This document shows positions 1-64,000 of a DNA stretch of 64,000 bases, piece by piece. Below the pieces are notes generated by a model. It was not told the DNA's origin, searched no databases, and saw only the letters and a list, made by a program, of their open reading frames with translations. Position numbers and translations under genes: made by a program. Each line of letters opens with the position of its first letter. Positions within the stretch are counted from its first letter, which is position 1. Source of the stretch: an uncultured Clostridia bacterium (GTDB lineage Bacteria; Bacillota; Clostridia; Oscillospirales; Ruminococcaceae); NCBI GenBank assembly GCA_947631445.1, contig CANRLN010000001.1, forward strand, positions 1 to 64,000. The letters are read 5' to 3'.

Positions 1-141
1 GTCTGCTCCTGTGCGACTGGATTTTCTCTTGGTTTTCTTTGCCTTGGTGTCTGCTCCTGCCCAACTGGATTTTCTCTTGGCTTTCTTTGCCTTGAGGATT
101 GCTCCGCTTGATTTTGTCTTGGTTTTCTTTGTTTTGGTTTC
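1..141 (-). repeat. 48-bp in-frame tandem repeat
   Basis: Units at 1-48 and 49-96 differ at few positions, and a third unit at 97-141 is shorter and diverged. The period is a multiple of three, so the repeat encodes a repeating basic peptide in the zinc-ribbon protein. More units may lie beyond the window edge. Confidence 0.8.
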
Positions 142-335
142 TGACCATTTGGTTTGTCTGCCGTCTGTTGCGATACTCTTACATTTGGAGCAGAACGGCG
201 TTTTCTCGGTTGAGCAGGTTTATTCTGTTTTTTTCGCTGGGTCGTTTGGGGCAAACCAGTAACCACCGTGCCACATTTTGTGCATAAAACAGCGTCGTCC
301 TCAAGCGGACAACCGCAATATCTGCAATATTTCAT
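1..335 (-). CDS. Zinc-ribbon protein with basic repeat tail (C-terminus cut by window edge)
   Basis: The reading frame opens with ATG at 335 behind a GGTG ribosome site and stays open to the window edge, so only the first 111 codons are seen. Residues 4-22 contain CRYC..CTKC, a CxxC-x10-CxxC zinc ribbon. From about residue 35 the protein is rich in Gln, Lys, Arg and Pro and becomes a 16-residue repeat (RQRKPRENPVxQEQTP) encoded by 48-bp tandem units at 1-48 and 49-96, with a degenerate unit at 97-141. It lies 42 bp downstream of murC on the same strand. Zinc-ribbon starts of this kind are common on otherwise unrelated small proteins, so no function is assigned. The opposite-strand open frame here is only a mirror of the repeat. 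Confidence 0.75.
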   Translation of the reverse strand, partial: MKYCRYCGCPLEDDAVLCTKCGTVVTGLPQTTQRKKQNKPAQPRKRRSAPNVRVSQQTADKPNGQKPKQRKPRQNQAEQSSRQRKPRENPVGQEQTPRQRKPRENPVAQEQ

Positions 336-377
336 TTTGTTTTCACCTTTTTAATTTCTTTATATTTATCAATTATA

Positions 378-1805
378 TTATTTATATTCTTTTGCAAATC
401 TCTTTGCAAGCTTATAAACATCTCCGCAACCCATTGTTATAACAAGGTCGCCCCCTTGAACATTGCTTTTTAAATAATCTATAATATCCGAAAAATTCTT
501 TTCTTTTTGCTGTGCCGTTTGTGCGTCCACAATTTCATCGGGATAATCAAACCAAACGCAACCGTCAATTTTCTTTCCAAGGTTACGGGTATATGTCTTG
601 TTAATATTTTTCTCACGACTTCCCATAATATCGGTTAAAACCACCTTGTCGGCAATGCTTAAAGCCTGCACAAATTCGTCCATAAGAATTTCGGTTCGAC
701 TGTAGGTAAACGGCTGGAACACCGCCCATACCCTATTAAAATCAAGAGTTTTTGCTGCGGTAAGGGTAGCGGCAATTTCGGTCGGGTGATGTGCATAATC
801 GTCCACTATTGTAACCCCTTTGACCGTGTCAATTTTTTCAAATCTTCTTATTGCTCCAGCAAAGCCCGCCAGTCCCTGTTTAATCTGCTCAAAGCTTACA
901 CCAAGATAATCCGCACAGGCACAAGCAGCAAGAGCGTTAAGAACATTATGTTTTCCCGCTACAAATATTGACAAATCCCCTTTATATTCGCCCTTTACAT
1001 ACAGTTCAAAACAGGTTTCAAGACCCTTTGTATATTTGATTTTGCCCATATAATTATTATTTTCGCCAAAACCAAAGGTAATTTTAGGTTTGTCGACATT
1101 TTCCACAGCCTTTAAAGTATTTGCATCATCGCCATTTATAACAAGGCAGTCGGTCGCCTTGTTTGCAAATTTATTAAACGACTTAATAATATTGTCAAGA
1201 TTTTTAAAATAGTCTAAATGGTCCTCATCAATGTTTAAGATAACCGCAATATCGGGAAAAAGCTTAAGGAAAGTATCCACAAATTCGCAGGATTCGCAAA
1301 CCATAATGTCAGAACTTCCCGAACGACCACTACCGCCAATAAGTGGCAGTTTTCCACCGATAAAACAAGAAATATCATAATTGTTTTGTACAAAAATTTG
1401 GGTAAGCATTGATGTAGCGGTTGTTTTGCCGTGGGTTCCACTTATGCAGACGGCTTTGTTATACCAGCCTGTAACAATTCCAAGCAGGTCTTTTCGCTCT
1501 ATGGTCGGAATATCGCTTTGTTTGGCGGCAACAAGTTCGGGATTATCTGGCATTATAGCGGCGGTATACACAATAAGGTCAGCACCATTGATATTTTCGG
1601 CTTTCTGTCCCATAAACACTTCAATGCCCATTTTTCTTACCGCATCGAGAGTTTCGGTTTGGTTGTTGTCCGAACCGCTAATTTCAAATCCTTTGGATTT
1701 CATAATTTGTGCAAGCGGATACATTCCCGAACCGCCAATACCAATCATATGAATATGTTTTTTGCCCTTTAAAATATCCCCTGTTACATTTTCCGAAATA
1801 ATCAT
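378..1805 (-). CDS. murC: UDP-N-acetylmuramate--L-alanine ligase
   Basis: Cytoplasmic ligase that adds L-alanine to UDP-MurNAc with ATP, the first step of the peptidoglycan stem peptide. The 475-residue product has the Mur ligase layout: an N-terminal Rossmann domain with IGIGGSGM at residues 21-28, the ATP-binding GTHGKTT at 123-129, the central domain with LNIDEDHLDY, and a C-terminal domain with VDDYAHHP. The length is normal for MurC. The ATG at 1805 follows AAGGAGA. A divergent promoter toward this gene lies at 1928-1956. It is not in a dcw cluster; its downstream neighbour is the zinc-ribbon gene. Confidence 0.96.
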   Translation of the reverse strand: MIISENVTGDILKGKKHIHMIGIGGSGMYPLAQIMKSKGFEISGSDNNQTETLDAVRKMGIEVFMGQKAENINGADLIVYTAAIMPDNPELVAAKQSDIPTIERKDLLGIVTGWYNKAVCISGTHGKTTATSMLTQIFVQNNYDISCFIGGKLPLIGGSGRSGSSDIMVCESCEFVDTFLKLFPDIAVILNIDEDHLDYFKNLDNIIKSFNKFANKATDCLVINGDDANTLKAVENVDKPKITFGFGENNNYMGKIKYTKGLETCFELYVKGEYKGDLSIFVAGKHNVLNALAACACADYLGVSFEQIKQGLAGFAGAIRRFEKIDTVKGVTIVDDYAHHPTEIAATLTAAKTLDFNRVWAVFQPFTYSRTEILMDEFVQALSIADKVVLTDIMGSREKNINKTYTRNLGKKIDGCVWFDYPDEIVDAQTAQQKEKNFSDIIDYLKSNVQGGDLVITMGCGDVYKLAKRFAKEYK

Positions 1806-1927
1806 AAAAACAATCTCCTTAAAATTATTATACTTAAAATCACTATATTTTATAATTCCAAATTTTTCATTTTAAATTATTAATTTTTGGTTATATATTT
1901 TGGTTTTGTATTTTAGTTCTATATTAT

Positions 1928-1956
1928 AGTATACTATATTATTTTCATATTGTCAA
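1928..1956 (-). promoter_or_regulatory. murC promoter
   Basis: On the minus strand TTGACA (1951-1956) is separated by 17 bp from TATACT (1928-1933). It lies in the 351-bp gap between the divergent murC and tatD; apart from the two promoters I see no other element in that gap. Confidence 0.7.
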
Positions 1957-2090
1957 GCATTTATAAATCAGTTCTTGTCATATCTGAAAAAATTCATTTT
2001 ATTAATATCCGGTGTTGTGCATTATGTTCAAAAATCAATCTTGAAAGTTAGAGAGTATTAACAAGTAAAAATATTTTCTTTAAAAAACTC

Positions 2091-2119
2091 TTTACAAATT
2101 GAAAAAATTATGTTATAAT
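2091..2119 (+). promoter_or_regulatory. tatD promoter
   Basis: TTTACA (2091-2096), a 17-bp spacer and an extended -10 TGtTATAAT (TATAAT at 2114-2119), about 38 bp before the tatD start. Confidence 0.75.
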
Positions 2120-2156
2120 AATTAAAGATAATGCTAAACTTAATTTAGGAGAACTT

Positions 2157-2939
2157 ATGATTGATAAACCTATGATTTTTGACAGTCATTGTCATTATGA
2201 TGATAATGCTTTTGATAGCGACCGACAAACGCTTATACCACAACTTTTTTCAAAAAGCGTTGACAAGATGATGCACGCTTCCACCGATATAAATTCTGCA
2301 AAATTCGGAATTGAAACAGCTGGTAAATTTGATAATTTTTATACCTCGGTTGGACTTCACCCCGAAAACCTCGATGGACTTTGCAAGGATAATATTGATG
2401 ACTATTTGAAAAATCTGTTTTCACTTTGCAAACATAAAAAGGTTAAGGCAATTGGTGAAATTGGTCTTGATTATCATTATGAGGGTTTTGATAGAGAATT
2501 TCAGATGCTTGTGTTTGAGAAACAACTTCAGATTGCAAAGGATTTGTCACTGCCGGTTATAGTTCACAGCCGTAATGCAACCGAAGATACAATGAATATT
2601 TTAAAGCATTATCAACCAAAAGGGGTTATGCACTGCTTTAGTGGCTCTGCCGATACGGCAAATGAAATTGCAAGCCTTGGAATGTATATAGGCTTTACCG
2701 GCGTGCTTACCTTTAAAAACGCTAAAAAAGCTCACAAGGCTTGCACAGTAATGCCAATTGACAAACTTCTTTTGGAAACCGACTGCCCATATATGGCTCC
2801 TGAACCCTTTAGGGGAACACGTTGTGACAGCTCTATGATAGAAAAAACGGCAGAGGCTATGGCAAAGGATAAACAAACCACACTACAAGATATTTTAAAA
2901 ATAACCAACGAAAATGCTTGTAGATTATTTGATATATAA
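2157..2939 (+). CDS. tatD: TatD family metal-dependent hydrolase / DNase
   Basis: A 260-residue TIM-barrel amidohydrolase of the TatD family (YcfH/YabD), a metal-dependent 3'-5' DNase or phosphoesterase in the cytoplasm. Visible metal-site motifs are FDSHCHYDD near residue 9, GEIGLDYH near 102, VIVHSR near 135, HCFSGS near 160 and LLETDCPYMAPEPFRG near 205. The ATG at 2157 follows AGGAG at 2147-2151. It is followed closely by a glycosyltransferase gene. In related genomes a radical SAM protein is found next to TatD; here the likely partner is about 9.4 kb away at 11604-12203 on the other strand. Confidence 0.93.
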   Translation: MIDKPMIFDSHCHYDDNAFDSDRQTLIPQLFSKSVDKMMHASTDINSAKFGIETAGKFDNFYTSVGLHPENLDGLCKDNIDDYLKNLFSLCKHKKVKAIGEIGLDYHYEGFDREFQMLVFEKQLQIAKDLSLPVIVHSRNATEDTMNILKHYQPKGVMHCFSGSADTANEIASLGMYIGFTGVLTFKNAKKAHKACTVMPIDKLLLETDCPYMAPEPFRGTRCDSSMIEKTAEAMAKDKQTTLQDILKITNENACRLFDI

Positions 2940-2959
2940 ATTTATTGGGGGAAAACAAA

Positions 2960-3916
2960 ATGGCAGAAATTTTATATTTGGTCATTCCTTGCTACAATGA
3001 GGAGGAAATGTTGCCAATAACCGCTAAAGCTTTGGTTTCAAAACTAAGCTCACTTATGGACGAAGATTTAATTTCACCACAAAGTAAAATTATGTTTGTT
3101 GACGATGGCTCAAAGGATAAAACATGGGAAATAATTGAAAAGCTTCACCAGCTTAGCGAGGTTTTCACAGGAATTAAACTTTCGAGAAACAGAGGACATC
3201 AAAATGCCCTTCTTGCTGGTCTTATGACCGCTAAAAAATATTGCGATATTACCATTTCAATGGACGCAGATTTACAGGACGACATTGATATTATCGATAA
3301 AATGCTTGAAAAGCGTTCAGAGGGGTGTGAAATCGTTTACGGGGCAAGGGATAACCGTGACAGCGACACCAAGTTTAAGAAATTCACCGCCGAGGGCTAT
3401 TACAAAATGCTTGAAAAAATGGGTGTGGAGGTAACTTATAATAGTGCCGACTGCCGTCTTATGAGCAAAAGAGCATTGGAGGGACTGGAGCAGTTTAAAG
3501 AGGTCAATCTGTTTTTGCGTGGAATGGTTCCAATGGTGGGATACAAGAGTGATGTTGCAACCTATACAAGGCACGAAAGACAGGCAGGCGAATCCAAATA
3601 TCCGCTAAAAAAAATGCTTGCATTTGCTTTTGAAGGTATAACCAGCCTTTCCACAAAGCCAATAAGATTTATCACAAGCCTTGGATTTTTGCTTTTTGTG
3701 GTAAGCATTGGAATGCTTATCTATTTTGTAACAACCAAAATATGCGGAAAAGCCGTGGAAGGCTGGGCATCAACCGTTGTTTCAATTTGGGCAATTGGCG
3801 GACTTCAACTTCTTTCAATAGGCGTTGTCGGCGAATATATCGGCAAGATTTATCTTGAAACAAAAGCACGCCCAAGATTTATAATTGATATAAATCTTGA
3901 GGAGGAAAATAATTAA
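2960..3916 (+). CDS. GtrB/DPM1-like glycosyltransferase family 2 with two C-terminal membrane helices
   Basis: This 318-residue enzyme probably transfers a sugar from a nucleotide donor to undecaprenyl phosphate at the inner face of the membrane. The GT2 domain shows VIPCYNEE, FVDDGSKDKTW, the metal-binding DADLQDD and a later RHERQAGESKYPL segment. Two hydrophobic helices follow at about residues 235-255 and 270-295, the layout of GtrB/YkoT proteins. I place the start at ATG 2960, with GGGGG at 2947-2951 as ribosome site; a TTG five codons earlier would overlap that site. It sits 20 bp behind tatD and probably shares its transcript. The final sugar acceptor cannot be inferred. Confidence 0.85.
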   Translation: MAEILYLVIPCYNEEEMLPITAKALVSKLSSLMDEDLISPQSKIMFVDDGSKDKTWEIIEKLHQLSEVFTGIKLSRNRGHQNALLAGLMTAKKYCDITISMDADLQDDIDIIDKMLEKRSEGCEIVYGARDNRDSDTKFKKFTAEGYYKMLEKMGVEVTYNSADCRLMSKRALEGLEQFKEVNLFLRGMVPMVGYKSDVATYTRHERQAGESKYPLKKMLAFAFEGITSLSTKPIRFITSLGFLLFVVSIGMLIYFVTTKICGKAVEGWASTVVSIWAIGGLQLLSIGVVGEYIGKIYLETKARPRFIIDINLEEENN

Positions 3917-3921
3917 GTAAT

Positions 3922-4131
3922 ATGTATAAATATGAAATTATTATTTATTGGAATGCAGAAGATGAAAGCTATATTGCAGAAGTTCCCGAACTTGCTGGGT
4001 GTGCTGCGGACGGTGAAACATTAGTAAAAGCAGTTGAAAATGTCTATATAGCTATATCTGAATGGATTGAAACCGCAAAAATATTAGGCAGAGATATTCC
4101 AGAACCTAAAGGCAAACTTGCATACGCATAA
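3922..4131 (+). CDS. HicB-like antitoxin domain protein (orphan)
   Basis: A 69-residue protein matching the HicB N-terminal fold: residues 3-40 hold YEIIIYWNAEDESYIAEVPE followed by LAGCAADGETLVKAVENV, the typical partly degraded RNase-H-like beta-beta-beta-alpha-beta pattern. HicB proteins normally neutralise the HicA RNase toxin. No HicA-like small basic ORF is seen on either side, so this is either an orphan regulator or a stand-alone domain. The C-terminal DNA-binding domain of full-length HicB is absent. The start 6 bp after the glycosyltransferase stop suggests co-transcription; the ribosome site is weak. Confidence 0.7.
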   Translation: MYKYEIIIYWNAEDESYIAEVPELAGCAADGETLVKAVENVYIAISEWIETAKILGRDIPEPKGKLAYA

Positions 4132-4169
4132 AACATTATAAATTTTAATATTTAAATCAAAGCAATCAA

Positions 4170-4200
4170 CCGAAAAACGGCTTTATAAACCGTTTTTTGG
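4170..4200 (+). terminator. Intrinsic terminator after the HicB-like gene
   Basis: Inverted repeat CCGAAAAACGG / CCGTTTTTTGG with a 9-nt loop, ending in a T-rich right arm. Confidence 0.65.
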
Positions 4201-4245
4201 AGAAATAATAAATTAAAAAAATTAAATTTTAAGGAGATTTTTATC

Positions 4246-4779
4246 ATGGCACAGAAAAAAGTTATAACAAACCCCGAACTTGTTGAAGCAATTGAAGAAC
4301 TTCGTCAAACAAGCCAGCCTCAGCAGGCTCTTAACAACCTTATCAACCGAGCTTTAAACGCAACTTTCCTTGTTCCTGCAAAGCTTGAACAAGAAGAAGG
4401 AATGGTTGAGGGAGCAGACGGCAAACTTGACTTTGAACAGCGTACAACCAAAGCACATTTTATGCTCCTCAAACATCAGAGTGGCGGTTCTTACTTCCCT
4501 GCTTTTACAGATATGGAAGAATATAAAAAGCTTAAAAGTGCTGACGAGGGCGGTTTTACCCCTGTTGCTCTTACATTCTTTGACCTTGCTGGCATGAGCG
4601 AAAAGGCAGGCGGAGAGGATAGACTCGAAAAGGTGGAAGGATTTGTTATCAATCCTATTACTCACAACTATCCATTCACCAACGAAAGACTTGCTCAGAT
4701 TCGTGAACTTCTTATGAAGGTTCAGAAAGCTCAGCAGGAAGGCAAGGTAATCAACCCCGATGGTTCGGTTGACGAATAA
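4246..4779 (+). CDS. SseB N-terminal domain protein
   Basis: A 177-residue cytoplasmic protein with an SseB-type domain. It opens with a helix containing NPELVEAIEELR and ALNNLINRALNATFLVPAKLE; the middle has a repeated strand pattern (FMLLKHQSGGSYFPAFTDMEEY, then DRLEKVEGFVINPITHNYPFTNERL). In enterobacteria SseB affects serine metabolism and stress responses, but Firmicutes members have no settled role. AAGGAG lies 11 bp before the ATG and a strong terminator follows, so it appears to be a single-gene unit. No membrane segment or signal peptide is present. Confidence 0.75.
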   Translation: MAQKKVITNPELVEAIEELRQTSQPQQALNNLINRALNATFLVPAKLEQEEGMVEGADGKLDFEQRTTKAHFMLLKHQSGGSYFPAFTDMEEYKKLKSADEGGFTPVALTFFDLAGMSEKAGGEDRLEKVEGFVINPITHNYPFTNERLAQIRELLMKVQKAQQEGKVINPDGSVDE

Positions 4780-4810
4780 TTTTGGGCTTTAAACAAGCTT
4801 TAAGAAAATA

Positions 4811-4842
4811 TTCTCCGCTTTTTTGCGGGGAATTATTTTTTT
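4811..4842 (+). terminator. Intrinsic terminator after the SseB-like gene
   Basis: TTCTCCGC (4811-4818) pairs with GCGGGGAA (4825-4832) and is followed by a T-rich run. Confidence 0.8.
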
Positions 4843-4847
4843 GCTTG

Positions 4848-4895
4848 CCCTGCCCAAGGCGGAGATACACTACAAATATAAAAATATATATGAAA
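4848..4895 (+). repeat. Interspersed hairpin element, degenerate partial copy
   Basis: CCCTGCCCAAGGCGGAGATA followed by CACTACAAATATAAAAATA matches the right half of the full elements at 8160-8287 and 20961-21084 (GCGGGGAAACACTACAAAT...). The left arm is missing. Confidence 0.5.
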
Positions 4896-4933
4896 AGTTT
4901 ATAAAAAATTAATAAAATATTAATAATTTTCCC

Positions 4934-4962
4934 TTGACAAGGCGACTGTTTTATGATATAAT
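4934..4962 (+). promoter_or_regulatory. rplJ-rplL promoter
   Basis: Consensus TTGACA (4934-4939), 17-bp spacer and extended -10 TGaTATAAT (TATAAT 4957-4962). It is the strongest-looking promoter in the left part, as expected for ribosomal protein genes. Confidence 0.9.
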
Positions 4963-4969
4963 ATAAATA

Positions 4970-5090
4970 CATTCGTATCTAAAGACAGCAGGTAGCTTTA
5001 AAGCATAAATCCCGCCGAGGACAGGAATTTGTATTTTTGTGCTAATTCACCGCTGTTTTTGGACTGTGTCTAAAACGGTGGTTTTTTTGA
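4970..5090 (+). ncRNA. Ribosomal protein L10 leader (attenuator)
   Basis: The 5' leader of rplJ carries the conserved L10-leader pieces: AAGACAGCAGGTAGC near 4981 and TAAATCCCGCCGAGGACAGG near 5008. It ends in a hairpin whose arms are CACCG (about 5048) and AAAACGGTGG followed by seven Ts, an intrinsic terminator. In this RNA family the L10(L12)4 complex binds the leader and promotes termination, giving feedback control of the operon. The assignment rests on motif and position before rplJ. Confidence 0.85.
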
Positions 5091-5133
5091 TACGATTTTG
5101 TGTATTAAACAAAAAAAGAGGTGAATTTTTACA

Positions 5134-5643
5134 ATGGCAAGCGAAAAGATTTTGCAATCCAAAAAAGCAAGAGTTGAAGAACTCGTAAATTTGCTTAAAA
5201 ATTCTGCAGCAGGTGTTCTTGTTGATTATAAGGGCATTACTGTTGAAGAAGACACAAAGCTCCGTAAGGAACTTAGAGAAGCTGGCGTAAACTATTTCGT
5301 TGAAAAGAACTCTCTTTTGAGATTTGCTCTTAAGGAGGTTGGTCTTGACGAAATCACTGGTGTTCTTGAAGGAACAACTGCTATCGCTATTGCAAACGAA
5401 GACCAGACAATCGCAGCAAACATTCTCGGAAAGTTTGCAGACACAAAAGAAACCTTTAAGCTTAAGGCTGGTTTTATTGGCACAGAAGTTTACGACGAAG
5501 CAGGCGTTACAGCCCTTTCCAAAATTCCTTCCAAGGAAGTACTTCTTGCACAGTTGGTTGGTTCTCTCCAAGGACCACTTCAGAAATTTGCTGCTGCTAT
5601 TCAGGCAGTTGCAGACAAGAAAGCAGAAGAAGAAACTGCTTAA
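5134..5643 (+). CDS. rplJ: 50S ribosomal protein L10
   Basis: L10 forms the base of the ribosomal stalk and carries the L7/L12 dimers. The product has 169 residues, normal length. It starts with a helix containing LQSKKARVEELVNLLKN, then the globular core (VLVDYKGITVEEDTKLRKEL, FVEKNSLLRFAL) and ends in the alpha-8 helix that binds L7/L12. Ribosome site GAGGTG lies upstream. It is co-transcribed with rplL behind an L10 leader. The usual rplK-rplA upstream and rpoB-rpoC downstream are not in this window. Confidence 0.97.
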   Translation: MASEKILQSKKARVEELVNLLKNSAAGVLVDYKGITVEEDTKLRKELREAGVNYFVEKNSLLRFALKEVGLDEITGVLEGTTAIAIANEDQTIAANILGKFADTKETFKLKAGFIGTEVYDEAGVTALSKIPSKEVLLAQLVGSLQGPLQKFAAAIQAVADKKAEEETA

Positions 5644-5725
5644 TTGCTTAGGGCTTTGCTCTTGATTTATGGCAATTGGATTTTAAAAAACTTAAATTTA
5701 AAATTATAAAAAGGAGATTATTATC

Positions 5726-6094
5726 ATGGCTTCAGAAAAAATTACAAAATTTGTAGAAGATATTAAAACACTTAGCGTTCTTGAGCTTTCCGAGCTTGTA
5801 GAAGCAATTCAGGAAGAATTTGGCGTATCTGCAGTTGTAGCAGCAGCTCCAGCAGCAGGCGGTGCAGCAGCAGCTGAAGAAAAGACTGAATTTGACGTAA
5901 TCCTCGCTTCTTTCGGCGATTCTAAGATGAACGTAATCAAGGTTGTTAAGGACGTTGCTGGTCTTGGACTTAAGGAAGCTAAGGCTCTTGTTGAAGAAGC
6001 TCCTAAGGCTATCAAGGAAGGCGTTTCCAAGGCAGAAGCTGAAGAACTCAAGGCTAAGCTTGAAGAAGCTGGTGCAACAGTTGAAATTAAGTAA
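5726..6094 (+). CDS. rplL: 50S ribosomal protein L7/L12
   Basis: Stalk protein that recruits and stimulates translational GTPases. The 122-residue product has the N-terminal dimerisation helices ([19 protein letters not shown]), an Ala/Gly-rich hinge at about residues 37-52 and the highly conserved C-terminal domain ([36 protein letters not shown]). AAGGAGA precedes the ATG by 9 bp. A strong terminator follows, so the operon ends here rather than running into rpoB. Confidence 0.98.
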
Positions 6095-6134
6095 TTTCGT
6101 TTACTTAAATTGATTGTTTGATAAAAAAATATTT

Positions 6135-6170
6135 ATCCCCTTTGCATTTTTGTGCAAAGGGGATTTTTGG
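6135..6170 (+). terminator. Terminator of rplJ-rplL
   Basis: A 12-bp stem, ATCCCCTTTGCA with TGCAAAGGGGAT, six-nt loop, followed by TTTTT. Confidence 0.92.
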
Positions 6171-6174
6171 TTTA

Positions 6175-6253
6175 TATATAATGTTCCCTCGCCGTAGGCG
6201 AGAGAACATTTGAAATTTTTTAAATAATTTTATCAACGCAAATTGAACAGACC
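6175..6253 (-). repeat. Interspersed hairpin element (core plus one arm)
   Basis: The core palindrome ATGTTCCCTCGCCGTAGGCG..GAACAT spans 6181-6209. The distal arm at 6235-6253 reads, on the minus strand, GTTCAATTTGCGTTG, the same end motif as in the other long copies. Confidence 0.7.
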
Positions 6254-6261
6254 TAAAAATA

Positions 6262-6675
6262 TTAATATCCAAGTTTTTTAAGCTGTTCTTTTTTTCTTTT
6301 TTCAAGCCCGCTTTCTTCAGACTCGGGAGCATTCTCAATTTCAGGCACTTTGGGAAAACTCTCACCTGTTTGCTGTTCGGCATCGGATTTGTTCCAACGC
6401 TTGTTGGCAGCCTCCGACCTTTTTTCGCAGATATCCTCCCAACGCTCGCCATCGGTTTGTATTGCATTGCTCATAATATTAAAAGCAACCCTTGCAGCAC
6501 CGTTTTTAAATATAGGTCGCTCGCCTCTTTTGGCAAATGCAAACAAAGCACGAAACAGCTGACCTATTTCTTCATCACTCCCCAGCTCAGACAAAATGCT
6601 TTCCCAATCTTTATATATAGCAAAACTGCTTTTGTCGGTTTTAAAATCCCTTTTGTGTGTTTTGTCATTTCGCAT
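6262..6675 (-). CDS. DUF6291 domain protein
   Basis: A 137-residue hydrophilic protein. The N-terminal two thirds match the DUF6291 pattern (FAIYKDWESILSELGSDEEI, then GQLFRALFAFAKRGERPIF and a segment ending in ERWEDICEKRSEAANKRW). The tail is acidic, then Lys-rich, and probably disordered. Proteins of this family are often encoded beside replication genes of phages and integrative elements; their function is not known. GAGGGA precedes the ATG. Here it stands alone, converging on the rplL terminator and 166 bp from a tRNA-Pro gene, so it may be a relic of a mobile element. No integrase is visible. Confidence 0.72.
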   Translation of the reverse strand: MRNDKTHKRDFKTDKSSFAIYKDWESILSELGSDEEIGQLFRALFAFAKRGERPIFKNGAARVAFNIMSNAIQTDGERWEDICEKRSEAANKRWNKSDAEQQTGESFPKVPEIENAPESEESGLEKRKKEQLKKLGY

Positions 6676-6796
6676 AAAAAATTCCCTCTTAGTCGTTAAT
6701 CACGATTTTTATTTTATTATATCATAAATTGCCTTAAAAGTCAATATTTTTTAAGCAAACAGCGGACGAATATTGCCCAAAAAAATGACAACAAAA

Positions 6797-6835
6797 CCCT
6801 TGATTACGAAACTTAACATAATCAAGGGCTTTTTA
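6797..6835 (-). terminator. Terminator near the tRNA-Pro gene
   Basis: CCCTTGATTA (6797-6806) pairs with TAATCAAGGG (6819-6828). T-runs are present on both strands, so it can terminate the tRNA transcript on the minus strand. Confidence 0.75.
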
Positions 6836-6840
6836 AAGCA

Positions 6841-6914
<74 letters not shown>

Positions 6915-7099
6915 CAATAAGACAATTATAATTTAGAATTTAATTATAGCATATATATATTTATTTTTTATTAATATTATATATATATATTGTAAATTAA
7001 AATATCATTCGTTTTTGATTTTAATAAAATAATACAAAAAATACTTTTGCTATGGTTTCCCTAACAAAAAAGCAAAAACATTGTATATATTATTCATTT

Positions 7100-7237
7100 T
7101 GTATTTATAGTATCTATAATATTTCCCCGCTGTAAGCGGGGAAAACAAAGATATTTTTATTATCGCTAAAGGCTTTATCGCCTTAAGATTTTTTGAAATA
7201 TTAAAAAAGTTTTCTAACAATGCAAATTAAAAAGTCC
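7100..7237 (-). repeat. Interspersed hairpin element, long copy with internal insertion
   Basis: Core TTTCCCCGCTGTAAGCGGGG..AAAA at 7122-7145. The end motif AATTTGCATTGTTAG (minus strand) lies at about 7214-7228. About 25 extra bases forming a small hairpin (AAAGGCTTTATCGCC region) separate core and arm. Confidence 0.65.
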
Positions 7238-7240
7238 TTT

Positions 7241-7909
7241 TTAAATCTTGCCAAGATTTATACGCTTGTGATTTTTGGCAAAACTTGCAGGCATTGCAAT
7301 TGTATCCAGTTTCTTTTGGGCAGGCAAAACACGGCAGATAATATTAAATGCAAAGTATCCTACAATACCACCAAGTGTGTTTAAAATCAGGTCATCAACA
7401 TCAAAAAGTCTGTAAGGACGTGGATATATAAAATAAAGTCCAGAAAGCTGGGTCAGTTCAAAAAACAAACTGAAGCAGAAAGAGAAAACGGCAGTTTTGC
7501 AAAAGTTATTTTTAAAATAATATCTTTGATAAAAACCAAAAGGAACGGTAAGCAAAACATTAAATACTATCTGCAAGCATACAAAACTTTTAAATGCAGG
7601 AAAATATGTAGCAGGGTTTGAAAGTACAAATCCAGATTTGTCAAGAAAATCGCTTACAAAGGCAAACGGATGAAGTTGCATTGTGCCGGTGGTAAGAGAT
7701 GCAACCGTTTCAATGCTGGGAAGTGGAAGGATTACAGTAAAATATGCACAAATGCTATAAAGCACAAAACTTAAAAAAACAAACATTTTGTAAAAATTTA
7801 CGGTTCTATATTTCTTATATTGCACTGCACAAAAAAGACTTGCAACCAATGGCGAAATGAGTGTGAAAAAAACTATTCCTTGTTTAATAATTCCAATATA
7901 CTTAATCAT
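7241..7909 (-). CDS. VanZ family membrane protein
   Basis: A 222-residue integral membrane protein with about five hydrophobic helices. The VanZ signature is in the second half: NVLLTVPFGFYQRYYF, then FSLFFELTQLSGLYF, then RLFDVDDLILNTLGGIVGY. VanZ confers low-level teicoplanin resistance in one element, but most chromosomal relatives are of unknown role, probably cell-envelope related. GGAGAG lies upstream of the ATG at 7909 and a promoter of its own is at 7960-7988. It is not close to the VanY/Ddl genes, 15 kb away. Confidence 0.85.
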   Translation of the reverse strand: MIKYIGIIKQGIVFFTLISPLVASLFCAVQYKKYRTVNFYKMFVFLSFVLYSICAYFTVILPLPSIETVASLTTGTMQLHPFAFVSDFLDKSGFVLSNPATYFPAFKSFVCLQIVFNVLLTVPFGFYQRYYFKNNFCKTAVFSFCFSLFFELTQLSGLYFIYPRPYRLFDVDDLILNTLGGIVGYFAFNIICRVLPAQKKLDTIAMPASFAKNHKRINLGKI

Positions 7910-7959
7910 TTTTAATACTCTCCTAAAATTTTAATTCGCTTAAGCTTTAGTATGTTTAT

Positions 7960-7988
7960 ATTATACCAAACAAAAATTTTTTTCGCAA
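7960..7988 (-). promoter_or_regulatory. Promoter of the VanZ-family gene
   Basis: Minus strand TTGCGA (7983-7988), 17 bp, TATAAT (7960-7965). It lies in the 479-bp divergent gap toward copA; the rest of that gap is filled by two interspersed elements and the copA promoter. Confidence 0.6.
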
Positions 7989-8123
7989 TTCATTTGACTT
8001 ACATTTTGGGGTTTTGGTGTGACAATTTTGTAATATGATTGAAATATTGCTATAAAATCAAAATAATTATTGTATTTTCTTCAACTATAAACAGGGAAAT
8101 GCTTAATATAAACAATATTTTTG

Positions 8124-8150
8124 TATTTCTCCGCTGTTGGTGGGGAAATA
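8124..8150. repeat. Interspersed hairpin element, core only
   Basis: TATTTCTCCGCTGTTGGTGG..GGAAATA is an imperfect version of the central hairpin. It lies directly next to the full copy at 8160-8287. Confidence 0.5.
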
Positions 8151-8159
8151 ATATAAATA

Positions 8160-8287
8160 GGACTGGATAATTTACGTTGTTAAAAAAATATATTTATTAT
8201 TTAAAAAAATCTTATGTGTTTTCCCGCCATAGGCGAGGAAACACTACAAATGCAAAAAATAGCATAAACAACTCCTTTAGCCACTCC
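8160..8287 (+). repeat. Interspersed hairpin element, full-length 128-bp copy (MITE-like)
   Basis: It starts GGACTGGATAATTTACGTTG and its other end, read on the opposite strand, is GGAGTGGCTAAAGGAGTTGT: imperfect terminal inverted repeats of about 20 bp. The central hairpin is TGTTTTCCCGCCATAGGCG..AAACA. The six bases TAAATA occur on both sides (8154-8159 and 8288-8293), a possible target duplication, although in AT-rich DNA this may be chance. The right end is only 12 bp from the copA -35 box. Confidence 0.75.
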
Positions 8288-8299
8288 TAAATAAAAATC

Positions 8300-8328
8300 T
8301 TGACAAAGTACAAAAAATATGTTATAAT
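8300..8328 (+). promoter_or_regulatory. copA promoter
   Basis: TTGACA (8300-8305), 17 bp, extended -10 TGtTATAAT (TATAAT 8323-8328). The -35 begins 12 bp beyond the end of an interspersed element. I see no clear CsoR or CopY operator. Confidence 0.8.
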
Positions 8329-8388
8329 TATTTATGCTTATATATGAATATATGTTTGTATAATATTATAAGAAAAGGACGGATAAAA

Positions 8389-10659
8389 ATGAAAGTAACA
8401 GAAAAATATATAATAACCGGAATGAGCTGTGCCGCCTGCTCCAGTGCGGTCGAAAGGGTAACCCGAAAGCTTGACGGGGTGGAAGAATCAAATGTAAATC
8501 TTACCACCTCCATAATGACAATAACCTATGATAACTCCAAAGTAAATTTTGATAAAATTGCAGAAAAGGTACAAAAAGCAGGCTTTGGAATAGAAATTCC
8601 CAAAAAAGAAGAAAAGAAAAAGAAGCAGGAAAAGCAACAGGATAATTTTAGATTTCCCCTAAAATCTGTAATAACAGCAGGGATATTTACAATTTTATTG
8701 CTATATATTTCAATGGGACAGATGTTTAAATATAAATTGCCTATTCCCCAAATTTTTAATATGGATTTAAACCCATATAATTTTGCAATTGCCCAAATAC
8801 TGCTTTGTGTGCCTATTTTATTTATTGGCAGAAGCTTTTTTGTCGGCGGTTTTAAAGCACTTGCCCACGGAAATCCAAACATGGACTCGCTGGTTGCAAT
8901 CGGTAGCTCCTGTTCGTTTGTATACAGCGTTATATTAACCTTTCAGTTATCCGCAAATCCCCACCATGTTCACCACCTTTATTTTGAATCTTCGGCAGTG
9001 GTAGTGTTTTTTGTAATGCTCGGAAAATTTATGGAAAACAGCGGAAAAATCAAGACCAAATCAGCGTTAAAAAAACTTATTTCGCTTGTTCCAAACACCG
9101 CCAATCTTGTGATTGACCAAAATAATAACACAAAACAGGTTGATGTTTCTTCCCTTAAAATCGGCGATATTGTTTTAATAAAATCCGGCGAAACAATCCC
9201 TGTGGACGGAAAAATTATTTTTGGCGAAACCGCCACAGACGAAGCAATGATAACCGGCGAAAGCCTGCCAAAAGACAAGCTTGTTGGCGACTATGTTTAC
9301 GGCGGAAGCATCAATCTTGAAGGAACAATAAAGGTAAAGGCGGAAAAGGTTGGCGAAAACAGCACCATAAGCCGTATTGTTCAATTGGTTCAGGACGCAC
9401 AGGGCAAAAAAGCCCCCATTTCAAGACTTGCAGACAAGGTGGCAGGAATATTTGTTCCAACCTGTATTACCATTGCTATTGTTTCCGCCGTTATATGGGC
9501 GTTGTGCGGTGCGGACGGTTGGTTTGTGCTTAGAATATTCACTTCGGTTTTGGTTATTGCTTGCCCTTGTGCTTTGGGTCTTGCAACTCCTACGGCAATT
9601 TTGGTTGGCACAGGACTTGGTGCAGAAAACGGAATATTGATTAAAAGCGGAGAGGCTCTTGAAACCACCCACAAAATACAAACGGCAGTTCTGGACAAAA
9701 CCGGCACGGTAACCTATGGAAAACCAAAGGTAAATGCTGTTTTCCCTGCCGAAAATATAGCAGAGAACAAGCTGTTAAGCCTTGCATATTCTGCCGAAAC
9801 CCTTTCTTCCCACCCTGTGGCAAAAGCGGTTTGCGAATATTGCCAAAATAAAAATATAGAAAAATTAAACGCAAGCAATTTTGTAAACAAGGTCGGCAAA
9901 GGAATAATTGCCGATGTTGAAAATAATTCTAAAATATATATAGGCAATCTTTCACTGATGCAGGAAATTTCTAAGAATATAGATTTAGAAATTGCAAAAT
10001 ATAATAATGAGATACTGAAATATCAGTCGACAGGTTCAACCGTTCTGCTTGTAATGAAAACTGATAATAATAATCCTGAATTTTTGGGGTTTATAAGCGT
10101 CAGCGACAGTATAAAGCCAGACGCAAAACAGGCAATACAAAAACTTAAAAGTATGGAAATAAAAACCGTCCTGCTCACCGGCGACAACAAAGCCGCCGCT
10201 GAATATGTTGGAAAACAAATCGGTGTTGATGAGGTAATTTCCGAGGTTCTTCCACAGGATAAGGCAAGTGTTATAGAAAATCTTAAAAAAGAAGGCAAAA
10301 ATGTAATGATGGTTGGGGACGGAATAAATGATGCCCCCGCACTTGCAATAGCAGATATTGGGGTAGCTTTTGCAAGCGGTTCGGATATTGCTACAAGCAC
10401 GGGCGATATTGTGCTTATGAACCAAAACACACAAAGTATTCCGCAGGCAATAGCCTTAAGCAAACTAACCATAAGAAATATAAAACAAAATCTATTTTGG
10501 GCTTTCTGCTACAACACTATCGGAATACCGATTGCAGCAGGTGTTTTGTACCCCGCTTTTGGTATACTTCTTTCGCCTATGTTTGCAGGACTGGCAATGT
10601 CGCTGAGTTCAGTTTTTGTGGTTACCAATGCCCTAAGAATAAGCAGAAAAAAATTGTAG
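8389..10659 (+). CDS. copA: Copper-exporting P1B-type ATPase
   Basis: Membrane pump that exports Cu(I) using ATP. The 756-residue product has one N-terminal heavy-metal domain with GMSCAAC at residues 11-17, a Lys/Glu-rich linker, eight predicted membrane helices, the CPC metal site at about 392-394 (ACPCALGLATPTA), the phosphorylation motif DKTGT at 436-440, the nucleotide-domain SSHPVAKAV motif and GDGINDAP at 643-650. CPC, HP and single HMA domain fit the CopA subgroup. I chose ATG 8389, with AAGGA at 8375-8379, over the upstream ATG at 8344, which lies too close to the likely transcription start. No copper chaperone or regulator gene adjoins it. Confidence 0.94.
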   Translation: MKVTEKYIITGMSCAACSSAVERVTRKLDGVEESNVNLTTSIMTITYDNSKVNFDKIAEKVQKAGFGIEIPKKEEKKKKQEKQQDNFRFPLKSVITAGIFTILLLYISMGQMFKYKLPIPQIFNMDLNPYNFAIAQILLCVPILFIGRSFFVGGFKALAHGNPNMDSLVAIGSSCSFVYSVILTFQLSANPHHVHHLYFESSAVVVFFVMLGKFMENSGKIKTKSALKKLISLVPNTANLVIDQNNNTKQVDVSSLKIGDIVLIKSGETIPVDGKIIFGETATDEAMITGESLPKDKLVGDYVYGGSINLEGTIKVKAEKVGENSTISRIVQLVQDAQGKKAPISRLADKVAGIFVPTCITIAIVSAVIWALCGADGWFVLRIFTSVLVIACPCALGLATPTAILVGTGLGAENGILIKSGEALETTHKIQTAVLDKTGTVTYGKPKVNAVFPAENIAENKLLSLAYSAETLSSHPVAKAVCEYCQNKNIEKLNASNFVNKVGKGIIADVENNSKIYIGNLSLMQEISKNIDLEIAKYNNEILKYQSTGSTVLLVMKTDNNNPEFLGFISVSDSIKPDAKQAIQKLKSMEIKTVLLTGDNKAAAEYVGKQIGVDEVISEVLPQDKASVIENLKKEGKNVMMVGDGINDAPALAIADIGVAFASGSDIATSTGDIVLMNQNTQSIPQAIALSKLTIRNIKQNLFWAFCYNTIGIPIAAGVLYPAFGILLSPMFAGLAMSLSSVFVVTNALRISRKKL

Positions 10660-10741
10660 GATTGCTGAAATTAAAAATAAAAGTATGTCACATTATCTAA
10701 AATTTCAAAAAATATGTTATTAAAATATTGATAATAAAACA

Positions 10742-10770
10742 TTGACTTTTTCTGTTTGTTGTGATATAAT
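10742..10770 (+). promoter_or_regulatory. Promoter of the ALG5-like glycosyltransferase gene
   Basis: TTGACT (10742-10747), 17 bp, extended -10 TGaTATAAT (TATAAT 10765-10770). Confidence 0.78.
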
Positions 10771-10849
10771 GTAAATAGACTTGTTTTAAGGCGAATTGTA
10801 GCTTTTTTTGCCAAAAAATAAAGCAGATAAAAAAGAGAGGATTTTATAA

Positions 10850-11563
10850 ATGTATCTATCAATTGTGATTCCTTGTTACAACGAGGGAAAAGAAATAAAA
10901 GGCTCAATCCTTACTCTCCTTAAATTTATGGAAAAATATACATTTGATTATGAAATTATTCCAGTAAACGATGGAAGCAGTGACAACACAAAAGAAATAA
11001 TAAAGGGTCTTTCAAAAGAAAACAACAAAATAAAATGTGTTTCCTATAAACCAAACCGTGGAAAAGGATATGCTGTAAAAAAAGGAATCGAAGCTTCAAG
11101 CGGAGAATATATTCTTTTTATGGACGCTGACCTTTCCACCGACCTTTCAGGTATTGATACTTTTCTTAAAAAAATTGTGGATTATGATATGGTTATTGGT
11201 TCAAGACGTCACCCCGATTCTATTATTCCTAAACCACAAGGTGCAGTTAGAAAATTTATCGGCAACAGTTGCGTTGTAATCACCAAGGCACTTACCAAAA
11301 TTCAATTTAATGACACACAGTGCGGTTTTAAAGGCTTTAACAAAAGCCTTGCACAGGTGCTTGTAAAAAAGCAGAAAATTTTTGGTTGGGCTTTCGATGT
11401 GGAATATCTTTATATTGCCACGGTCAAGGGCTATAAAATCGCCGATATTCCAATCAAGTGGCAGAATGACGAGGACAGCAAGGTTTCTCCTCTTAAAAGC
11501 TCCCTTACATTCTTTGGCGAACTGCTTAAAATAGTTAAAAACAAAAAATATTATAAACAATAA
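10850..11563 (+). CDS. Glycosyltransferase family 2, ALG5/DPM-like
   Basis: A 237-residue GT2 enzyme resembling dolichyl-phosphate glucosyl- or mannosyltransferases and their bacterial polyprenyl-phosphate counterparts. Motifs: SIVIPCYNEGKEI at residues 4-16, PVNDGSSDNTKEI, NRGKGYAVKKG, the metal-binding MDADLSTDL and a later TQCGFKGF followed by WAFDVEYLYIA. Unlike the GT at 2960 it has no C-terminal membrane helices. GAGAGG precedes the ATG; own promoter and bidirectional terminator make it a single-gene unit. The sugar is unknown. Confidence 0.85.
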   Translation: MYLSIVIPCYNEGKEIKGSILTLLKFMEKYTFDYEIIPVNDGSSDNTKEIIKGLSKENNKIKCVSYKPNRGKGYAVKKGIEASSGEYILFMDADLSTDLSGIDTFLKKIVDYDMVIGSRRHPDSIIPKPQGAVRKFIGNSCVVITKALTKIQFNDTQCGFKGFNKSLAQVLVKKQKIFGWAFDVEYLYIATVKGYKIADIPIKWQNDEDSKVSPLKSSLTFFGELLKIVKNKKYYKQ

Positions 11564-11603
11564 AAAAATGTTCCTTTTCCATATGGAAAAGGAGCATTTT
11601 TTG
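11564..11603. terminator. Bidirectional terminator between converging genes
   Basis: ATGTTCCTTTTCC pairs with GGAAAAGGAGCAT with an ATAT loop. A-run before and T-run after allow termination on both strands. Confidence 0.85.
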
Positions 11604-12203
11604 TTAAGACTCATATTCTCTTACACGCAAGGTTATTCCCAATTCGTCCGCTACCTTTTGAGATTGTTTTATTTTTTCCTCGCCGATAACATCAACAACC
11701 GACAAAACAGTTTTGGGAACATACCTGCTTACCTCCACCGCAAAACTTTTCATTGCCTCAAAAGCATTTTTAAAGGCAGGGCGTGTAACCGCTATGTATT
11801 CTTGTTCGGTGGGGGCGTTAAGGCTTATGGATATAGTATCAAAAAGATTTTCAAAAAGGCTTGCGGTAGGCTTTTTGTTGATAAGGTCGGAAAGACCATT
11901 TGTATTTATTCTAATTGGCGTTTTGGTAACGCTTTTTATATATTTTGCAGAATTAATTAAAATATCCAATTCGCAGGTTGGCTCGCCGTATCCGCAAAAG
12001 ATAATTTCTTTATACTCATCAAGATTATGCTTTTTTATTGCATCAACAACCTCCTGTTCGCTCGGCTGGTGGTCAAGCCACAAAGGCTCAGAGCCATAAG
12101 CACCATCGCCATTTTTACGAATACAAAAAGTACAATCACAACAACATTTGTTGGTTATATTAAGATAAAGTTTGTTGTCAAGAACATAGGTTATGTTCAT
12201 CAT
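11604..12203 (-). CDS. TatD-associated radical SAM protein
   Basis: A 199-residue, short radical SAM protein. The [4Fe-4S] site CxxxCxxC is C20-C24-C27 inside NKCCCDCTFCIRK, followed by a GGEP-like FCGYGEPTCE near residue 70 and a TPIRINTNGL strand near 97. Size and sequence fit the family described as TatD-linked radical SAM proteins; I assign it from memory of that family. The reaction is not known. Elsewhere it is encoded next to tatD; here tatD is at 2157-2939 on the opposite strand. GGAG precedes ATG-ATG; either Met may start. Confidence 0.8.
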   Translation of the reverse strand: MMNITYVLDNKLYLNITNKCCCDCTFCIRKNGDGAYGSEPLWLDHQPSEQEVVDAIKKHNLDEYKEIIFCGYGEPTCELDILINSAKYIKSVTKTPIRINTNGLSDLINKKPTASLFENLFDTISISLNAPTEQEYIAVTRPAFKNAFEAMKSFAVEVSRYVPKTVLSVVDVIGEEKIKQSQKVADELGITLRVREYES

Positions 12204-12298
12204 AAAATATCAACTCCGTTTTTAGTAATAAAAAATTTCTATTTAAATATCTTTGTTTGCCTTGCCATAATTGAAAAAAAATTATATTTTTACTATTT

Positions 12299-12340
12299 GT
12301 TTTCCCCGCCGTAGGCGGGAAAACACTATAAATACCAAAA
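12299..12340 (+). repeat. Interspersed hairpin element, core plus right flank
   Basis: Core GTTTTCCCCGCCGTAGGCGG..AAAAC at 12299-12324, followed by ACTATAAATACCAAAAATT like the right half of the full elements. It lies at the very end of recX and may act as its terminator. Confidence 0.65.
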
Positions 12341-12341
12341 A

Positions 12342-12950
12342 TTAATCAAGCTTGTATTCGTCCATTGCCGTTTTTATATCATCATAAGAATAACCCATTC
12401 TTGCAAGGGCATTTATCGCCCTTTGCTTTATTTTGGGGTCGCTTATAGCGTCTGGATATTTTTTTTGAATAAGCTTGCAGATACGCTCGTTTACAGTATT
12501 TTGATAAGGCTCAACCACCTCATCTATAACCATTTTGGGAATACCCCTTAAACGCAGTTCTTGCCGAACACGATAAACTCCATAAAATTTAACCTCAAAA
12601 TATTTACGGGCAAGACCTTTTGCATATCGGCGGTCATCAATTATTTTAAGCTCTGCAAGCTTATCCGCAACCTCAAAGGCTATATCCTCGCCGTAATTTT
12701 TTTCAAGCTTTTTTACAATTTCGCTATAAGAATAGTCCTTATAGTCAAGCAGATACAATGCCCTTTCTTTGGCTTTTCGGAAAGTATCGGCATAAACAGC
12801 CTTTTGCCAATCGCTTTCTTCAATGTCCCTGTCCGAATCAATGTTGTTCAGATATGCAATTTCACTGTTTATATATTCTATACTGCCATCTGAAAATTCA
12901 ACCTGCAGGGTTGCCCCTTTATATTTTGAAACCTTGTCAATATGCAACAT
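12342..12950 (-). CDS. recX: Regulatory protein RecX
   Basis: RecX binds RecA filaments and limits strand exchange. The 202-residue product shows the three-helix repeats of the family: RKAKERALYLLDYKDYSYSE near residue 60, KLAELKIIDDRRYAKGLARK near 100, LRLRGIPKMVIDEVV near 135 and ALARMGYSYDDIKTAMDEY near the end. It starts 16 bp after recA with GGAG before the ATG, so both are on one transcript, which is the usual arrangement. Confidence 0.92.
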   Translation of the reverse strand: MLHIDKVSKYKGATLQVEFSDGSIEYINSEIAYLNNIDSDRDIEESDWQKAVYADTFRKAKERALYLLDYKDYSYSEIVKKLEKNYGEDIAFEVADKLAELKIIDDRRYAKGLARKYFEVKFYGVYRVRQELRLRGIPKMVIDEVVEPYQNTVNERICKLIQKKYPDAISDPKIKQRAINALARMGYSYDDIKTAMDEYKLD

Positions 12951-12966
12951 CTGTCATTCTCCAAAA

Positions 12967-14205
12967 CTATTTTATAATCGGCGAAAATTCCTCGAAATTC
13001 TCGTCCGTTTCAATGTCAATATCATCAGGGAGTAAGCCGTCAGATTTAGAGGCTGTTTTTTCTTCAGCTTTCTTGATATTATCACCATTATTATTTTCGC
13101 CTGCCGCAGCGGCTGCCTTCTGTTCGGTTTTGTCAGCTTTTTTACCTGTCTGCATATTTGCAAAAATATGTTCTCTTTCCTCAATAATCTTTCTTTCAAT
13201 CTCTTTCATAAATTCTGGATTTTCTTCAAGATATTTTTTAACATTCTCCCTGCCCTGTCCAAGCTTAACATCACCGTAACTGTACCAAGAACCGCCCTTT
13301 TGGATAATTCCCGAATCCGCCGCAAGGTCAAGAACCTCACCCGACCTTGAAATTCCCTTGCCATAAATCATGTCAAATTCACATTCTCTAAACGGCGGAG
13401 CGACCTTGTTTTTAACAATCTTACATTTGGTTCGGTTTCCGACAATCTCCGTGCCGTTTTTAAGAGCCTCTCCACGTCTTACCTCTATTCTTACCGAAGA
13501 ATAGAACTTCAATGCTCTTCCGCCTGGGGTTGTTTCAGGGTTGCCGTACATAACGCCGATTTTTTCACGAACCTGATTGATAAAAATAGCAACGCAATTT
13601 GAATTTGATATAACCGATGTAAGCTTTCTCATTGCCTGTGACATAAGTCTTGCAAGCTGTCCAACGTGGGTGTCGCCCATTTCGCCCTCGATTTCCGATT
13701 TGGTAACCATTGCCGCAACCGAGTCAATAACAATACATTCAATCGCTCCTGAACGGATAAGGGTTTCGGCAATTTCAAGAGCCTGCTCACCACAATCCGG
13801 CTGAGAGATAAGCATATTTTCGGTATCCACTCCAAGGTTTGCCGCATATCGGGGGTCAAGGGCGTGTTCAACGTCAATAAAGGCAACCTCTCCGCCCAGC
13901 TTTTGAGTTTCTGCTGCAATCTGAAGTGCAACGGTAGTTTTACCCGACGATTCAGGACCATAAATTTCAATAATTCTTCCCTTTGGAACACCGCCAATTC
14001 CGAGTGCCATATCAAGGTTCATTGAACCGGTTGGAATACAGTCAACATTAAGCGAAGATGTCTGCCCAAGACGCATTACAGCACCCTTTCCAAAGTTTTT
14101 TTCTATTTGGGCAATAGCCATTTGCAATGCCTTTTTCTTTTCGTCTTTACCAGACGGCTTCTCGGTGCTAACAACTTTTTTTTCTTTGCTTCTGTTCATA
14201 GCCAT
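12967..14205 (-). CDS. recA: Recombinase RecA
   Basis: DNA-dependent ATPase for homologous recombination and SOS induction. The 412-residue product has the Walker [10 protein letters not shown] near residue 84, [11 protein letters not shown], the Walker B VIDSVAAM region, L2-loop sequence [20 protein letters not shown] and the [11 protein letters not shown] segment. The core ends near residue 345; a 65-residue tail rich in Ala, Lys, Glu and Asn follows, longer than the usual RecA acidic tail. I chose ATG 14205 because AGGAGAG lies just upstream; an earlier ATG at 14238 lacks one. No clear LexA box is seen in front. Confidence 0.97.
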
Positions 14206-14273
14206 AATAAAATCTCTCCTTTGATAAATATCAATCATATTGGTTGTTTTCTGCCGTATCTTTTACTGTATAT

Positions 14274-14302
14274 ATTATAGCACACCCTACTGCCCCTATT
14301 CG
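14274..14302 (-). promoter_or_regulatory. Probable recA promoter
   Basis: Extended -10 TGcTATAAT on the minus strand (TATAAT 14274-14279). The -35 position at 14297-14302 reads CGAATA, far from consensus. A Firmicutes SOS box (CGAAC-N4-GTTCG type) is not evident. Confidence 0.5.
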
Positions 14303-14387
14303 TGGGTATTATATTAATACTATAAAATAATGCTTTTTTGCTTGATTGCTTTCGGTTGGGATAAAAGTCTATACTAAAAATGTTTTT

Positions 14388-14414
14388 GTTTTCCCCGCCG
14401 TAGACGAAGAAAAC
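14388..14414. repeat. Interspersed hairpin element, core only, degenerate
   Basis: GTTTTCCCCGCCGTAGACGA..GAAAAC. The right half has two mismatches to the perfect core. It lies between recA's promoter and the end of prmC. Confidence 0.55.
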
Positions 14415-14448
14415 AATTAATAAAAATTATTTTAAAACCTGCAAGAAA

Positions 14449-15330
14449 TTATATCATTTTATAGGCAGTACACTTTTTTTCATGGGTTTTGCTTATTCCA
14501 AAAACGCATCTTTCGGTGCCGCACAAATCTTTTATTATTCTTACGTTTTCATAACCGCCCTGTATCATAATTGTTGAAACTTCTTGTGCTTGATTTATTC
14601 CAACCTCAAAAACAAGATAACCGCCGTCCGCAAGAGAACTTTTCCATATTCTGCTTATGGTGCGGTAATAGTCCAGTCCGTCCTCGCCACCATACAAGGC
14701 GGTTTGTGGCTCATGCTTTACTTCCTGTTGTAGATTTTGCATATCTAACTTGGTAAGATAAGGCGGATTACAAATTACAATATCCATATTATTATATTGT
14801 TGTGTTGTTTGCGGGTTTAAAACGTCCTTCAAAACCGCCTTGATATTGCTGTTGTTTTTGGCAATATTTCTTTCAAGATATTCAAAGGCTTTGGGCGAAT
14901 TTTCAATGCTTATAATTTTGCCACAATCAAGATGTTTTTCAAGTGCAAGCCCAAGGCAACCACTGCCAGCACACAAATCCAAAACCGAAATGTTTTTTTT
15001 GCCCTTAAATTTTCTTATACAAAGGTCAACAAGCGTTTCGCTGTCTTGACGGGGAACAAGAACCCCCTTTCCAATCTCAATTGGAATACCATAAAATTCC
15101 CATTCTTTCAGCAGATACTGGAGCGGAATATGCTCTGCCCTTTGCTCGGCAATTGCCTTAATCTGCTCACACTGATTTTGATTTAAATTAAAATTTTCTG
15201 TCTTTAAAAATCCTATTGGTTTTTTAGTAACATTTTCAAAAATAAAACCCGCCTCAATTTCAGCGTCCTCTATTGCTGCCTTTTCCAATATATCTATAAT
15301 TTTCTTAAAAAAAGCTTTAAACTCTACCAT
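14449..15330 (-). CDS. prmC: Peptide chain release factor N5-glutamine methyltransferase
   Basis: Methylates the glutamine of the GGQ motif in release factors 1 and 2. The 293-residue product has an N-terminal helical RF-binding domain, then an SAM-binding Rossmann fold with VLDLCAGSGCLGLAL and the catalytic NPPY in DIVICNPPYLTK near residue 188. The start ATG overlaps the stop of the upstream DUF1385 gene (ATGGTAG), so translation is probably coupled. The usual third member, prfA, is not next to it. Confidence 0.95.
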   Translation of the reverse strand: MVEFKAFFKKIIDILEKAAIEDAEIEAGFIFENVTKKPIGFLKTENFNLNQNQCEQIKAIAEQRAEHIPLQYLLKEWEFYGIPIEIGKGVLVPRQDSETLVDLCIRKFKGKKNISVLDLCAGSGCLGLALEKHLDCGKIISIENSPKAFEYLERNIAKNNSNIKAVLKDVLNPQTTQQYNNMDIVICNPPYLTKLDMQNLQQEVKHEPQTALYGGEDGLDYYRTISRIWKSSLADGGYLVFEVGINQAQEVSTIMIQGGYENVRIIKDLCGTERCVFGISKTHEKKCTAYKMI

Positions 15331-16451
15331 TTATCTTCCTCCGTGTTTTCAGGAATAACCGTTTTCATTGCAAGTATAGCACATTCAATCATATCATCTT
15401 TGGGTTCTTTGGTTGTAATTCTTTGAATCCAAAGCCCCGGAGCGGAAATAATTTTGGTAAACAGGTTGTCATATTTTCCTGCAAGTTTTATAAATTCATA
15501 GGAAATTCCAACCACAACCGGCAGAACAAGCAGATGACATAACATTCTTTGCAAAGCCGAATCCCAAGGAAGTTGAAAAAGAGAGTTTACAAAAATGCTT
15601 ATAAACAGCACAAGAAACATAAAGCTTGTTCCGCATCTGGGGTGAAATCTAACCTGTTTGCGAACGTTCTCCACAGTAAGTGGCAATTCTGCCTCATAGC
15701 AAGCTATGGTTTTATGTTCTGCTCCGTGATACATATAGGTTCGTTTCATATCTTTCATAAGTGAGGTTAAATATAAATAGCCTACAAATATAGCTATTTT
15801 AACAACACCCTCTATAATATTCTTAACAAACATATTTAATTCAAACGGCAAAATATGTGTAAGTCCTTTAACACACAGTGCCGGAAGATACATAAACATT
15901 GCCAGTGCCACAACAATTCCGAAAATGCTGGAAAAAGCCATAATAATCGGCAGGATTTTATCGCTTAGATGCTTTTCAAGCCACAAATCAAACTTTGACG
16001 GCTGTTCCCTCCAAAGTTCAAAATAAATATTAGTTTGATGGTCATCTAAAATATCCTGCGTATTTTCTGGAAATTTTTCAAGTTCTCCCCAAACCTCTCC
16101 ACTATATTTAATTTTATAGTTTGTTTGCTCATCGTTTTCTATTTTGTCTTGGTCATAAGAGGCAAATCCATAGGGAAAATCCTCCTCATCAAAATCCATT
16201 GCCTTATCGGCACTTTTGGACATACATTTAAAGCCTTCGACAAGGGTTATAACAAAATTAAAAATCCCTCTTAAAAACGGGACTTTTCTGTACCATGGAG
16301 TATTGCTACCATTTTTTATCTCCCATTGTTCAAGGTCGATTTTGCCATTTGGGAGTCGGCAAGCCATAGCGGTTTTATAAAGACCTCTCATCATAACCCC
16401 TTCAATAAGAGCCTGACCGCCTATTTTAGATTTAAACTTTTCGTTCGACAT
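15324..16451 (-). CDS. DUF1385 (YqhQ-like) membrane protein
   Basis: A 375-residue protein of the DUF1385 family. The N-terminus carries the family hallmark KIGGQALIEGVMMRG at residues 9-23, the middle has membrane helices at about 165-190 and 205-225, and a conserved YMYHGAEHKTIACYE motif near 245 precedes further helices. The function is not established, but the gene is regularly found directly before prmC-prfA in Clostridia, as here with a stop/start overlap. It has an AAAGGG ribosome site. Confidence 0.88.
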   Translation of the reverse strand: MSNEKFKSKIGGQALIEGVMMRGLYKTAMACRLPNGKIDLEQWEIKNGSNTPWYRKVPFLRGIFNFVITLVEGFKCMSKSADKAMDFDEEDFPYGFASYDQDKIENDEQTNYKIKYSGEVWGELEKFPENTQDILDDHQTNIYFELWREQPSKFDLWLEKHLSDKILPIIMAFSSIFGIVVALAMFMYLPALCVKGLTHILPFELNMFVKNIIEGVVKIAIFVGYLYLTSLMKDMKRTYMYHGAEHKTIACYEAELPLTVENVRKQVRFHPRCGTSFMFLVLFISIFVNSLFQLPWDSALQRMLCHLLVLPVVVGISYEFIKLAGKYDNLFTKIISAPGLWIQRITTKEPKDDMIECAILAMKTVIPENTEEDKW

Positions 16452-16499
16452 AAAATTATAACCCTTTCTTATTATATTATAACATCAATCATACATAAC

Positions 16500-17870
16500 C
16501 TAATAATACAGCTTGTAATCATCGTCCTTTTCTACAACAATCTGTTCATTATAAGGCGGACTTATCGGCAGGATAATTGTAACGGTAGTTCCGCAGTTCA
16601 CACGACTTTCAATATCCATTGTTCCTCCATGAAGGTAAACAATTTCATCGCAGATTGCAAGACCAATTCCGCTACCTCTTTTGGTGTAATCCTCCTTATA
16701 GAATTTTTCCTTCACCCTTTCCAAACTTTCCTTGGAAATTCCTCTGCCCGTATCCGAAACAACTATTTTTACCTTGCCTTCTTGATAACTACCGCTTAGC
16801 GTTACAACAATGGTTTCGCCATATGAACAATACTTAAGGGCATTGTCCACAAGGTTTATAAACACCTGTTTCAAACGGTTTTTGTCGCAGTTTATTCTCG
16901 GGAAATCATTGTCCACATAATATTTCATTTTTATTCCCATATCCTGCCCTCTTTTTTGATAGATAAAATACAATATTTCAAATTCTTTTGCAATATTTTC
17001 GTTTTTAATATGCAGTATAATTCTATTGCTTTCCATCTTTGAAAAATCAAGCAGTTCTTCTACCATCTGCGAAAGCCTTTGGGTTTCGGAATTTATAATA
17101 TTAAGTCCCATATGCAAAAGCTTAATGTCATAACCGTTTTCGGAATAGTCGCCTGCCTGACTTATAGTTTCCACCCAGCCTTTTATTGCCGTAAGCGGTG
17201 TTCTGAGTTCGTGCGAAACAGATGAAATAAAATCATTCTGCATTTTATCCTCTTTTTCAAGGCGGTCTGCCATTTCATTTATTGAATTTTTAAGCTGATT
17301 AATTTCGTCAAAACTATCCTCCTGCACAACCCTTACATTGCTTTTTCCAATGGATAATTCTTTTGCAGTTTTGGTTATATTTAAAATCGGCTGTTCAATT
17401 TCGCCAGCAAACCGACAACCTAACCTAAACACAAAAAAAGATAATCCCGCAAAAATCAGAATTAAAATTATCAGCCAAAACAGCAGCTGACATTCAATGC
17501 TTAAAAGCGAATATTCTATTCTAATTGCTGTATAATTATCTTTAGCCACATTTGTAACAAGCATATTGTTTTGAAAATCCGTTTTATCAAAAAAATCATC
17601 GTTTTTTTTCAAAGCCACAAGTTTAATTCTATCATTGTCTTTAAAAAGATTTATAACATTCTGCACACCATTTTCGGGAAACTGTTGCAAAACAGAGGTT
17701 ACAAGATTTTTTTGAGAGGATATATAATTTTTAGCTGATATAAAATATTCTGTGCCTATAATCACAAAAACAATCAGTTCAATTACAGCAAGTATAATAC
17801 AAAAATATTTAAAATCTGAAAAAATCCATTTTGACTTTATGCAGTTTTTTGACCGTTCTTTTTTTTTCAT
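16500..17870 (-). CDS. HAMP-domain sensor histidine kinase
   Basis: A 456-residue membrane sensor. A helix at about residues 22-44 and a second at 133-153 bracket an extracytoplasmic domain of about 90 residues. A HAMP linker follows, then HisKA with SSVSHELRTPLTAIKGW near residue 214 and an HATPase domain with the N box DNALKYC, G1 DTGRGIS and GSGIGLAI motifs. It is encoded 29 bp after its response regulator and shares that operon. The class resembles WalK/PhoR-like kinases; the signal is unknown. Confidence 0.92.
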   Translation of the reverse strand: MKKKERSKNCIKSKWIFSDFKYFCIILAVIELIVFVIIGTEYFISAKNYISSQKNLVTSVLQQFPENGVQNVINLFKDNDRIKLVALKKNDDFFDKTDFQNNMLVTNVAKDNYTAIRIEYSLLSIECQLLFWLIILILIFAGLSFFVFRLGCRFAGEIEQPILNITKTAKELSIGKSNVRVVQEDSFDEINQLKNSINEMADRLEKEDKMQNDFISSVSHELRTPLTAIKGWVETISQAGDYSENGYDIKLLHMGLNIINSETQRLSQMVEELLDFSKMESNRIILHIKNENIAKEFEILYFIYQKRGQDMGIKMKYYVDNDFPRINCDKNRLKQVFINLVDNALKYCSYGETIVVTLSGSYQEGKVKIVVSDTGRGISKESLERVKEKFYKEDYTKRGSGIGLAICDEIVYLHGGTMDIESRVNCGTTVTIILPISPPYNEQIVVEKDDDYKLYY

Positions 17871-17899
17871 AAATTAACGTCCTCGGTTTTTTTCTTTTT

Positions 17900-18604
17900 T
17901 TATAGACTTGCCCATTTATATCCATATCCCCAAATTGTGATTATATACTTGGGTTCTGAAGGGTTATCCTCAATTTTCATTCTTATTCTTCTTATGTTCA
18001 CATCAACAATCTTATCATCACCGTAATAGCTATCCCCCCAAATATGGTTGAGTATACAGCTTCTGTCAAGGGCGGTGTTAGGGTTTTTAAGGAAAAACTC
18101 CATAATCTGATATTCAACCTGTGTAAGGTCAATCGGAGAGTCGTTTTTATAAACCATACGACTTTTAAGATTGATAGTAAAAGGACCAGAGGTTATAGTG
18201 CTGACCTGTTGAACAACCGGCACGCTGTATCCCACCCTTCGGCAGACTGCGTCCACCCTTGCAATAAGTTCAGAAATAGAAAAAGGCTTGGTAATATAAT
18301 CGTCCGCACCGTTCATAAGGCTGGTGATTTTATCCATCTCCTGCGTTTTTGCTGAAAGCATTATTATTCCCATAACAGGGCTTTTTTCTCTGAACATCTT
18401 GCAAAGGGTTATTCCGTCCACTCCCGGCATCATAATATCCAAAAGGGCAATATCAAAACTATTAGGGGCATTTTCAAACGCATCAATAGCGTCCTCGCCA
18501 CAGTTTACCGATACAACATCATAACCGCTTCTTATAAGATTAATAATTATAAACTCACGAATTGAATCTTCGTCCTCGCAAACCAAAACTCTTTTCATAT
18601 CCAT
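17900..18604 (-). CDS. OmpR/PhoB-family response regulator
   Basis: A 234-residue DNA-binding regulator. The receiver domain has the acidic pair E10-D11, phosphoacceptor D56 in ALLDIMMPG and K in DDYITKPFS near 106-114. The winged-helix domain contains LTQVEYQIMEFFLKNPNTAL and the C-terminal IRRIRMKIED..YIITIWGYGYKW. ATG 18604 follows GGAGGG; an ATG two codons later is equally possible. It forms a pair with the kinase downstream. The leader carries a hairpin at 18690-18716 that could attenuate the transcript. Confidence 0.93.
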   Translation of the reverse strand: MDMKRVLVCEDEDSIREFIIINLIRSGYDVVSVNCGEDAIDAFENAPNSFDIALLDIMMPGVDGITLCKMFREKSPVMGIIMLSAKTQEMDKITSLMNGADDYITKPFSISELIARVDAVCRRVGYSVPVVQQVSTITSGPFTINLKSRMVYKNDSPIDLTQVEYQIMEFFLKNPNTALDRSCILNHIWGDSYYGDDKIVDVNIRRIRMKIEDNPSEPKYIITIWGYGYKWASL

Positions 18605-18689
18605 ACTTTAAAACCCTCCAATTTATGTAAATGTCAAAAAATCAGATGCTGCATTCTGATTTTCCGATTTATAATACTAAAAAACATTT

Positions 18690-18716
18690 GTTTTCTTTGC
18701 AGAAAGCAAAGAAAAC
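18690..18716 (-). promoter_or_regulatory. Leader hairpin before the response regulator
   Basis: GTTTTCTTTGC and GCAAAGAAAAC form a perfect 11-bp stem. On the minus strand it lies between the promoter (18755-18783) and the start at 18604 and is followed by a T-rich stretch, so it could act as an attenuator. It shares only the outer bases with the GC-rich interspersed hairpins. Confidence 0.45.
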
Positions 18717-18754
18717 AGTCGAAAAAAATATAAAATCCGTTTGCTTATTACTTT

Positions 18755-18783
18755 ATTATAACACATTGTTTTCTATTTGTCAA
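18755..18783 (-). promoter_or_regulatory. Promoter of the two-component operon
   Basis: TTGACA (18778-18783), 17 bp, TATAAT (18755-18760) on the minus strand. The 314-bp gap otherwise contains the leader hairpin and one interspersed core. Confidence 0.8.
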
Positions 18784-18849
18784 TAGTTTGTAAGATAAGA
18801 GAAATAATTTTTTTGAACAAATTTAAAAATAAATTTAAAAAGCAGAAAA

Positions 18850-18878
18850 AAATTTCCCTGCCATTGGCGGGGAATAAT
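18850..18878. repeat. Interspersed hairpin element, core only
   Basis: TTCCCTGCCATTGGCGGGGAA at 18853-18873, a variant of the central palindrome, just past the stop of the metallophosphoesterase gene. Confidence 0.55.
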
Positions 18879-18918
18879 AATTAATAAAAATCAATTTTGT
18901 ATAGTTTTTTACAGTCCC

Positions 18919-19707
18919 TTATAATAGGGTATAAACAACCAATTCAGAAGTGTTCATAATCCTAAATTTTCCAAGCCCAGCCGAAACAAGTAGCTGGCTT
19001 TTTCCCGACCGGCTTTTATATATTCCTTTGGTATACTTTGGCATAAATTTTCTTTCGGGCGAAAGCACCCCGCCAACAAGTGGCAGTCTTACCACACCGC
19101 CATGCACATGACCGCTTGCAACCAAATCCGCCCCCCATTGGGCATACTTTTCAAACTCAAAAGGCGAATGGGCAAGTAGCAAAGTAAAACCGTCTTTTTT
19201 CCTGCCAAGCAGTTGATAGATTAATTCAAATTCAACTTGTGGAAGATTTGTATAGCTTCCGTCAGGGTTTTTATAAAATTTAATGGGTAGGTCTATACCA
19301 TATATATTAATAAAATCATTGCCTCTTATTAGCCTTGTGTTGTTGTTGCGGAGTATATGCACTCCAACTCCTTTAAGCGAACCACAAAATTTACTGCAAA
19401 CCTCTGGCGAATATATTTCATGGTTGCCAACACAAAAATAAACAGGAGCAATGTTCACAAGCTTTTCAGCAAGCCTAATTTTTCTATCTAAATTTAGTTC
19501 ATTTCTTGACATAAGGTCGCCGGTGATAATAATAATGTGCGGACGCAGTTTTTCAGTTTGTTCTACTATTTGAATATTATCCCTGCCAAACTGTGCCTTG
19601 TGCAGGTCGGAAATATGAAGTATTCTAAGACCTTTAAAGCTTGTTGGAAGATTTTCACACACAACATTTTCCTTGCGGATTTTAAGCGGAAGTTTATAAT
19701 CTTTCAT
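18919..19707 (-). CDS. Calcineurin-like metallophosphoesterase (YkuE-like)
   Basis: A 262-residue hydrolase with the full set of metallophosphoesterase motifs in order: LHISDLHKAQFG near residue 30, ITGDLM near 60, GNHEIY near 96, LLAHSP near 178 and SGHVHGG near 197. Similar proteins act on phosphate esters or UDP-diacylglucosamine-like lipids, but most have no leader peptide and no proven substrate; this one has none either. The ribosome site is AAAGGG. It stands alone between the two-component operon and a candidate small RNA. Confidence 0.85.
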   Translation of the reverse strand: MKDYKLPLKIRKENVVCENLPTSFKGLRILHISDLHKAQFGRDNIQIVEQTEKLRPHIIIITGDLMSRNELNLDRKIRLAEKLVNIAPVYFCVGNHEIYSPEVCSKFCGSLKGVGVHILRNNNTRLIRGNDFINIYGIDLPIKFYKNPDGSYTNLPQVEFELIYQLLGRKKDGFTLLLAHSPFEFEKYAQWGADLVASGHVHGGVVRLPLVGGVLSPERKFMPKYTKGIYKSRSGKSQLLVSAGLGKFRIMNTSELVVYTLL

Positions 19708-19759
19708 ATGCTATCCCTTTCTAAACAAATCTACATAAATATATTTTTTATAAAACACC

Positions 19760-19788
19760 TTGACAAATTAAAGTTTTTATGTTATAAT
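19760..19788 (+). promoter_or_regulatory. Promoter of a candidate small RNA
   Basis: TTGACA (19760-19765), 17 bp, extended -10 TGtTATAAT (TATAAT 19783-19788). No coding gene follows on this strand for 1.7 kb. Confidence 0.75.
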
Positions 19789-19794
19789 AAACGT

Positions 19795-19906
19795 ATAAAA
19801 AGTGAGTGTACTGCTTTAATAAAGCGGTTTACCTCCGAGGATTCTTAAGTTTGTTATTTAAAAAAATAATCGTCCTATGTGGTAGTGGGGCGGTTATTTC
19901 TTTTTG
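19795..19906 (+). ncRNA. Candidate small RNA of about 110 nt
   Basis: A consensus promoter is followed at the right distance by a short region ending in a terminator-like hairpin: AAATAATCGTCC pairs, with G-U pairs, to GGGGCGGTTATTT, followed by CTTTTTG. The body has two further elements: TACTGCTTT/AAAGCGGT and CCTCCGAGG. There is no plausible ORF. The CCGAGG element recalls the L10 leader but the rest does not match it. The next gene is on the opposite strand, so this is not a leader. Confidence 0.6.
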
Positions 19907-19962
19907 TTTTTCAAATTTTTGATTATTGTTGAAGTTGGCATTGTCTATATTATAAATAATAA

Positions 19963-20811
19963 CTACTTTTCCAGATATTCTTGTATTTGTTGTTGCATTT
20001 TTTTTGTTTGAACATACCCCAGTTTGTAAAGTTCATCAAGCTTTTTAGGGTTGTTTTCTGTTCTTGAAATGTTAAAGGTAGTTTTTGGAACAATAAGAAT
20101 AATTTCACCATTTCTTGCCATTTGTTTTAGTCTGTCGGTTTGATTATTATATTTTTCTGTTCTTTGGTGGGCAGCTTTCAAAAAATTAGGATAATTTTTA
20201 TAAATTCTGTCAACCAGTTTTTGCATTTTTTCGTCCTGCTTAACATAATCCATTGGTCTTGTTAGCACCACAATATTTTTATTGCAACCCATTTCAAGGC
20301 TTCTGTCAATAGGAATGGAATCAGAAAAACCGCCGTCCATATAGTAGGCATTGTTTATCTCAATCGGCGGAAAAAGCAAGGGCAACGCACAACTTGCTCT
20401 TAGCGATGTAAAGCTTTTATCCTCCGAAGTAACCTCGAAATATTCTGCCTCGCCCGTTTCTATATTGGTAACAGCAGCCTCAAATTTGCCACCGAAGCTA
20501 TCAAAGGTTTCAAAATCCAATGGTAAAATCTCGTTGGGAATCTCGTCAAAAACATAGTCAAGATTATAATAAGCCTTGTTTTTGGGATTAATAAAATGCC
20601 TGAATCCCATATATTTTTTTTGGCACATATATTTTTTAACAAGTTCTCGGTTTCGTCCAAACTGTCTTGACACATAAGAAATGCCAAAAGCAGCTCCTGC
20701 CGAAGTGCCAACAACATAATCCGCTTGAACATTCATTTTAAGCAGACAGTCCATAACACCACAGGAAAAAACGGTTCTGCTTGCTCCTCCTTCAAAAACT
20801 ATACCTAACAT
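19963..20811 (-). CDS. Patatin-like phospholipase
   Basis: A 282-residue cytoplasmic serine acyl hydrolase of the patatin/RssA/YjjU type. It shows the oxyanion-hole motif FEGGASR at residues 6-12, the nucleophile elbow GTSAG near 35-39, and the catalytic Asp in DGGFSD near 158. The family hydrolyses phospholipids or lysophospholipids with a Ser-Asp dyad; the substrate here is unknown. It is transcribed alone from the promoter at 20920-20948. Confidence 0.9.
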   Translation of the reverse strand: MLGIVFEGGASRTVFSCGVMDCLLKMNVQADYVVGTSAGAAFGISYVSRQFGRNRELVKKYMCQKKYMGFRHFINPKNKAYYNLDYVFDEIPNEILPLDFETFDSFGGKFEAAVTNIETGEAEYFEVTSEDKSFTSLRASCALPLLFPPIEINNAYYMDGGFSDSIPIDRSLEMGCNKNIVVLTRPMDYVKQDEKMQKLVDRIYKNYPNFLKAAHQRTEKYNNQTDRLKQMARNGEIILIVPKTTFNISRTENNPKKLDELYKLGYVQTKKMQQQIQEYLEK

Positions 20812-20919
20812 AGAAAATCACCTTTCTTGATTTAATATCATAACACTTTAATATCTTTATTATATAGTATAATATTTATTTCTGTGTGCCTTGGCAAACA
20901 GATATTTTTTTATATTTAT

Positions 20920-20948
20920 ATTTTATCACAAATTTTGTTGGTTGTCAA
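20920..20948 (-). promoter_or_regulatory. Promoter of the patatin-like gene
   Basis: TTGACA (20943-20948), 17 bp, TAAAAT (20920-20925) on the minus strand. Confidence 0.65.
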
Positions 20949-20960
20949 GAAAAAAAATAG

Positions 20961-21084
20961 GGATTGGTCAATTGGCGTTGTAAAAAAATACATTTACAAA
21001 ATTAAATTAAAAAATCTTGTGTGTTTCCACGCCTACGGCGGGGAAACACTACAAAAAATTATAAACAACTTCTTTAGTCACTCC
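20961..21084 (+). repeat. Interspersed hairpin element, full-length 124-bp copy (MITE-like)
   Basis: Left end GGATTGGTCAATTGGCGTTG, right end on the opposite strand GGAGTGACTAAAGAAGTTGT. The central hairpin is GTGTTTCCACGCCTACGGCG..GGAAACAC. It aligns over its whole length with the copy at 8160-8287. It lies in the 684-bp gap between the patatin gene and the NlpC/P60 gene, beside promoters on both sides. Confidence 0.8.
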
Positions 21085-21256
21085 CCCAAAATATTCGGGT
21101 GTTTAAAATAATTATAACCAATTTACGAGGCACTTTCATTAATTTTATATGCCAAAAAAATTTATAATATATTCATTTTTAATCGTTATCCTGCACAAAG
21201 ATACATAAATTTTCCGAAATAAAACTACAAGGATTAATAAAGTTTTTTTCAAAGCC

Positions 21257-21285
21257 TTGACATTGAGAGCAAATTAGAGTATAAT
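21257..21285 (+). promoter_or_regulatory. Promoter of the NlpC/P60 gene
   Basis: TTGACA (21257-21262), 17 bp, TATAAT (21280-21285). It predicts a 5' leader of about 200 nt. Confidence 0.78.
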
Positions 21286-21291
21286 TAGTTA

Positions 21292-21495
21292 CAGATAAGT
21301 TACACAAACAGAAGTATTTTAACTACACTTAAAATATCAATAGGCAGTTTATTATTACTGTTTTTTCGTCTGCGATGGAAAACAATAATAAATTTTTATC
21401 GAACTACTACTGTTGTTTTTCTTGTTTCATAGTGGAAACAAAAAAATGTTTTAACTGTTTTTAAAATATGCAAAACGAAAAATAGGAGTTTTTTT
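21292..21495 (+). promoter_or_regulatory. Long structured 5' leader of the NlpC/P60 gene
   Basis: About 200 nt between promoter and ATG. Two similar hairpin units stand in tandem: one at 21356-21392 (TACTGTTTTTTCGTCTGCGA then TGGAAAACAA) and one at 21408-21448 (TACTGTTGTTTTTCTTGTTT then AGTGGAAACAA). Both have a GTTTC-type arm pairing with GGAAAC. It does not match the c-di-AMP ydaO riboswitch that often precedes such genes. A regulatory role is inferred from length and repetition only. Confidence 0.45.
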
Positions 21496-23091
21496 ATGTA
21501 CATATTACCAAAAATAAAACGATTGACAGCGTTGGCACTGGCTATTGTAATAACTTTTGGAACAGCATCAATTTATAATTCAGAAAAGTTGCCTGTTTCG
21601 GCAGAAAAACAGCAGGTGGATATTCAAGAGGAATACCGCCAGAAGCTTGACGAACTGAAAAAACAGGAACAAGACCTTATCAACAAGAAAAATCAAGCGG
21701 ACGCAGATATAAATAATCAAAAGGACGTTTCCGCCGACCTGCAACAGCAGATTAAAACTATCGAAGAACAAATCGAAACTACTAAAGAATATCTTAATAA
21801 TCTTGAAAACGATATTGCCGACCTTGACAAACAAATAAACGAAAATCAAATCAGCATTGAGGATATGCAAGGTCAGATTAATGACGGTGTCGGCGATTTT
21901 AAAACAAGGCTTAGAGCCGTTTATGTGGCAGGCTCGGATACCTACACCCAAATGCTTATGAACTCGGATAATTTTTACGATGTTTTAATGCGAATGGAAC
22001 TTATAAAGCGTGTTGCACAGCACGACAACGATAATATAACTGGTCTTATCTCGCTTAAAGACGAATTTGTTCAGACCAAACAAACCCTTGAAGTTCAACA
22101 GGGTGAAATGTCCAACAAGTCCACCGAATATGGCAATACAATGGTTGAACTTATAGACGAAGAAGCAAGGCTTAAACTTTTGTATCAGCAGTCGGAGGAT
22201 AATCTTAAAGGCTATCAAAATTCGCTTAGCGATTATAACAGCCAGCTTTATAAACTTCGTGAGCAGATAACACAGATTTCAAAAGAAGCAAAAACAGCTA
22301 CCACCACTACTACTACTACAACCCCTGCTCCAAAAACCACCACAACAACAAAGGCAAAAAACAGTAGCAAAAAAACCACCACAACCACCAGTAAGAAAAA
22401 TAGCAATAAATCCACAAGCAAAAAAACTACTACCCAAAAAGCTACAACCACCAAGGCAACAACGCCAAAAACAACAACTACTACAACCACTACAACTCAG
22501 CAAATTCAAGAACCTGTTTACCAACAGCCACAAGAGGAACAGCCAGTAGATAATTATCAAGACAATAATAATTATGTTGAACCACAGCCTGAGCCAACTC
22601 CAGAGCCTCAGCCAGCTCCAGAGCCTCAACCAGTTCCACAACCTCAGCCTGAACCCGAACCCGAGCCAACCCCAGAGCCTCAGCCTGAACCTGAACCAGA
22701 ACAGCCAGTTCAATCAAGTGGCGATTTGGAATCGGTTATCAACTATGCAAAGAGTAATGTCGGCGGAAGTTATGTATGGGGCGGAAGTGCTTACCGTGCA
22801 ACCGACTGTTCGGGTCTTATGATGCTTTCTTATGCACAGATTGGCATTTCACTTCCTCACAAGGCTTCTCAGCAGGCAAGCTACGGCACAGCCGTTTCTT
22901 ATGACAATCTTGCCCCCGGAGATTTAGTATTCTTTGGCGGTTCTTCCACATCGTCCATATACCATGTTGGAATGTATATTGGTGATGACAAGATGGTTCA
23001 TGCCGCAAACACCGATTCGGGAATTATTATCTCGTATCTTTCAAGTTTCTGCTCCTCAAATAATATAACCTGTATCCGCAGACTTGTATAA
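21496..23091 (+). CDS. Secreted NlpC/P60 peptidoglycan endopeptidase with coiled-coil stalk
   Basis: A 531-residue cell-wall hydrolase. Residues 1-37 form a signal peptide. Residues 40-265 are a long coiled coil resembling CwlO/PcsB N-termini, probably the part touched by FtsEX. Residues 270-345 are a Thr/Lys-rich linker, 345-410 a Pro-Glu-Gln repeat region (EPQPEPTPEPQPAP type). The catalytic NlpC/P60 domain fills the C-terminus, with C438 in TDCSG, H490 in HVGMYIG and a third polar residue at H502. Such enzymes cut between D-Glu and the diamino acid of the stem peptide. It has a strong ribosome site, a long leader and its own terminator. Confidence 0.92.
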   Translation: MYILPKIKRLTALALAIVITFGTASIYNSEKLPVSAEKQQVDIQEEYRQKLDELKKQEQDLINKKNQADADINNQKDVSADLQQQIKTIEEQIETTKEYLNNLENDIADLDKQINENQISIEDMQGQINDGVGDFKTRLRAVYVAGSDTYTQMLMNSDNFYDVLMRMELIKRVAQHDNDNITGLISLKDEFVQTKQTLEVQQGEMSNKSTEYGNTMVELIDEEARLKLLYQQSEDNLKGYQNSLSDYNSQLYKLREQITQISKEAKTATTTTTTTTPAPKTTTTTKAKNSSKKTTTTTSKKNSNKSTSKKTTTQKATTTKATTPKTTTTTTTTTQQIQEPVYQQPQEEQPVDNYQDNNNYVEPQPEPTPEPQPAPEPQPVPQPQPEPEPEPTPEPQPEPEPEQPVQSSGDLESVINYAKSNVGGSYVWGGSAYRATDCSGLMMLSYAQIGISLPHKASQQASYGTAVSYDNLAPGDLVFFGGSSTSSIYHVGMYIGDDKMVHAANTDSGIIISYLSSFCSSNNITCIRRLV

Positions 23092-23099
23092 TATCAAAA

Positions 23100-23127
23100 A
23101 AACCTGCTATATAGCAGGTTTTTTTTA
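23100..23127 (+). terminator. Terminator of the NlpC/P60 gene
   Basis: AACCTGCTATATAGCAGGTT followed by six more Ts; a perfect stem. Confidence 0.9.
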
Positions 23128-23171
23128 AATCTTATAATTTTCTTATGACTTTCTTAAGATTTTCTTAAGGT
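23128..23171 (+). promoter_or_regulatory. Array of 11-bp direct repeats, probable response-regulator operator
   Basis: Three consecutive units TTTCTTATGAC (23139-23149), TTTCTTAAGAT (23150-23160) and TTTCTTAAGGT (23161-23171), preceded by a weaker unit AATCTTATAAT (23128-23138). The 11-bp period and the placement ending two bases before the -35 box are typical of OmpR-family activator sites. Confidence 0.7.
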
Positions 23172-23173
23172 CA

Positions 23174-23202
23174 TTGACTTTACTTTTCTATAATGATATA
23201 AT
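23174..23202 (+). promoter_or_regulatory. Promoter of the VanY-like / sensor kinase pair
   Basis: TTGACT (23174-23179), 17 bp, extended -10 TGaTATAAT (TATAAT 23197-23202). Confidence 0.75.
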
Positions 23203-23274
23203 TATTAAAGCGGGCAAGGTAATAAAACAGAAAAATATAAATGCCCAATTATATTATTTTTAGGAGCAAAAGAA

Positions 23275-24027
23275 ATGAAACAACAAAACAAAAAAATTCA
23301 GAAAAGCAGTAAAAAGAAAAAAAGCACTAAAAAAATTCTTATTCCTGCCTTTCTGGCACTGATTTTGACCTTTTCGGGTTTGGCTTTAAAATGCTTTAAC
23401 GATATGAACAGTAAAAATCCGAAATATTTTAATTATTTTAAAGGGGTAGAATGTGGTTACAATCAGGCTGAAACTCAAGACGACAAACAATGGGAACTTT
23501 TGCTTGTCAACAAAAGCCACCCTCTTTCCAAAGACTACAAACCAAATCTTATAACTTTAAATGGCGGTGAGCAAATAGATGAAAGAATTTTTTATCCATT
23601 AAAAGAAATGTTTGAAGACGCAAAGAAAAATCAAATTTACCTTTGTATAAATTCTGCTTATCGTTCTTTTAAACAGCAACAACAAACAATGCAGGACTAT
23701 ATAGACGACTATATAAGCCAAGGAATGGACAAACAGTCGGCAGAGCAGAAGGCACTGGAATATGTGGCGGTGGCAGGCACAAGCGAACACCAAACAGGTC
23801 TTTGCCTTGATATAAGTGCAGACGGCGACTGGGATATAAAACAACAGGCTTATGACTGGCTTTATAGCAATTCTTATAAATACGGTTTTATTCTGCGTTA
23901 TCCTCAAAACAAATCAGCTATAACCGGAATTGAATATGAACCGTGGCATTACAGATATGTTGGAAGTTATTCAAATGATATTTTTGAAAGCGGTCTTTGC
24001 CTTGAAGAATACCTAAAAATAAATTAA
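23275..24027 (+). CDS. VanY-type D-alanyl-D-alanine carboxypeptidase
   Basis: A 250-residue membrane-anchored zinc peptidase that trims the terminal D-Ala from peptidoglycan stem peptides. A Lys-rich N-terminus and one helix at about residues 20-40 anchor it. The peptidase M15B/VanY domain has LCINSAYRSFKQQQ near 122, the zinc motif SEHQTGLCLDI near 171-181 and EPWHYRYVG near 222-230. It is followed 38 bp later by a large sensor kinase. A repeat-type operator sits directly upstream of its promoter. Association with glycopeptide resistance is not supported, because no VanHAX genes are present. Confidence 0.9.
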   Translation: MKQQNKKIQKSSKKKKSTKKILIPAFLALILTFSGLALKCFNDMNSKNPKYFNYFKGVECGYNQAETQDDKQWELLLVNKSHPLSKDYKPNLITLNGGEQIDERIFYPLKEMFEDAKKNQIYLCINSAYRSFKQQQQTMQDYIDDYISQGMDKQSAEQKALEYVAVAGTSEHQTGLCLDISADGDWDIKQQAYDWLYSNSYKYGFILRYPQNKSAITGIEYEPWHYRYVGSYSNDIFESGLCLEEYLKIN

Positions 24028-24065
24028 AAAAATCCAAACCATCAACTTCTAAAAGGGGAATTTTT

Positions 24066-26894
24066 ATGAAAAAAAAAGAAAAAATAAATTTAAACAAAAA
24101 ATCAAGAAAATCCTATAAGAGCAAGCACAGATTTTTTCTTACAATATCCTCCTGTCTTGTTGTATTAGGTGCTTTTCTATTTTCGATTTTAATACACTTT
24201 ACAGAAGAAAGTTATTATTTTGATTCGCCTTTTGATGTCGAAAATGATGATTATTTGGCAAGTTATAAATTTAACCAATCTATGCAAGAGGCATATTCAA
24301 ACATTATGGCTTATGGTTCATTAATATTAAGACAACAGGCTATAGCAAAAAATGAAACAAATACAACAAACACAACAAACACAACAAACGAAACACTCCA
24401 ATTAAGTATAACCCCTTCACAAAACGATATTATTTATGCTACTGTCAATTCGCCAAGTGATGATGAAGATGAAGTTTATAACAGTTATGGCGGAGATTTT
24501 AAAATAATGCCAGATGATAAGCTTCCGATTGAAAGTAAATTATATTCAAAAACAAAAGATTTTCAAGAACGTGTTTTAAGCGATAGAATATTAAAAAATT
24601 TTGATTATTACATTAGCTATAAAGGCGAATATAAAACCAATATGAACAATATAAACCCTAAAAAAATGAACTCCGCCTATGATATAGATTTAAGTGACTA
24701 TCCAGAAGCTTATTTTGTTCGTGACGGAAGCGACATAACCCAAGCAACTCATGGTGATTACTACCATACTAATTTTAACACACAAGAAAGCTATTATCAC
24801 CAGCCCACTAACACCTATATATTTTTACATTCCCCTGACGAAACACCAGAAATTTTTTCTTTTAGTGATAGTGATAATTTTAAAAAGTCATCTATTATGG
24901 GAGAATTTTGGAATTTGTATTATAATTATTACTATAACTCAAATGTTGCCTATACTTACGTAATTCCCAGAAATGAATTTAACCAACGTGTAATTCAAAA
25001 ATATTGGGGGCAAAGACTGCCAAGCAAGGTAAACGACCAAAACGGAAACTGTATTGGCTATTATGTAGACGGAGATGACTCTCTTTTGTATCAGGTTATA
25101 GTTGACAACCAAAATTATTATATTGCTTTTGAAAAGATAAGTGATGTTTATGATTATTATATAGACAGTAATATTTCACTGCCAAGGTTTACCGTGCAGT
25201 GCGAAGATAAATCTTCTTATATAAACGTTACTTTTAACAATGAAGAATGTAAAGATTTTGAAAATATTTTAAGAGAATGTAAAGTAAATTATACCCTTGA
25301 AACAAATTCAAATTCAACAATTGACAGTGATTTTTATATGCTTGATGAAAGTGATTTTCAAGTGTTTATTGCTCCAAATCCTCAAAAGATTGCTACAATA
25401 CAATCAGCCTATCAAGCGGAGAGCCATAAACTAACAGCTATTTTATATGCAACCTTTGCAACACTTTTGTTAGCATTTGTTATATTTATCGTTTCGGCGG
25501 TGTTTGCAACCATGGAAGGTAGAGTAAACGGCGTTAGCCAAAAATCCGTTCCAATAGATATAAATATTTTAACAATAGGCTGTACAATTTTAGGAATAAT
25601 TGGATTTGCTTTGTTTTTATCTAAAATATTTTCAAACTTTACTATTTTGGCGGGAATTTTTCTTAGCCTTGCTTGTGCAATTGCTTTTGCCCTTGCAGCA
25701 TTTAATTTTAATTCTATTTTGCAAAAAATTGGAGCAGGTCAATTTTTGAAAAAACTATTGCTTGTTATGATTTTAAGCAAAATAAAAAAGGCAAACAAAA
25801 AATACAAGGAAAACCAAGACCCAAAAACCTTTTCATATAAATTTAGAACGGCAATGCAAACAGCTAAAACTAAAGTTTTAGAGATTGCAACACTTTTGCA
25901 TATAAACACAATAAATGTTGCCATTGTGTTTATGTCGCTGTTTTCGCTTGTGCTGTTTATGTATGCCTATGACCAGTATTACATAATTAGCGGAGGCGAA
26001 TTCCAATTGGTTATGTTTATCGAAGTCATATTTATAATTGTAATTCTTGTTCTTATAAGGCTGAAAAAACTTATGGCAAGAATTGAAGATATATGCCTTG
26101 CAAGAGAAAGTAAAATTGAAGAGCCTAAACGTTTTAATATTTTCAAAAAACAGTATGAACAGCTTAATGATATCAACCAAACAATTGAGGAAAATATTGA
26201 AAGCCAGATGCAGGCGGAGCGAATGAAAATAGAACTTGTCACCAATGTTTCCCACGACCTTAAAACCCCTCTTACCTCAATTATAGGTTATATCAACCTG
26301 CTTTCGATGGAAGAAGATTTATCGCCAAGATGCAGGGATTATGTTCAGATTCTTGAAAAGAAATCCGACAAGTTAAACCAGATTGTAAAGGACGTTTTTG
26401 ATATTTCTAAAGCGGTAAGCGGAATAGAAGTAGAAAAGGAAAAACTTGATTTGTGTATGCTTTTAAGGCAGGTTTTGGGAGATATGACAACCAAAATGGA
26501 GGAAAGCAATAAAGTATTTTGCATTGATATTGGCATGAAAAAGGCAGATATTATGGGGGACGGAATAAAAATATACCGTATTATTCAGAACCTTGTGGAC
26601 AATGCAATAAAATATTCCCTTGCTGACACAAGAATACATCTTCAAATGTATCAGAAAGAAGATTTTGCGGTAATAGAAATAAAGAATGTTGCATCATATA
26701 AAATGGAATTTACTCCCGAAGAGATTGTAGAGCGTTTCGCAAGAGGTGACCGTGCAAGAACCACCGAAGGAAACGGACTGGGTCTTTCGATAGCAAAAAG
26801 CTTTACAGAAGCCAACGATGGTAATTTTGTTATAGAAACAGACGGGGATTTGTTTAAAGCAAGGGCGGAATTTCCCCTTATAATTAACAATTAA
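24066..26894 (+). CDS. Very large sensor histidine kinase without adjacent regulator
   Basis: A 942-residue membrane kinase, about twice the usual length. After a basic start a helix at about 25-45 leads into an extracytoplasmic region of about 410 residues that is rich in Asp, Tyr and Asn and contains a TNTTNTTNTTN tract near residue 97. About six more helices follow between 460 and 670. The kinase core is VanS-like: H730 in NVSHDLKTPLTSIIGY, N box DNAIKYS and GNGLGLSI. No response-regulator gene is adjacent. It is probably in one operon with the VanY-like gene. The sensor region resembles no domain that I can name. Confidence 0.88.
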   Translation: MKKKEKINLNKKSRKSYKSKHRFFLTISSCLVVLGAFLFSILIHFTEESYYFDSPFDVENDDYLASYKFNQSMQEAYSNIMAYGSLILRQQAIAKNETNTTNTTNTTNETLQLSITPSQNDIIYATVNSPSDDEDEVYNSYGGDFKIMPDDKLPIESKLYSKTKDFQERVLSDRILKNFDYYISYKGEYKTNMNNINPKKMNSAYDIDLSDYPEAYFVRDGSDITQATHGDYYHTNFNTQESYYHQPTNTYIFLHSPDETPEIFSFSDSDNFKKSSIMGEFWNLYYNYYYNSNVAYTYVIPRNEFNQRVIQKYWGQRLPSKVNDQNGNCIGYYVDGDDSLLYQVIVDNQNYYIAFEKISDVYDYYIDSNISLPRFTVQCEDKSSYINVTFNNEECKDFENILRECKVNYTLETNSNSTIDSDFYMLDESDFQVFIAPNPQKIATIQSAYQAESHKLTAILYATFATLLLAFVIFIVSAVFATMEGRVNGVSQKSVPIDINILTIGCTILGIIGFALFLSKIFSNFTILAGIFLSLACAIAFALAAFNFNSILQKIGAGQFLKKLLLVMILSKIKKANKKYKENQDPKTFSYKFRTAMQTAKTKVLEIATLLHINTINVAIVFMSLFSLVLFMYAYDQYYIISGGEFQLVMFIEVIFIIVILVLIRLKKLMARIEDICLARESKIEEPKRFNIFKKQYEQLNDINQTIEENIESQMQAERMKIELVTNVSHDLKTPLTSIIGYINLLSMEEDLSPRCRDYVQILEKKSDKLNQIVKDVFDISKAVSGIEVEKEKLDLCMLLRQVLGDMTTKMEESNKVFCIDIGMKKADIMGDGIKIYRIIQNLVDNAIKYSLADTRIHLQMYQKEDFAVIEIKNVASYKMEFTPEEIVERFARGDRARTTEGNGLGLSIAKSFTEANDGNFVIETDGDLFKARAEFPLIINN

Positions 26895-26947
26895 TATTGG
26901 CTGTAAAAATAATTTTTTAAATTTTTTGTGAATTTTTTAAAAAGCAC

Positions 26948-26976
26948 TTGACAAAATGCAAAATATAGAGTATAAT
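26948..26976 (+). promoter_or_regulatory. Promoter of a short orphan transcript
   Basis: TTGACA (26948-26953), 17 bp, TATAAT (26971-26976). Confidence 0.72.
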
Positions 26977-26982
26977 GTAATT

Positions 26983-27048
26983 AATGACATTATGTCCATG
27001 AGGACACGCAATTGACCCTCTGAGAGTTATAACTCTCAGAGGGTTTTT
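26983..27048 (+). ncRNA. Candidate very short RNA (about 65 nt) ending in a terminator
   Basis: From the predicted start at about 26983 there is a small hairpin TGTCCATGAGGACA, then a perfect 13-bp terminator stem (CCCTCTGAGAGTT with AACTCTCAGAGGG) and TTTTT. The ddl gene further on has its own promoter. It may be a tiny small RNA or an attenuated read-through leader of ddl. A seven-codon ORF (ATG at 26992 region) is possible but has no ribosome site. Confidence 0.5.
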
Positions 27049-27051
27049 GCA

Positions 27052-27067
27052 ATTGGTTGCAACCAAT
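27052..27067. promoter_or_regulatory. 16-bp perfect palindrome, possible operator
   Basis: ATTGGTTGCAACCAAT is fully self-complementary and lies between the candidate RNA's terminator and the ddl promoter. The binding protein is unknown. Confidence 0.4.
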
Positions 27068-27138
27068 AGGACTAATATAATCAAATATAAAACAATTTTA
27101 ATAAAGCATTAATATTTCATTGAATTTATGTAAAGTTA

Positions 27139-27167
27139 TTGCATTTTTGTTTGAAATGTGATATAAT
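27139..27167 (+). promoter_or_regulatory. ddl promoter
   Basis: TTGCAT (27139-27144), 17 bp, extended -10 TGaTATAAT (TATAAT 27162-27167). Confidence 0.7.
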
Positions 27168-27203
27168 ATAATATATATTAAAAATGAAAGGTTCTGATTA
27201 TAT

Positions 27204-28283
27204 ATGTCAAAGAAAAGAGTAGCGGTTGTGTTCGGAGGGGTTTCCAGCGAACACGATATTTCCCTTATGTCCGCTAAGCACATTATTGATTCTATTCCAA
27301 AGGATAAATACGAGGTTGTACAAATAGGAATTACCAAAAATGGCAGATGGCTTAGATTTTTTGGAAATACCGAAATGATTGTTAACGGTCGATGGGAATG
27401 GGAACGTGACAATGTGCCTTGCGTGCTTAGCCCTGATGCCATAGACAAGGGTTTTATTTGTTTCGACACAGATAAAAATGTGACTATTCTTAAAGTGGAC
27501 TGTATCTTCCCCGCTCTTCACGGAAAAAACGGTGAGGACGGAACAATTCAGGGTCTTTTTGAACTTGCCCAAATTCCCTATGTTGGTTGTGATTTAATCT
27601 CCTCTGCAAACTGCATGGATAAACAACTTACACATATTATTCTTGATAATGCTGGAATACATACCGCAAAATACCTTACCATAAATATTTTTGACAAGGA
27701 CAGCATAGATGATTTCTGCACCAAAGCTATTGGCACTCTTGGTTTTCCGATGTTTGTAAAGCCTGCTAACAGTGGTTCATCGGTCGGGGTAACCAAAGCC
27801 CACAATCTTAGTGAACTTAAAGATGCTATAAAGCTTGCCTTTGCCTATGACAAAAAGGTTGTTGTAGAACAGATGATTGAAGGAATAGAATGTGAATGTG
27901 CCGTTATGGGAAACAACGAACCATTCGCCTCCACAATTGGCGAGATTGAACCTGCCAACGAAATTTATGACTTTGAGGCAAAGTATCAGTCAAAAGAAAG
28001 CAACCTTTATATTCCTGCAAGATTTTCCGAAAATATAATCGACCAGATAAGAGCTACCGCAATTAAGGCATATAAGGCTATCGGTTGCAAAGGTCTTGCA
28101 AGGGTGGATTTCTTCCTTTGCCCAGATGATAACATATATCTTAACGAGATAAACACCCTCCCCGGTTTTACACACATTAGTATGTATCCAAAACTTATGG
28201 AACATTATGGAATGACCCAATCGGAAATAATGGATAAACTTATAAATCTTGCAATAGAAAGGGCGGAACAAAGCCATGACTAA
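27204..28283 (+). CDS. ddl: D-alanine--D-alanine ligase
   Basis: ATP-grasp ligase that makes the D-Ala-D-Ala end of the peptidoglycan stem. The 359-residue product has GGVSSEHDISL at residues 11-21, LHGKNGEDGTIQG near 112, VKPANSGSSVGV near 184, the omega-loop segment YDFEAKYQS near 254 and NEINTLPGF near 313. The KY pair in the omega loop fits D-Ala as second substrate rather than D-lactate, but D-Ser specificity cannot be excluded from sequence alone. It overlaps murI by 8 bp, so the two are translationally linked. Confidence 0.94.
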   Translation: MSKKRVAVVFGGVSSEHDISLMSAKHIIDSIPKDKYEVVQIGITKNGRWLRFFGNTEMIVNGRWEWERDNVPCVLSPDAIDKGFICFDTDKNVTILKVDCIFPALHGKNGEDGTIQGLFELAQIPYVGCDLISSANCMDKQLTHIILDNAGIHTAKYLTINIFDKDSIDDFCTKAIGTLGFPMFVKPANSGSSVGVTKAHNLSELKDAIKLAFAYDKKVVVEQMIEGIECECAVMGNNEPFASTIGEIEPANEIYDFEAKYQSKESNLYIPARFSENIIDQIRATAIKAYKAIGCKGLARVDFFLCPDDNIYLNEINTLPGFTHISMYPKLMEHYGMTQSEIMDKLINLAIERAEQSHD

Positions 28284-29091
28284 CTTAAGCCCTATTGGAG
28301 TATTTGATTCGGGAGTTGGTGGTCTTACCAGTGTTAGAGAGCTTACAAAACTTCTTCCGCACGAGGATATAATCTATCTTGGCGACACAGCAAGAATGCC
28401 TTACGGTACAAAAAGTCAACAGACAATTTCAAAGTATGTTTCGCAGGATATAAAATTTTTGGAACAGTTTGGTGTTAAGATGATTATAGCCGCTTGCGGT
28501 ACGGCATCATCTGTTTTTCCAACACAGGATTTTTTTAAGAATATTGATATTTGTGCTTATACTGGTGTTATCGACCCAACCATAAAAGCCGCTTGCCAGC
28601 AAACACAAAACAAAAGAATTGGTATTATTGCCACCGCTGCATCTATAAGAAGTGGTATGTATCAAAACGAAATTAAAAAAATTATCCCAGATGCTGAAGT
28701 GGTCGCAAAGGCTTGTCCACTTTTTGTGCCACTTGTTGAAAATGGCTATGCGAAATTAGGAAATAAAGTAACCCAACTTGTGGTTGAAGAATATCTAAGC
28801 GATATAAAACAAAAGCAGGTTGACACACTTATTTTAGGTTGCACCCACTTTCCCCTGCTTGCTCCGATGATTCAAAACTATCTTGGAGAGGATGTAAAAC
28901 TTATTTCTTCTGGAGCGGAAGCGGCGAAATTTGCCAAAAATATCCTTGAGCAAAAAAATATGCTCAATCCTACCAAAGAAAGCGGAAAACTAAAACTTTT
29001 CTGCACCGACAGCGTAGAGCTTTTCAAGGAAAATGTTGATACCTTTTTGGAACATAATCTTAATACCGAAATTTTACAAACAAGCCTTTAA
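28276..29091 (+). CDS. murI: Glutamate racemase
   Basis: Makes D-glutamate for the peptidoglycan stem peptide without a cofactor. The 271-residue product shows IGVFDSGVGGLTSVREL at residues 6-22, YLGDTARMPYG near 37, the first catalytic Cys in AACGTASSV near 76 and the second in LGCTHFPLL near 188. The racemase family usually has ACNT at the first site; here it is ACGT. The ATG lies inside the last codons of ddl. Confidence 0.93.
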   Translation: MTNLSPIGVFDSGVGGLTSVRELTKLLPHEDIIYLGDTARMPYGTKSQQTISKYVSQDIKFLEQFGVKMIIAACGTASSVFPTQDFFKNIDICAYTGVIDPTIKAACQQTQNKRIGIIATAASIRSGMYQNEIKKIIPDAEVVAKACPLFVPLVENGYAKLGNKVTQLVVEEYLSDIKQKQVDTLILGCTHFPLLAPMIQNYLGEDVKLISSGAEAAKFAKNILEQKNMLNPTKESGKLKLFCTDSVELFKENVDTFLEHNLNTEILQTSL

Positions 29092-29136
29092 AAAAATAAT
29101 TTTTAAAAATAATAATAGAACGGGGAGTTTAAGCTT

Positions 29137-30114
29137 ATGAAGATTTATTCCGAACAATACTATAAAAACCGAATAAAATGGCTTTTAGCAAACCGCCCTG
29201 CCACCGAAAAGAAAAGATTTATCCTGCCCGACCCACCGCAACACTCGCCCGAAAAAACGTTAGAACTTCTTTTGAATTCAAGGTATCTATGCTTTATGGA
29301 TTTTGAATTTATTCAGGACTATCGGGAATATATAGGGCATGAAATATGTTCAATTGGGGCGGTTGTTTGGGACACTTTGGAAAACAAACAGATACATAAA
29401 TATTACAGCGTTACCCACCCGATTCTGGTTAAATTTTTCAACAAACACGTTATGGATTTAACCCACCTTACCAAAGAGGACTTTACCAGTGCAAGACCTT
29501 TTAAATATTGCTGGAAAGAATTTATAAGCTCGCTTCCCCAGCAGGCGGATATACATAACGCTTTTGTTTTTGGCAACAATGACGCAAGCGTTTTAAAACA
29601 TACCTGTCATTTATGTTCGCTAAAACAAGGGGAAGAATTTTCACAAAATCTTTATGATATAAGCAATCTGCTTTGTATGGCACTGGGCGTTGATTTCTGC
29701 GGTCAGGAAAAACTTGCCCAAAGTCTTGAAATAGAAAATATATCCGCACATAATGCCTATTATGACGCTCTTACCCTCTGCCAAATCTGCATTAAACTGA
29801 TTGACCGGCTAAAAGAATTGAAATCAAGTGGCAGGGTGTCGCTTGCTCCGCCGAAGCCTGCTTCCCCAAAACTGGATATTATGGCTCTTGCAATATATGA
29901 CAAAAAAAGCGGAGAAATTCAAGCACTTGAATTTTATAACGATTTTAAACAGCTTAAAGCCGACAAAATAAATGAACTGAAACAGCGTGGGGAGAACAAA
30001 GTGTTCTCTAAAACCTATAAAATAAAAAGAGAATGTCACCTTAGCAAGATTGCTAAAAATGTTACTTACGCTGAACCGGAAAAAAATACGGAGAATACCG
30101 ATGAAGAAAAATAA
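29137..30114 (+). CDS. DEDDh-type 3'-5' exonuclease domain protein
   Basis: A 325-residue protein with an RNase T/DnaQ-like exonuclease domain at about residues 50-225. Visible acidic residues are D and E in CFMDFEF near 53, D in NNDASVL near 149 and the H..D pair in SAHNAYYDALTL near 206-215. These fit the DEDDh order. The C-terminal 90 residues are Lys-rich and have no domain that I recognise. The gene starts 45 bp after murI with GGGGAG and runs into the DUF1934 gene with a 14-bp overlap. Confidence 0.78.
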   Translation: MKIYSEQYYKNRIKWLLANRPATEKKRFILPDPPQHSPEKTLELLLNSRYLCFMDFEFIQDYREYIGHEICSIGAVVWDTLENKQIHKYYSVTHPILVKFFNKHVMDLTHLTKEDFTSARPFKYCWKEFISSLPQQADIHNAFVFGNNDASVLKHTCHLCSLKQGEEFSQNLYDISNLLCMALGVDFCGQEKLAQSLEIENISAHNAYYDALTLCQICIKLIDRLKELKSSGRVSLAPPKPASPKLDIMALAIYDKKSGEIQALEFYNDFKQLKADKINELKQRGENKVFSKTYKIKRECHLSKIAKNVTYAEPEKNTENTDEEK

Positions 30115-30538
30115 TAACTGTTTTTTAAAGATAAACTCTATAAGTTACGATTGCAATGGAGAATTTCCAATTGATTTTTATTCAAAGGGATATTTTGAAA
30201 GTAATGAAGATAAAACAATAATAAGATATGAAGAAACCGAGCTTACAGGATATAAAGGTTGCACGGTTGAAATAACAGCGTCAAAAGATGAGGTTGTTGT
30301 AAGACGGAGCGGAGAAATTATCTCCACACTTACAATAAATCTGTATCACCCCTGCATTTGTGTTTATGGCACGCCAATTGGTACTTTTGATGTTATGGTA
30401 AAGGCTATATCCATAAAAAATCAAATTACATCACAGGGCGGAAAATTAACATTTGAATATGAACTTGCCAATGAAAATGAACCTTTAAGTAGCAACTTTT
30501 TTAGTATTCAGGTTAAACCCAGAAAATCAGCCAAATAA
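30101..30538 (+). CDS. DUF1934 (YwiB-like) protein
   Basis: A 145-residue protein. It has the beta-barrel pattern of DUF1934/YwiB: INSISYDCNGEFPIDFYSKG, IIRYEETELTGYKGC, VVVRRSGEIISTLTIN and YGTPIGTFDVMVKAISIKNQ, then FEYELANENEPLSSNFFSI. The calycin-like fold suggests ligand binding, but no function is known. The gene is next to argS, as ywiB is in Bacillus. I set the start at ATG 30101 (GGAG just upstream) rather than the longer frame beginning at 30050, which lies wholly inside the preceding gene. Confidence 0.85.
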   Translation: MKKNNNCFLKINSISYDCNGEFPIDFYSKGYFESNEDKTIIRYEETELTGYKGCTVEITASKDEVVVRRSGEIISTLTINLYHPCICVYGTPIGTFDVMVKAISIKNQITSQGGKLTFEYELANENEPLSSNFFSIQVKPRKSAK

Positions 30539-30562
30539 TTTTTATTATAATTTTTATTAATT

Positions 30563-30589
30563 GTCTTCTCCGCCGTGGGCGGGGAAAAC
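30563..30589. repeat. Interspersed hairpin element, core only
   Basis: GTCTTCTCCGCCGTGGGCGG..GGAAAAC, in the 85-bp gap between the DUF1934 gene and argS. Confidence 0.6.
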
Positions 30590-30623
30590 AAAGGTATATA
30601 ATAAATTAAGGAGTTAAAAAAAT

Positions 30624-32384
30624 ATGATTGATATGATAAAACAGGCTCGCCTACAGGTAAATGAGCTTATAACCAAAGCTTTAAACGAAATTATGCAGGA
30701 AAAGCAAATTGATGTTTCGCTTATGCCCAAATTTAACATTGAAGTCCCTGCCGACAGTGCCAACGGGGATTTATCCACCAATGCCGCCATGCTCTGTGCA
30801 AGAATTTTTAAAACCGCCCCTATAAAAATTGCACAGGAAATTACCGCTAAAATTAATCTTGAAAACAGCTTTTTTGAAAAGTGTAGTTCGGCGGGAGCAG
30901 GTTTTATTAATTTTTATTATGCTAAAAACTGGTATACTCAAACCCTTAAAAGCGTTCTTGAGGAAAAACAGGATTATGGTAGCACCAATATGGGCGAGGG
31001 CAAAAAGATGATTGTTGAATTTGTTTCGGCAAACCCAACCGGACCTATGCACATTGGCAACGCAAGAGGCGGTGCAATTGGCGATTGCCTTAGTGCGGTG
31101 CTTAAAAAGGCAGGATATGAGGTTGCAAAAGAATTTTATGTAAACGATGCAGGCAACCAGATTGAAAAGTTTGGTAAATCACTTTCGCTTAGATATATGC
31201 AGGTTTGCAGCAAAGAGGGACTTGAAATTGCCCAAAAGACAAACAATACAGAGGATTTTTGCAAGGCAATTTTTGAGGACAAAACCAAATTTGAAATGCC
31301 CGAAGATGTGTATCTTGGAATGGATATAATCGAGCATACTAAAAATTATTTTGATGAGTTTGGCGACAATCTTTGTGACAAAAGCGAAGAAGAAAGAAAA
31401 AAAGCTCTTGTTGAATATGCCCTCCCAAAGAATATAGCAGGGCTTAAACATGATTTGGGGCTTTACAAAATAAACTATGATAGATGGTTTAAGGAAAGTG
31501 AACTTTACAGCATGGGAGCAGTAAAGGATATTATTGAAAAGCTTAAGGCAAGTGGTTATACATACGAAAAGGAAGGTGCTTTGTGGTTTAAATCGTCCGA
31601 GCTGGGCGATGACAAGGACCGTGTACTTTTAAGAGCCAACGGTTTCCCGACCTATCTTGTGCCGGATATTGCCTACCACTACAACAAGCTTGTGACAAGA
31701 GGTTTTGACACCGCCATTGATATTTTTGGAGCAGACCACCACGGATATATTCCAAGAATTAAGGCAGCTATGACCGCTCTCGGAGTGGACGCAAACCGTC
31801 TTGATATTGTTATAATGCAGATGGTAAGACTGGTTAAAAACGGCGAAACCTATAAACTTTCCAAGCGTTCGGGTAAGGCAATCACCCTTAAAACCCTTTT
31901 GGACGAAGTGCCAATTGATGCGGCAAGGTTTTTCTTTAATTTAAGAGAGGCAAACAGCCAGTTTGATTTTGACCTTGACCTTGCAATTTCCGAAAGTTCC
32001 AACAACCCAGTTTATTACGTTCAGTATGCCCACGCAAGAATTTGTTCTATTCTTAGAAAGCTTGCAAGCGAGGGGGTTAAGATTGAAAGCTTTAATGACC
32101 AGTATTGTGATAACCTTACCACAGACGAGGAAAAGCAACTTTTAAAGCTTATTGCATCAATGCCAACCGAAATAAACGAATCGGCTAAAAATTACGACCC
32201 ATCCAAGATGACAAAATATGTTCTTGATGTTGCGGCTGCTTTCCACAAATTTTATGCAGTTTGCAGAATAAAAGACGAACCAAACCCAATTATGCAATCA
32301 AGAATTTGGCTTTGTCAGGCGGTAAAGCAGGTTATATTCAATGTTCTTGATATGTATTCTATTTCCTGCCCCGAAGAAATGTAA
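30624..32384 (+). CDS. argS: Arginyl-tRNA synthetase
   Basis: Class I synthetase charging tRNA-Arg. The 586-residue product has the N-terminal Add1 domain, the signature VSANPTGPMHIGNARGGAIGD near residue 133 (HIGN in place of HIGH), a second class I motif YKLSKRSGKAITL near 410 and the helical DALR anticodon-binding domain with VYYVQYAHARICSIL near 455. AAGGAG precedes the ATG at 30624. A terminator follows. No T-box leader is visible. Confidence 0.96.
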   Translation: MIDMIKQARLQVNELITKALNEIMQEKQIDVSLMPKFNIEVPADSANGDLSTNAAMLCARIFKTAPIKIAQEITAKINLENSFFEKCSSAGAGFINFYYAKNWYTQTLKSVLEEKQDYGSTNMGEGKKMIVEFVSANPTGPMHIGNARGGAIGDCLSAVLKKAGYEVAKEFYVNDAGNQIEKFGKSLSLRYMQVCSKEGLEIAQKTNNTEDFCKAIFEDKTKFEMPEDVYLGMDIIEHTKNYFDEFGDNLCDKSEEERKKALVEYALPKNIAGLKHDLGLYKINYDRWFKESELYSMGAVKDIIEKLKASGYTYEKEGALWFKSSELGDDKDRVLLRANGFPTYLVPDIAYHYNKLVTRGFDTAIDIFGADHHGYIPRIKAAMTALGVDANRLDIVIMQMVRLVKNGETYKLSKRSGKAITLKTLLDEVPIDAARFFFNLREANSQFDFDLDLAISESSNNPVYYVQYAHARICSILRKLASEGVKIESFNDQYCDNLTTDEEKQLLKLIASMPTEINESAKNYDPSKMTKYVLDVAAAFHKFYAVCRIKDEPNPIMQSRIWLCQAVKQVIFNVLDMYSISCPEEM

Positions 32385-32393
32385 ATAAATACA

Positions 32394-32425
32394 AAAATCC
32401 CCCACCATTGATGGGGGATTTTTTT
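32394..32425. terminator. Bidirectional terminator between argS and the sugar operon
   Basis: AATCCCCCACCATTGATGGGGGATT with A-run before and T-run after. It serves argS and the converging permease gene, whose stop codon lies at its edge. Confidence 0.88.
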
Positions 32426-33464
32426 ACGCTCCGCCAAGCCCAGAACGTTCAATTCCCTCAACAAAATATTTTTGTAGGAAAATATACATGATAAGAAGTG
32501 GCAAAATAGATATAAGGCAACCAGCCTCAAGCCACACTATAATCTGCCTTGTGGAAACGCTTGCACCATCAAAAAGCTGTTGACTGAGCGTAATATTTAA
32601 ATTTTTCAACTGAAGTGCAACCGTTGTGCTTTTGGTGAAAAAAGAGGAGGAAATATAGTAGTCGTTCCAATACCATACAATCGAAAATAAAAACACCGTA
32701 AGAAAAGAAGATTTCGCATTGGGAATAATAATCTGAATATAGGTTCTAAAAGGATTGCAACCGTCAAGATATGCAGCGTCCTCCAACTCTTTTGGAAGTC
32801 CTTTGAAAAACTGGCAGAAGATAAATATAAAAAGTCCCGACCTTATCCCACACCCAAACAATGCAGGAGCATACATGGTTATTGGACTGTCAATAAGATT
32901 TATACAGTCCCCCGTCAAAAGGGTTGGAATTTTAAAAAGGTCAAAATAGGTGTACTGTAAAAATATAGGTATTGTTGTAATCTGTGGCGGTACTATAATC
33001 ATAAATATTACAATGGCAAACAAAAACTTTTTACCCTTAAACTTAAATCTTGCAAAACCATAGCCGGTAAGCGAACAGGTTATAAGCGAAAGCAGGGAAG
33101 AAATAATATTAAGCTCCAAAGTGTTAAGCACACTGCCAGTAAAATCCATAACCTCCCAAACATCTTTAATGTTGCTTAGTGTAAGACTTTTGGGAATCCA
33201 AACAACCGATGGGTCACTCATCTGCTGGCTTGGTCGAAAGGCGGTTGAGAGCATAAATATTATAGGATAAAGAATAACAAAGCAAAGTCCAAACAGAATA
33301 AAAAATCTAAAAAGTGGGAAAGCAAAACCCCCAAATGCTTTTTTGCGATTATATTTTATATCTTCTGGGGTAAGGATTCCATCTTGTTTCATTCGTTTTA
33401 ACCTTGCCTTTTTAGAGGCTTTTAACTGCTTGTTTATAAGTTTTTGTTCTTTTGCTAAATTCAA
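32424..33464 (-). CDS. Carbohydrate ABC transporter permease, MalG type (second pair)
   Basis: A 346-residue inner-membrane permease subunit. A basic cytoplasmic N-terminus of about 50 residues precedes six membrane helices. The EAA loop that contacts the ATPase reads LEDAAYLDGCNPFRTYIQII near residue 245. It is the last gene of the eight-gene block and follows its MalF-type partner after 110 bp, a gap that holds one interspersed hairpin. The ATPase must come from elsewhere, as with MsmK-type shared subunits. Substrate is probably a sugar or oligosaccharide. Confidence 0.9.
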   Translation of the reverse strand: MNLAKEQKLINKQLKASKKARLKRMKQDGILTPEDIKYNRKKAFGGFAFPLFRFFILFGLCFVILYPIIFMLSTAFRPSQQMSDPSVVWIPKSLTLSNIKDVWEVMDFTGSVLNTLELNIISSLLSLITCSLTGYGFARFKFKGKKFLFAIVIFMIIVPPQITTIPIFLQYTYFDLFKIPTLLTGDCINLIDSPITMYAPALFGCGIRSGLFIFIFCQFFKGLPKELEDAAYLDGCNPFRTYIQIIIPNAKSSFLTVFLFSIVWYWNDYYISSSFFTKSTTVALQLKNLNITLSQQLFDGASVSTRQIIVWLEAGCLISILPLLIMYIFLQKYFVEGIERSGLGGA

Positions 33465-33531
33465 ATTAAATCACTTCCAGTTTATTTTTATAATTAATAT
33501 TCGCTTTTGCAGTTTTTAAAATAATTCTTGC

Positions 33532-33558
33532 GTTTCCCCGCCGTAGGCGGAGGAATAC
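33532..33558. repeat. Interspersed hairpin element, core only, inside the operon
   Basis: GTTTCCCCGCCGTAGGCGGA..GGAATAC between the last two permease genes. As RNA it would form a stable stem and could reduce expression of the last gene. Confidence 0.65.
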
Positions 33559-33574
33559 ATAAAAATAATAATTT

Positions 33575-34516
33575 CTATTCCACTTCATAATAAACAAATT
33601 TATTTACAAACAATGCCACAATCGCAAGAACTATTCCTACAATAGCAAAATATATCCAAGCCATAGCAGCAGAATAACCGTGTTGCCATTCGCTTGCCTT
33701 TGAAAGCACAATCTGCATTACTGGGTTGTCGGTGGAAATAAAAGAATCAACAATAGTATATACAACACTTGCAAGAATCATAGGGCTTATGTAAGGCAGG
33801 GTTACTTTCCAGAAAAATTCCCATGAGGTCGCTCCCTCAATCTGTGCCGCCTCCTTTGCCGAAACCGAAATGTTTTGAAGTGCCGATAAAAACAACAATA
33901 TTTGTATGCCAGAATTCCACACAAGATTAAAAATTTGCCCTGTAACGGCTTGTATTGCCATTTCAAGTTTATCGCTTATGCCATACACACCAATAAATTC
34001 AAGCACCTGAGAAACAAGGTCGGTTTGAAACATAGAACTAAACTGTTCAGAACCTCCAGCATATCCGCCACTGCTCATATTGCCGTTTATAATCTCAATA
34101 ACTGGACCTGTGGCAATAATAACCGGCAGAAAAAATACCGACCGCACAAAGGTTCTCCCACGGAATTTCTGATTTAAAATTGTTGCAACAAAAATAGAAA
34201 AGATAAGTATAAGCGGAGTTTTTATAGCTGTGTCTTTAAGCACCGACACAAGAGCCTGTAAATAATCGGTATTGGTTGTAAAAGCGTTTATATAGTTGTG
34301 AAAACCAAAATTGGTAAGCTCCATTTTGCCGTTTATGGGTTTGGTGTCATAAAAAGAATATCTAAAGCATTTAATTAAAGGCAGAATAAAAAAATATATC
34401 ATGCCTACAAACCAAAGGGCAATAAATCCATAGCCATAAAGCGATTTTTTTCGCTCGTAGGACGGCTTTTTTTTAGATTTAATATTTTTATTGTTTTTTA
34501 CATTTTTATTTTTCAA
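33575..34516 (-). CDS. Carbohydrate ABC transporter permease, MalF/UgpA type (second pair)
   Basis: A 313-residue permease with a Lys/Asn-rich N-terminus and six membrane helices. The EAA motif is SAKEAAQIEGATSWEFFWKV near residue 215. A loop of about 40 residues after the third helix is rich in Gly and Ser. The start overlaps the end of the DUF5696 gene by 11 bp, which argues for a direct functional tie between those two products. Confidence 0.9.
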   Translation of the reverse strand: MKNKNVKNNKNIKSKKKPSYERKKSLYGYGFIALWFVGMIYFFILPLIKCFRYSFYDTKPINGKMELTNFGFHNYINAFTTNTDYLQALVSVLKDTAIKTPLILIFSIFVATILNQKFRGRTFVRSVFFLPVIIATGPVIEIINGNMSSGGYAGGSEQFSSMFQTDLVSQVLEFIGVYGISDKLEMAIQAVTGQIFNLVWNSGIQILLFLSALQNISVSAKEAAQIEGATSWEFFWKVTLPYISPMILASVVYTIVDSFISTDNPVMQIVLSKASEWQHGYSAAMAWIYFAIVGIVLAIVALFVNKFVYYEVE

Positions 34517-36866
34517 TATTTTCGCCCTCCTTAAGTTTACTTGTATCTATATTCTGCCCATTGAATTTTATTGTGTTTTGGTCTGTGTCAACCTGCAATA
34601 CAATTTTGTCTGCTCCCTCTCCAAAAACGGCAGTTAAAATATTGTTGTTATCCCCCGAAACGGTATAGCTGGTAAACTCAAGATTGCTTATATACTGCAT
34701 TGTTTGCAAGACAATTTCATTTTGTGCCTTTATATCGCCAAGCCAGCCCGAATAATTGGCATAAAAAAGTGTATCATAGTCGGTGTCGACAACCTCCGAA
34801 GCCTCGCTATAAAAAAAATCATAGTGAAGATTACTTCCCGAAACTATCGCCCTTAAAAATGTTTCGGTAGGGTCGGAGCTTTTGTTTATTGCGGTAACAG
34901 CGTGTTCAATATATCCATGCACCGCCATTTGATAAAACGGAATTTCATAATCTTCTATATTAAAACCACTTGAATATATCGGCAAATCGGTTAAAGCATT
35001 TGCATACGGAATAACATAAGCATTAGGATTTTGCCCTAATACTTTAAGGTCTTTGGAAGCTTTTTCAAGTTTTTTTTCAACCGTCTGCATTGTTTTTTCA
35101 CGGCTAAAGTTTTTCTTTTTTGAATGGTCGCTAACAAGCATACTGTTATAATCTCCAAAGCAAATTCCCTTATAACCTTTGTTTTTAAAGCTGGAAACAA
35201 GCCCGTCCATAACCTCGGAATATTTGGAGGGTGAAAGCAGTGCAGGCGAAACGCTTGTAAGCGGAACACCAAAAGCCACAGAATATTCCGATTGCCTTGA
35301 ATAAGCGTTGGAAATTCTTATTGCAGTCGAACCAAGAACAGGATAATCAAAACTTCCCTTTTCCATAATAGTGTTATCTTGAGAAAGATATATATCGGCA
35401 TTATCCTTTTCTACTTTTTTTATAAGCTTGTCCAAAGCAGATTTTCCGCCAAGTTTAGAACTTGCCGATGCACCGTCTGAAATCTTGTTTTTAATGCTGT
35501 CATTTGTCCAGTCGTTGTAATTAATAGCATAGTCACCTATTCCATTTTCTTTAAGAGCATCTATAATCTTACCTGCCTGTTCAAATCCAGTTGTTTTGGT
35601 TTTCTGATTTATTGGAACGCCAAGCACAGATTTTTTCTTAAGTACACCGCCATAAAAATCCACATAAAAACTTGAGCAGTTTATATTTTCTTTTTTGGAA
35701 AATCCTTGATTTACAAGATAATTTCTATAAACCCTTGCAATATCGGCAGGGTTTAAATCTTTCTGTTTATCCTGCACGGGATAGTAGCAAACTTCTATTT
35801 TATCAGTTTTTATTTTACCTTTTTCAAAAACTGTTATCTGGTCGGTGTTGTCACCACCCATATAATATCCATCGGAACTTCTAAGCTCAAATTGAAAATA
35901 GCAGGTATTATATGTTTGATTGTTCTGTCCGCATACATTAGCCTTTGCAAAACAGTTTCCATCTCCGCTTGAGGCAATTTCAACCAATCCTGCGTTTTTA
36001 CCCACCGTTGCAACCACAGGGAGATATGCCTGTTCGGTTACAGCAGGGGCTTTAAGCGGAACTGCCGTGTAGTCCCTGCCATAAATCTTTTGGGAATATA
36101 CAGGATAATTTCCCTTATTGTTATTATAATTTATAACCGCTCCGCTTCCGTCCGGAACAATCATATAGCCGTCTTGCTGGCTGTCCGCCGCACCGAACTG
36201 AGGAGCAATGGCAATTTTGGTAATCTCTTTTCCGTTTTCTGATTTTATGTTGCTTTCTTTTATATCTTTTGTTTGAACATAAACTTTAAGGCAATCTTTA
36301 TTTAGCTGATAATGCACGGGTATTTCAAATCCGCCCATTCGATATTTATATTTTACAACTATTTCATTTTGGGAGGTTTTATAGGAAATTTTGGAACATT
36401 CATAAGAATACAGGTCAAGCTCCTGTCTTTTCTCCTGCCTTAGGTCGGCATAGGTTATAACAAGTGAGGAGGCAAGCTGTTTACGCTGAACCTTTTTCAT
36501 TGTTTTTCCCTGAACCTTATCCACAACGGCAATGTCGGCATAAGCATTTACTGGACTGTTCCACCAATATTTATCCGCCTGCTTGTCATAAAGTGCGATA
36601 CGGTCGTTTTCCTCATCAAGATAAAGAGCTAAATTATCATTTTCACAAGCAAGTTCACAAAGTTCTATTGCCTGCTTGTCACTAAGACATTCAGCCAAAT
36701 CCTGCTCATCAGAAGTTGTTTTATCATCACTTTGTTCATTATAATCATCTTGTTCAATTTCAGAATTTTCAGAAATAATATTATTGTTGTTTTGTGCAAA
36801 GGCAATTGAGGAATTAACCCCCAAAAGCACAGACAAACAAAGCAGATATACAAAAGCTTTTTTCAT
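34506..36866 (-). CDS. DUF5696 secreted protein, possible glycoside hydrolase-like
   Basis: A 786-residue exported protein. Residues 1-24 form a signal peptide (VYLLCLSVLLGVNSSIAFAQ), followed by an acidic Asn/Asp/Glu-rich stretch to about 60. Residues 70-330 look like a beta-sandwich (LALYLDEENDRIALYDK, YKYRMGGFEIPVHYQL). Residues 380-680 alternate strands and helices like a TIM barrel, with FYVDFYGG, DYAINYNDW, GYKGICFGDYNS and ANYSGW. I recognise the family as DUF5696, which is often found with sugar ABC permeases and Yip1 proteins. Catalysis is inferred, not shown. It has no lipobox. Confidence 0.8.
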   Translation of the reverse strand: MKKAFVYLLCLSVLLGVNSSIAFAQNNNNIISENSEIEQDDYNEQSDDKTTSDEQDLAECLSDKQAIELCELACENDNLALYLDEENDRIALYDKQADKYWWNSPVNAYADIAVVDKVQGKTMKKVQRKQLASSLVITYADLRQEKRQELDLYSYECSKISYKTSQNEIVVKYKYRMGGFEIPVHYQLNKDCLKVYVQTKDIKESNIKSENGKEITKIAIAPQFGAADSQQDGYMIVPDGSGAVINYNNNKGNYPVYSQKIYGRDYTAVPLKAPAVTEQAYLPVVATVGKNAGLVEIASSGDGNCFAKANVCGQNNQTYNTCYFQFELRSSDGYYMGGDNTDQITVFEKGKIKTDKIEVCYYPVQDKQKDLNPADIARVYRNYLVNQGFSKKENINCSSFYVDFYGGVLKKKSVLGVPINQKTKTTGFEQAGKIIDALKENGIGDYAINYNDWTNDSIKNKISDGASASSKLGGKSALDKLIKKVEKDNADIYLSQDNTIMEKGSFDYPVLGSTAIRISNAYSRQSEYSVAFGVPLTSVSPALLSPSKYSEVMDGLVSSFKNKGYKGICFGDYNSMLVSDHSKKKNFSREKTMQTVEKKLEKASKDLKVLGQNPNAYVIPYANALTDLPIYSSGFNIEDYEIPFYQMAVHGYIEHAVTAINKSSDPTETFLRAIVSGSNLHYDFFYSEASEVVDTDYDTLFYANYSGWLGDIKAQNEIVLQTMQYISNLEFTSYTVSGDNNNILTAVFGEGADKIVLQVDTDQNTIKFNGQNIDTSKLKEGENIEK

Positions 36867-36884
36867 ACTGTTTTTCCCCCTTTT

Positions 36885-37514
36885 TTAGCCCATAATTCTA
36901 TACTGAATTTCCATATATACAGTATAGATAAAATTATAAACCTGCTGAAAAAGTAGCAGAACCAGCACAAGCAAAAACAGCAGAATAAACATTGCCCCAA
37001 CCGTTGCAAGCATTGAAACAAGCGTTTTTCCAAACGAATACTGATGTACCGCCCTCATAGCTTGAACCATAAGAATTAGCGACCAACCAAAACCAAGCCA
37101 GTTAAAAAACTCAATCCAAACCGCCTCATCAAGAATAAGAATATTTGAAAGAAAGGTTGAAACAAAACTAAATACAATAAAAGGCACTAAAGCATAAGAG
37201 GTATAAATACAGATGTTTTTAAAAGTACCCTCGCCGTCAAAAAGGGTGCATATGCTCCAGTTGCCAACGCACCATGTAATATAAAATATAACACTTCGCA
37301 GTATAAGCGGAACAACATTAAATATTTTGGTGTAGTGGGTGTTGTACTGAAAGCCTTGCAATCTGTATTCGGCAAGCATGGAGAAAAACAGCATAAATAT
37401 TATAACCACAGAAAATTTAAGCGAACCCCTTTTTTTCCATCTTAAATCTTCAAATCCCTCCACAGGGTGAAATATAACATGTTTTAACCAGCCTATTTCA
37501 GAAAACTCATACAT
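36885..37514 (-). CDS. Yip1 family membrane protein
   Basis: A 209-residue protein with about five membrane helices. A short cytoplasmic start contains LKHVIFHPVEGFEDLRWKKR, the usual beginning of bacterial Yip1-domain proteins. Helices follow at about 35-52, 75-95, 108-130, 140-160 and 170-198. I chose ATG 37514 because AAAGGAGAG lies directly upstream; the longer frame to 37538 would cover that site. In related loci Yip1 proteins sit beside DUF5696 and sugar permeases. The role is unknown, perhaps assembly of the envelope complex. Confidence 0.82.
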   Translation of the reverse strand: MYEFSEIGWLKHVIFHPVEGFEDLRWKKRGSLKFSVVIIFMLFFSMLAEYRLQGFQYNTHYTKIFNVVPLILRSVIFYITWCVGNWSICTLFDGEGTFKNICIYTSYALVPFIVFSFVSTFLSNILILDEAVWIEFFNWLGFGWSLILMVQAMRAVHQYSFGKTLVSMLATVGAMFILLFLLVLVLLLFQQVYNFIYTVYMEIQYRIMG

Positions 37515-37549
37515 TATAAAATCTCTCCTTTCCTGCATTTTTGCGATTT

Positions 37550-39133
37550 TCAGGATTTTTTATGATTTTTAAAAAAACGTACAATACTACCTTTAAGATT
37601 TATTCCCAGATTTTTTATAACAGCATTTAAAATAAGCAGTAGAATTAAAATTATTATAGCCGCCGATATTATGCCGAAATGCTCCGACAGCCATTGTTCA
37701 CGGTAATATTCATATGCTTTATCATAATTTTTACGGCTCTGCGAAATTTTAAAATATTTCATTGCTTGTTTATATTCGCCGTTATAAACACAAGCTTTTC
37801 CAAGTCCAACATATGCAAGGTTGTAACCGCCGTCACGCTTTACAACCTCCTGCCATATCTCAGCAGATTCAGTATATTTTCCGTCCTCATAAAGCTTTAC
37901 CGCACTATGAACATACTTTCCGAAAACCGTTTTGGTATAAATGGTTATATCGTTTTTAGCTCCGTCCAAAATATAAATATCTTCGTCCACCGATTCGAGG
38001 GCGTTGGGTGCTTTAAAACTTCCTTTTTGATTGGAAGATTCGCTTTTCGCTCCAAAGATAAATATAAGTTCACAGTCCTGATTATACTGAAAAACCCTGC
38101 CGGTTTGATAGTCAAGAAGATTAATATATTGGTCATCGGATATGTCAATGTCGGTAAGCTTGGTGGAAAGTTTAACATTGGATGAAATATCCATTGACGA
38201 TTGATTATAATCTCCAAATGTCACACGGTTTATATATACATTGTCCCAGATGTTGTTGCCCGCCGCATTTACTTTTTTAACGGCATCGGTTGAAGTGTTT
38301 GCCGCCTCGGTTACGGTATAAATAAAACCGTCCTTGTCAATATCAAAATTCTTATACTCCACAGGAACGCTTCTTTGCATTGTGTCCAGAGCCTTTTGTG
38401 TGGCAATCTTACGCCAGAATTTCTGAGCAACAACCTTAAAAGACGGTTCTACACGGTTTGCACCATAAAATCCCATAAATTCGCCGTCACTACTAAAAAC
38501 GCAAGCCCCTGTCGTTACCGAACCAACAACCGTATATACATTGTCTGCACCGTCCACAAGAACCTTTTCTGGATTAAAAACCTTTGAATTATAAAGCTCA
38601 GAATTTGGCTTGGTGTAATTTTTAATACTTTTAAGGGTTTTGTAGTCCATAACTTCGCATTTGCACACCCTTGAGTTGTTATAGTCTGCAACATACAGAT
38701 GTGTGATGTCGTTTTCGCTGTCATATTTTGCAAATACACCGTTTGGAGAGGAAAAATTTAAAATTCCGTCCGAATGATACACCCCAATGACCTTGTTTGT
38801 TTTGGTGTCAAGACAAATAATTCGATTGTTTCCCGAATCAGCAATCCAAAGTTGCTCCAACCCTTTAAGATAAAACATATCCTTTGCCCCGTTCAAACTG
38901 TCGGATTCTTCAAGAGATATAAAAAGCTTGCTTTTGGGGTCGCAAAATTCATCAAAACCCATTTGTTTTCCGTCAACAACCCTGTCAACCTTATATCCGC
39001 TTTGAGAGGGAATAGGGTCGCCCCATTTGTCATAGCTGTAAGGATTATAAGGCTCGCTTGCAAAAGCATTTACTGATGATGAAAAAATGAAAACCACTGC
39101 AAATACAACAGATATTAAAGCTTTAATCTTCAT
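37550..39133 (-). CDS. NHL-repeat / TPR membrane-anchored protein
   Basis: A 527-residue exported protein. Signal peptide at 1-25 (VFAVVFIFSSSVNAFASE). Residues 80-400 hold NHL-type beta-propeller blades, for example LEQLWIADSGNNRIICLD, THLYVADYNNSRVCKC and LVDGADNVYTVVG. Residues 405-475 form about two TPR helices pairs (AVKLYEDGKYTESAEIWQEV, AYVGLGKACVYNGEYKQAMK). One membrane helix at about 490-510 and a basic tail anchor it with the propeller outside. The fold suggests a scaffold that binds glycan or protein next to the permeases. Confidence 0.83.
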   Translation of the reverse strand: MKIKALISVVFAVVFIFSSSVNAFASEPYNPYSYDKWGDPIPSQSGYKVDRVVDGKQMGFDEFCDPKSKLFISLEESDSLNGAKDMFYLKGLEQLWIADSGNNRIICLDTKTNKVIGVYHSDGILNFSSPNGVFAKYDSENDITHLYVADYNNSRVCKCEVMDYKTLKSIKNYTKPNSELYNSKVFNPEKVLVDGADNVYTVVGSVTTGACVFSSDGEFMGFYGANRVEPSFKVVAQKFWRKIATQKALDTMQRSVPVEYKNFDIDKDGFIYTVTEAANTSTDAVKKVNAAGNNIWDNVYINRVTFGDYNQSSMDISSNVKLSTKLTDIDISDDQYINLLDYQTGRVFQYNQDCELIFIFGAKSESSNQKGSFKAPNALESVDEDIYILDGAKNDITIYTKTVFGKYVHSAVKLYEDGKYTESAEIWQEVVKRDGGYNLAYVGLGKACVYNGEYKQAMKYFKISQSRKNYDKAYEYYREQWLSEHFGIISAAIIILILLLILNAVIKNLGINLKGSIVRFFKNHKKS

Positions 39134-39145
39134 AGCTTTACCCCC

Positions 39146-40039
39146 TTAATCTTTAATGCCCGAATTTGCCATGGTTTCCATAACGTTACTTTGTGCAGCA
39201 AGAAACACTATAAGCGGAGGTATAAGCAACAAAACCGAACAAGCAAAGGTTACCCCCTGCCTTGCAATACCCGAAAGGGAAATCTGCTGGACGATTGTCG
39301 GCAGGGTTTTAAGTTCCTCTGAATATATAAAAGCACCTGCCTGAAAATTCCATGAACCTTGAAAGGCAAATATTATAAGGGTCATAACAGCAGGTTTTGA
39401 GTTTGGAACAGCAACCTGCCAGCATATTCTAAAAAGTCCCGCACCGTCCACCTTTGCCGCCTCAACAAGCGAATCATGTATTGTTGACATGGATTGACGC
39501 ATTAAAAAAAGTCCCATTGCGGTTGAAATGTTTGGGAGTATCAATGCCCAGTATTTATCTATCATTCCCAGCTTTGCCATAACCAAAAATTGCATAATCC
39601 ATGTTGCAGAAGAACTGAACAGGAGGGCAGTTACAATAATATCGTTTATAAATTTGTTTCCGGGGAATTTGCATTTTGCAAGCACAAACCCTCCGCAACA
39701 GCACACAAAAACATTACATACACATACTGCGGCGGTTGTAAACACAGAATTGAAAACATATCTTGAAAATGGAACCCAAAGGCTTGCTGCAACCTTGAAC
39801 ATATCCGAAAAGTTTTTAAGTGTGGGGTTAAGTACATAAAGTTTTGGAGGAAACACAAACAGTTCTTCCACAGGTTTTAGCGACTGAACCACCGAATAGT
39901 AAAGTGGAAAAATCATAAAAAGTCCCAGTATTGTAAGAAATATAAATATACAAATATCCCCGCCGAGAGAGCCGTTCAATCGTTTTTTCTTTTTTACTTT
40001 TATGTTTTTTTCCAAGGATTTTTTGTTGTGAGATTTCAA
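39146..40039 (-). CDS. Carbohydrate ABC transporter permease, MalG type (first pair)
   Basis: A 297-residue permease, six membrane helices, EAA loop DSLVEAAKVDGAGLFRICWQ near residue 195. The strong GGAGGGG site points to TTG at 40039 as the start; an ATG at 40078 would give 310 residues but lie inside the preceding permease gene and upstream of that ribosome site. It sits 12 bp before the NHL/TPR gene, so the block is tightly packed. Confidence 0.85.
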   Translation of the reverse strand: MKSHNKKSLEKNIKVKKKKRLNGSLGGDICIFIFLTILGLFMIFPLYYSVVQSLKPVEELFVFPPKLYVLNPTLKNFSDMFKVAASLWVPFSRYVFNSVFTTAAVCVCNVFVCCCGGFVLAKCKFPGNKFINDIIVTALLFSSSATWIMQFLVMAKLGMIDKYWALILPNISTAMGLFLMRQSMSTIHDSLVEAAKVDGAGLFRICWQVAVPNSKPAVMTLIIFAFQGSWNFQAGAFIYSEELKTLPTIVQQISLSGIARQGVTFACSVLLLIPPLIVFLAAQSNVMETMANSGIKD

Positions 40040-40055
40040 AACTTCCCCTCCTTTT

Positions 40056-40985
40056 TTAATTTCCGACATATTTTCCAAGCAGTTTGTTTATAAATTTGTT
40101 TGCAAGTAGCATTGCAATAAAAAGTACAAAGCAGACCGCCGAAGCATAGCCCATTTCAAAGCGTATGTTGCCATAATCGGTGGCATGGTTCATAATGGTG
40201 TGGGCAGCATAGTCGGTGGAAGGCAGTCCAACAAGATTTTGCCCAACAATTCCAACCGTAAAAGAAGCAGAAATCTGAACAACCGCCGCAAACAAAAGTT
40301 GAGGTCCCATTGACGGAATTGTAATAAGAAAAAGCTCCTGCCAACGGTTTTTTATGCCCTCAATTGCTCCTGCCTCATACATGGACCTATCAATATTTTG
40401 AAATCCTGCACGGATTGCCAGAAATCCTGCACCCATGGAAATCCATAGCTGAACGACAACCACCACAGGAAGAATATAGTTTGAATCGGTAAGCCATTTT
40501 ATCGGCTGGTTTAAAATTCCCAAATCCATAAGAACCGCATTTAAATATCCGTATGAATCGTCCGAAAGGATAAGTTGCCAGGTAATATAAACCGAAGTTG
40601 TCATGGAGGGAGCATAAAACACAAAGGTAAATATAGTTTTTAAAATCGGTTTCATTTCGTTTATAAGCCATGCAAGCAGAAAACTAAGTATGTAGGAAAA
40701 AGGACCAGTAAATATAGCAAAGATAAGCGTGTTTCTTACCGCCACAAGAAAAACCTTGTCATTAAGAAAAAGGGTATAGAAATTGCTAAGCCCCACAAAT
40801 TTTGGTTTTTGCATCATATTAAAGTCGGTAAAACCCAGGGGAAGCGACATAACAACCGGAATAACGGTAAAAAGCAGAAAAAACACCATAAAAGGAGCAA
40901 GCATAAGATAACAGGAACAGTTTTTTTTCATACTTTTAAGGGTTTTAGATATTTTAGAATTTTTACTTTTTTTATTCTTTGGCAA
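40056..40985 (-). CDS. Carbohydrate ABC transporter permease, MalF/UgpA type (first pair)
   Basis: A 309-residue permease with a basic N-terminus and six membrane helices. The EAA-like loop is SMYEAGAIEGIKNRWQELFL near residue 215; the second Ala of the usual EAA is Gly here. GGAGAG lies before the ATG. The 212-bp gap to the upstream binding-protein gene contains a full interspersed element, which may modulate the ratio of binding protein to permease. Confidence 0.9.
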   Translation of the reverse strand: MPKNKKSKNSKISKTLKSMKKNCSCYLMLAPFMVFFLLFTVIPVVMSLPLGFTDFNMMQKPKFVGLSNFYTLFLNDKVFLVAVRNTLIFAIFTGPFSYILSFLLAWLINEMKPILKTIFTFVFYAPSMTTSVYITWQLILSDDSYGYLNAVLMDLGILNQPIKWLTDSNYILPVVVVVQLWISMGAGFLAIRAGFQNIDRSMYEAGAIEGIKNRWQELFLITIPSMGPQLLFAAVVQISASFTVGIVGQNLVGLPSTDYAAHTIMNHATDYGNIRFEMGYASAVCFVLFIAMLLANKFINKLLGKYVGN

Positions 40986-41068
40986 AATTATTCTCTCCTT
41001 TCTTAAAAATAATTTTATAATAATTATTATTTTAGTTCGTTTTAGTATTCCCCATCAATAGCAATATT

Positions 41069-41192
41069 TGGTTGTGAATAAACAAAATAGTTGTTTATTT
41101 TACTTTTTTATTTGTAGTGTTTCCCCGCCGTAGGCGGGGAAACACACAAGATTTTTTTAATTAATCTTATTTAACAACGCAAATTTACCAAT
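41069..41192 (-). repeat. Interspersed hairpin element, full-length copy inside the operon
   Basis: Ends are TTGGTTGTGAATAAACAAAA and, on the opposite strand, TTGGTAAATTTGCGTTGTTA. The core is a perfect 12-bp stem: GTGTTTCCCCGCCGTAGGCG..GGGGAAACAC at 41118-41145. It lies between the binding-protein and first permease genes and would be part of the mRNA. Confidence 0.8.
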
Positions 41193-41197
41193 ATATT

Positions 41198-44191
41198 TTA
41201 TTTATTGTTTTGAATATTTTCAAGTTTTCTTTCAATTTCTTTGTTAATCTCTTTGTTGTACCAATAAAGTGTATCACGGGGATTTTTAGCATTGTTTACC
41301 GTTTCTCTAAAAGCGTTCATAATATCACGAGTTACAGCATAAGAAGCGGGAATAATAGGTATTTCAACCTGCTGTTTCAGTTGCCCAACCAACTTTTCGG
41401 TTTCGCTGGTTGTCCAAGACAAATGCTTTAATGCCTCTATATTTGCCGTGTCAAATCTTCCCATTGTGCCTAAAACCGATTCTATTTGGTTTGCATATTC
41501 AATCTGAACAGGAGTGCTTGTAAACCAGTTTATAAAATCCCAAGCCTGCTCAACATCAGCCGCTTTTTTGTAGATAACCGCTCCTGACCCCTGCGAATTG
41601 GAGGCATGAGAAATGCTACCGTCCGCCTGCACCGTTCCAGGCATCTGCATAAAATCCCAACAATCTTTAATTTCGGGGGCTGCAACCGCAAGTTGATTAT
41701 AGAAAGTATAGTTTTGAATTACAATCGGCATATCACCCTGCCTAAATCTTGTAAAAGCGTCATATTTTTGTTCAAAGCTATATTTTGTATAAAATTCCGT
41801 CCACATTTTAAAGGCATCAACAGCCGTTTGACTGTCAAAGGTAGTTTTTGTCTGCTCATCATTATAATAGTTAATACCGCTTTGCAAAAGCAATGTTGCA
41901 AAGGTGTTACCCGCCTCTGTTGTGGTGGAAATAACAGTTGTGCCGCCGTTTATTGTGGCTATGGGAAGAATAAGACCGACCTCCATATATTTTCTCTGGA
42001 GGGTAGGCAAAACATCTATAAGACCCTGCCATGTTTGCAGGTCTTTTTGTGGGTCTATTCCAAGTTCCTTTAAAACATCGGTTCGATAAAAAAGCATTGG
42101 GAAGGTTTGGGAAACAGGAAGTCCGTAAGTTCCGCCATTGTACTTATATAAAACGGTTGCGTCCTTTGAAAATCTTGAAAGGGTGTCTTTAAAGCCGTTC
42201 ATATCCTCCAAATTTACAAGCACGTCTCTTGCCGCAAGTTGAATGGGAAAATCCCCACCAAGAAACAACGCAATATCCGGACCTTGACCGGCAAAGGTCG
42301 CTTCAACCATACCGCTCTGAACAAGTTTTATTGCAATTTTGGTTTTTGCCGTGGGGTTATATTCGCTGTCAACAATCTGTTTTACAACATTTGCATTGTC
42401 ACGTCCAAGTGTTATCCAGCAGGTCATTGTTTCGGTGTTTTGGTCAAAATCGGAAAGTGAGTTGTAGTCCTCAAAAAAAGAACCAATAAAGCCTTTAAAA
42501 CCAAAAGAAAGAGATTTTAAAAATTTTTTGTTACAATCTGTAAAATCCAAATCTGACGAACATATTTCAATTCTATCTAATTCAAGTGGCTGTTGCCTGT
42601 AAGTGGCAACCCAAGAGGAAAGCGAGGTTATATTGTCCTTAATCTGGTTCATAAGATTGGGAATACGGTCGGTTTTAGCGGTGCATTTGTCAAGAATAAT
42701 TGCCATTTTATCAAGGGTTACCGCCTCTGAACCGCCACTTTCCGAAAGCTGCTCAATCTGTTTTTGATATTCCCTAAGCTGTTTGGAATAGCTTTTAAAA
42801 TCATCTACAATTGTTGGAACAACCTTATCTATTCTGTAATTGTTGTTTTCGTCTGGTGTAGGACCTGTAACCTGCCTTATCTGTCTGTAATAGCTATTAA
42901 TCTCATAGGTCAGGTTGTCCAGATTGTTCATAATCTCACCAATTTCCCCAGGAATTGCCTCAAGAGTTATGGTATTTTTACCCTTTTTAAGATAAACATA
43001 CACCATTTGATTGTTTTGGTCTTTGGGCGAAGTAACACTCCAGTTTTCGTTATAATAAAATTTAACCTGATTTAATGGTTCACTTTGAACCTCACCATTA
43101 ATTAAAATTCTGCGGTTGGAATACATTCCACGCATTTGGTTTTGCCTTGCACGGATACCAATTTTATAATATCCCTCCTGCTCTATATCAAATTCCCAGC
43201 TTGCCGACTGGGTCGCCTGCGACCAGTTGGAGCCACCGCCTATGGTGTTGTATCTTGTTTTGGTGGGAGACGCTCCATTGGAAGATGAGGTTATATAATT
43301 GTGGGCATCACTTGTTGGAAACAACGAGCGGTCGGATTTATAATCGGCAAGTTCACCCTCAAGAATTATTTTCTGTCCGTTTGTTTTGGCTATATCATCT
43401 TTAGACGGTGCAACATATTTTTCAGGCGGTTTTTGATTATAAAATTTTATATAGTTTATTGCAAACTGTGCCTTGTCGGATTTGATGTTTATTCTATGTT
43501 TTCCCTGCTCAAAATAAAAAATCAATGGTTGGTTGGAAAGTCCATCGGTATCCTTAAGAGTTTTTGCCTGCCACAAAGGTTTTTCAACCTGTGCGGGGCG
43601 TATATCATTTTGTTTTTTATCCTGTGCAATATTTTCTCCGTCTGTGCTTAAATCGTCAGGGCTATTAATCCACACCTTGCTAAGCACAATTCTTGAAGCG
43701 GTATCATAAGGGGCTTTACCGTCAATTTCCAAAGACAGTTCAACATTGTTTGTGTTTACTGCCGGACAATAATACATAAATTCCATATTGTAAATTCCCG
43801 ATTTTGGAATATCAACATCAAAGAAAATTTCACCTGTTTGGCTTTCCCAATAAAAGGCGTTTTTGCCATCTAACCTTTCGGATTTTGAAAATTCTATTTT
43901 GGCATTTTTAGCTGGAAAAATTTTATCATATGTAATTTTTATTTGGTTTTGCGGTTTTTCATATCCACCATACTTTTTAAGATAGTTTGCGTAACTGTTT
44001 TCTCTTTTGGATAAAAATATATCCTGCTCATCGGTTGTTATGTCATCGATTGTAGAAAGAGGGGGATTTTGGTCATCTGTAACCACATTATCCTGTGCAA
44101 ACGACCCAAAGGGTATATTATATATTCCCACCAATGCCGAAATGACAAATGCAAAAAAGCGTTCAACCAATAAATTTTTCAATATTTTCAC
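41198..44191 (-). CDS. Oversized extracellular solute-binding protein with carbohydrate-binding-like domains
   Basis: A 997-residue exported protein, more than twice a normal binding protein. Residues 1-33 are a signal sequence ending in GSFAQD with no lipobox Cys. Residues 55-250 and 275-435 are two beta-rich modules like CBM6/35 domains (IFFDVDIPKSGIYNMEFMYY; SWEFDIEQEGYYKIGIRARQ with KKGKNTITLEAIPGE). Residues 450-540 are helical. Residues 560-960 are a family 1 type binding-protein domain (ATFAGQGPDIALFLGG, GTYGLPVSQTFPMLFYRTDV, DFINWFTSTPVQIEY). First gene of the block; promoter at 44321-44349. It probably captures a large glycan. Confidence 0.86.
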   Translation of the reverse strand: MKILKNLLVERFFAFVISALVGIYNIPFGSFAQDNVVTDDQNPPLSTIDDITTDEQDIFLSKRENSYANYLKKYGGYEKPQNQIKITYDKIFPAKNAKIEFSKSERLDGKNAFYWESQTGEIFFDVDIPKSGIYNMEFMYYCPAVNTNNVELSLEIDGKAPYDTASRIVLSKVWINSPDDLSTDGENIAQDKKQNDIRPAQVEKPLWQAKTLKDTDGLSNQPLIFYFEQGKHRINIKSDKAQFAINYIKFYNQKPPEKYVAPSKDDIAKTNGQKIILEGELADYKSDRSLFPTSDAHNYITSSSNGASPTKTRYNTIGGGSNWSQATQSASWEFDIEQEGYYKIGIRARQNQMRGMYSNRRILINGEVQSEPLNQVKFYYNENWSVTSPKDQNNQMVYVYLKKGKNTITLEAIPGEIGEIMNNLDNLTYEINSYYRQIRQVTGPTPDENNNYRIDKVVPTIVDDFKSYSKQLREYQKQIEQLSESGGSEAVTLDKMAIILDKCTAKTDRIPNLMNQIKDNITSLSSWVATYRQQPLELDRIEICSSDLDFTDCNKKFLKSLSFGFKGFIGSFFEDYNSLSDFDQNTETMTCWITLGRDNANVVKQIVDSEYNPTAKTKIAIKLVQSGMVEATFAGQGPDIALFLGGDFPIQLAARDVLVNLEDMNGFKDTLSRFSKDATVLYKYNGGTYGLPVSQTFPMLFYRTDVLKELGIDPQKDLQTWQGLIDVLPTLQRKYMEVGLILPIATINGGTTVISTTTEAGNTFATLLLQSGINYYNDEQTKTTFDSQTAVDAFKMWTEFYTKYSFEQKYDAFTRFRQGDMPIVIQNYTFYNQLAVAAPEIKDCWDFMQMPGTVQADGSISHASNSQGSGAVIYKKAADVEQAWDFINWFTSTPVQIEYANQIESVLGTMGRFDTANIEALKHLSWTTSETEKLVGQLKQQVEIPIIPASYAVTRDIMNAFRETVNNAKNPRDTLYWYNKEINKEIERKLENIQNNK

Positions 44192-44320
44192 CCTTTCATA
44201 ATCAAGTATTTAATAATTCATATTGTATGTTAATTTATCGCCGTTATCTATATACAATCCAAGTTAAATTGTTCTGTTATTATGCTTTTCAACTCCATTG
44301 ACAATTATACTATAGTTATA

Positions 44321-44349
44321 ATTATATCAATTTATTTGCTATTTGTCAA
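44321..44349 (-). promoter_or_regulatory. Promoter of the eight-gene sugar operon
   Basis: TTGACA (44344-44349), 17 bp, extended -10 TGaTATAAT (TATAAT 44321-44326). An imperfect palindrome AATTATAACTATAGTATAAT overlaps the region just downstream and could be an operator. I see no convincing CcpA cre site. Confidence 0.75.
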
Positions 44350-44400
44350 GTTTTTTATGTATTTCGAAGTAAATAAAAGTATTTTTATATTACTTTATAT

Positions 44401-44504
44401 TTTTGTATTTGTAGTATTTCCCCACTTTAGGCGGGGGAATACTTAAAATTTATTAAAATAATTTCATAAAAATAGTTTTTTAACAATGCAAATTGACCAT
44501 TCCC
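44401..44504 (-). repeat. Interspersed hairpin element, long copy
   Basis: Core AGTATTTCCCCACTTTAGGC..GGGGGAATACT at 44413-44443; end motif on the minus strand GGTCAATTTGCATTGTTA at about 44483-44500. The other terminal repeat is missing. It lies in the 408-bp gap between the divergent sugar operon and the SDR gene, beside the SDR promoter. Confidence 0.7.
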
Positions 44505-44524
44505 ATTTATTTATAAAAAATAGT

Positions 44525-44554
44525 GTTGAATTTTTTACAAAAATATGCTATACT
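44525..44554 (+). promoter_or_regulatory. Promoter of the SDR gene
   Basis: TTGAAT (44525-44530), 18 bp, extended -10 TGcTATACT (TATACT 44549-44554). Confidence 0.6.
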
Positions 44555-44599
44555 ATTATATATTTATATATTAAATAAATTTATCTGGAGGATTAAAAA

Positions 44600-45313
44600 A
44601 TGGAAAAAAAAGCATTTGTAACTGGCGGAACAGGCGGAATCGGAAAAGAGATTGTAAAAACTCTCTCTCAAAATGGCTATGCAGTAACCTTTAGTTATAA
44701 TAAAAATTTGGAGCAGGCAAAGCAGATTGCCTTGCAATTTAATGCTGATTTTGTAAAGCTGGATATAACAGATAGCAACGACATAAACAACCTTAAAGAT
44801 TTGTTTGAAAAGCAAAATTTTTCACTGCTTGTCAATAATGCAGGTGTGGCACACCTTGGACTTTTTCAGCTTATGAGTGATGAGCAGCTTATGTATATAC
44901 TTAATTCAAACCTTATCGGTGCAGTAAAACTTACAAAACTTATATTGCCGTTCATGATAAGAAATCAAAAGGGAAATATTATAAATATCTCTTCCATGTG
45001 GGGCGAGGTTGGAGCGTCCTGTGAGGTGGCTTATTCCTGTGCAAAAGCAGGGCTTATCGGTTTTACAAAGGCTCTTGCAAAGGAGGTTGCCCCCAGCGGA
45101 ATAAGGGTAAATTGTATTAGTGCTGGAGCGGTTGATACAAAAATGAACGACTGCCTTTCCAAAGAGGAAAAGGAGTCGTTCTGTCAGGAAATACCTTTAG
45201 GAAGATTTGCAAGCCCAAAAGAAATTGCAGATGCTGCCCTTTTTCTTGCAAGCGAAAAATCTTCTTATATCACAGGGGAAATTTTAAGGGTAAACGGAGG
45301 ATTTGTTTGCTAA
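44600..45313 (+). CDS. SDR-family oxidoreductase, FabG-like
   Basis: A 237-residue NAD(P)H-dependent reductase. It has the cofactor motif VTGGTGGIG at residues 7-15, NNAGVA near 80, the catalytic Ser in NISSMWG, YSCAK (YxxxK) near 148-152 and the C-terminal ITGEILRVNGGF. This fits 3-oxoacyl-ACP reductase and related sugar or alcohol dehydrogenases. With no other fatty-acid genes around, the substrate stays open. Its stop overlaps, tail to tail, that of a small ORF on the other strand. Confidence 0.86.
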   Translation: MEKKAFVTGGTGGIGKEIVKTLSQNGYAVTFSYNKNLEQAKQIALQFNADFVKLDITDSNDINNLKDLFEKQNFSLLVNNAGVAHLGLFQLMSDEQLMYILNSNLIGAVKLTKLILPFMIRNQKGNIINISSMWGEVGASCEVAYSCAKAGLIGFTKALAKEVAPSGIRVNCISAGAVDTKMNDCLSKEEKESFCQEIPLGRFASPKEIADAALFLASEKSSYITGEILRVNGGFVC

Positions 45314-45495
45314 AGTTGGTTGTCATCCACCCATTCTTTGCCCAATTCTGCATCGGTTTGAAAATTTTTGTTTACAACAAACCCACCTCTTATTGTAACA
45401 TTGTTTGTCAGAACATTGTGTATAAAAAGCGGAGATATTTGCCTCTCATCCCTTATTATACAACCATGATTGTTGGTATTAATGGTATATTTCAT
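45310..45495 (-). CDS. Small hypothetical protein
   Basis: A 61-residue ORF with a good ribosome site (GAGGTG, 6 bp before ATG). It has no signal peptide, membrane helix or domain that I recognise; the sequence includes NNHGCIIRDERQIS and ends in GKEWVDDNQL. It converges on the SDR gene with a 4-bp overlap. It could be a genuine small protein or a remnant of a longer gene. Confidence 0.45.
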   Translation of the reverse strand: MKYTINTNNHGCIIRDERQISPLFIHNVLTNNVTIRGGFVVNKNFQTDAELGKEWVDDNQL

Positions 45496-45760
45496 GCTAT
45501 CACCTCACTGTTATATTCTGCTCAGTTATTGATTTTTGTATACCATAAAAATTAATTTATAAGATGTGTATATTTGTTTAAAAAAGTTTATTGTTGCAGA
45601 CAACGAAACAAGCTTTAATAATTGCTATTGGCTGTACTTTGTTCAATTTTAAAATACTAAAACAATAACTATATTATAAATTTCTTTTATACTAAATAAA
45701 TAGATAATTGTTAATTTGACAAAAAATATGTGAATTTTTCGGAAAAATCTTATAAAATAC
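45496..45760. other. AT-rich gap without recognised content
   Basis: Between the small ORF and the rubrerythrin promoter I find no gene, repeat copy or clear hairpin. Confidence 0.5.
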
Positions 45761-45789
45761 TTGACATTTTAGTTTATTTGTGCTATAAT
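45761..45789 (+). promoter_or_regulatory. Rubrerythrin promoter
   Basis: TTGACA (45761-45766), 17 bp, extended -10 TGcTATAAT (TATAAT 45784-45789). I see no clear PerR box. Confidence 0.82.
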
Positions 45790-45854
45790 ATATATTAATG
45801 AAGTATACTTGACAAGCTTCATAATAATTTTAATATTACAGGAGGATTTATATT

Positions 45855-46403
45855 ATGTCTAAATTTATATGTTCTGTTTGCGGTTATGTTTATGAAGGTG
45901 AAACAGCTCCCGAAAAATGTCCACAGTGTGGCGTTCCTGGCTCCAAATTCAATAAGGTTGAGGACACTCAGATTACCTGGGCTGATGAGCATAAGGTCGG
46001 TGTTGCACAGGGTCTTGACCAGGAGGTTGTACAGGGTCTTCGTGATAACTTCAATGGTGAATGTTCCGAGGTTGGAATGTACCTTGCAATGGCAAGAGTT
46101 GCATTCAGAGAGGGCTATCCTGAAGTAGGTCTTTATTATGAAAAGGCTGCTTATGAAGAAGCTGAACACGCTGCTAAATTTGCTGAACTCCTTGGCGAAG
46201 TAGTTACAGATTCCACCGCTAAAAATCTTGAAATGCGTTTTATGGCTGAAAATGGTGCAACCGAAGGCAAACTTGCTCTTGCAAAGAAAGCAAAAGAGCT
46301 TGGATATGACGCTGTTCACGATACAGTTCATGAAATGGCTAAGGACGAGGCAAGACATGGCTGTGCTTTCCTTGGTCTTTACAACAGATATTTTAAAAAG
46401 TAA
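45855..46403 (+). CDS. Reverse rubrerythrin (rubredoxin domain first)
   Basis: A 182-residue peroxide-reducing protein of strict anaerobes. Residues 1-36 are a rubredoxin-type iron site with C6, C9, C22 and C25. Residues 50-182 are a diiron four-helix bundle with [38 protein letters not shown] and [20 protein letters not shown]. The domain order is the reverse of classical rubrerythrin, as in the clostridial revRbr proteins that act as NADH-dependent peroxidases with partner reductases. AGGAGG precedes the ATG and a terminator follows. Confidence 0.93.
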
Positions 46404-46443
46404 TAATTAAAAGTTATTAAATAACCTAAAGTAAATGTTTTAA

Positions 46444-46485
46444 ATTTGCCTCTGTAATAATATTATTGCAGAGGCAAATTATTTA
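46444..46485 (+). terminator. Rubrerythrin terminator
   Basis: ATTTGCCTCTGTAATAATAT and its complement ending GCAGAGGCAAAT form a long stem; weak T-run. Confidence 0.75.
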
Positions 46486-46486
46486 A

Positions 46487-46655
46487 TGTTTCTTGTGGAA
46501 CAAAAATCTGAATTTTAATAATGTAAAATTTAATTATGATATGGATTAACAAAATTCTCCTTGCAAAAAAGCAAGGAGAATTTTGTTCCATATGGAACAC
46601 ATCCAATTAAGAATTGTACTGTTAACATTCTAATAGCTTTGTTTCATATGGAACA
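46487..46655. promoter_or_regulatory. Three parS-like palindromes
   Basis: TGTTTCTTGTGGAACA (46487-46502), TGTTCCATATGGAACA (46584-46599, perfect) and TGTTTCATATGGAACA (46640-46655). They resemble the ParB site TGTTTCACGTGAAACA, with paired changes keeping the symmetry. The third overlaps the 3' end of the nucleotidyltransferase gene. Confidence 0.7.
46551..46585. terminator. Terminator-like hairpin between converging genes
   Basis: ATTCTCCTTGC pairs with GCAAGGAGAAT around an AAAAAA loop, followed by TTTTG on the plus strand. It can serve the minus-strand nucleotidyltransferase gene. Confidence 0.65.
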
Positions 46656-47288
46656 TTTATTTTTGGATATTAATGCAGACGACCATTCTATTAATGTTTC
46701 TGATACCTTATCAAAATCATCTGTATATTGTAAAGATAATATCTCTCTGTCATCAGGATTTGCCTTTTGGATTAATATTTTTCGTTTACCTATATACTCT
46801 TTATGCTCAAGATAATAATTTGCCTGTGCCACAAAAAATGCTGTTTTAAGCAAAGCTTTTAAAATTTCTCTGCTTTTTTCATGAACTGCATTATGAACCG
46901 ACATATGATAGATATTACAAGCTCCAAGTTTAACCGCATGTACTACATCTTCAAAGGTTATCAAATTTTTTATAAAATCAAGATTGCCATATAAAGCAAT
47001 TGTATCATGGTAAAACTGAAACAAATCAGCTCCGTCCCAATTTTCCAACTCTTTTTTCCCCGAAATAAAACCACAAATTTTTTCACGCATTTCAAAACCG
47101 CTTATTATTTTATCATAAAACTTTATATCCTTATAGTTAAGTGCGTCAAAAATTACAACAACATCAATATCACTGTTTTCGGTTGCTTCCTGCCTTGCAT
47201 AACTTCCCTGAATACCTATAAAAACTATGCGTTCTGGAAATGCTTCTTTTATCCTTTGTACAAATTCATACAACCATTTTTCAATCAT
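46644..47288 (-). CDS. Nucleotidyltransferase-domain protein
   Basis: A 214-residue protein. The N-terminal part has the pol-beta nucleotidyltransferase motif GIQGSYARQEATENSDIDVV near residues 24-43 (GS..DxD). The C-terminal half is helical, like the HEPN-type partner domains of KNTase/MNT proteins. Such proteins modify small molecules, tRNAs or proteins; the substrate is unknown. I chose ATG 47288 (AAGGAG upstream); the longer frame starting at 47342 covers a parS-like site and lacks a ribosome site. Confidence 0.78.
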   Translation of the reverse strand: MIEKWLYEFVQRIKEAFPERIVFIGIQGSYARQEATENSDIDVVVIFDALNYKDIKFYDKIISGFEMREKICGFISGKKELENWDGADLFQFYHDTIALYGNLDFIKNLITFEDVVHAVKLGACNIYHMSVHNAVHEKSREILKALLKTAFFVAQANYYLEHKEYIGKRKILIQKANPDDREILSLQYTDDFDKVSETLIEWSSALISKNKCSI

Positions 47289-47315
47289 TATTTTCTCCTT
47301 TCTGTACTTTAAATT

Positions 47316-47485
47316 TGTTCCACATAGAACATTTTCAAACAAAAGTTATAACATTAATATTTTTGTCAAAATATTATTACAACACTCTTTATTATCATAA
47401 ATTATTTGCTAATCGTAGGTGAAAAAACAACAAAAGTTTCTTTAGTTTATTTTTCTTTTATCTGATTAATGTTCTACATGGAACA
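47316..47485. promoter_or_regulatory. Two parS-like palindromes flanking the parB end
   Basis: TGTTCCACATAGAACA (47316-47331) and TGTTCTACATGGAACA (47470-47485); the second abuts the parB stop codon. Confidence 0.7.
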
Positions 47486-48385
47486 TTATTTTTTTGAAAT
47501 TGAATCCATAAAGCTAACAAGATGGTCAGAATCCTTAAAATTAAGTATTATACAAGCTCCTTTTCCCCTGCGTTTTGCAATAGCTCTACAATTATATTCA
47601 AGATAAAAGGCTTTTTCAACCTCCATTAAATATGGGTCTTTTTTAGGGTGATAGTTTATTCTTGCTTTTACTTCTGCATCATATTCTCTTTCTGCAATAC
47701 TTCTATCCTTGTATTCCTCAAGTTCCCTTACCGTCATATTATCTTCAAGACACTTGTGAAGCAGTTCCTGCCTATCTTCCTCCATTGCAACTCCTGCAAG
47801 CACCTTCGCATGACCTATTGTTATTTTTTTCTCCTCAAGCGATTGTTTAGTTTCTTCATCCAAAACAAGCAATCTTAACATATTTGCAACCTGCGAACGG
47901 CTTACATTCATTCTTTGTGCCACCTGCTCCTGAGTAAGCCCATAAATCTGTATAAGCTCCTTATACCCCTGTGCTATTTCAATAGGAGAAAGCTCCACTC
48001 TTTGAAGATTTTCAATAAGAGCAATCTGTGCGGTCGTTTGGTCGTCAAGTTCACGAATTTGAACAGGTATTTCTTCAAGTCCTGCTTCTCTTGCTGCTCT
48101 CCATCTTCTTTCGCCTGCAACAATTTGATAAGAATTTCCATAAGGTCTTACAAGAATCGGCTGCAACAACCCATACTGCTTGATTGAAGCGGCAAGTTCA
48201 GAAATAGCAGAATTGTCAAACTGTTTTCTTGGCTGATTTCTATTTGGCTCAATTAAAGAAAGCCTTAACATTTTTACTGTTTGTTCCTCGTGGAACATTT
48301 CATTATCACCTTGACCATAGTATTCATTAAAATTAAAATCCGAAAAAAGAGCATCAATTCCCTTTCCTAATTTTTTCTTTCCCAT
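47486..48385 (-). CDS. parB: Chromosome-partitioning protein ParB
   Basis: CTP-dependent DNA clamp that loads at parS and recruits condensin. The 299-residue product opens with the ParA-stimulating KKLGKGIDALFSDF, has the CTP-binding boxes LVRPYGNSYQIVAGERRWRA near residue 80, the helix-turn-helix LTQEQVAQRMNVSRSQVANM near 150-170, and a C-terminal dimerisation domain. Start ATG follows GAGGAGG. It forms an operon with parA. Many parS-like palindromes surround it, one of them inside its own 5' coding part. Confidence 0.95.
   Translation of the reverse strand: MGKKKLGKGIDALFSDFNFNEYYGQGDNEMFHEEQTVKMLRLSLIEPNRNQPRKQFDNSAISELAASIKQYGLLQPILVRPYGNSYQIVAGERRWRAAREAGLEEIPVQIRELDDQTTAQIALIENLQRVELSPIEIAQGYKELIQIYGLTQEQVAQRMNVSRSQVANMLRLLVLDEETKQSLEEKKITIGHAKVLAGVAMEEDRQELLHKCLEDNMTVRELEEYKDRSIAEREYDAEVKARINYHPKKDPYLMEVEKAFYLEYNCRAIAKRRGKGACIILNFKDSDHLVSFMDSISKK
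48282..48297. promoter_or_regulatory. parS-like site inside parB
   Basis: TGTTCCTCGTGGAACA. A parS site within the parB reading frame is also known in other Firmicutes. Confidence 0.72.
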
Positions 48386-48399
48386 AAAAAATACCTCCT

Positions 48400-49179
48400 C
48401 TATCTTTTATTTCTCTTTTTGTTTCGCTTGATAAGTTCTTCTGCAAGCTCCATATATGCTTTTGAACCTTTTGCTTTTTTATTATAGTATATTACAGGTT
48501 TTCCGGCACTGGGTGCTTCAGAAATTGCAACATTTCTTGGAATAACCGTTTTAAGTACATCTCCCTCAAAATATCTTTTTACTGTGCTTGCAATCTGAGC
48601 AGTTATAGTATATCTTGCAACATACATTGTAAAGAGTATTCCCTCAACCCTAAGATTAGGGTTCCATGTATTCTGTATCCTGTTTATAGTATTTTTAAGC
48701 TCAACCAAACCTTCCAATGACAAGAATTCACATTGAAGTGGAACAAGTACCGAATCAGCAGCAACAAGTGCATTAAGTGTAAGCAGGTCAAGGGTTGGAG
48801 CACAATCAATAAATATATAATCATAATGATCTCTTATGCTCTCAATCTTTTGTTTAAGCTTAAGCGAGCGATTTTGTGTTTCAAACAATTCAATTGATGC
48901 TCCCGAAAGTTTTTGGGTGGTTGGAATAATAGAAACGCCCTGAAATTCTGTGGGAATAATTACATCTACTGCATCACATTCATCAATAAGCAGTTCATAA
49001 ACCGTTTTACGAATATCCTTTTTGTTTATTCCAAGGCTTGTGGTAGTATTGCCTTGTGGGTCAAAGTCAATAATCAAAACCTTTTTTCCCATAATTCCAT
49101 ATGCTGCACCAAGATTTACAACGGTGGTTGATTTTCCAACTCCGCCTTTCTGATTGGTAACCGCAATAACATTGCTCAT
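48400..49179 (-). CDS. parA: Chromosome-partitioning ATPase ParA/Soj
   Basis: DNA-binding ATPase that moves origins and regulates DnaA. The 259-residue product has the deviant Walker A KGGVGKST at residues 11-18, FDPQGNTTTSLG near 40 and FIDCAPTLDLLTLNAL near 115. I chose ATG 49179 (AAGGAGAG upstream), giving the normal MSNVIAVTNQKGGVG start, instead of 49203. It lies 14 bp before parB. The promoter has an extended -10 at 49220-49225. Confidence 0.95.
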   Translation of the reverse strand: MSNVIAVTNQKGGVGKSTTVVNLGAAYGIMGKKVLIIDFDPQGNTTTSLGINKKDIRKTVYELLIDECDAVDVIIPTEFQGVSIIPTTQKLSGASIELFETQNRSLKLKQKIESIRDHYDYIFIDCAPTLDLLTLNALVAADSVLVPLQCEFLSLEGLVELKNTINRIQNTWNPNLRVEGILFTMYVARYTITAQIASTVKRYFEGDVLKTVIPRNVAISEAPSAGKPVIYYNKKAKGSKAYMELAEELIKRNKKRNKR

Positions 49180-49219
49180 AAAAAATCTCTCCTTTATAAT
49201 CAAAATATCTTTTAATTAT

Positions 49220-49248
49220 ATTATAGCATATTTTTTTGTATTTGAAAA
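49220..49248 (-). promoter_or_regulatory. parAB promoter
   Basis: TTTTCA (49243-49248), 17 bp, extended -10 TGcTATAAT (TATAAT 49220-49225) on the minus strand. Confidence 0.6.
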
Positions 49249-49298
49249 GAGGTTTTGCAAAATTTATAGAAATTTTATAATTTATTTTAATTTAATTA

Positions 49299-49363
49299 GG
49301 TTCTATGTGGAACAATATATTAATTGTTATCAACTATTTATCAAAAATGTTCCTTGTGGAACA
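49299..49363. promoter_or_regulatory. Two parS-like palindromes upstream of parA
   Basis: GGTTCTATGTGGAACA (49299-49314, one end base off) and TGTTCCTTGTGGAACA (49348-49363). Confidence 0.7.
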
Positions 49364-49365
49364 AA

Positions 49366-49399
49366 AAAGCAGAGAAAGCTAAAAAACTTTCTCTGCTAT
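49366..49399 (-). terminator. glyQS terminator
   Basis: AGCAGAGAAAG pairs with CTTTCTCTGCT; on the minus strand the stem is followed by a run of six Ts. Confidence 0.82.
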
Positions 49400-49409
49400 A
49401 TTCTAAAAA

Positions 49410-50792
49410 CTAAAATTCAATTGCCTTTTCAATATAAGCCTCAATTTCATCTATTGAAATTCTGTGCTGTTCCATTGTGTCACGGTCACGAACGGTTACA
49501 GTATTGTCCTCAAGAGTATCAAAATCAACTGTAATACAAATAGGAGTTCCAATTTCGTCCTGTCTACGATATCTCTTTCCAATAGCACCTGTTTCATCAT
49601 ATTCAACATTGAATTTCTTTGCAATTTTTGAATAGATTTCAAGAGCAGGCTCTTTAAGCTTTTTAACCAAAGGAAGAACACAAGCTTTAACTGGTGCAAG
49701 TGCAGGGTGAAGATGAAGCACAGTTCTTGTATCACCCTTTTGCTCGTCAAGAAGCTCCTCATCATAAGCTTCTGTAATAATTGAAAGAAACAATCTTTCA
49801 ACACCAAGAGATGGTTCGATTACATAAGGAACATATTTAGAATTATCCTCAGGGTCAAAATATTCAAGCGATTTTCCGCTGTGATTGATATGCTGAGTAA
49901 GGTCATAATCTGTTCTATCAGCAATACCCCAAAGCTCACCCCAACCAAATGGGAAAAGATATTCAAAGTCGGTTGTTGCTTTAGAATAGAAACAAAGTTC
50001 TTCCTTGTCGTGGTCACGAAGTCTAAGGTTACTCTCGGTCAAACCAAGATTTAAAAGGAAATTCTTGCAATAGGTTCTCCAATACTGGAACCATTCAAGG
50101 TCGGTTCCAGGTTTGCAGAAAAATTCAAGTTCCATCTGCTCAAACTCTCTTACACGAAAAATAAAATTTTTAGGTGTAATTTCATTTCTAAAAGATTTAC
50201 CAATCTGTCCAACACCAAAAGGAACTTTTTTTCTTGAAGTTCTCTGAATATTTGCAAAGTTTACAAAAATCCCCTGTGCGGTTTCAGGACGGAGATAAAG
50301 TTCAGATTTGCTATCCTCGGTTACTCCCTGAAAAGTTTTGAACATAAGGTTAAACTGCTTGATGTCGGTAAAATCACATGCACCGCATTCAGGGCATACA
50401 ATATTATGCTCCTTAATGTAATCAAGCATTTGTTGATTGCTCCAGCCTGCACAATTTGTGCCATCAAATTCTTCAATAAGATTATCAGCTCTGTGGCGGG
50501 TTTTGCAAGACTTACAATCCATAAGAGGGTCGGAAAAACCGCCAAGGTGTCCAGAAGCAACCCAGGTTTCAGGGTTCATAAGTATTGCAGAGTCCAATCC
50601 AACATTATATGGGGATTCCTGAACAAACTTTTTCCACCAAGCTTTTTTAATATTGTTTTTAAGTTCAACTCCATAAGGACCATAATCCCATGTGTTCGCA
50701 AGACCTCCATAAATTTCACTACCACTATAAACAAAGCCTCTATTTTTACAAAGGTTTACAATGGTATCCATATTCTTTTCAGTGTTCTTCAT
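49410..50792 (-). CDS. glyQS: Glycyl-tRNA synthetase, single-chain type
   Basis: Class II synthetase that charges tRNA-Gly, of the homodimeric GlyQS type rather than the two-subunit GlyQ/GlyS type. The 460-residue product has [20 protein letters not shown] at residues 20-39, motif 2 [13 protein letters not shown] near 195, [11 protein letters not shown] near 218 and motif 3 [12 protein letters not shown] near 325, with an anticodon-binding domain at the end. AAGGAG precedes the ATG. It stands between parAB and mnmE, where mnmG and rsmG are usually found. Confidence 0.94.
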
Positions 50793-50835
50793 CTTTAATT
50801 CTCCTTAAAAATAAAAATTTAATATGCTAATTATT

Positions 50836-50864
50836 ATTGTATAACAAAAATTTCAGATTGTCAA
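50836..50864 (-). promoter_or_regulatory. glyQS promoter
   Basis: TTGACA (50859-50864), 17 bp, TACAAT (50836-50841). No T-box structure is evident in the short leader. Confidence 0.65.
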
Positions 50865-50909
50865 GGGTTTTTCAAAAATTTTTACAATTAGATGAATAAT
50901 TATTTTTAT

Positions 50910-50970
50910 TGTTTCACATAAAACATTTTCAATTTATGATTTTTTAAATTATTCTGTTTCATGTGGAACA
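50910..50970. promoter_or_regulatory. Two parS-like palindromes between glyQS and mnmE
   Basis: TGTTTCACATAAAACA (50910-50925), the copy closest in outer bases to the Bacillus parS, and TGTTTCATGTGGAACA (50955-50970). Confidence 0.72.
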
Positions 50971-50984
50971 ATTATTAATTAAAT

Positions 50985-52346
50985 TTATTTTCCAACACAG
51001 AATTTTGAAAAAACCTCATCAACAACCTTTTCGCTTGCCTTTTCGCCAGTAAGTTCAAGCAAAGATTGTAAAGCCTCGTCAATCTCAACCGTTACAGCGT
51101 CAAGAGTCATTCCTATACTAAGAGTTTGTTCTGCCTTTTCAAGGCTTTTTACTGCATTTATAGTACAGCTTTTTTGTCTTTCATTTGCAAAAATGTTGTC
51201 CTGACCAGAAATTTTATCAATCTCTAAAACCTTGCTTATGCACTCACAAAGGTTGTCCAGCCCTTGAGAATTTTTAGCTGAAATCTCAACTATATTATTA
51301 CAATATTTTAGTATATCCTCTTTTGAAATTTGGCTTTCAAGGTCGCTTTTGTTTAGAATAACTATTGCTCTCTTAACCGATATGCTTTCAAGCAATTGAA
51401 CATCTTCGCTACAAAGTTTTTCTGAACTATCAAAAACAGCAAGTACTAATATTGCCTCATTAAGCTTTTTTTGGGCAATTTCAATTCCTATATTTTCAAC
51501 CTTATCTTGACTTTCTCTTATGCCTGCCGTATCCGAAAGTTTTAAAATATAATCGCCAATTTTAGCGGTTTCCTCAATAACATCACGGGTTGTTCCAGCA
51601 ATGTCGGTTACAATACAACGGTCAAACCCCAGAAGCATATTCATAAGGGTGGATTTGCCAACATTAGGTTTACCAACAATTGCTGTATCTATACCATTTT
51701 TAAGCAACATTCCATTATCATAATTCTTAAGTATTGTTTTAAGTTGTTTTAGGGCAGTTTGTATTGTACAAAGTAGTGTATCATTTTCAACCTCTGGCAA
51801 ATCCTCCTCGGGGTAGTCCACCCATGCTGCAAGCTCCCCTAAAGCCTTGGTAAGTGAACCTGCAACATCATTTATTTTGTTAAACAATGCCCCATTGTGT
51901 GTTGCGTTTGCAGAATTAAGGGTAAGTTCACCTTGTGCCGAAATAATATCCATAACCGCTTCAGCCTGCGTTAAGGAAAGCTTGCCATTTAAAAATGCTC
52001 TTTTGGTAAATTCTCCTGCTTGTGCAGGTTCTGCTCCATTTTTAATGCAGATTTCGATAACCTTTCTTGTAACATATATTCCGCCGTGGCAGCTTATTTC
52101 AACAGTATCCTCCCCCGTATAGCTTTTTGGAGCAACAAAAACAGTAAGCACAACATCATCAATAATTTTATCCTCGTCATAAATTCGCCCATAAGCACAG
52201 GTGTGACCTTTCATATCTTTTACAGGTATTTTGGAAAAGGCTTTAAATATTTTGTCAGCAATCTCAATGCTGTTTTCACCGCTCATTCTTACAATCGAAA
52301 TTCCGCCCTCAGCATTGGCGGTTGACAATGCACATATGGTTGACAT
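50985..52346 (-). CDS. mnmE: tRNA modification GTPase MnmE
   Basis: With MnmG it adds the (carboxymethyl)aminomethyl group to U34 of tRNAs. The 453-residue product has the N-terminal folate-binding domain, then an inserted G domain with GKPNVGKSTLMN near residue 220, DIAGTTRD near 240, DTAG and NKSD, and the conserved C-terminal CVGK. I chose ATG 52346 (GAGGTG upstream). mnmG and rsmG, normally next in line, are missing from this locus. Confidence 0.95.
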   Translation of the reverse strand: MSTICALSTANAEGGISIVRMSGENSIEIADKIFKAFSKIPVKDMKGHTCAYGRIYDEDKIIDDVVLTVFVAPKSYTGEDTVEISCHGGIYVTRKVIEICIKNGAEPAQAGEFTKRAFLNGKLSLTQAEAVMDIISAQGELTLNSANATHNGALFNKINDVAGSLTKALGELAAWVDYPEEDLPEVENDTLLCTIQTALKQLKTILKNYDNGMLLKNGIDTAIVGKPNVGKSTLMNMLLGFDRCIVTDIAGTTRDVIEETAKIGDYILKLSDTAGIRESQDKVENIGIEIAQKKLNEAILVLAVFDSSEKLCSEDVQLLESISVKRAIVILNKSDLESQISKEDILKYCNNIVEISAKNSQGLDNLCECISKVLEIDKISGQDNIFANERQKSCTINAVKSLEKAEQTLSIGMTLDAVTVEIDEALQSLLELTGEKASEKVVDEVFSKFCVGK

Positions 52347-52387
52347 TATTTTCACCTCTTGTTCCTAATTAAATTTTATTATTCTAT

Positions 52388-52671
52388 TGTTCCTTGTGGA
52401 ACAATATTTTTGCTATTTTAATATTCTCAAAAAATATTATTCATTAAATATCATTTATTACTCTTGTTCCATGTAAAACATTATTGAATTTTAAACTATT
52501 AATTAATATTGTTCCACATAGAACATATATTTATTCCATGTGGAACAATATTTTTTTATAACTTCTCAAAAATCACTATCCATCATCAATCTTTAATTTA
52601 TTTCTGTTCCATGTAGAACATTATCAACTACCAACTATTAATCATTAATTGGTTTTGTTCCATGTGGAACA
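52388..52671. promoter_or_regulatory. Cluster of six parS-like palindromes
   Basis: Copies at 52388-52403, 52465-52480, 52510-52525, 52532-52547, 52605-52620 and 52656-52671, for example TGTTCCATGTGGAACA and TGTTCCACATAGAACA. They fill the 335-bp gap between mnmE and gyrA, which contains no gene. Spacings are 77, 45, 22, 73 and 51 bp. Two copies are a perfect or near-perfect 16-bp inverted repeat. Confidence 0.75.
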
Positions 52672-52681
52672 TTATAAATTG

Positions 52682-55267
52682 TTAATTATCCTGCTCGTCC
52701 TGTTCCATAGCCTGTTGTTGCTGTGCAAACTGTCTATCCTGCTCAAGCTCCTGTTCGCTTGGCTGTTCAACCTCGGTTATTTCCTGTTGTTCGTCATGTT
52801 CGGCACGGGTAAATGTCACAACCCTTTCTTCTGGATTAAGCCTCATAAGCTTAACACCCTTTGCATATCGGCTCATTGGTCTTATATCTGAAACTCTAAG
52901 CCTTATAATAACGCCATCTGACGAAATCATAATAAGGTCGTCCTCATCATCAACAACTTTAATTCCACAAACCTTTCCTTTGTTCTCATCAACAGAATAG
53001 TTTTTAAGACCCATTCCGCCACGGTTCTGAACACGATAATCGCTTAAATCGGTTTTTCTTCCAAATCCGTTTTCGGTTACTGTCATAACGCTTGCACCCT
53101 CACGAACCCTTGCCATAGAAACAATTTCATCATCATTTTTAAGGGTTATCACCTTTACTCCGTGTGCCTGTCTGGACATGGAACGAATGTTTGTTTCTGC
53201 AGTTCTAAGTGCCATTCCGTTTTTGGTTGCAACAATAAGTTCATTGCTTCCATCGGTCATTCTTACCCCTGCAATCTCATCACCTTCATCAAGACCAATT
53301 GCAATAAGTCCGTGTTTGCGTACATTTTTATAGCTTGAAAGTGGTGTACGCTTTATTTTTCCGTTTTTTGTTACAATCACAATGTACTTATCATCGGCAA
53401 AATCGGAGGTTTTAAGCATTGCCGAAAGTTTTTCTCCGTTTGCCAGATTAATCGGCAGAAGATTTACAATGTTCGTTCCTCTTGAAGCCTTTGAACCCTC
53501 AGGGATTTCATAGCATTTGATTTTATACATAACACCCTTGTTGGAGATAAACAGAATGTTATCATGGGTGCTACATATAAACATTTCATCAACAAAATCG
53601 TCCTCACGCTGTTTCATTCCTGCAACACCCTTGCCACCACGATTTTGTGATTTATAGGCACTTACTGGCATACGCTTGATATATCCGTTGTTGGTATAGG
53701 TTACGACATTATCCTCCTGAACAATCAAATCTTCAATATCAACCTCACCACTTATATTTTCAATTGATGTGCGTCTTTCGTCACCATACTTGCTACGGAT
53801 AACCTCAACCTCATCAAGAATAATGCTATACACTCTTTGTTGATTTGCCAAAATATCCTCAAGGTCAAGAACGGTTTCTTCCAACTGAGAAAGTTCGTCA
53901 AACAGTTTTTGTTTTTCAAGACCGGTAAGTTTGCTAAAGGTCATGTTTGCGATATGGTCAGCCTGAACCTCACTAAGGTTAAAACGCTCAATAAGTCTTG
54001 CCTTACTTTCTGGAGTATTTGGTGATGTTTTAAATATCTCCAAAACCTCATCGATATTATCCTGTGCAATCACAAGACCCTTTAATATATGACATCTGTC
54101 ATTTGCTTTTTTCAAATCAAATTCGGTGCGTCTACGAACAATTTCAACCTGAAAATCAATATAATCCATAAGCATATCTTTAAGGGTCAAAATTTTAGGT
54201 ACACCATTCACAAGGGCAAGCATGATAACACCAACTGTATCCTGAAGCTGAGAATAACTAAACAGCTTGTTAAGAACAACCTGAGGTATAGCGTCCTTTT
54301 TAAGTTCTATAACAATTCTAAGACCATTTCGGTCGGATTCGTCACGAATAAAATGTATTCCCTCAACACGTTTTTCCTTGGCAAGGTTTGCAATTGATTC
54401 AACCAGTCTTGCCTTGTTTACCATATACGGAATTTCGGTTACAACAATGCACTGTCTTCCCTTGATTTCTTCAATGCTTGTTCGGCTTCTAAGGGTTATT
54501 TTTCCTCTACCTGTGGCATAAGCTGCCCTTATTCCAGCCTTGCCCATAATAATTCCGCCGGTTGGGAAATCAGGTCCTTTAATGCAACCCATAATTTCAT
54601 CAAGGGTAGCATCGGGGTTGTCAATAAGCAGTTTCATTGCATTTATAACCTCACCCAAATTATGAGGAGGAATATTTGTTGCCATACCAACCGCAATACC
54701 AATACAACCGTTGCAAAGGAGCTGTGGAAATCTTGACGGTAAAACTGTTGGCTCTTTAAGTCGGTCATCATAGTTTGACATAAAATCAACAGTTTCTTTG
54801 TTTATATCCGTAAGCATATTTGTGCTAAGTTTTGCCATTTTAGCCTCTGTGTAACGATACGCCGCCGGAGGGTCGCCGTCAATCGAACCAAAGTTTCCGT
54901 GTCCGTCCACCAGTGGGTAACGGAGCGAAAAACTCTGGGAAAGTCTTACAAGTGCATCATAAACAGATGCATCACCATGAGGGTGATAGCTACCCAAAAC
55001 AGAACCTACAATATCCGCACACTTACGATACGGCTTTTCGGGAACAAGTCCATTTTCATACATAGAGTATAAAATTCTTCTGTGAACCGGCTTAAGACCG
55101 TCCCTTACGTCCGGCAAAGCTCTTGAAACAATAACCGCCATTGAATATTGCAAAAACGAAGTTTTCATTTCCGTTTGAACATCACGGGTTATTAAAACCT
55201 TTGAATTTTCCTGAAGTTCATTATTTTCTTGCAAATCATTTTCCTGAAAATTATTTTCCTTTTCCAA
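52682..55267 (-). CDS. gyrA: DNA gyrase subunit A
   Basis: Breakage-reunion subunit of gyrase. The 861-residue product has the winged-helix/tower domain with catalytic Y139 in AAYRYTEAKM, a GyrA box QNRGGKGV near 540 and six C-terminal propeller blades, then a Gln/Glu-rich tail (QPSEQELEQDRQFAQQQQAM). The quinolone-determining region reads HPHGDASVYD: the residue matching E. coli Ser83 is Ala100, as in mycobacteria. The start is TTG at 55267, with AAAGGA upstream; the nearest ATG is at codon 34, too far inside the domain. Confidence 0.95.
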   Translation of the reverse strand: MEKENNFQENDLQENNELQENSKVLITRDVQTEMKTSFLQYSMAVIVSRALPDVRDGLKPVHRRILYSMYENGLVPEKPYRKCADIVGSVLGSYHPHGDASVYDALVRLSQSFSLRYPLVDGHGNFGSIDGDPPAAYRYTEAKMAKLSTNMLTDINKETVDFMSNYDDRLKEPTVLPSRFPQLLCNGCIGIAVGMATNIPPHNLGEVINAMKLLIDNPDATLDEIMGCIKGPDFPTGGIIMGKAGIRAAYATGRGKITLRSRTSIEEIKGRQCIVVTEIPYMVNKARLVESIANLAKEKRVEGIHFIRDESDRNGLRIVIELKKDAIPQVVLNKLFSYSQLQDTVGVIMLALVNGVPKILTLKDMLMDYIDFQVEIVRRRTEFDLKKANDRCHILKGLVIAQDNIDEVLEIFKTSPNTPESKARLIERFNLSEVQADHIANMTFSKLTGLEKQKLFDELSQLEETVLDLEDILANQQRVYSIILDEVEVIRSKYGDERRTSIENISGEVDIEDLIVQEDNVVTYTNNGYIKRMPVSAYKSQNRGGKGVAGMKQREDDFVDEMFICSTHDNILFISNKGVMYKIKCYEIPEGSKASRGTNIVNLLPINLANGEKLSAMLKTSDFADDKYIVIVTKNGKIKRTPLSSYKNVRKHGLIAIGLDEGDEIAGVRMTDGSNELIVATKNGMALRTAETNIRSMSRQAHGVKVITLKNDDEIVSMARVREGASVMTVTENGFGRKTDLSDYRVQNRGGMGLKNYSVDENKGKVCGIKVVDDEDDLIMISSDGVIIRLRVSDIRPMSRYAKGVKLMRLNPEERVVTFTRAEHDEQQEITEVEQPSEQELEQDRQFAQQQQAMEQDEQDN

Positions 55268-55294
55268 AATATCACTATCCTTTGTTTACTAACT

Positions 55295-55360
55295 ATCGTT
55301 TCCCACTCCGTGGGGGTGGTTTTTCTGTGGAGGGACGAAAGTCCCTATTTTTGGGGGAAT
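55295..55360. other. Hairpin-rich gap before gyrA
   Basis: CCCACTCCGTGGGGG and AGGGACGAAAGTCCCT form two neighbouring stems in the gap between the YcxB-like gene and gyrA. The first loosely resembles the interspersed cores. On the plus strand the second is followed by ATTTTT. Confidence 0.4.
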
Positions 55361-55384
55361 ATTTTTTTATTGGAGCAAGCCCCA

Positions 55385-55921
55385 TTATTCTTCAACAAAT
55401 CTTTCGCCTAAGTTTTGTTTAAAAACCTCTTTTATTTTGCTTATATCCCTGCTGTTCATACCGCTTTTCGGAAAAGCATAGAACAATGCGTTTTCACGGT
55501 CGACCAGCACAAACTGCATATCCTGCTCATAAATACTTATATTATCATCTGACAATTTAATAACGGTTGGTTGGATATCTTCGCTTTGCTCTTTTACAAT
55601 TGTTTTTAAAATCATTTTTTGATTGCAAAGCTTAAAACTATATTGTTCGCTACAAAGAATATCATAAATTCCCCTTATTCTAAAACCTATATTATTGTTT
55701 AAAAAAATCATCAGTATAAACCCAAGACATAACAACATCATATACAAAAATGCTATATTTTGAGTTCTTATATAATCCACCAGAAAGATTACTGCAACAA
55801 TACCAAACAGAATAAACTTAATCGGAAATTTTTTGTTTACCGCCTTGTTATAAACCTTTTCGGCATTTTTTATATTTTCTTTGGTAAGATTATAATTATA
55901 TTCAAAAACACAATTTTCCAT
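55385..55921 (-). CDS. YcxB-like membrane protein
   Basis: A 178-residue protein with two adjacent membrane helices (about 34-50 and 56-74), followed by a beta-rich domain of about 90 residues with a FVLVDRENALFYAFPKSGM segment. This is the layout of YcxB-like proteins, whose role is unknown. It lies between gyrB and gyrA on the same strand, with only 9 bp to gyrB's stop, so it is probably co-transcribed with the gyrase genes. Confidence 0.65.
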   Translation of the reverse strand: MENCVFEYNYNLTKENIKNAEKVYNKAVNKKFPIKFILFGIVAVIFLVDYIRTQNIAFLYMMLLCLGFILMIFLNNNIGFRIRGIYDILCSEQYSFKLCNQKMILKTIVKEQSEDIQPTVIKLSDDNISIYEQDMQFVLVDRENALFYAFPKSGMNSRDISKIKEVFKQNLGERFVEE

Positions 55922-55930
55922 AATCTTACC

Positions 55931-57901
55931 CTAAATATCCAACTCGCCAACATATTTGGCATTGTTTTCAATAAATTCCTTTCTTGGAGCAACCTTATCG
56001 CCCATAAGGATTGTAAAGATTTCATCCGCTTGAACTGCGTCATCAATGGTAATTTTTATCATGGTTCTTGTTTCGGGGTTCATGGTTGTATCCCAAAGTT
56101 GGTGGGGGTCCATTTCACCAAGACCTTTATATCTTTGAACCTCAACCTTAAGGTTTCCATCGCCGGAAAGTTCTTTAATATACTTATCTCTCTCTTCGTC
56201 AGTATAAGCATAATAAGCTTTTTTGCCTCTGTAAACCTTGAAAAGCGGTGGCTGAGCAATATAAACATGACCGTCCTCAATAAGCTTTCGCATATATCTG
56301 AAAAAGAATGTAAGTAAAAGGGTGCGGATATGCGAACCGTCAACATCGGCATCAGCCATAATAATAACCTTGCCATATCTAAGTTTGGTTATATCAAACT
56401 CATCACCAATGGAGCAACCAAGGGCGGTTACAACCGGCATAAGCTTGTCATTGCCATAAACCTTGTCTATTCTTGCCTTTTCAACATTAAGCATCTTTCC
56501 CCAAAGAGGGAGAATAGCCTGAAAATGTCTATCCCTACCCTCTTTTGCAGAACCGCCCGCAGAATCTCCCTCAACGATATAAATTTCCGTGTTTACATTG
56601 TCTGTGTCCGAACAGTCGGCGAGTTTGCCAGGGAGGGAAGCCGAACTCATTGCAGATTTTCTTCTTGCGGTTTCCCTTGCTTTTTTGGCCGCTTCTCTTG
56701 CTTTTTGAGCCTGAACCGATTTGTCAAAGATTAATTTTGCTGTTTGAGGATTTTCCTCAAGGTAGTTCATAAGTTTTTCCTGAACAAGCTTTTCAACAAA
56801 CGGTCTTATTTCGGGGTTGCCAAGACGTCCTTTGGTTTGTCCTTCAAATTCGCAATCGGTAAGTTTCACCGAAACAATAGCGGTCAGACCCTCTCTTACG
56901 TCCTCTCCAAGCAGCTTTTCGCCGTCCTTTAAAAGCTCAAATTTTTTTCCATATTCATTAAGAACTTTGGTAAGAGAATTTCTAAAGCCGTTTTCATGTG
57001 TTCCGCCGTCCGGAGTATGCACATTGTTTGCAAATGAAATTATAAGGTCATTGTAGCTGTCGTTGTATTGCAAAGCAATTTCGGCATAGTTATCCCCGCT
57101 TTTGCCGTTTATATAAATTACATCAGGTGAAAGGGAGGTAAGTCCTCTTGTTTTGTGAATATGGGTTACAAACTCTCTTATTCCGCCCTCATAGTAAAGG
57201 GTTTCCTGCTTGACATCTTCATTTCGCTTGTCGGAAAAGTTAATTCTTATTCCAGCGTTTAGAAAAGCCTGTTCTCTCAGCATGGTAAGCAGAACAGAAT
57301 AGTCATATTCGGTTGTCTGGAATATTTCGCTGTCCGCCTTAAACTCAACGGTTGTTCCGGTTTTATCAGTATCTCCAATAATTTTTAATTGCTCGCTATA
57401 CTGCCCACGGTCAAAATGCTGAAAATGAATGTTTTTGCCGTCATAAATTGTAATCTCAAGCCATTCGGAAAGTGCGTTTACAACCGACGCACCAACCCCA
57501 TGAAGTCCTCCAGCGACTTTATATCCGCCACCGCCGAATTTACCGCCAGCGTGAAGCACAGTATAAACAACCGTTGCCGCTGAAATTCCCTCTTTTGGGT
57601 GAATACCTGTCGGAATACCTCGTCCATTATCCGAAACCTTAATTACATTGCCGGGGAGCATTTCAACATCAATATCTGTACAGTAACCTGCCAATGCCTC
57701 GTCGATTGAGTTGGTTACAATCTCATAAACAAGGTGGTGCAACCCCTTGGAGCCGGTTGAACCTATATACATTCCTGGGCGTTTTCTTACAGGGTCAAGA
57801 CCCTCCAGCACCTCTATTTCGTTTTCATCATAACAGTTGCTCTCGTCAATTTTTGAAATATCCTGCTGGTTAAAATTTTTTTCATCAATACTATTTTCCA
57901 A
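55931..57901 (-). CDS. gyrB: DNA gyrase subunit B
   Basis: ATPase subunit of gyrase. The 656-residue product has the GHKL ATPase domain with IKVSDNGRGIPTGIH near residue 80 and GGLHGVGASVVNALS near 125, the transducer domain, the Toprim motif EGDSAGGSAKEGRD near 443, the metal site MADADVDGSHI and C-terminal QRYKGLGEM. GGAGG lies 8 bp before TTG 57901, which I take as the start; no ATG is available at the right place. Confidence 0.96.
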   Translation of the reverse strand: MENSIDEKNFNQQDISKIDESNCYDENEIEVLEGLDPVRKRPGMYIGSTGSKGLHHLVYEIVTNSIDEALAGYCTDIDVEMLPGNVIKVSDNGRGIPTGIHPKEGISAATVVYTVLHAGGKFGGGGYKVAGGLHGVGASVVNALSEWLEITIYDGKNIHFQHFDRGQYSEQLKIIGDTDKTGTTVEFKADSEIFQTTEYDYSVLLTMLREQAFLNAGIRINFSDKRNEDVKQETLYYEGGIREFVTHIHKTRGLTSLSPDVIYINGKSGDNYAEIALQYNDSYNDLIISFANNVHTPDGGTHENGFRNSLTKVLNEYGKKFELLKDGEKLLGEDVREGLTAIVSVKLTDCEFEGQTKGRLGNPEIRPFVEKLVQEKLMNYLEENPQTAKLIFDKSVQAQKAREAAKKARETARRKSAMSSASLPGKLADCSDTDNVNTEIYIVEGDSAGGSAKEGRDRHFQAILPLWGKMLNVEKARIDKVYGNDKLMPVVTALGCSIGDEFDITKLRYGKVIIMADADVDGSHIRTLLLTFFFRYMRKLIEDGHVYIAQPPLFKVYRGKKAYYAYTDEERDKYIKELSGDGNLKVEVQRYKGLGEMDPHQLWDTTMNPETRTMIKITIDDAVQADEIFTILMGDKVAPRKEFIENNAKYVGELDI

Positions 57902-58106
57902 AATAATACCTCCAAATTCCAATTAATTCTAATTTATATCCATTCTATTTTCAGGTTTATTTAAACACAATAATCGGGAAAATATTGCCCTTTGATTTGT
58001 TTTCCTTTGCTGCAAATACTGTTTACCTTATATTTTCGGTCAAAAACAGATAATAAAAAATTAAACCTGTTTTATTTATCAATAAGAAAAACACTATTTA
58101 TTGATT

Positions 58107-58343
58107 TTACAGACGTTTAGTGATTGTCAAAGGGGAAATTCTGCAGACATAAACCTTTTCTTTTCCCTTTTCCTGTGTTACCACAAAGGTTTTAGGTTCG
58201 TCATAGGTAACACTTATATAATCCTTGTTTCCGTTGCTTAAAAAATCCTTGGTTGCTGCAACGGTCGAAGTATTTTCAATATCAAAAACCCCAACAATAT
58301 CCTTATCTCTTACAGCAAAGTCATTTCCTATATGCACAAACAC
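58107..58343 (-). CDS. remB: Extracellular matrix regulator RemB (YaaB)
   Basis: A 78-residue protein of the DUF370/RemB family: FVHIGNDFAVRDKDIVGVFD at residues 2-21 and a C-terminal strand pair. In Bacillus RemB influences biofilm gene expression, and its gene lies between recF and gyrB exactly as here. The start is GTG, with GAGGTG overlapping the recF end. The gap after it (57902-58106) shows no clear promoter for gyrB. Confidence 0.88.
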   Translation of the reverse strand: MFVHIGNDFAVRDKDIVGVFDIENTSTVAATKDFLSNGNKDYISVTYDEPKTFVVTQEKGKEKVYVCRISPLTITKRL

Positions 58344-58346
58344 ATT

Positions 58347-59483
58347 TTACACCTCGCTTACCTTTCCACCCTCTACCTTAAATTTTTTAAAATTCTCCTG
58401 CACTGTTTCAAACATTCGGTCATCGCAACAGGTTAAAAACACCTGCATATTTTTTATTTTTGAAAGAATATACTGTCTTCTTGTGTGGTCAAGTTCCGAA
58501 AGGACATCGTCCAGCAGGATAATAGGGGCATCTTCCTTTTCATCGGTCAAAATATATGCCTGTGCAAGTTTTAGTGCAAGTGCAACCGAGCGGTTTTGTC
58601 CCTGTGACCCATATTCCCTACAGACACGCCCGTCAACCCTTGCTTCGAGTTCGTCCCTATGAACACCAATGGTGGTAAAACCAGCTTTTAAATCGGCATT
58701 TCTCTTTGAACTGAGCGATTTTAAATATTCATTTGCCAAAGCATTGTTATAAGAAACATTTTCACTTAGGTTTTCAAACACGGTCGAACGGTAAAAAATC
58801 GAAAGATTTTCCCTTCCTGCGGTGATTTCATTGTATATTCTGCCGGCATAAATCGAAAGTTTACGCACAAAGTGATAGCGAATAGCGGTTATATACGCTC
58901 CAAGCTGTGCCATTTGTATATCCCAAACATCAAGTTGTTTAAACTGTTTAGAATTAGATTTGTTTTTTTTGCCCTTTAGAATATTTTTTAAAAGAAAATT
59001 ACGTTGGCTTAAAACCTGTTCATATCTTAAACAAACTGATTTATAAGAATTTTTTATTTGAGATACCGACAAATCTATAAAATCCCTTCTTTTGTCGGGA
59101 GTGCCTTTAGAAAGCTCCAGGTCTTCGGGGGTAAACACAACGCAATTTAAATTTCCGAAAAGCCGATTTAAACCTTCCTGCTTTATTCCATTCAGAAAAA
59201 CCGTTTTTTCATTGGGTTTTTCCATAGAAAATTTAATTTCCTGCTGGCGGAAAGAATCTTTAAATTCAAGCCGAACCTGCATTTTTTGCTTGTCAAAAGC
59301 TATATAATCCTTAGAAACCGTTCTCCGAAAGCTCTTAACTCCTGTACAAAGCCAGATTGCTTCTATAAGATTGGTTTTTCCCTGTGCATTTTCTCCGCAT
59401 ATTATATTTAAACGAGGATTAAAGTTGACGTTTACGCCTTCAAGATTTTTATATCCGTCCGCCTGCATTGAATTTATTATCAT
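58347..59483 (-). CDS. recF: DNA repair protein RecF
   Basis: SMC-like ATPase that helps load RecA at gapped DNA. The 378-residue product has the Walker A GENAQGKTNLIEAIW near residue 32-46, the signature SQGQNRSVALALKLAQA near 293 and Walker B IILLDDVLSELD near 322. Length and position between the S4 protein and RemB are normal. Confidence 0.95.
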   Translation of the reverse strand: MIINSMQADGYKNLEGVNVNFNPRLNIICGENAQGKTNLIEAIWLCTGVKSFRRTVSKDYIAFDKQKMQVRLEFKDSFRQQEIKFSMEKPNEKTVFLNGIKQEGLNRLFGNLNCVVFTPEDLELSKGTPDKRRDFIDLSVSQIKNSYKSVCLRYEQVLSQRNFLLKNILKGKKNKSNSKQFKQLDVWDIQMAQLGAYITAIRYHFVRKLSIYAGRIYNEITAGRENLSIFYRSTVFENLSENVSYNNALANEYLKSLSSKRNADLKAGFTTIGVHRDELEARVDGRVCREYGSQGQNRSVALALKLAQAYILTDEKEDAPIILLDDVLSELDHTRRQYILSKIKNMQVFLTCCDDRMFETVQENFKKFKVEGGKVSEV

Positions 59484-59497
59484 CTAACCACCAATTA

Positions 59498-59710
59498 TCA
59501 AACTATCAGAATTTCAGTGTCATCAAAGATTACCCTGTCGCCCTGTCTTATTTTTTTGCCTCTCATAAGGCATACCTCGCCGTTGACACACACTTCACCG
59601 TTAATAACAGCCTCTTTTGCTTCCCCACCTGTTTGAGCAAGTCCTGCAAATTTTAAAAGAGAATCCAGTTTTATATATTCTGTATGAATTTTAATTTCCG
59701 TCTGATTCAT
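59498..59710 (-). CDS. yaaA: S4-domain RNA-binding protein YaaA
   Basis: A 70-residue S4-domain protein: [20 protein letters not shown] then [20 protein letters not shown]. In Firmicutes it is always next to recF and is thought to act in ribosome assembly. AAGGGG is 8 bp before ATG 59710; an ATG six bases earlier is too close to that site. Confidence 0.9.
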
Positions 59711-59722
59711 AACCATTGCCCC

Positions 59723-60841
59723 TTATCTGCTGAGTCTTACCGGAAGTACAAGAAATTTAAAGCTTTCCGAATCTTCTGGAATAATAACTGCCGGTTTTAC
59801 ATTACTTTCCAACTGAAGTCTTATTCTTTCATTTCCAACCGCCTTTAAAGGGTCAATAAGATATTTGCATTTAAACCCTATTTCCAAATCCTCTCCGGAT
59901 TTTTGGCAATTGACATTATCCGAAATTTTTCCCAAGGAAGATTTAAGCTTAACAGTAATCTTTTTGTCCTTAAAAATACATCTTATTGGGTCGTTGGTTC
60001 GGTCGGATATAAGTGGCAAGGCTCTTTCCAGAGAGTTTAAAAGGTCGCTACGGTTTACATTTACATCAATAGAAGATTTTACAGGTATTGCATTCTGATA
60101 AGGAATAAAATCTCCTTCAATTATTCTTGAATAAACTATGTAGCCATTTGTATCTCCGTCTATTTCAAAAACAACCTGTTTATCATTAAGATAAACATTA
60201 CAGGAATCTTCGTCCGAATCCGAAAGCAGTTTAGATATATTGCTAAGATTTTTAGCAGGGATTATAACATTTTTGTTTCTCTCATAAATTATACTTTCAC
60301 TTCTTATTGCAAGTCTAAAACCGTCCATTGCAACAAGACTCACCTTGTTAGGTCTTACCTCAAGCAGTTCGCCTTTCAGTATAGGTTTATCTTCTGCAGT
60401 TGATACGGCAAATATTGTTTGACCTATCATGCTTTTAAAAATCGATTGTGGTATTGTAAAACCATCCTTTTTTTCAAATTCAGGAAGACTGGGATAATCG
60501 TTTGAACTGAGTGCAGGCATAGTATACTGGGTTTGACTGGATTCTATTGTTACCTGAAAATTATCATCAAGAACAAGCTTTATTTCATCATCTGGAAGTC
60601 TTCTGAGCATATCCGAAAACAATTTTGCATTTATAACAAATTCTGCATTACCTTTACCATCTATTTCAAGACTGGTTTTTATTCCTATTTCAAGATTGTA
60701 TCCAGTAAACTCAAGTATATTATCCACAAGCTTCAATTTAATTCCTTCAAGTGCTGGAATGGGTGACCTTTCTGCCACGGCATTTGAAACTTTTATCACC
60801 GTATCCAAAACAGTTTTTTTATCAAATTTAATGCTAACCAT
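59723..60841 (-). CDS. dnaN: DNA polymerase III sliding clamp (beta subunit)
   Basis: Ring-shaped processivity factor. The 372-residue product starts MVSIKFDKKTVLDTVIKVSN and has the three clamp domains; the C-terminus VIIPEDSESFKFLVLPVRLS is the usual DnaN ending. I chose ATG 60841 with GGAGG just before it, rather than the longer frame from 60877. It begins the dnaN-yaaA-recF-remB-gyrB-gyrA series on this strand. Confidence 0.96.
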   Translation of the reverse strand: MVSIKFDKKTVLDTVIKVSNAVAERSPIPALEGIKLKLVDNILEFTGYNLEIGIKTSLEIDGKGNAEFVINAKLFSDMLRRLPDDEIKLVLDDNFQVTIESSQTQYTMPALSSNDYPSLPEFEKKDGFTIPQSIFKSMIGQTIFAVSTAEDKPILKGELLEVRPNKVSLVAMDGFRLAIRSESIIYERNKNVIIPAKNLSNISKLLSDSDEDSCNVYLNDKQVVFEIDGDTNGYIVYSRIIEGDFIPYQNAIPVKSSIDVNVNRSDLLNSLERALPLISDRTNDPIRCIFKDKKITVKLKSSLGKISDNVNCQKSGEDLEIGFKCKYLIDPLKAVGNERIRLQLESNVKPAVIIPEDSESFKFLVLPVRLSR

Positions 60842-61050
60842 TTTTTTCCTCCATTTTATATATTTAATTTTAAACATATGTCTGATTAATATCCATATTA
60901 ATTTAGATTACTAAAATTAAATGTTTAAATTTTTAGATTGTTTAAATCAGATTTAAATGTCAAAAATTATGTTTTAAATTTTTTTGAAAAAAAAATAAAA
61001 AAAAGATAACTTTTTTGTTTTTTTACTAAAAAAAAATATATTATTTTTTT

Positions 61051-61065
61051 TAGTAGTAGTAGTAG
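61051..61065 (+). other. DnaA-trio-like element
   Basis: TAGTAGTAGTAGTAG, three bases before two tandem box-like 9-mers at 61069-61077 and 61078-61086. The arrangement AT-rich / trio / adjacent boxes matches the basal unwinding system described for Bacillus subtilis. Confidence 0.7.
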
Positions 61066-61068
61066 GAG

Positions 61069-61394
61069 TGTTGAAAGTGTTGAAAACTCCCTGATTTTCC
61101 CGTTTTTGCACGATAAACAGGGTGAAAAGTTTTCAACAAGTTTTCAACAAAATCAACACACTTTTCAACACTTTTCAACAGCCGCTAAAAAATTTTCAAC
61201 ATCTTTCAACAGTTTTCAATGTTGAAAAGTGTTAGATTGTTTGAAAACCCATATATTGTAAAAAATAGCCCACTTTTCAACAATTTTGTGTTGAAAACTC
61301 AAATGACAATTGTTGAAAAGTATTTGATTTTCCCTTAAAAAGGGGAAATTATTATTTTTGAAATTGTTGAAAACTTTGTTGAAAGTGTTGAAAA
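61069..61394. repeat. Cluster of 15 DnaA-box-like 9-mers (TGTTGAAAR)
   Basis: Forward copies start at 61069, 61078, 61220, 61289, 61311, 61365, 61377 and 61386. Reverse copies (YTTTCAACA) start at 61130, 61141, 61162, 61172, 61193, 61203 and 61274. Twelve have A and three have G as last base in forward reading. TGTTGAAAA differs from TGTGGATAA at two positions, so recognition by this DnaA is inferred. Confidence 0.75.
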
Positions 61395-61409
61395 GCAAAT
61401 TTTTGGAAA

Positions 61410-62816
61410 TTATCGACTTTTTAAATTTTTCTTTATATAATCAACATTTTCTCTTAAATCATTGTTGGTGGATACTGCCGAGGTTATTTCTTTGTAATGA
61501 ATATTCATTGTTGAATGGTCTTTTCCTAAAACATTTCCAATTTGGGTAAAGGTCATCTGAAGCATATCGTACATAAGCATAATTGCAATTTTTCTTGCAA
61601 GGGATATTGTAGGTTTTCGGCTTTTGGACTTTATTTCTTCCGATGTTATCTTGTATCTGTGGGCAACCTCTTCTATGATATTGTTGGCTGTAACTTTGGT
61701 GGGCTGTTCTTCTATTATAGTTTCTTTAACCACCTTCTGTGCCATAGACATAGATGGTTTTTCATTGGTAAAGGCGGTTATAGCATGAATTTTGTTTACT
61801 GCCCCTTCCAGCTGACGGACATTGGTTTTAAGATTTTCTGCAATATATATTGCAACTTTATCCGAAAGGATAATCTTAAGCTGTTCAGCTTTTCTTTTGA
61901 CTATAGCAAGACGGGTTTCAAAATTCGGCGGGTCTATGTCTGCCTGAACCCCCCATTCTAGACGGCTTTTTATCCTATCCTGAAGAAGTGCTATTTTAGA
62001 GGGTGATATATCGGTTGTAAGTACTATTTGTTTTCCAGCATCATACAGAATGTTAAAAGTGTTGAAAAACTCTTCTTGAACACCTTCTTTGCCTGCAATA
62101 AAATGAATATCGTCTATCAAAAGAAAATCACAGTTCCGGTATTTTTGCCTAAATTCCGATGCTGTATTGTCCTTGATTGAATCCACCATTTCATTGGTGA
62201 ATTTTTCTCCAGTAGTGTAAATAACCATTTTATCCTTTTGATTTTCAAGAATTTCATTTTGTATTGCTCTTAAAAGATGGGTTTTTCCAAGCCCAGAATT
62301 GCCGTATATTATAACGGGATTATATTTCTGCTGATTGGTTCCGCCTTGATATCCTGCAACATTTTTGCAAAAGGCAAGAGCAAGTTCGTTGGATTCACCT
62401 TTTACAAAGCTGTCAAAGGTAAGACTGGAGGGAGAAAGACCTTTAGAGGACATTTCTTGAATATCTTTATCTTCATAATAATCCGGATATTCGGGTTTGT
62501 CCTCATTGTTGTAGTTTGAAGCAGGATTAAAATCGGTTTTTAAGGCATCGCTTTCTGTCGGAAAATCGTCATGCTGTATTATAATTTCAACATCAAATCC
62601 CATTGTCTGGTCAAATGCTTCTTTTATCAAATCAAGATACATTTCTTCAACTACTTTTTTGTTAAGCTTGTTTTGGGCTTTAATATACACTTTTCCATTT
62701 TCAAGCTTGATTATTTTAAGAACCTCAATCCATTTTTTGTATCCGACTTCGCTAATTATATTTGAATTTTTGCAGCGGGTTTGCACTTCGCTAAACAATT
62801 CTGCTAAATAGTCCAT
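61410..62816 (-). CDS. dnaA: Chromosomal replication initiator DnaA
   Basis: AAA+ initiator that binds oriC. The 468-residue product has domain I (MDYLAELFSEVQTRCKN), a linker, Walker A YGNSGLGKTHLLRAI near residue 170, Walker B FLLIDDIHFI near 235 and the domain IV helix-turn-helix with IGNVLGKDHSTMNIHYKEI near 425, where the family motif is DHSTV. GGAAAGG precedes ATG 62816; the longer frame to 62894 has no ribosome site. The unusual box sequence in oriC makes domain IV worth comparing. Confidence 0.96.
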   Translation of the reverse strand: MDYLAELFSEVQTRCKNSNIISEVGYKKWIEVLKIIKLENGKVYIKAQNKLNKKVVEEMYLDLIKEAFDQTMGFDVEIIIQHDDFPTESDALKTDFNPASNYNNEDKPEYPDYYEDKDIQEMSSKGLSPSSLTFDSFVKGESNELALAFCKNVAGYQGGTNQQKYNPVIIYGNSGLGKTHLLRAIQNEILENQKDKMVIYTTGEKFTNEMVDSIKDNTASEFRQKYRNCDFLLIDDIHFIAGKEGVQEEFFNTFNILYDAGKQIVLTTDISPSKIALLQDRIKSRLEWGVQADIDPPNFETRLAIVKRKAEQLKIILSDKVAIYIAENLKTNVRQLEGAVNKIHAITAFTNEKPSMSMAQKVVKETIIEEQPTKVTANNIIEEVAHRYKITSEEIKSKSRKPTISLARKIAIMLMYDMLQMTFTQIGNVLGKDHSTMNIHYKEITSAVSTNNDLRENVDYIKKNLKSR

Positions 62817-63067
62817 AGCACTTTCCTTTCCAAAAAAATTTATCACAAAAGTTGTTTGTGATATTAAAACCCTTAAGCTGTTATGTTTACGCAAATCAAT
62901 TCTGAAAATCCTTAATTAAAATAGGCTTTTGATTTAATGATTATAAAGGTAAGAACCTATGTTTGCTCTGCTTAGTGTGGAGTAAACATAAAACAAAAGA
63001 ATATGTTTTTTACCAAATTGATTTTCATAGGTCATATTGACCTTAGCTTTAAATCAGGTATACTATT

Positions 63068-63096
63068 ATTATAACACAAAATCCTGAAAATATCAA
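63068..63096 (-). promoter_or_regulatory. dnaA promoter
   Basis: TTGATA (63091-63096), 17 bp, TATAAT (63068-63073) on the minus strand. It lies in the 606-bp gap between the divergent dnaA and rpmH. Confidence 0.7.
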
Positions 63097-63138
63097 GTCT
63101 TTGCTTATATTTATTATATTTTATATAGTATAGTCTTT

Positions 63139-63182
63139 CACTATATATAGAGTTATTTTAAAGATATTTACACTATATATAG
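63139..63182. repeat. Twin CACTATATATAG repeats between dnaA and rpmH
   Basis: Perfect 12-bp copies at 63139-63150 and 63171-63182, 32 bp apart (three helical turns), with a related TATATAGTATAG just before. They lie upstream of both divergent promoters and could be an operator. Confidence 0.45.
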
Positions 63183-63286
63183 TACTTTTGAAAATATTTA
63201 GGTGATTTTGCACAGTTTTGATTTAAAAAAAGGTAAAAAAAATTACATGAACAAAAAAAATTTTCAAAAAAAATATAAAAAAAGGC

Positions 63287-63315
63287 TTGACAATAAGATA
63301 AAAATAATGTATAAT
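63287..63315 (+). promoter_or_regulatory. rpmH promoter
   Basis: TTGACA (63287-63292), 17 bp, TATAAT (63310-63315). It predicts a leader of about 100 nt. Confidence 0.85.
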
Positions 63316-63422
63316 GATATTTTGTAAGGGTGTTTACCTTCCTGCAATATTTCTGCTTGAAACCGTATGTTTTGTAAGGACGGATACGCCGCATTTCTTA
63401 GTTCCCGAAAGGAGGAGAAAAA

Positions 63423-63557
63423 ATGAAAAGAACCTATCAACCTAAAAAGCTTCAGAGAAAAAAAGAACATGGCTTCAGAAAAAGAATGTCCACTAAAAAC
63501 GGCAGAAAAGTTTTAGCTCGCAGAAGAGCAAAGGGCAGAGCAAGACTTTCCCACTAA
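63423..63557 (+). CDS. rpmH: 50S ribosomal protein L34
   Basis: A 44-residue very basic protein starting [20 protein letters not shown] and ending in KGRARLSH, a perfect L34 pattern. GGAGG lies a few bases before the ATG. It is transcribed away from dnaA and followed by rnpA, the standard origin-proximal order. Confidence 0.97.
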
Positions 63558-63570
63558 TCTGCTAAACCAA

Positions 63571-63617
63571 GACCACCTAATACCTCAAAATTTTTAGTGG
63601 GGTTTTGGTGGTCATTT
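63571..63617 (+). terminator. Partial terminator between rpmH and rnpA
   Basis: GACCACC (63571-63577) pairs with GGTGGTC (63607-63613), with weaker inner pairing, followed by ATTTT. It probably lowers rnpA expression relative to rpmH. Confidence 0.6.
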
Positions 63618-63673
63618 TCATAATTTTCAGCTATTACAACGGATAATATAACAGATAAAACGGAGTTTTTTTA

Positions 63674-64000
63674 ATGTATTTTACTCAGATTGCTAAGGAT
63701 AACAGAATATTTCAGAAGGCTTACCGAAATGGAATTTTTATAAATACAAATCTGTTTACTGCTTATTATATTGCAAACGGTCTTTCTTTTAATCGCCTTG
63801 GAATAACCACTTCAAAAAAGCTGGGCAACGCAGTTGAAAGAAAAAGAGCGGCAAGGATTATAAGAGCGGCGGTAAGGCTAAGCGAAACTAAATTTCCAAT
63901 AGGATATGATATTATATTTGTTGCACGAATGGATATTATAAACGCAAAATCCCAATATGTACAGGATTATGTTGAAAATAAGCTGATTCCTAATATAAAC
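63674..64000 (+). CDS. rnpA: Ribonuclease P protein component (C-terminus cut by window edge)
   Basis: Protein subunit of RNase P for tRNA 5' processing. The 109 visible codons include NRIFQKAYRNG, the RNA-binding motif KKLGNAVERKRAARIIRAA (the family pattern is KKxGxAVxRNxxKRxxRE) and FVARMDI. CGGAG is 8 bp before ATG 63674. yidC would be expected next, outside the window. Confidence 0.93.
   Translation, partial: MYFTQIAKDNRIFQKAYRNGIFINTNLFTAYYIANGLSFNRLGITTSKKLGNAVERKRAARIIRAAVRLSETKFPIGYDIIFVARMDIINAKSQYVQDYVENKLIPNIN

Follow-up and report, generated by a model that had tools for sequence, protein, structure and literature searches.

Why would a sugar-importer locus encode two complete permease pairs, an oversized binding protein and three envelope proteins that are not transporters, with no ATPase gene among them? 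The question is raised by positions 32424-44191 of the window, which here means the whole 64,000-nucleotide stretch analysed (contig CANRLN010000001.1 of assembly GCA_947631445.1, an uncultured member of the Ruminococcaceae). The source genome is a 2.2 Mb draft, 89% complete, whose closest named relatives are rumen Ruminococcus MAGs. A preliminary description of this DNA saw in the locus an envelope machine for capturing, possibly cutting and importing a large glycan. Its basic observation, an eight-gene minus-strand block of particular families, holds: all eight open reading frames were confirmed at the coordinates below, and Pfam and NCBIfam profiles agree with the families.

The eight-gene block and its setting

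Read 5' to 3', the gene order is giant solute-binding protein (SBP), MalF1, MalG1, NHL/TPR, Yip1, DUF5696, MalF2, MalG2. The features, with the candidate signals that surround them, are as follows.

44321..44349, minus strand: candidate operon promoter, TTGACA-17-TATAAT with extended -10, 12/12 (a match to the sigma-70-type consensus only)
41198..44191, minus strand: giant binding protein, 997 aa (ORF, Pfam, predicted structure)
40056..40985, minus strand: MalF1-type permease, EAA loop at residue 204
39146..40078, minus strand: MalG1-type permease, EAA loop at residue 206
37550..39133, minus strand: NHL beta-propeller/TPR protein with signal-like N-terminus and C-terminal membrane helix
36885..37538, minus strand: Yip1-domain membrane protein (Pfam/NCBIfam)
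34506..36866, minus strand: DUF5696 protein, secreted, predicted GH129/GH101-like fold (profile and predicted structure)
33575..34516, minus strand: MalF2-type permease, EAA loop at residue 222
32424..33464, minus strand: MalG2-type permease, EAA loop at residue 229
32393..32423, minus strand: candidate intrinsic terminator, a 14-pair stem then a T-rich tail, directly past the last stop

Intergenic gaps in the block are short or overlapping, with the exceptions of SBP/MalF1 (212 bp) and MalF2/MalG2 (~110 bp). The candidate promoter lies ~130 bp 5' of the first gene, and no other promoter match in the region is as good; together with the region's strongest terminator match it brackets the eight genes, which likely form a single transcript. 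Division into unrelated transcripts was considered and rejected, the promoter and terminator search having found no convincing internal promoter-terminator pair within the block.

The block is flanked by argS, with murI and ddl beyond, and by a parAB-glyS-mnmE-gyrA-gyrB-recF-dnaN-dnaA region. These flanks (argS, parB, gyrA and others) are not syntenic in the stretches read from relatives, where the sole match was a glyS homologue near one locus, and the chromosomal position of the block appears not to be conserved in those stretches. No glycosidase gene adjoins the window copy, and a second, ordinary binding protein (SBP2) is absent from the window; both observations speak against the main reading offered below. 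LolD/MacB-like ATPases and FtsX permeases are likewise absent from the window.

Conservation and neighbours across Bacillota

Of 61 related genomes searched for DUF5696, 28 gave a match, a few of them a weak one. Gene order was then read around the DUF5696 matches, in at least 80 named loci fetched with MalF1 and in 20 loci from the wider phylum. Most of these ~140 loci, from Oscillospirales, Lachnospiraceae and Paenibacillaceae, carry the exact eight-gene order. Among the matches listed for the first two sets (DUF5696 and MalF1), 84 of ~117 loci keep exactly the order SBP-MalF1-MalG1-NHL-Yip1-DUF5696-MalF2-MalG2, and most departures are contig ends or a swapped order of modules; most of the 20 further loci carry the whole block or nearly so. 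A few distant loci have the two halves in reverse order, or have the second half with no giant SBP in the stretch fetched. The NHL, Yip1 and DUF5696 genes are almost never missing and in the main order lie between the permease pairs. Carriers among the matches listed include Ruminococcus flavefaciens, Lachnospiraceae MAGs, Paenibacillus, Gracilibacillus, Neobacillus and Thermobacillus, and the unit probably occurs in Caldicellulosiruptor as well. Median intergenic gaps across loci range from -4 to 19 bp.

Among 399 genomes of the phylum, 37 encode a full-length DUF5696 protein, 38 the NHL family (>150 bits) and 37 both (hypergeometric p ~1e-51, with genomes of one genus not being independent). 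Mirror-tree correlations among the eight genes were 0.85-0.94 over 93 loci, a range that shared species history could produce by itself. Six divergent DUF5696 loci lie in one related genome; when the mirror-tree comparison was restricted to paralogues inside one genome, distances were saturated and uninformative. The block is a real, ancient, co-inherited unit. This bears out two expectations of the preliminary description: that DUF5696, Yip1, NHL and two permease pairs would be found together in Clostridia and Paenibacillus, where they co-occur strongly, and that the genes serve one glycan-uptake unit, with which their co-inheritance and the plant-polysaccharide hydrolases beside related loci are in line.

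Those neighbours are varied. In a chosen set of 65 neighbours, the genes adjoining diverse relative loci encode GH43, GH10, GH26-CBM35, GH95, GH106, GH28, GH130, GH2, GH3, GH5 and further SBPs, a range that suggests specialisation of different copies in xylan, mannan, pectin and xyloglucan fragments. A second, ordinary lipoprotein SBP often occurs in loci from Bacilli and in other distant loci; it is missing nearby in most Oscillospirales loci, which keep both permease pairs. Furthermore, ~25 Oscillospirales loci have two LolD/MacB-like ATPases directly 5' of the giant SBP gene, the second with an AbrB/MazE-like C-terminal tail, while in several Paenibacillus loci HlyD, FtsX and a tailed ATPase take the place of the pair. 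A whole-genome search of the source draft (89% complete) did not find the tailed ATPase. The locus had been called ATPase-free, which is correct for the eight-gene block in the window but not for the many close relatives with two ABC ATPases just upstream. These upstream ATPases, and the second SBP of many relatives, are new here.

Permeases, binding protein and accessory families

All four window permeases match BPD_transp_1 or UgpA/UgpE-type profiles (Pfam/NCBIfam), and all four keep an EAA-like docking loop, so that each pair should still be able to dock with an ATPase. A single MalK/UgpC/MsmK-type ATPase (one OB_MalK match) is encoded in the draft genome, on the same contig 107 kb from the block; it scores 485.6 bits against an NCBIfam UgpC cut-off of 432. 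In one relative (locus L241) an MsmK gene is found ~4 kb 5' of the two ATPase genes that lie ahead of the block. A strain of Anaerocellum bescii deleted for its unlinked msmK is severely impaired in growth on xylan, cellulose and pectin (PMC8579813), and another importer of that species also lacks a linked ATPase (PMC12838199); the missing ATPase gene is therefore ordinary. The shared MsmK-type ATPase suggested in the preliminary description is, given the one unlinked gene and this precedent, most likely what the window importer uses.

The giant SBP has a signal-like helix at residues 3-24 (hydropathy) and an SBP_bac_8 match at residues 631-906. Its predicted structure (pLDDT 86) shows two N-terminal beta-sandwich domains (~80-255 and 270-415), the second with weak similarity to CBM35, a helical connector (417-532) and an MBP/Ugp-type binding domain (537-997) that resembles CbpB, Lin1841 and others. 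Whereas usual Gram-positive binding proteins have a lipobox, most members of this family do not, and tethering may therefore depend on other proteins of the locus.

The NHL protein combines an NHL match and a weak TPR match with a signal-like N-terminal helix and one C-terminal membrane helix at 480-514 (hydropathy); its N-terminus suggests that the propeller faces outside. The Yip1 protein matches its family at E=2e-16. The two are separate genes in the window, but in 34 related loci they form one polypeptide (NHL-TPR-helix-Yip1), which implies a joint function at the membrane.

The DUF5696 protein (profile match E=2e-143) likewise begins with a signal-like helix by hydropathy. The closest folds to its predicted structure (pLDDT 86) are those of the GH129 enzymes ZgGH129 and NagBb, then GH101; the best matches in the fold search were 5opq and 5wzn, with E down to 3e-29 and TM scores of 0.57 (query) and 0.67-0.73 (target). 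A sequence profile agrees weakly with this likeness, and on the window protein the Pfam and NCBIfam searches gave DUF5696 only and no GH129 match. The Pfam GH129 profile (PF11308) had no match in 250 genomes, including the source and DUF5696 carriers, though the controls also gave none, which makes this a weak negative. Among 34 DUF5696 sequences there is no near-invariant acid at the barrel strand tips. Asp572, at the strand-4 tip where the nucleophile is expected, is Asp in 15 of the 34 and is present in the window protein; only Asp580 is conserved among the 34, and it varies in a wider set and is lost in more distant members. As the strand-tip acids are not conserved, most DUF5696 members are probably not hydrolases. 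Some members with this GH-like fold may nevertheless be active enzymes, the window protein, which keeps Asp572, among the candidates. The earlier suggestion of cutting is weakened, since no conserved catalytic acids were seen in this GH129-like barrel. A literature search on family names found no paper naming DUF5696 (PF18952), nor one joining Yip1 with NHL or Yip1 with SBP.

Readings of the locus and comparison with known systems

The layout has been published once, and not as a phylum-wide unit: the xylan degradation locus (XDL) of A. bescii, which is induced on xylan, has the order xloEFG-X-GH129-axoFGE-xynF-xynE-xynD-xyn10A-xynX-xynB (PMC8579813). From gene order, X would be NHL~Yip1 and the GH129 gene would be DUF5696. 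Two of our loci (L207 and L208) probably come from the genus of A. bescii, and their gene order fits.

In our judgement the block is probably one operon for a conserved unit that captures plant-cell-wall oligosaccharides at the surface and imports them, a paired CUT1 importer; transport and the plant-oligosaccharide substrate are what we infer for the window copy. The giant SBP, aided by its CBM-like domains, would deliver oligosaccharide to MalF1/MalG1, with MalF2/MalG2 as a second CUT1 channel. In many relatives the SBP2 lipoprotein may serve that second channel; in the window, MalF2/MalG2 would have to share the giant SBP, use DUF5696 as receptor or borrow another SBP. Both channels would share, as docking partner, the MsmK/UgpC ATPase whose gene lies elsewhere. 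NHL/TPR and Yip1 may form a membrane-anchored scaffold, and DUF5696, a GH129 fold with catalysis probably lost, may present or hold glycan at the surface.

A bolder version, which we regard as unlikely, makes the eight proteins a single surface glycan-uptake machine and a functional counterpart of SusCD, in which NHL-Yip1 scaffolds both pairs, a dead glycosidase fold acts as receptor and the giant SBP shuttles to both channels. Somewhat unlikely, yet deserving real weight, is the plainer account in which two ordinary CUT1 importers work separately on different products of one polysaccharide and are linked by co-regulation only, with NHL, Yip1 and DUF5696 as accessories. This is how XloEFG and AxoEFG were interpreted, as two CUT1 importers sharing MsmK; moreover, the NHL-Yip1-DUF5696-MalF2-MalG2 module can precede or stand apart from SBP-MalF1-MalG1, and many loci are accompanied by a second canonical SBP. 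However, the window and most Oscillospirales loci keep both pairs with no second SBP nearby, and the three non-transporter genes, placed between the pairs in the main order, are almost never lost. The earlier proposals of large-glycan capture and of a four-permease assembly find no direct support, and the published relative is read as two ordinary CUT1 oligosaccharide importers; the envelope-machine idea itself is plausible.

An active DUF5696 enzyme is quite unlikely in our view. Such an exo- or endo-glycosidase of GH129/GH101 type would shorten the captured glycan ahead of its import, as might be expected from the strong predicted fold match to ZgGH129, NagBb and GH101 and from the GH129 annotation of the A. 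bescii gene at the corresponding place; the scatter of strand-tip acids described above (Asp572 in 15 of 34, Asp580 variable in the wider set) argues against it, as do the 250 genomes without a Pfam GH129 match, where controls matched nothing either. The upstream LolD/MacB-type ATPases, immediately 5' of the SBP gene in the ~25 Oscillospirales loci, with HlyD-FtsX-ATPase genes ahead of that gene in several Paenibacillus loci, could conceivably energise the system or drive an FtsX-type mechanotransmission partner, the window copy then being a reduced version. We consider this very unlikely: the ATPases resemble LolD/MacB and not MalK, most other loci do without them, and they are absent from the window, the tailed one having escaped detection in the draft genome too.

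The block is a genuine and widespread variant of CUT1 importer loci that has received little study. It occurs widely among fibre-degrading Bacillota, one genome having as many as six divergent copies, and three of its eight families have no known role. If NHL, Yip1 and DUF5696 form a dedicated capture complex, the textbook one-pair sugar importer is an incomplete picture of plant-glycan uptake. The locus offers a testable genetic entry point, because A. bescii can be manipulated genetically and an msmK knockout is already at hand.

Compared with the GH129/GH101 glycosidases (NagBb, ZgGH129, EngBF), DUF5696 is predicted to share the fold over the N-terminal sandwich and barrel but is only ~11-13% identical, lacks a Pfam GH129 match and shows no conserved catalytic acids. 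MacAB/LolCDE-type systems have ATPase homologues beside the block in relatives, and HlyD and FtsX homologues in Paenibacillus, but the block's permeases are of MalF/MalG type and not FtsX type. CUT1 importers with a shared MsmK (e.g., Athe_0595-0598, PMC12838199) are closer: like them, the window has MalF/MalG-type permeases with EAA loops, a family 1/8 extracellular solute-binding domain and an unlinked MalK/UgpC/MsmK-type ATPase in the genome, whereas its two permease pairs, three non-transporter envelope proteins and an SBP more than twice the usual length set it apart. Closest of all in layout is the XDL, whose xloEFG-X-GH129-axoFGE order matches SBP-MalF1-MalG1-NHL~Yip1-DUF5696-MalF2-MalG2-SBP2. 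The XDL has a single gene X where the window has separate NHL and Yip1 genes, and it runs on into genes for xylanases and xylosidases and includes a second SBP, neither of which the window copy has; like the window block, it contains no ATPase gene, and it relies on MsmK.

Other loci of the same genome

Two further loci lie in the draft genome to which the window belongs (G000):
G000:C3:18820-28838 (locus L079), a further odd CUT1 locus
L081:14846-19901 (on G000:C5), two large secreted ORFs

In the former, a permease pair is followed by membrane-anchored proteins of 591 and 384 aa, together with two giant lipoprotein-like secreted proteins (824 and 851 aa). The ORFs of L081 are putatively GH9 cellulase-like, judging from the starts of their sequences; a LacI-type regulator lies in their vicinity, as does an SBP-permease set.

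Variants of the block in relatives

In four loci (L199, L202, L203, and L205), a fused NHL~Yip1 protein is followed by DUF5696, MalF2, and MalG2, and the portion of each locus that was retrieved contains no giant binding protein; some of these loci adjoin GH106-, GH28-, and pectate-lyase-like genes. In L066, the MalF2-MalG2 genes precede the binding-protein gene rather than standing at the operon end.

ABC ATPases adjoining the block

Two LolD/MacB-like ABC ATPases directly adjoin the block 5′ of the SBP gene in L086-L092, L113-L128, L053, L056, and L214, the second carrying an AbrB/MazE-like domain at its end. In Paenibacillus (L162:1-4410, L165, L135, L139, and L159), a set of FtsX and an ATPase with an AbrB tail lies ahead of the classical and giant binding proteins, joined by HlyD wherever the locus extends far enough. 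Fusion of a DNA-binding-type fold to an ABC ATPase is unusual.
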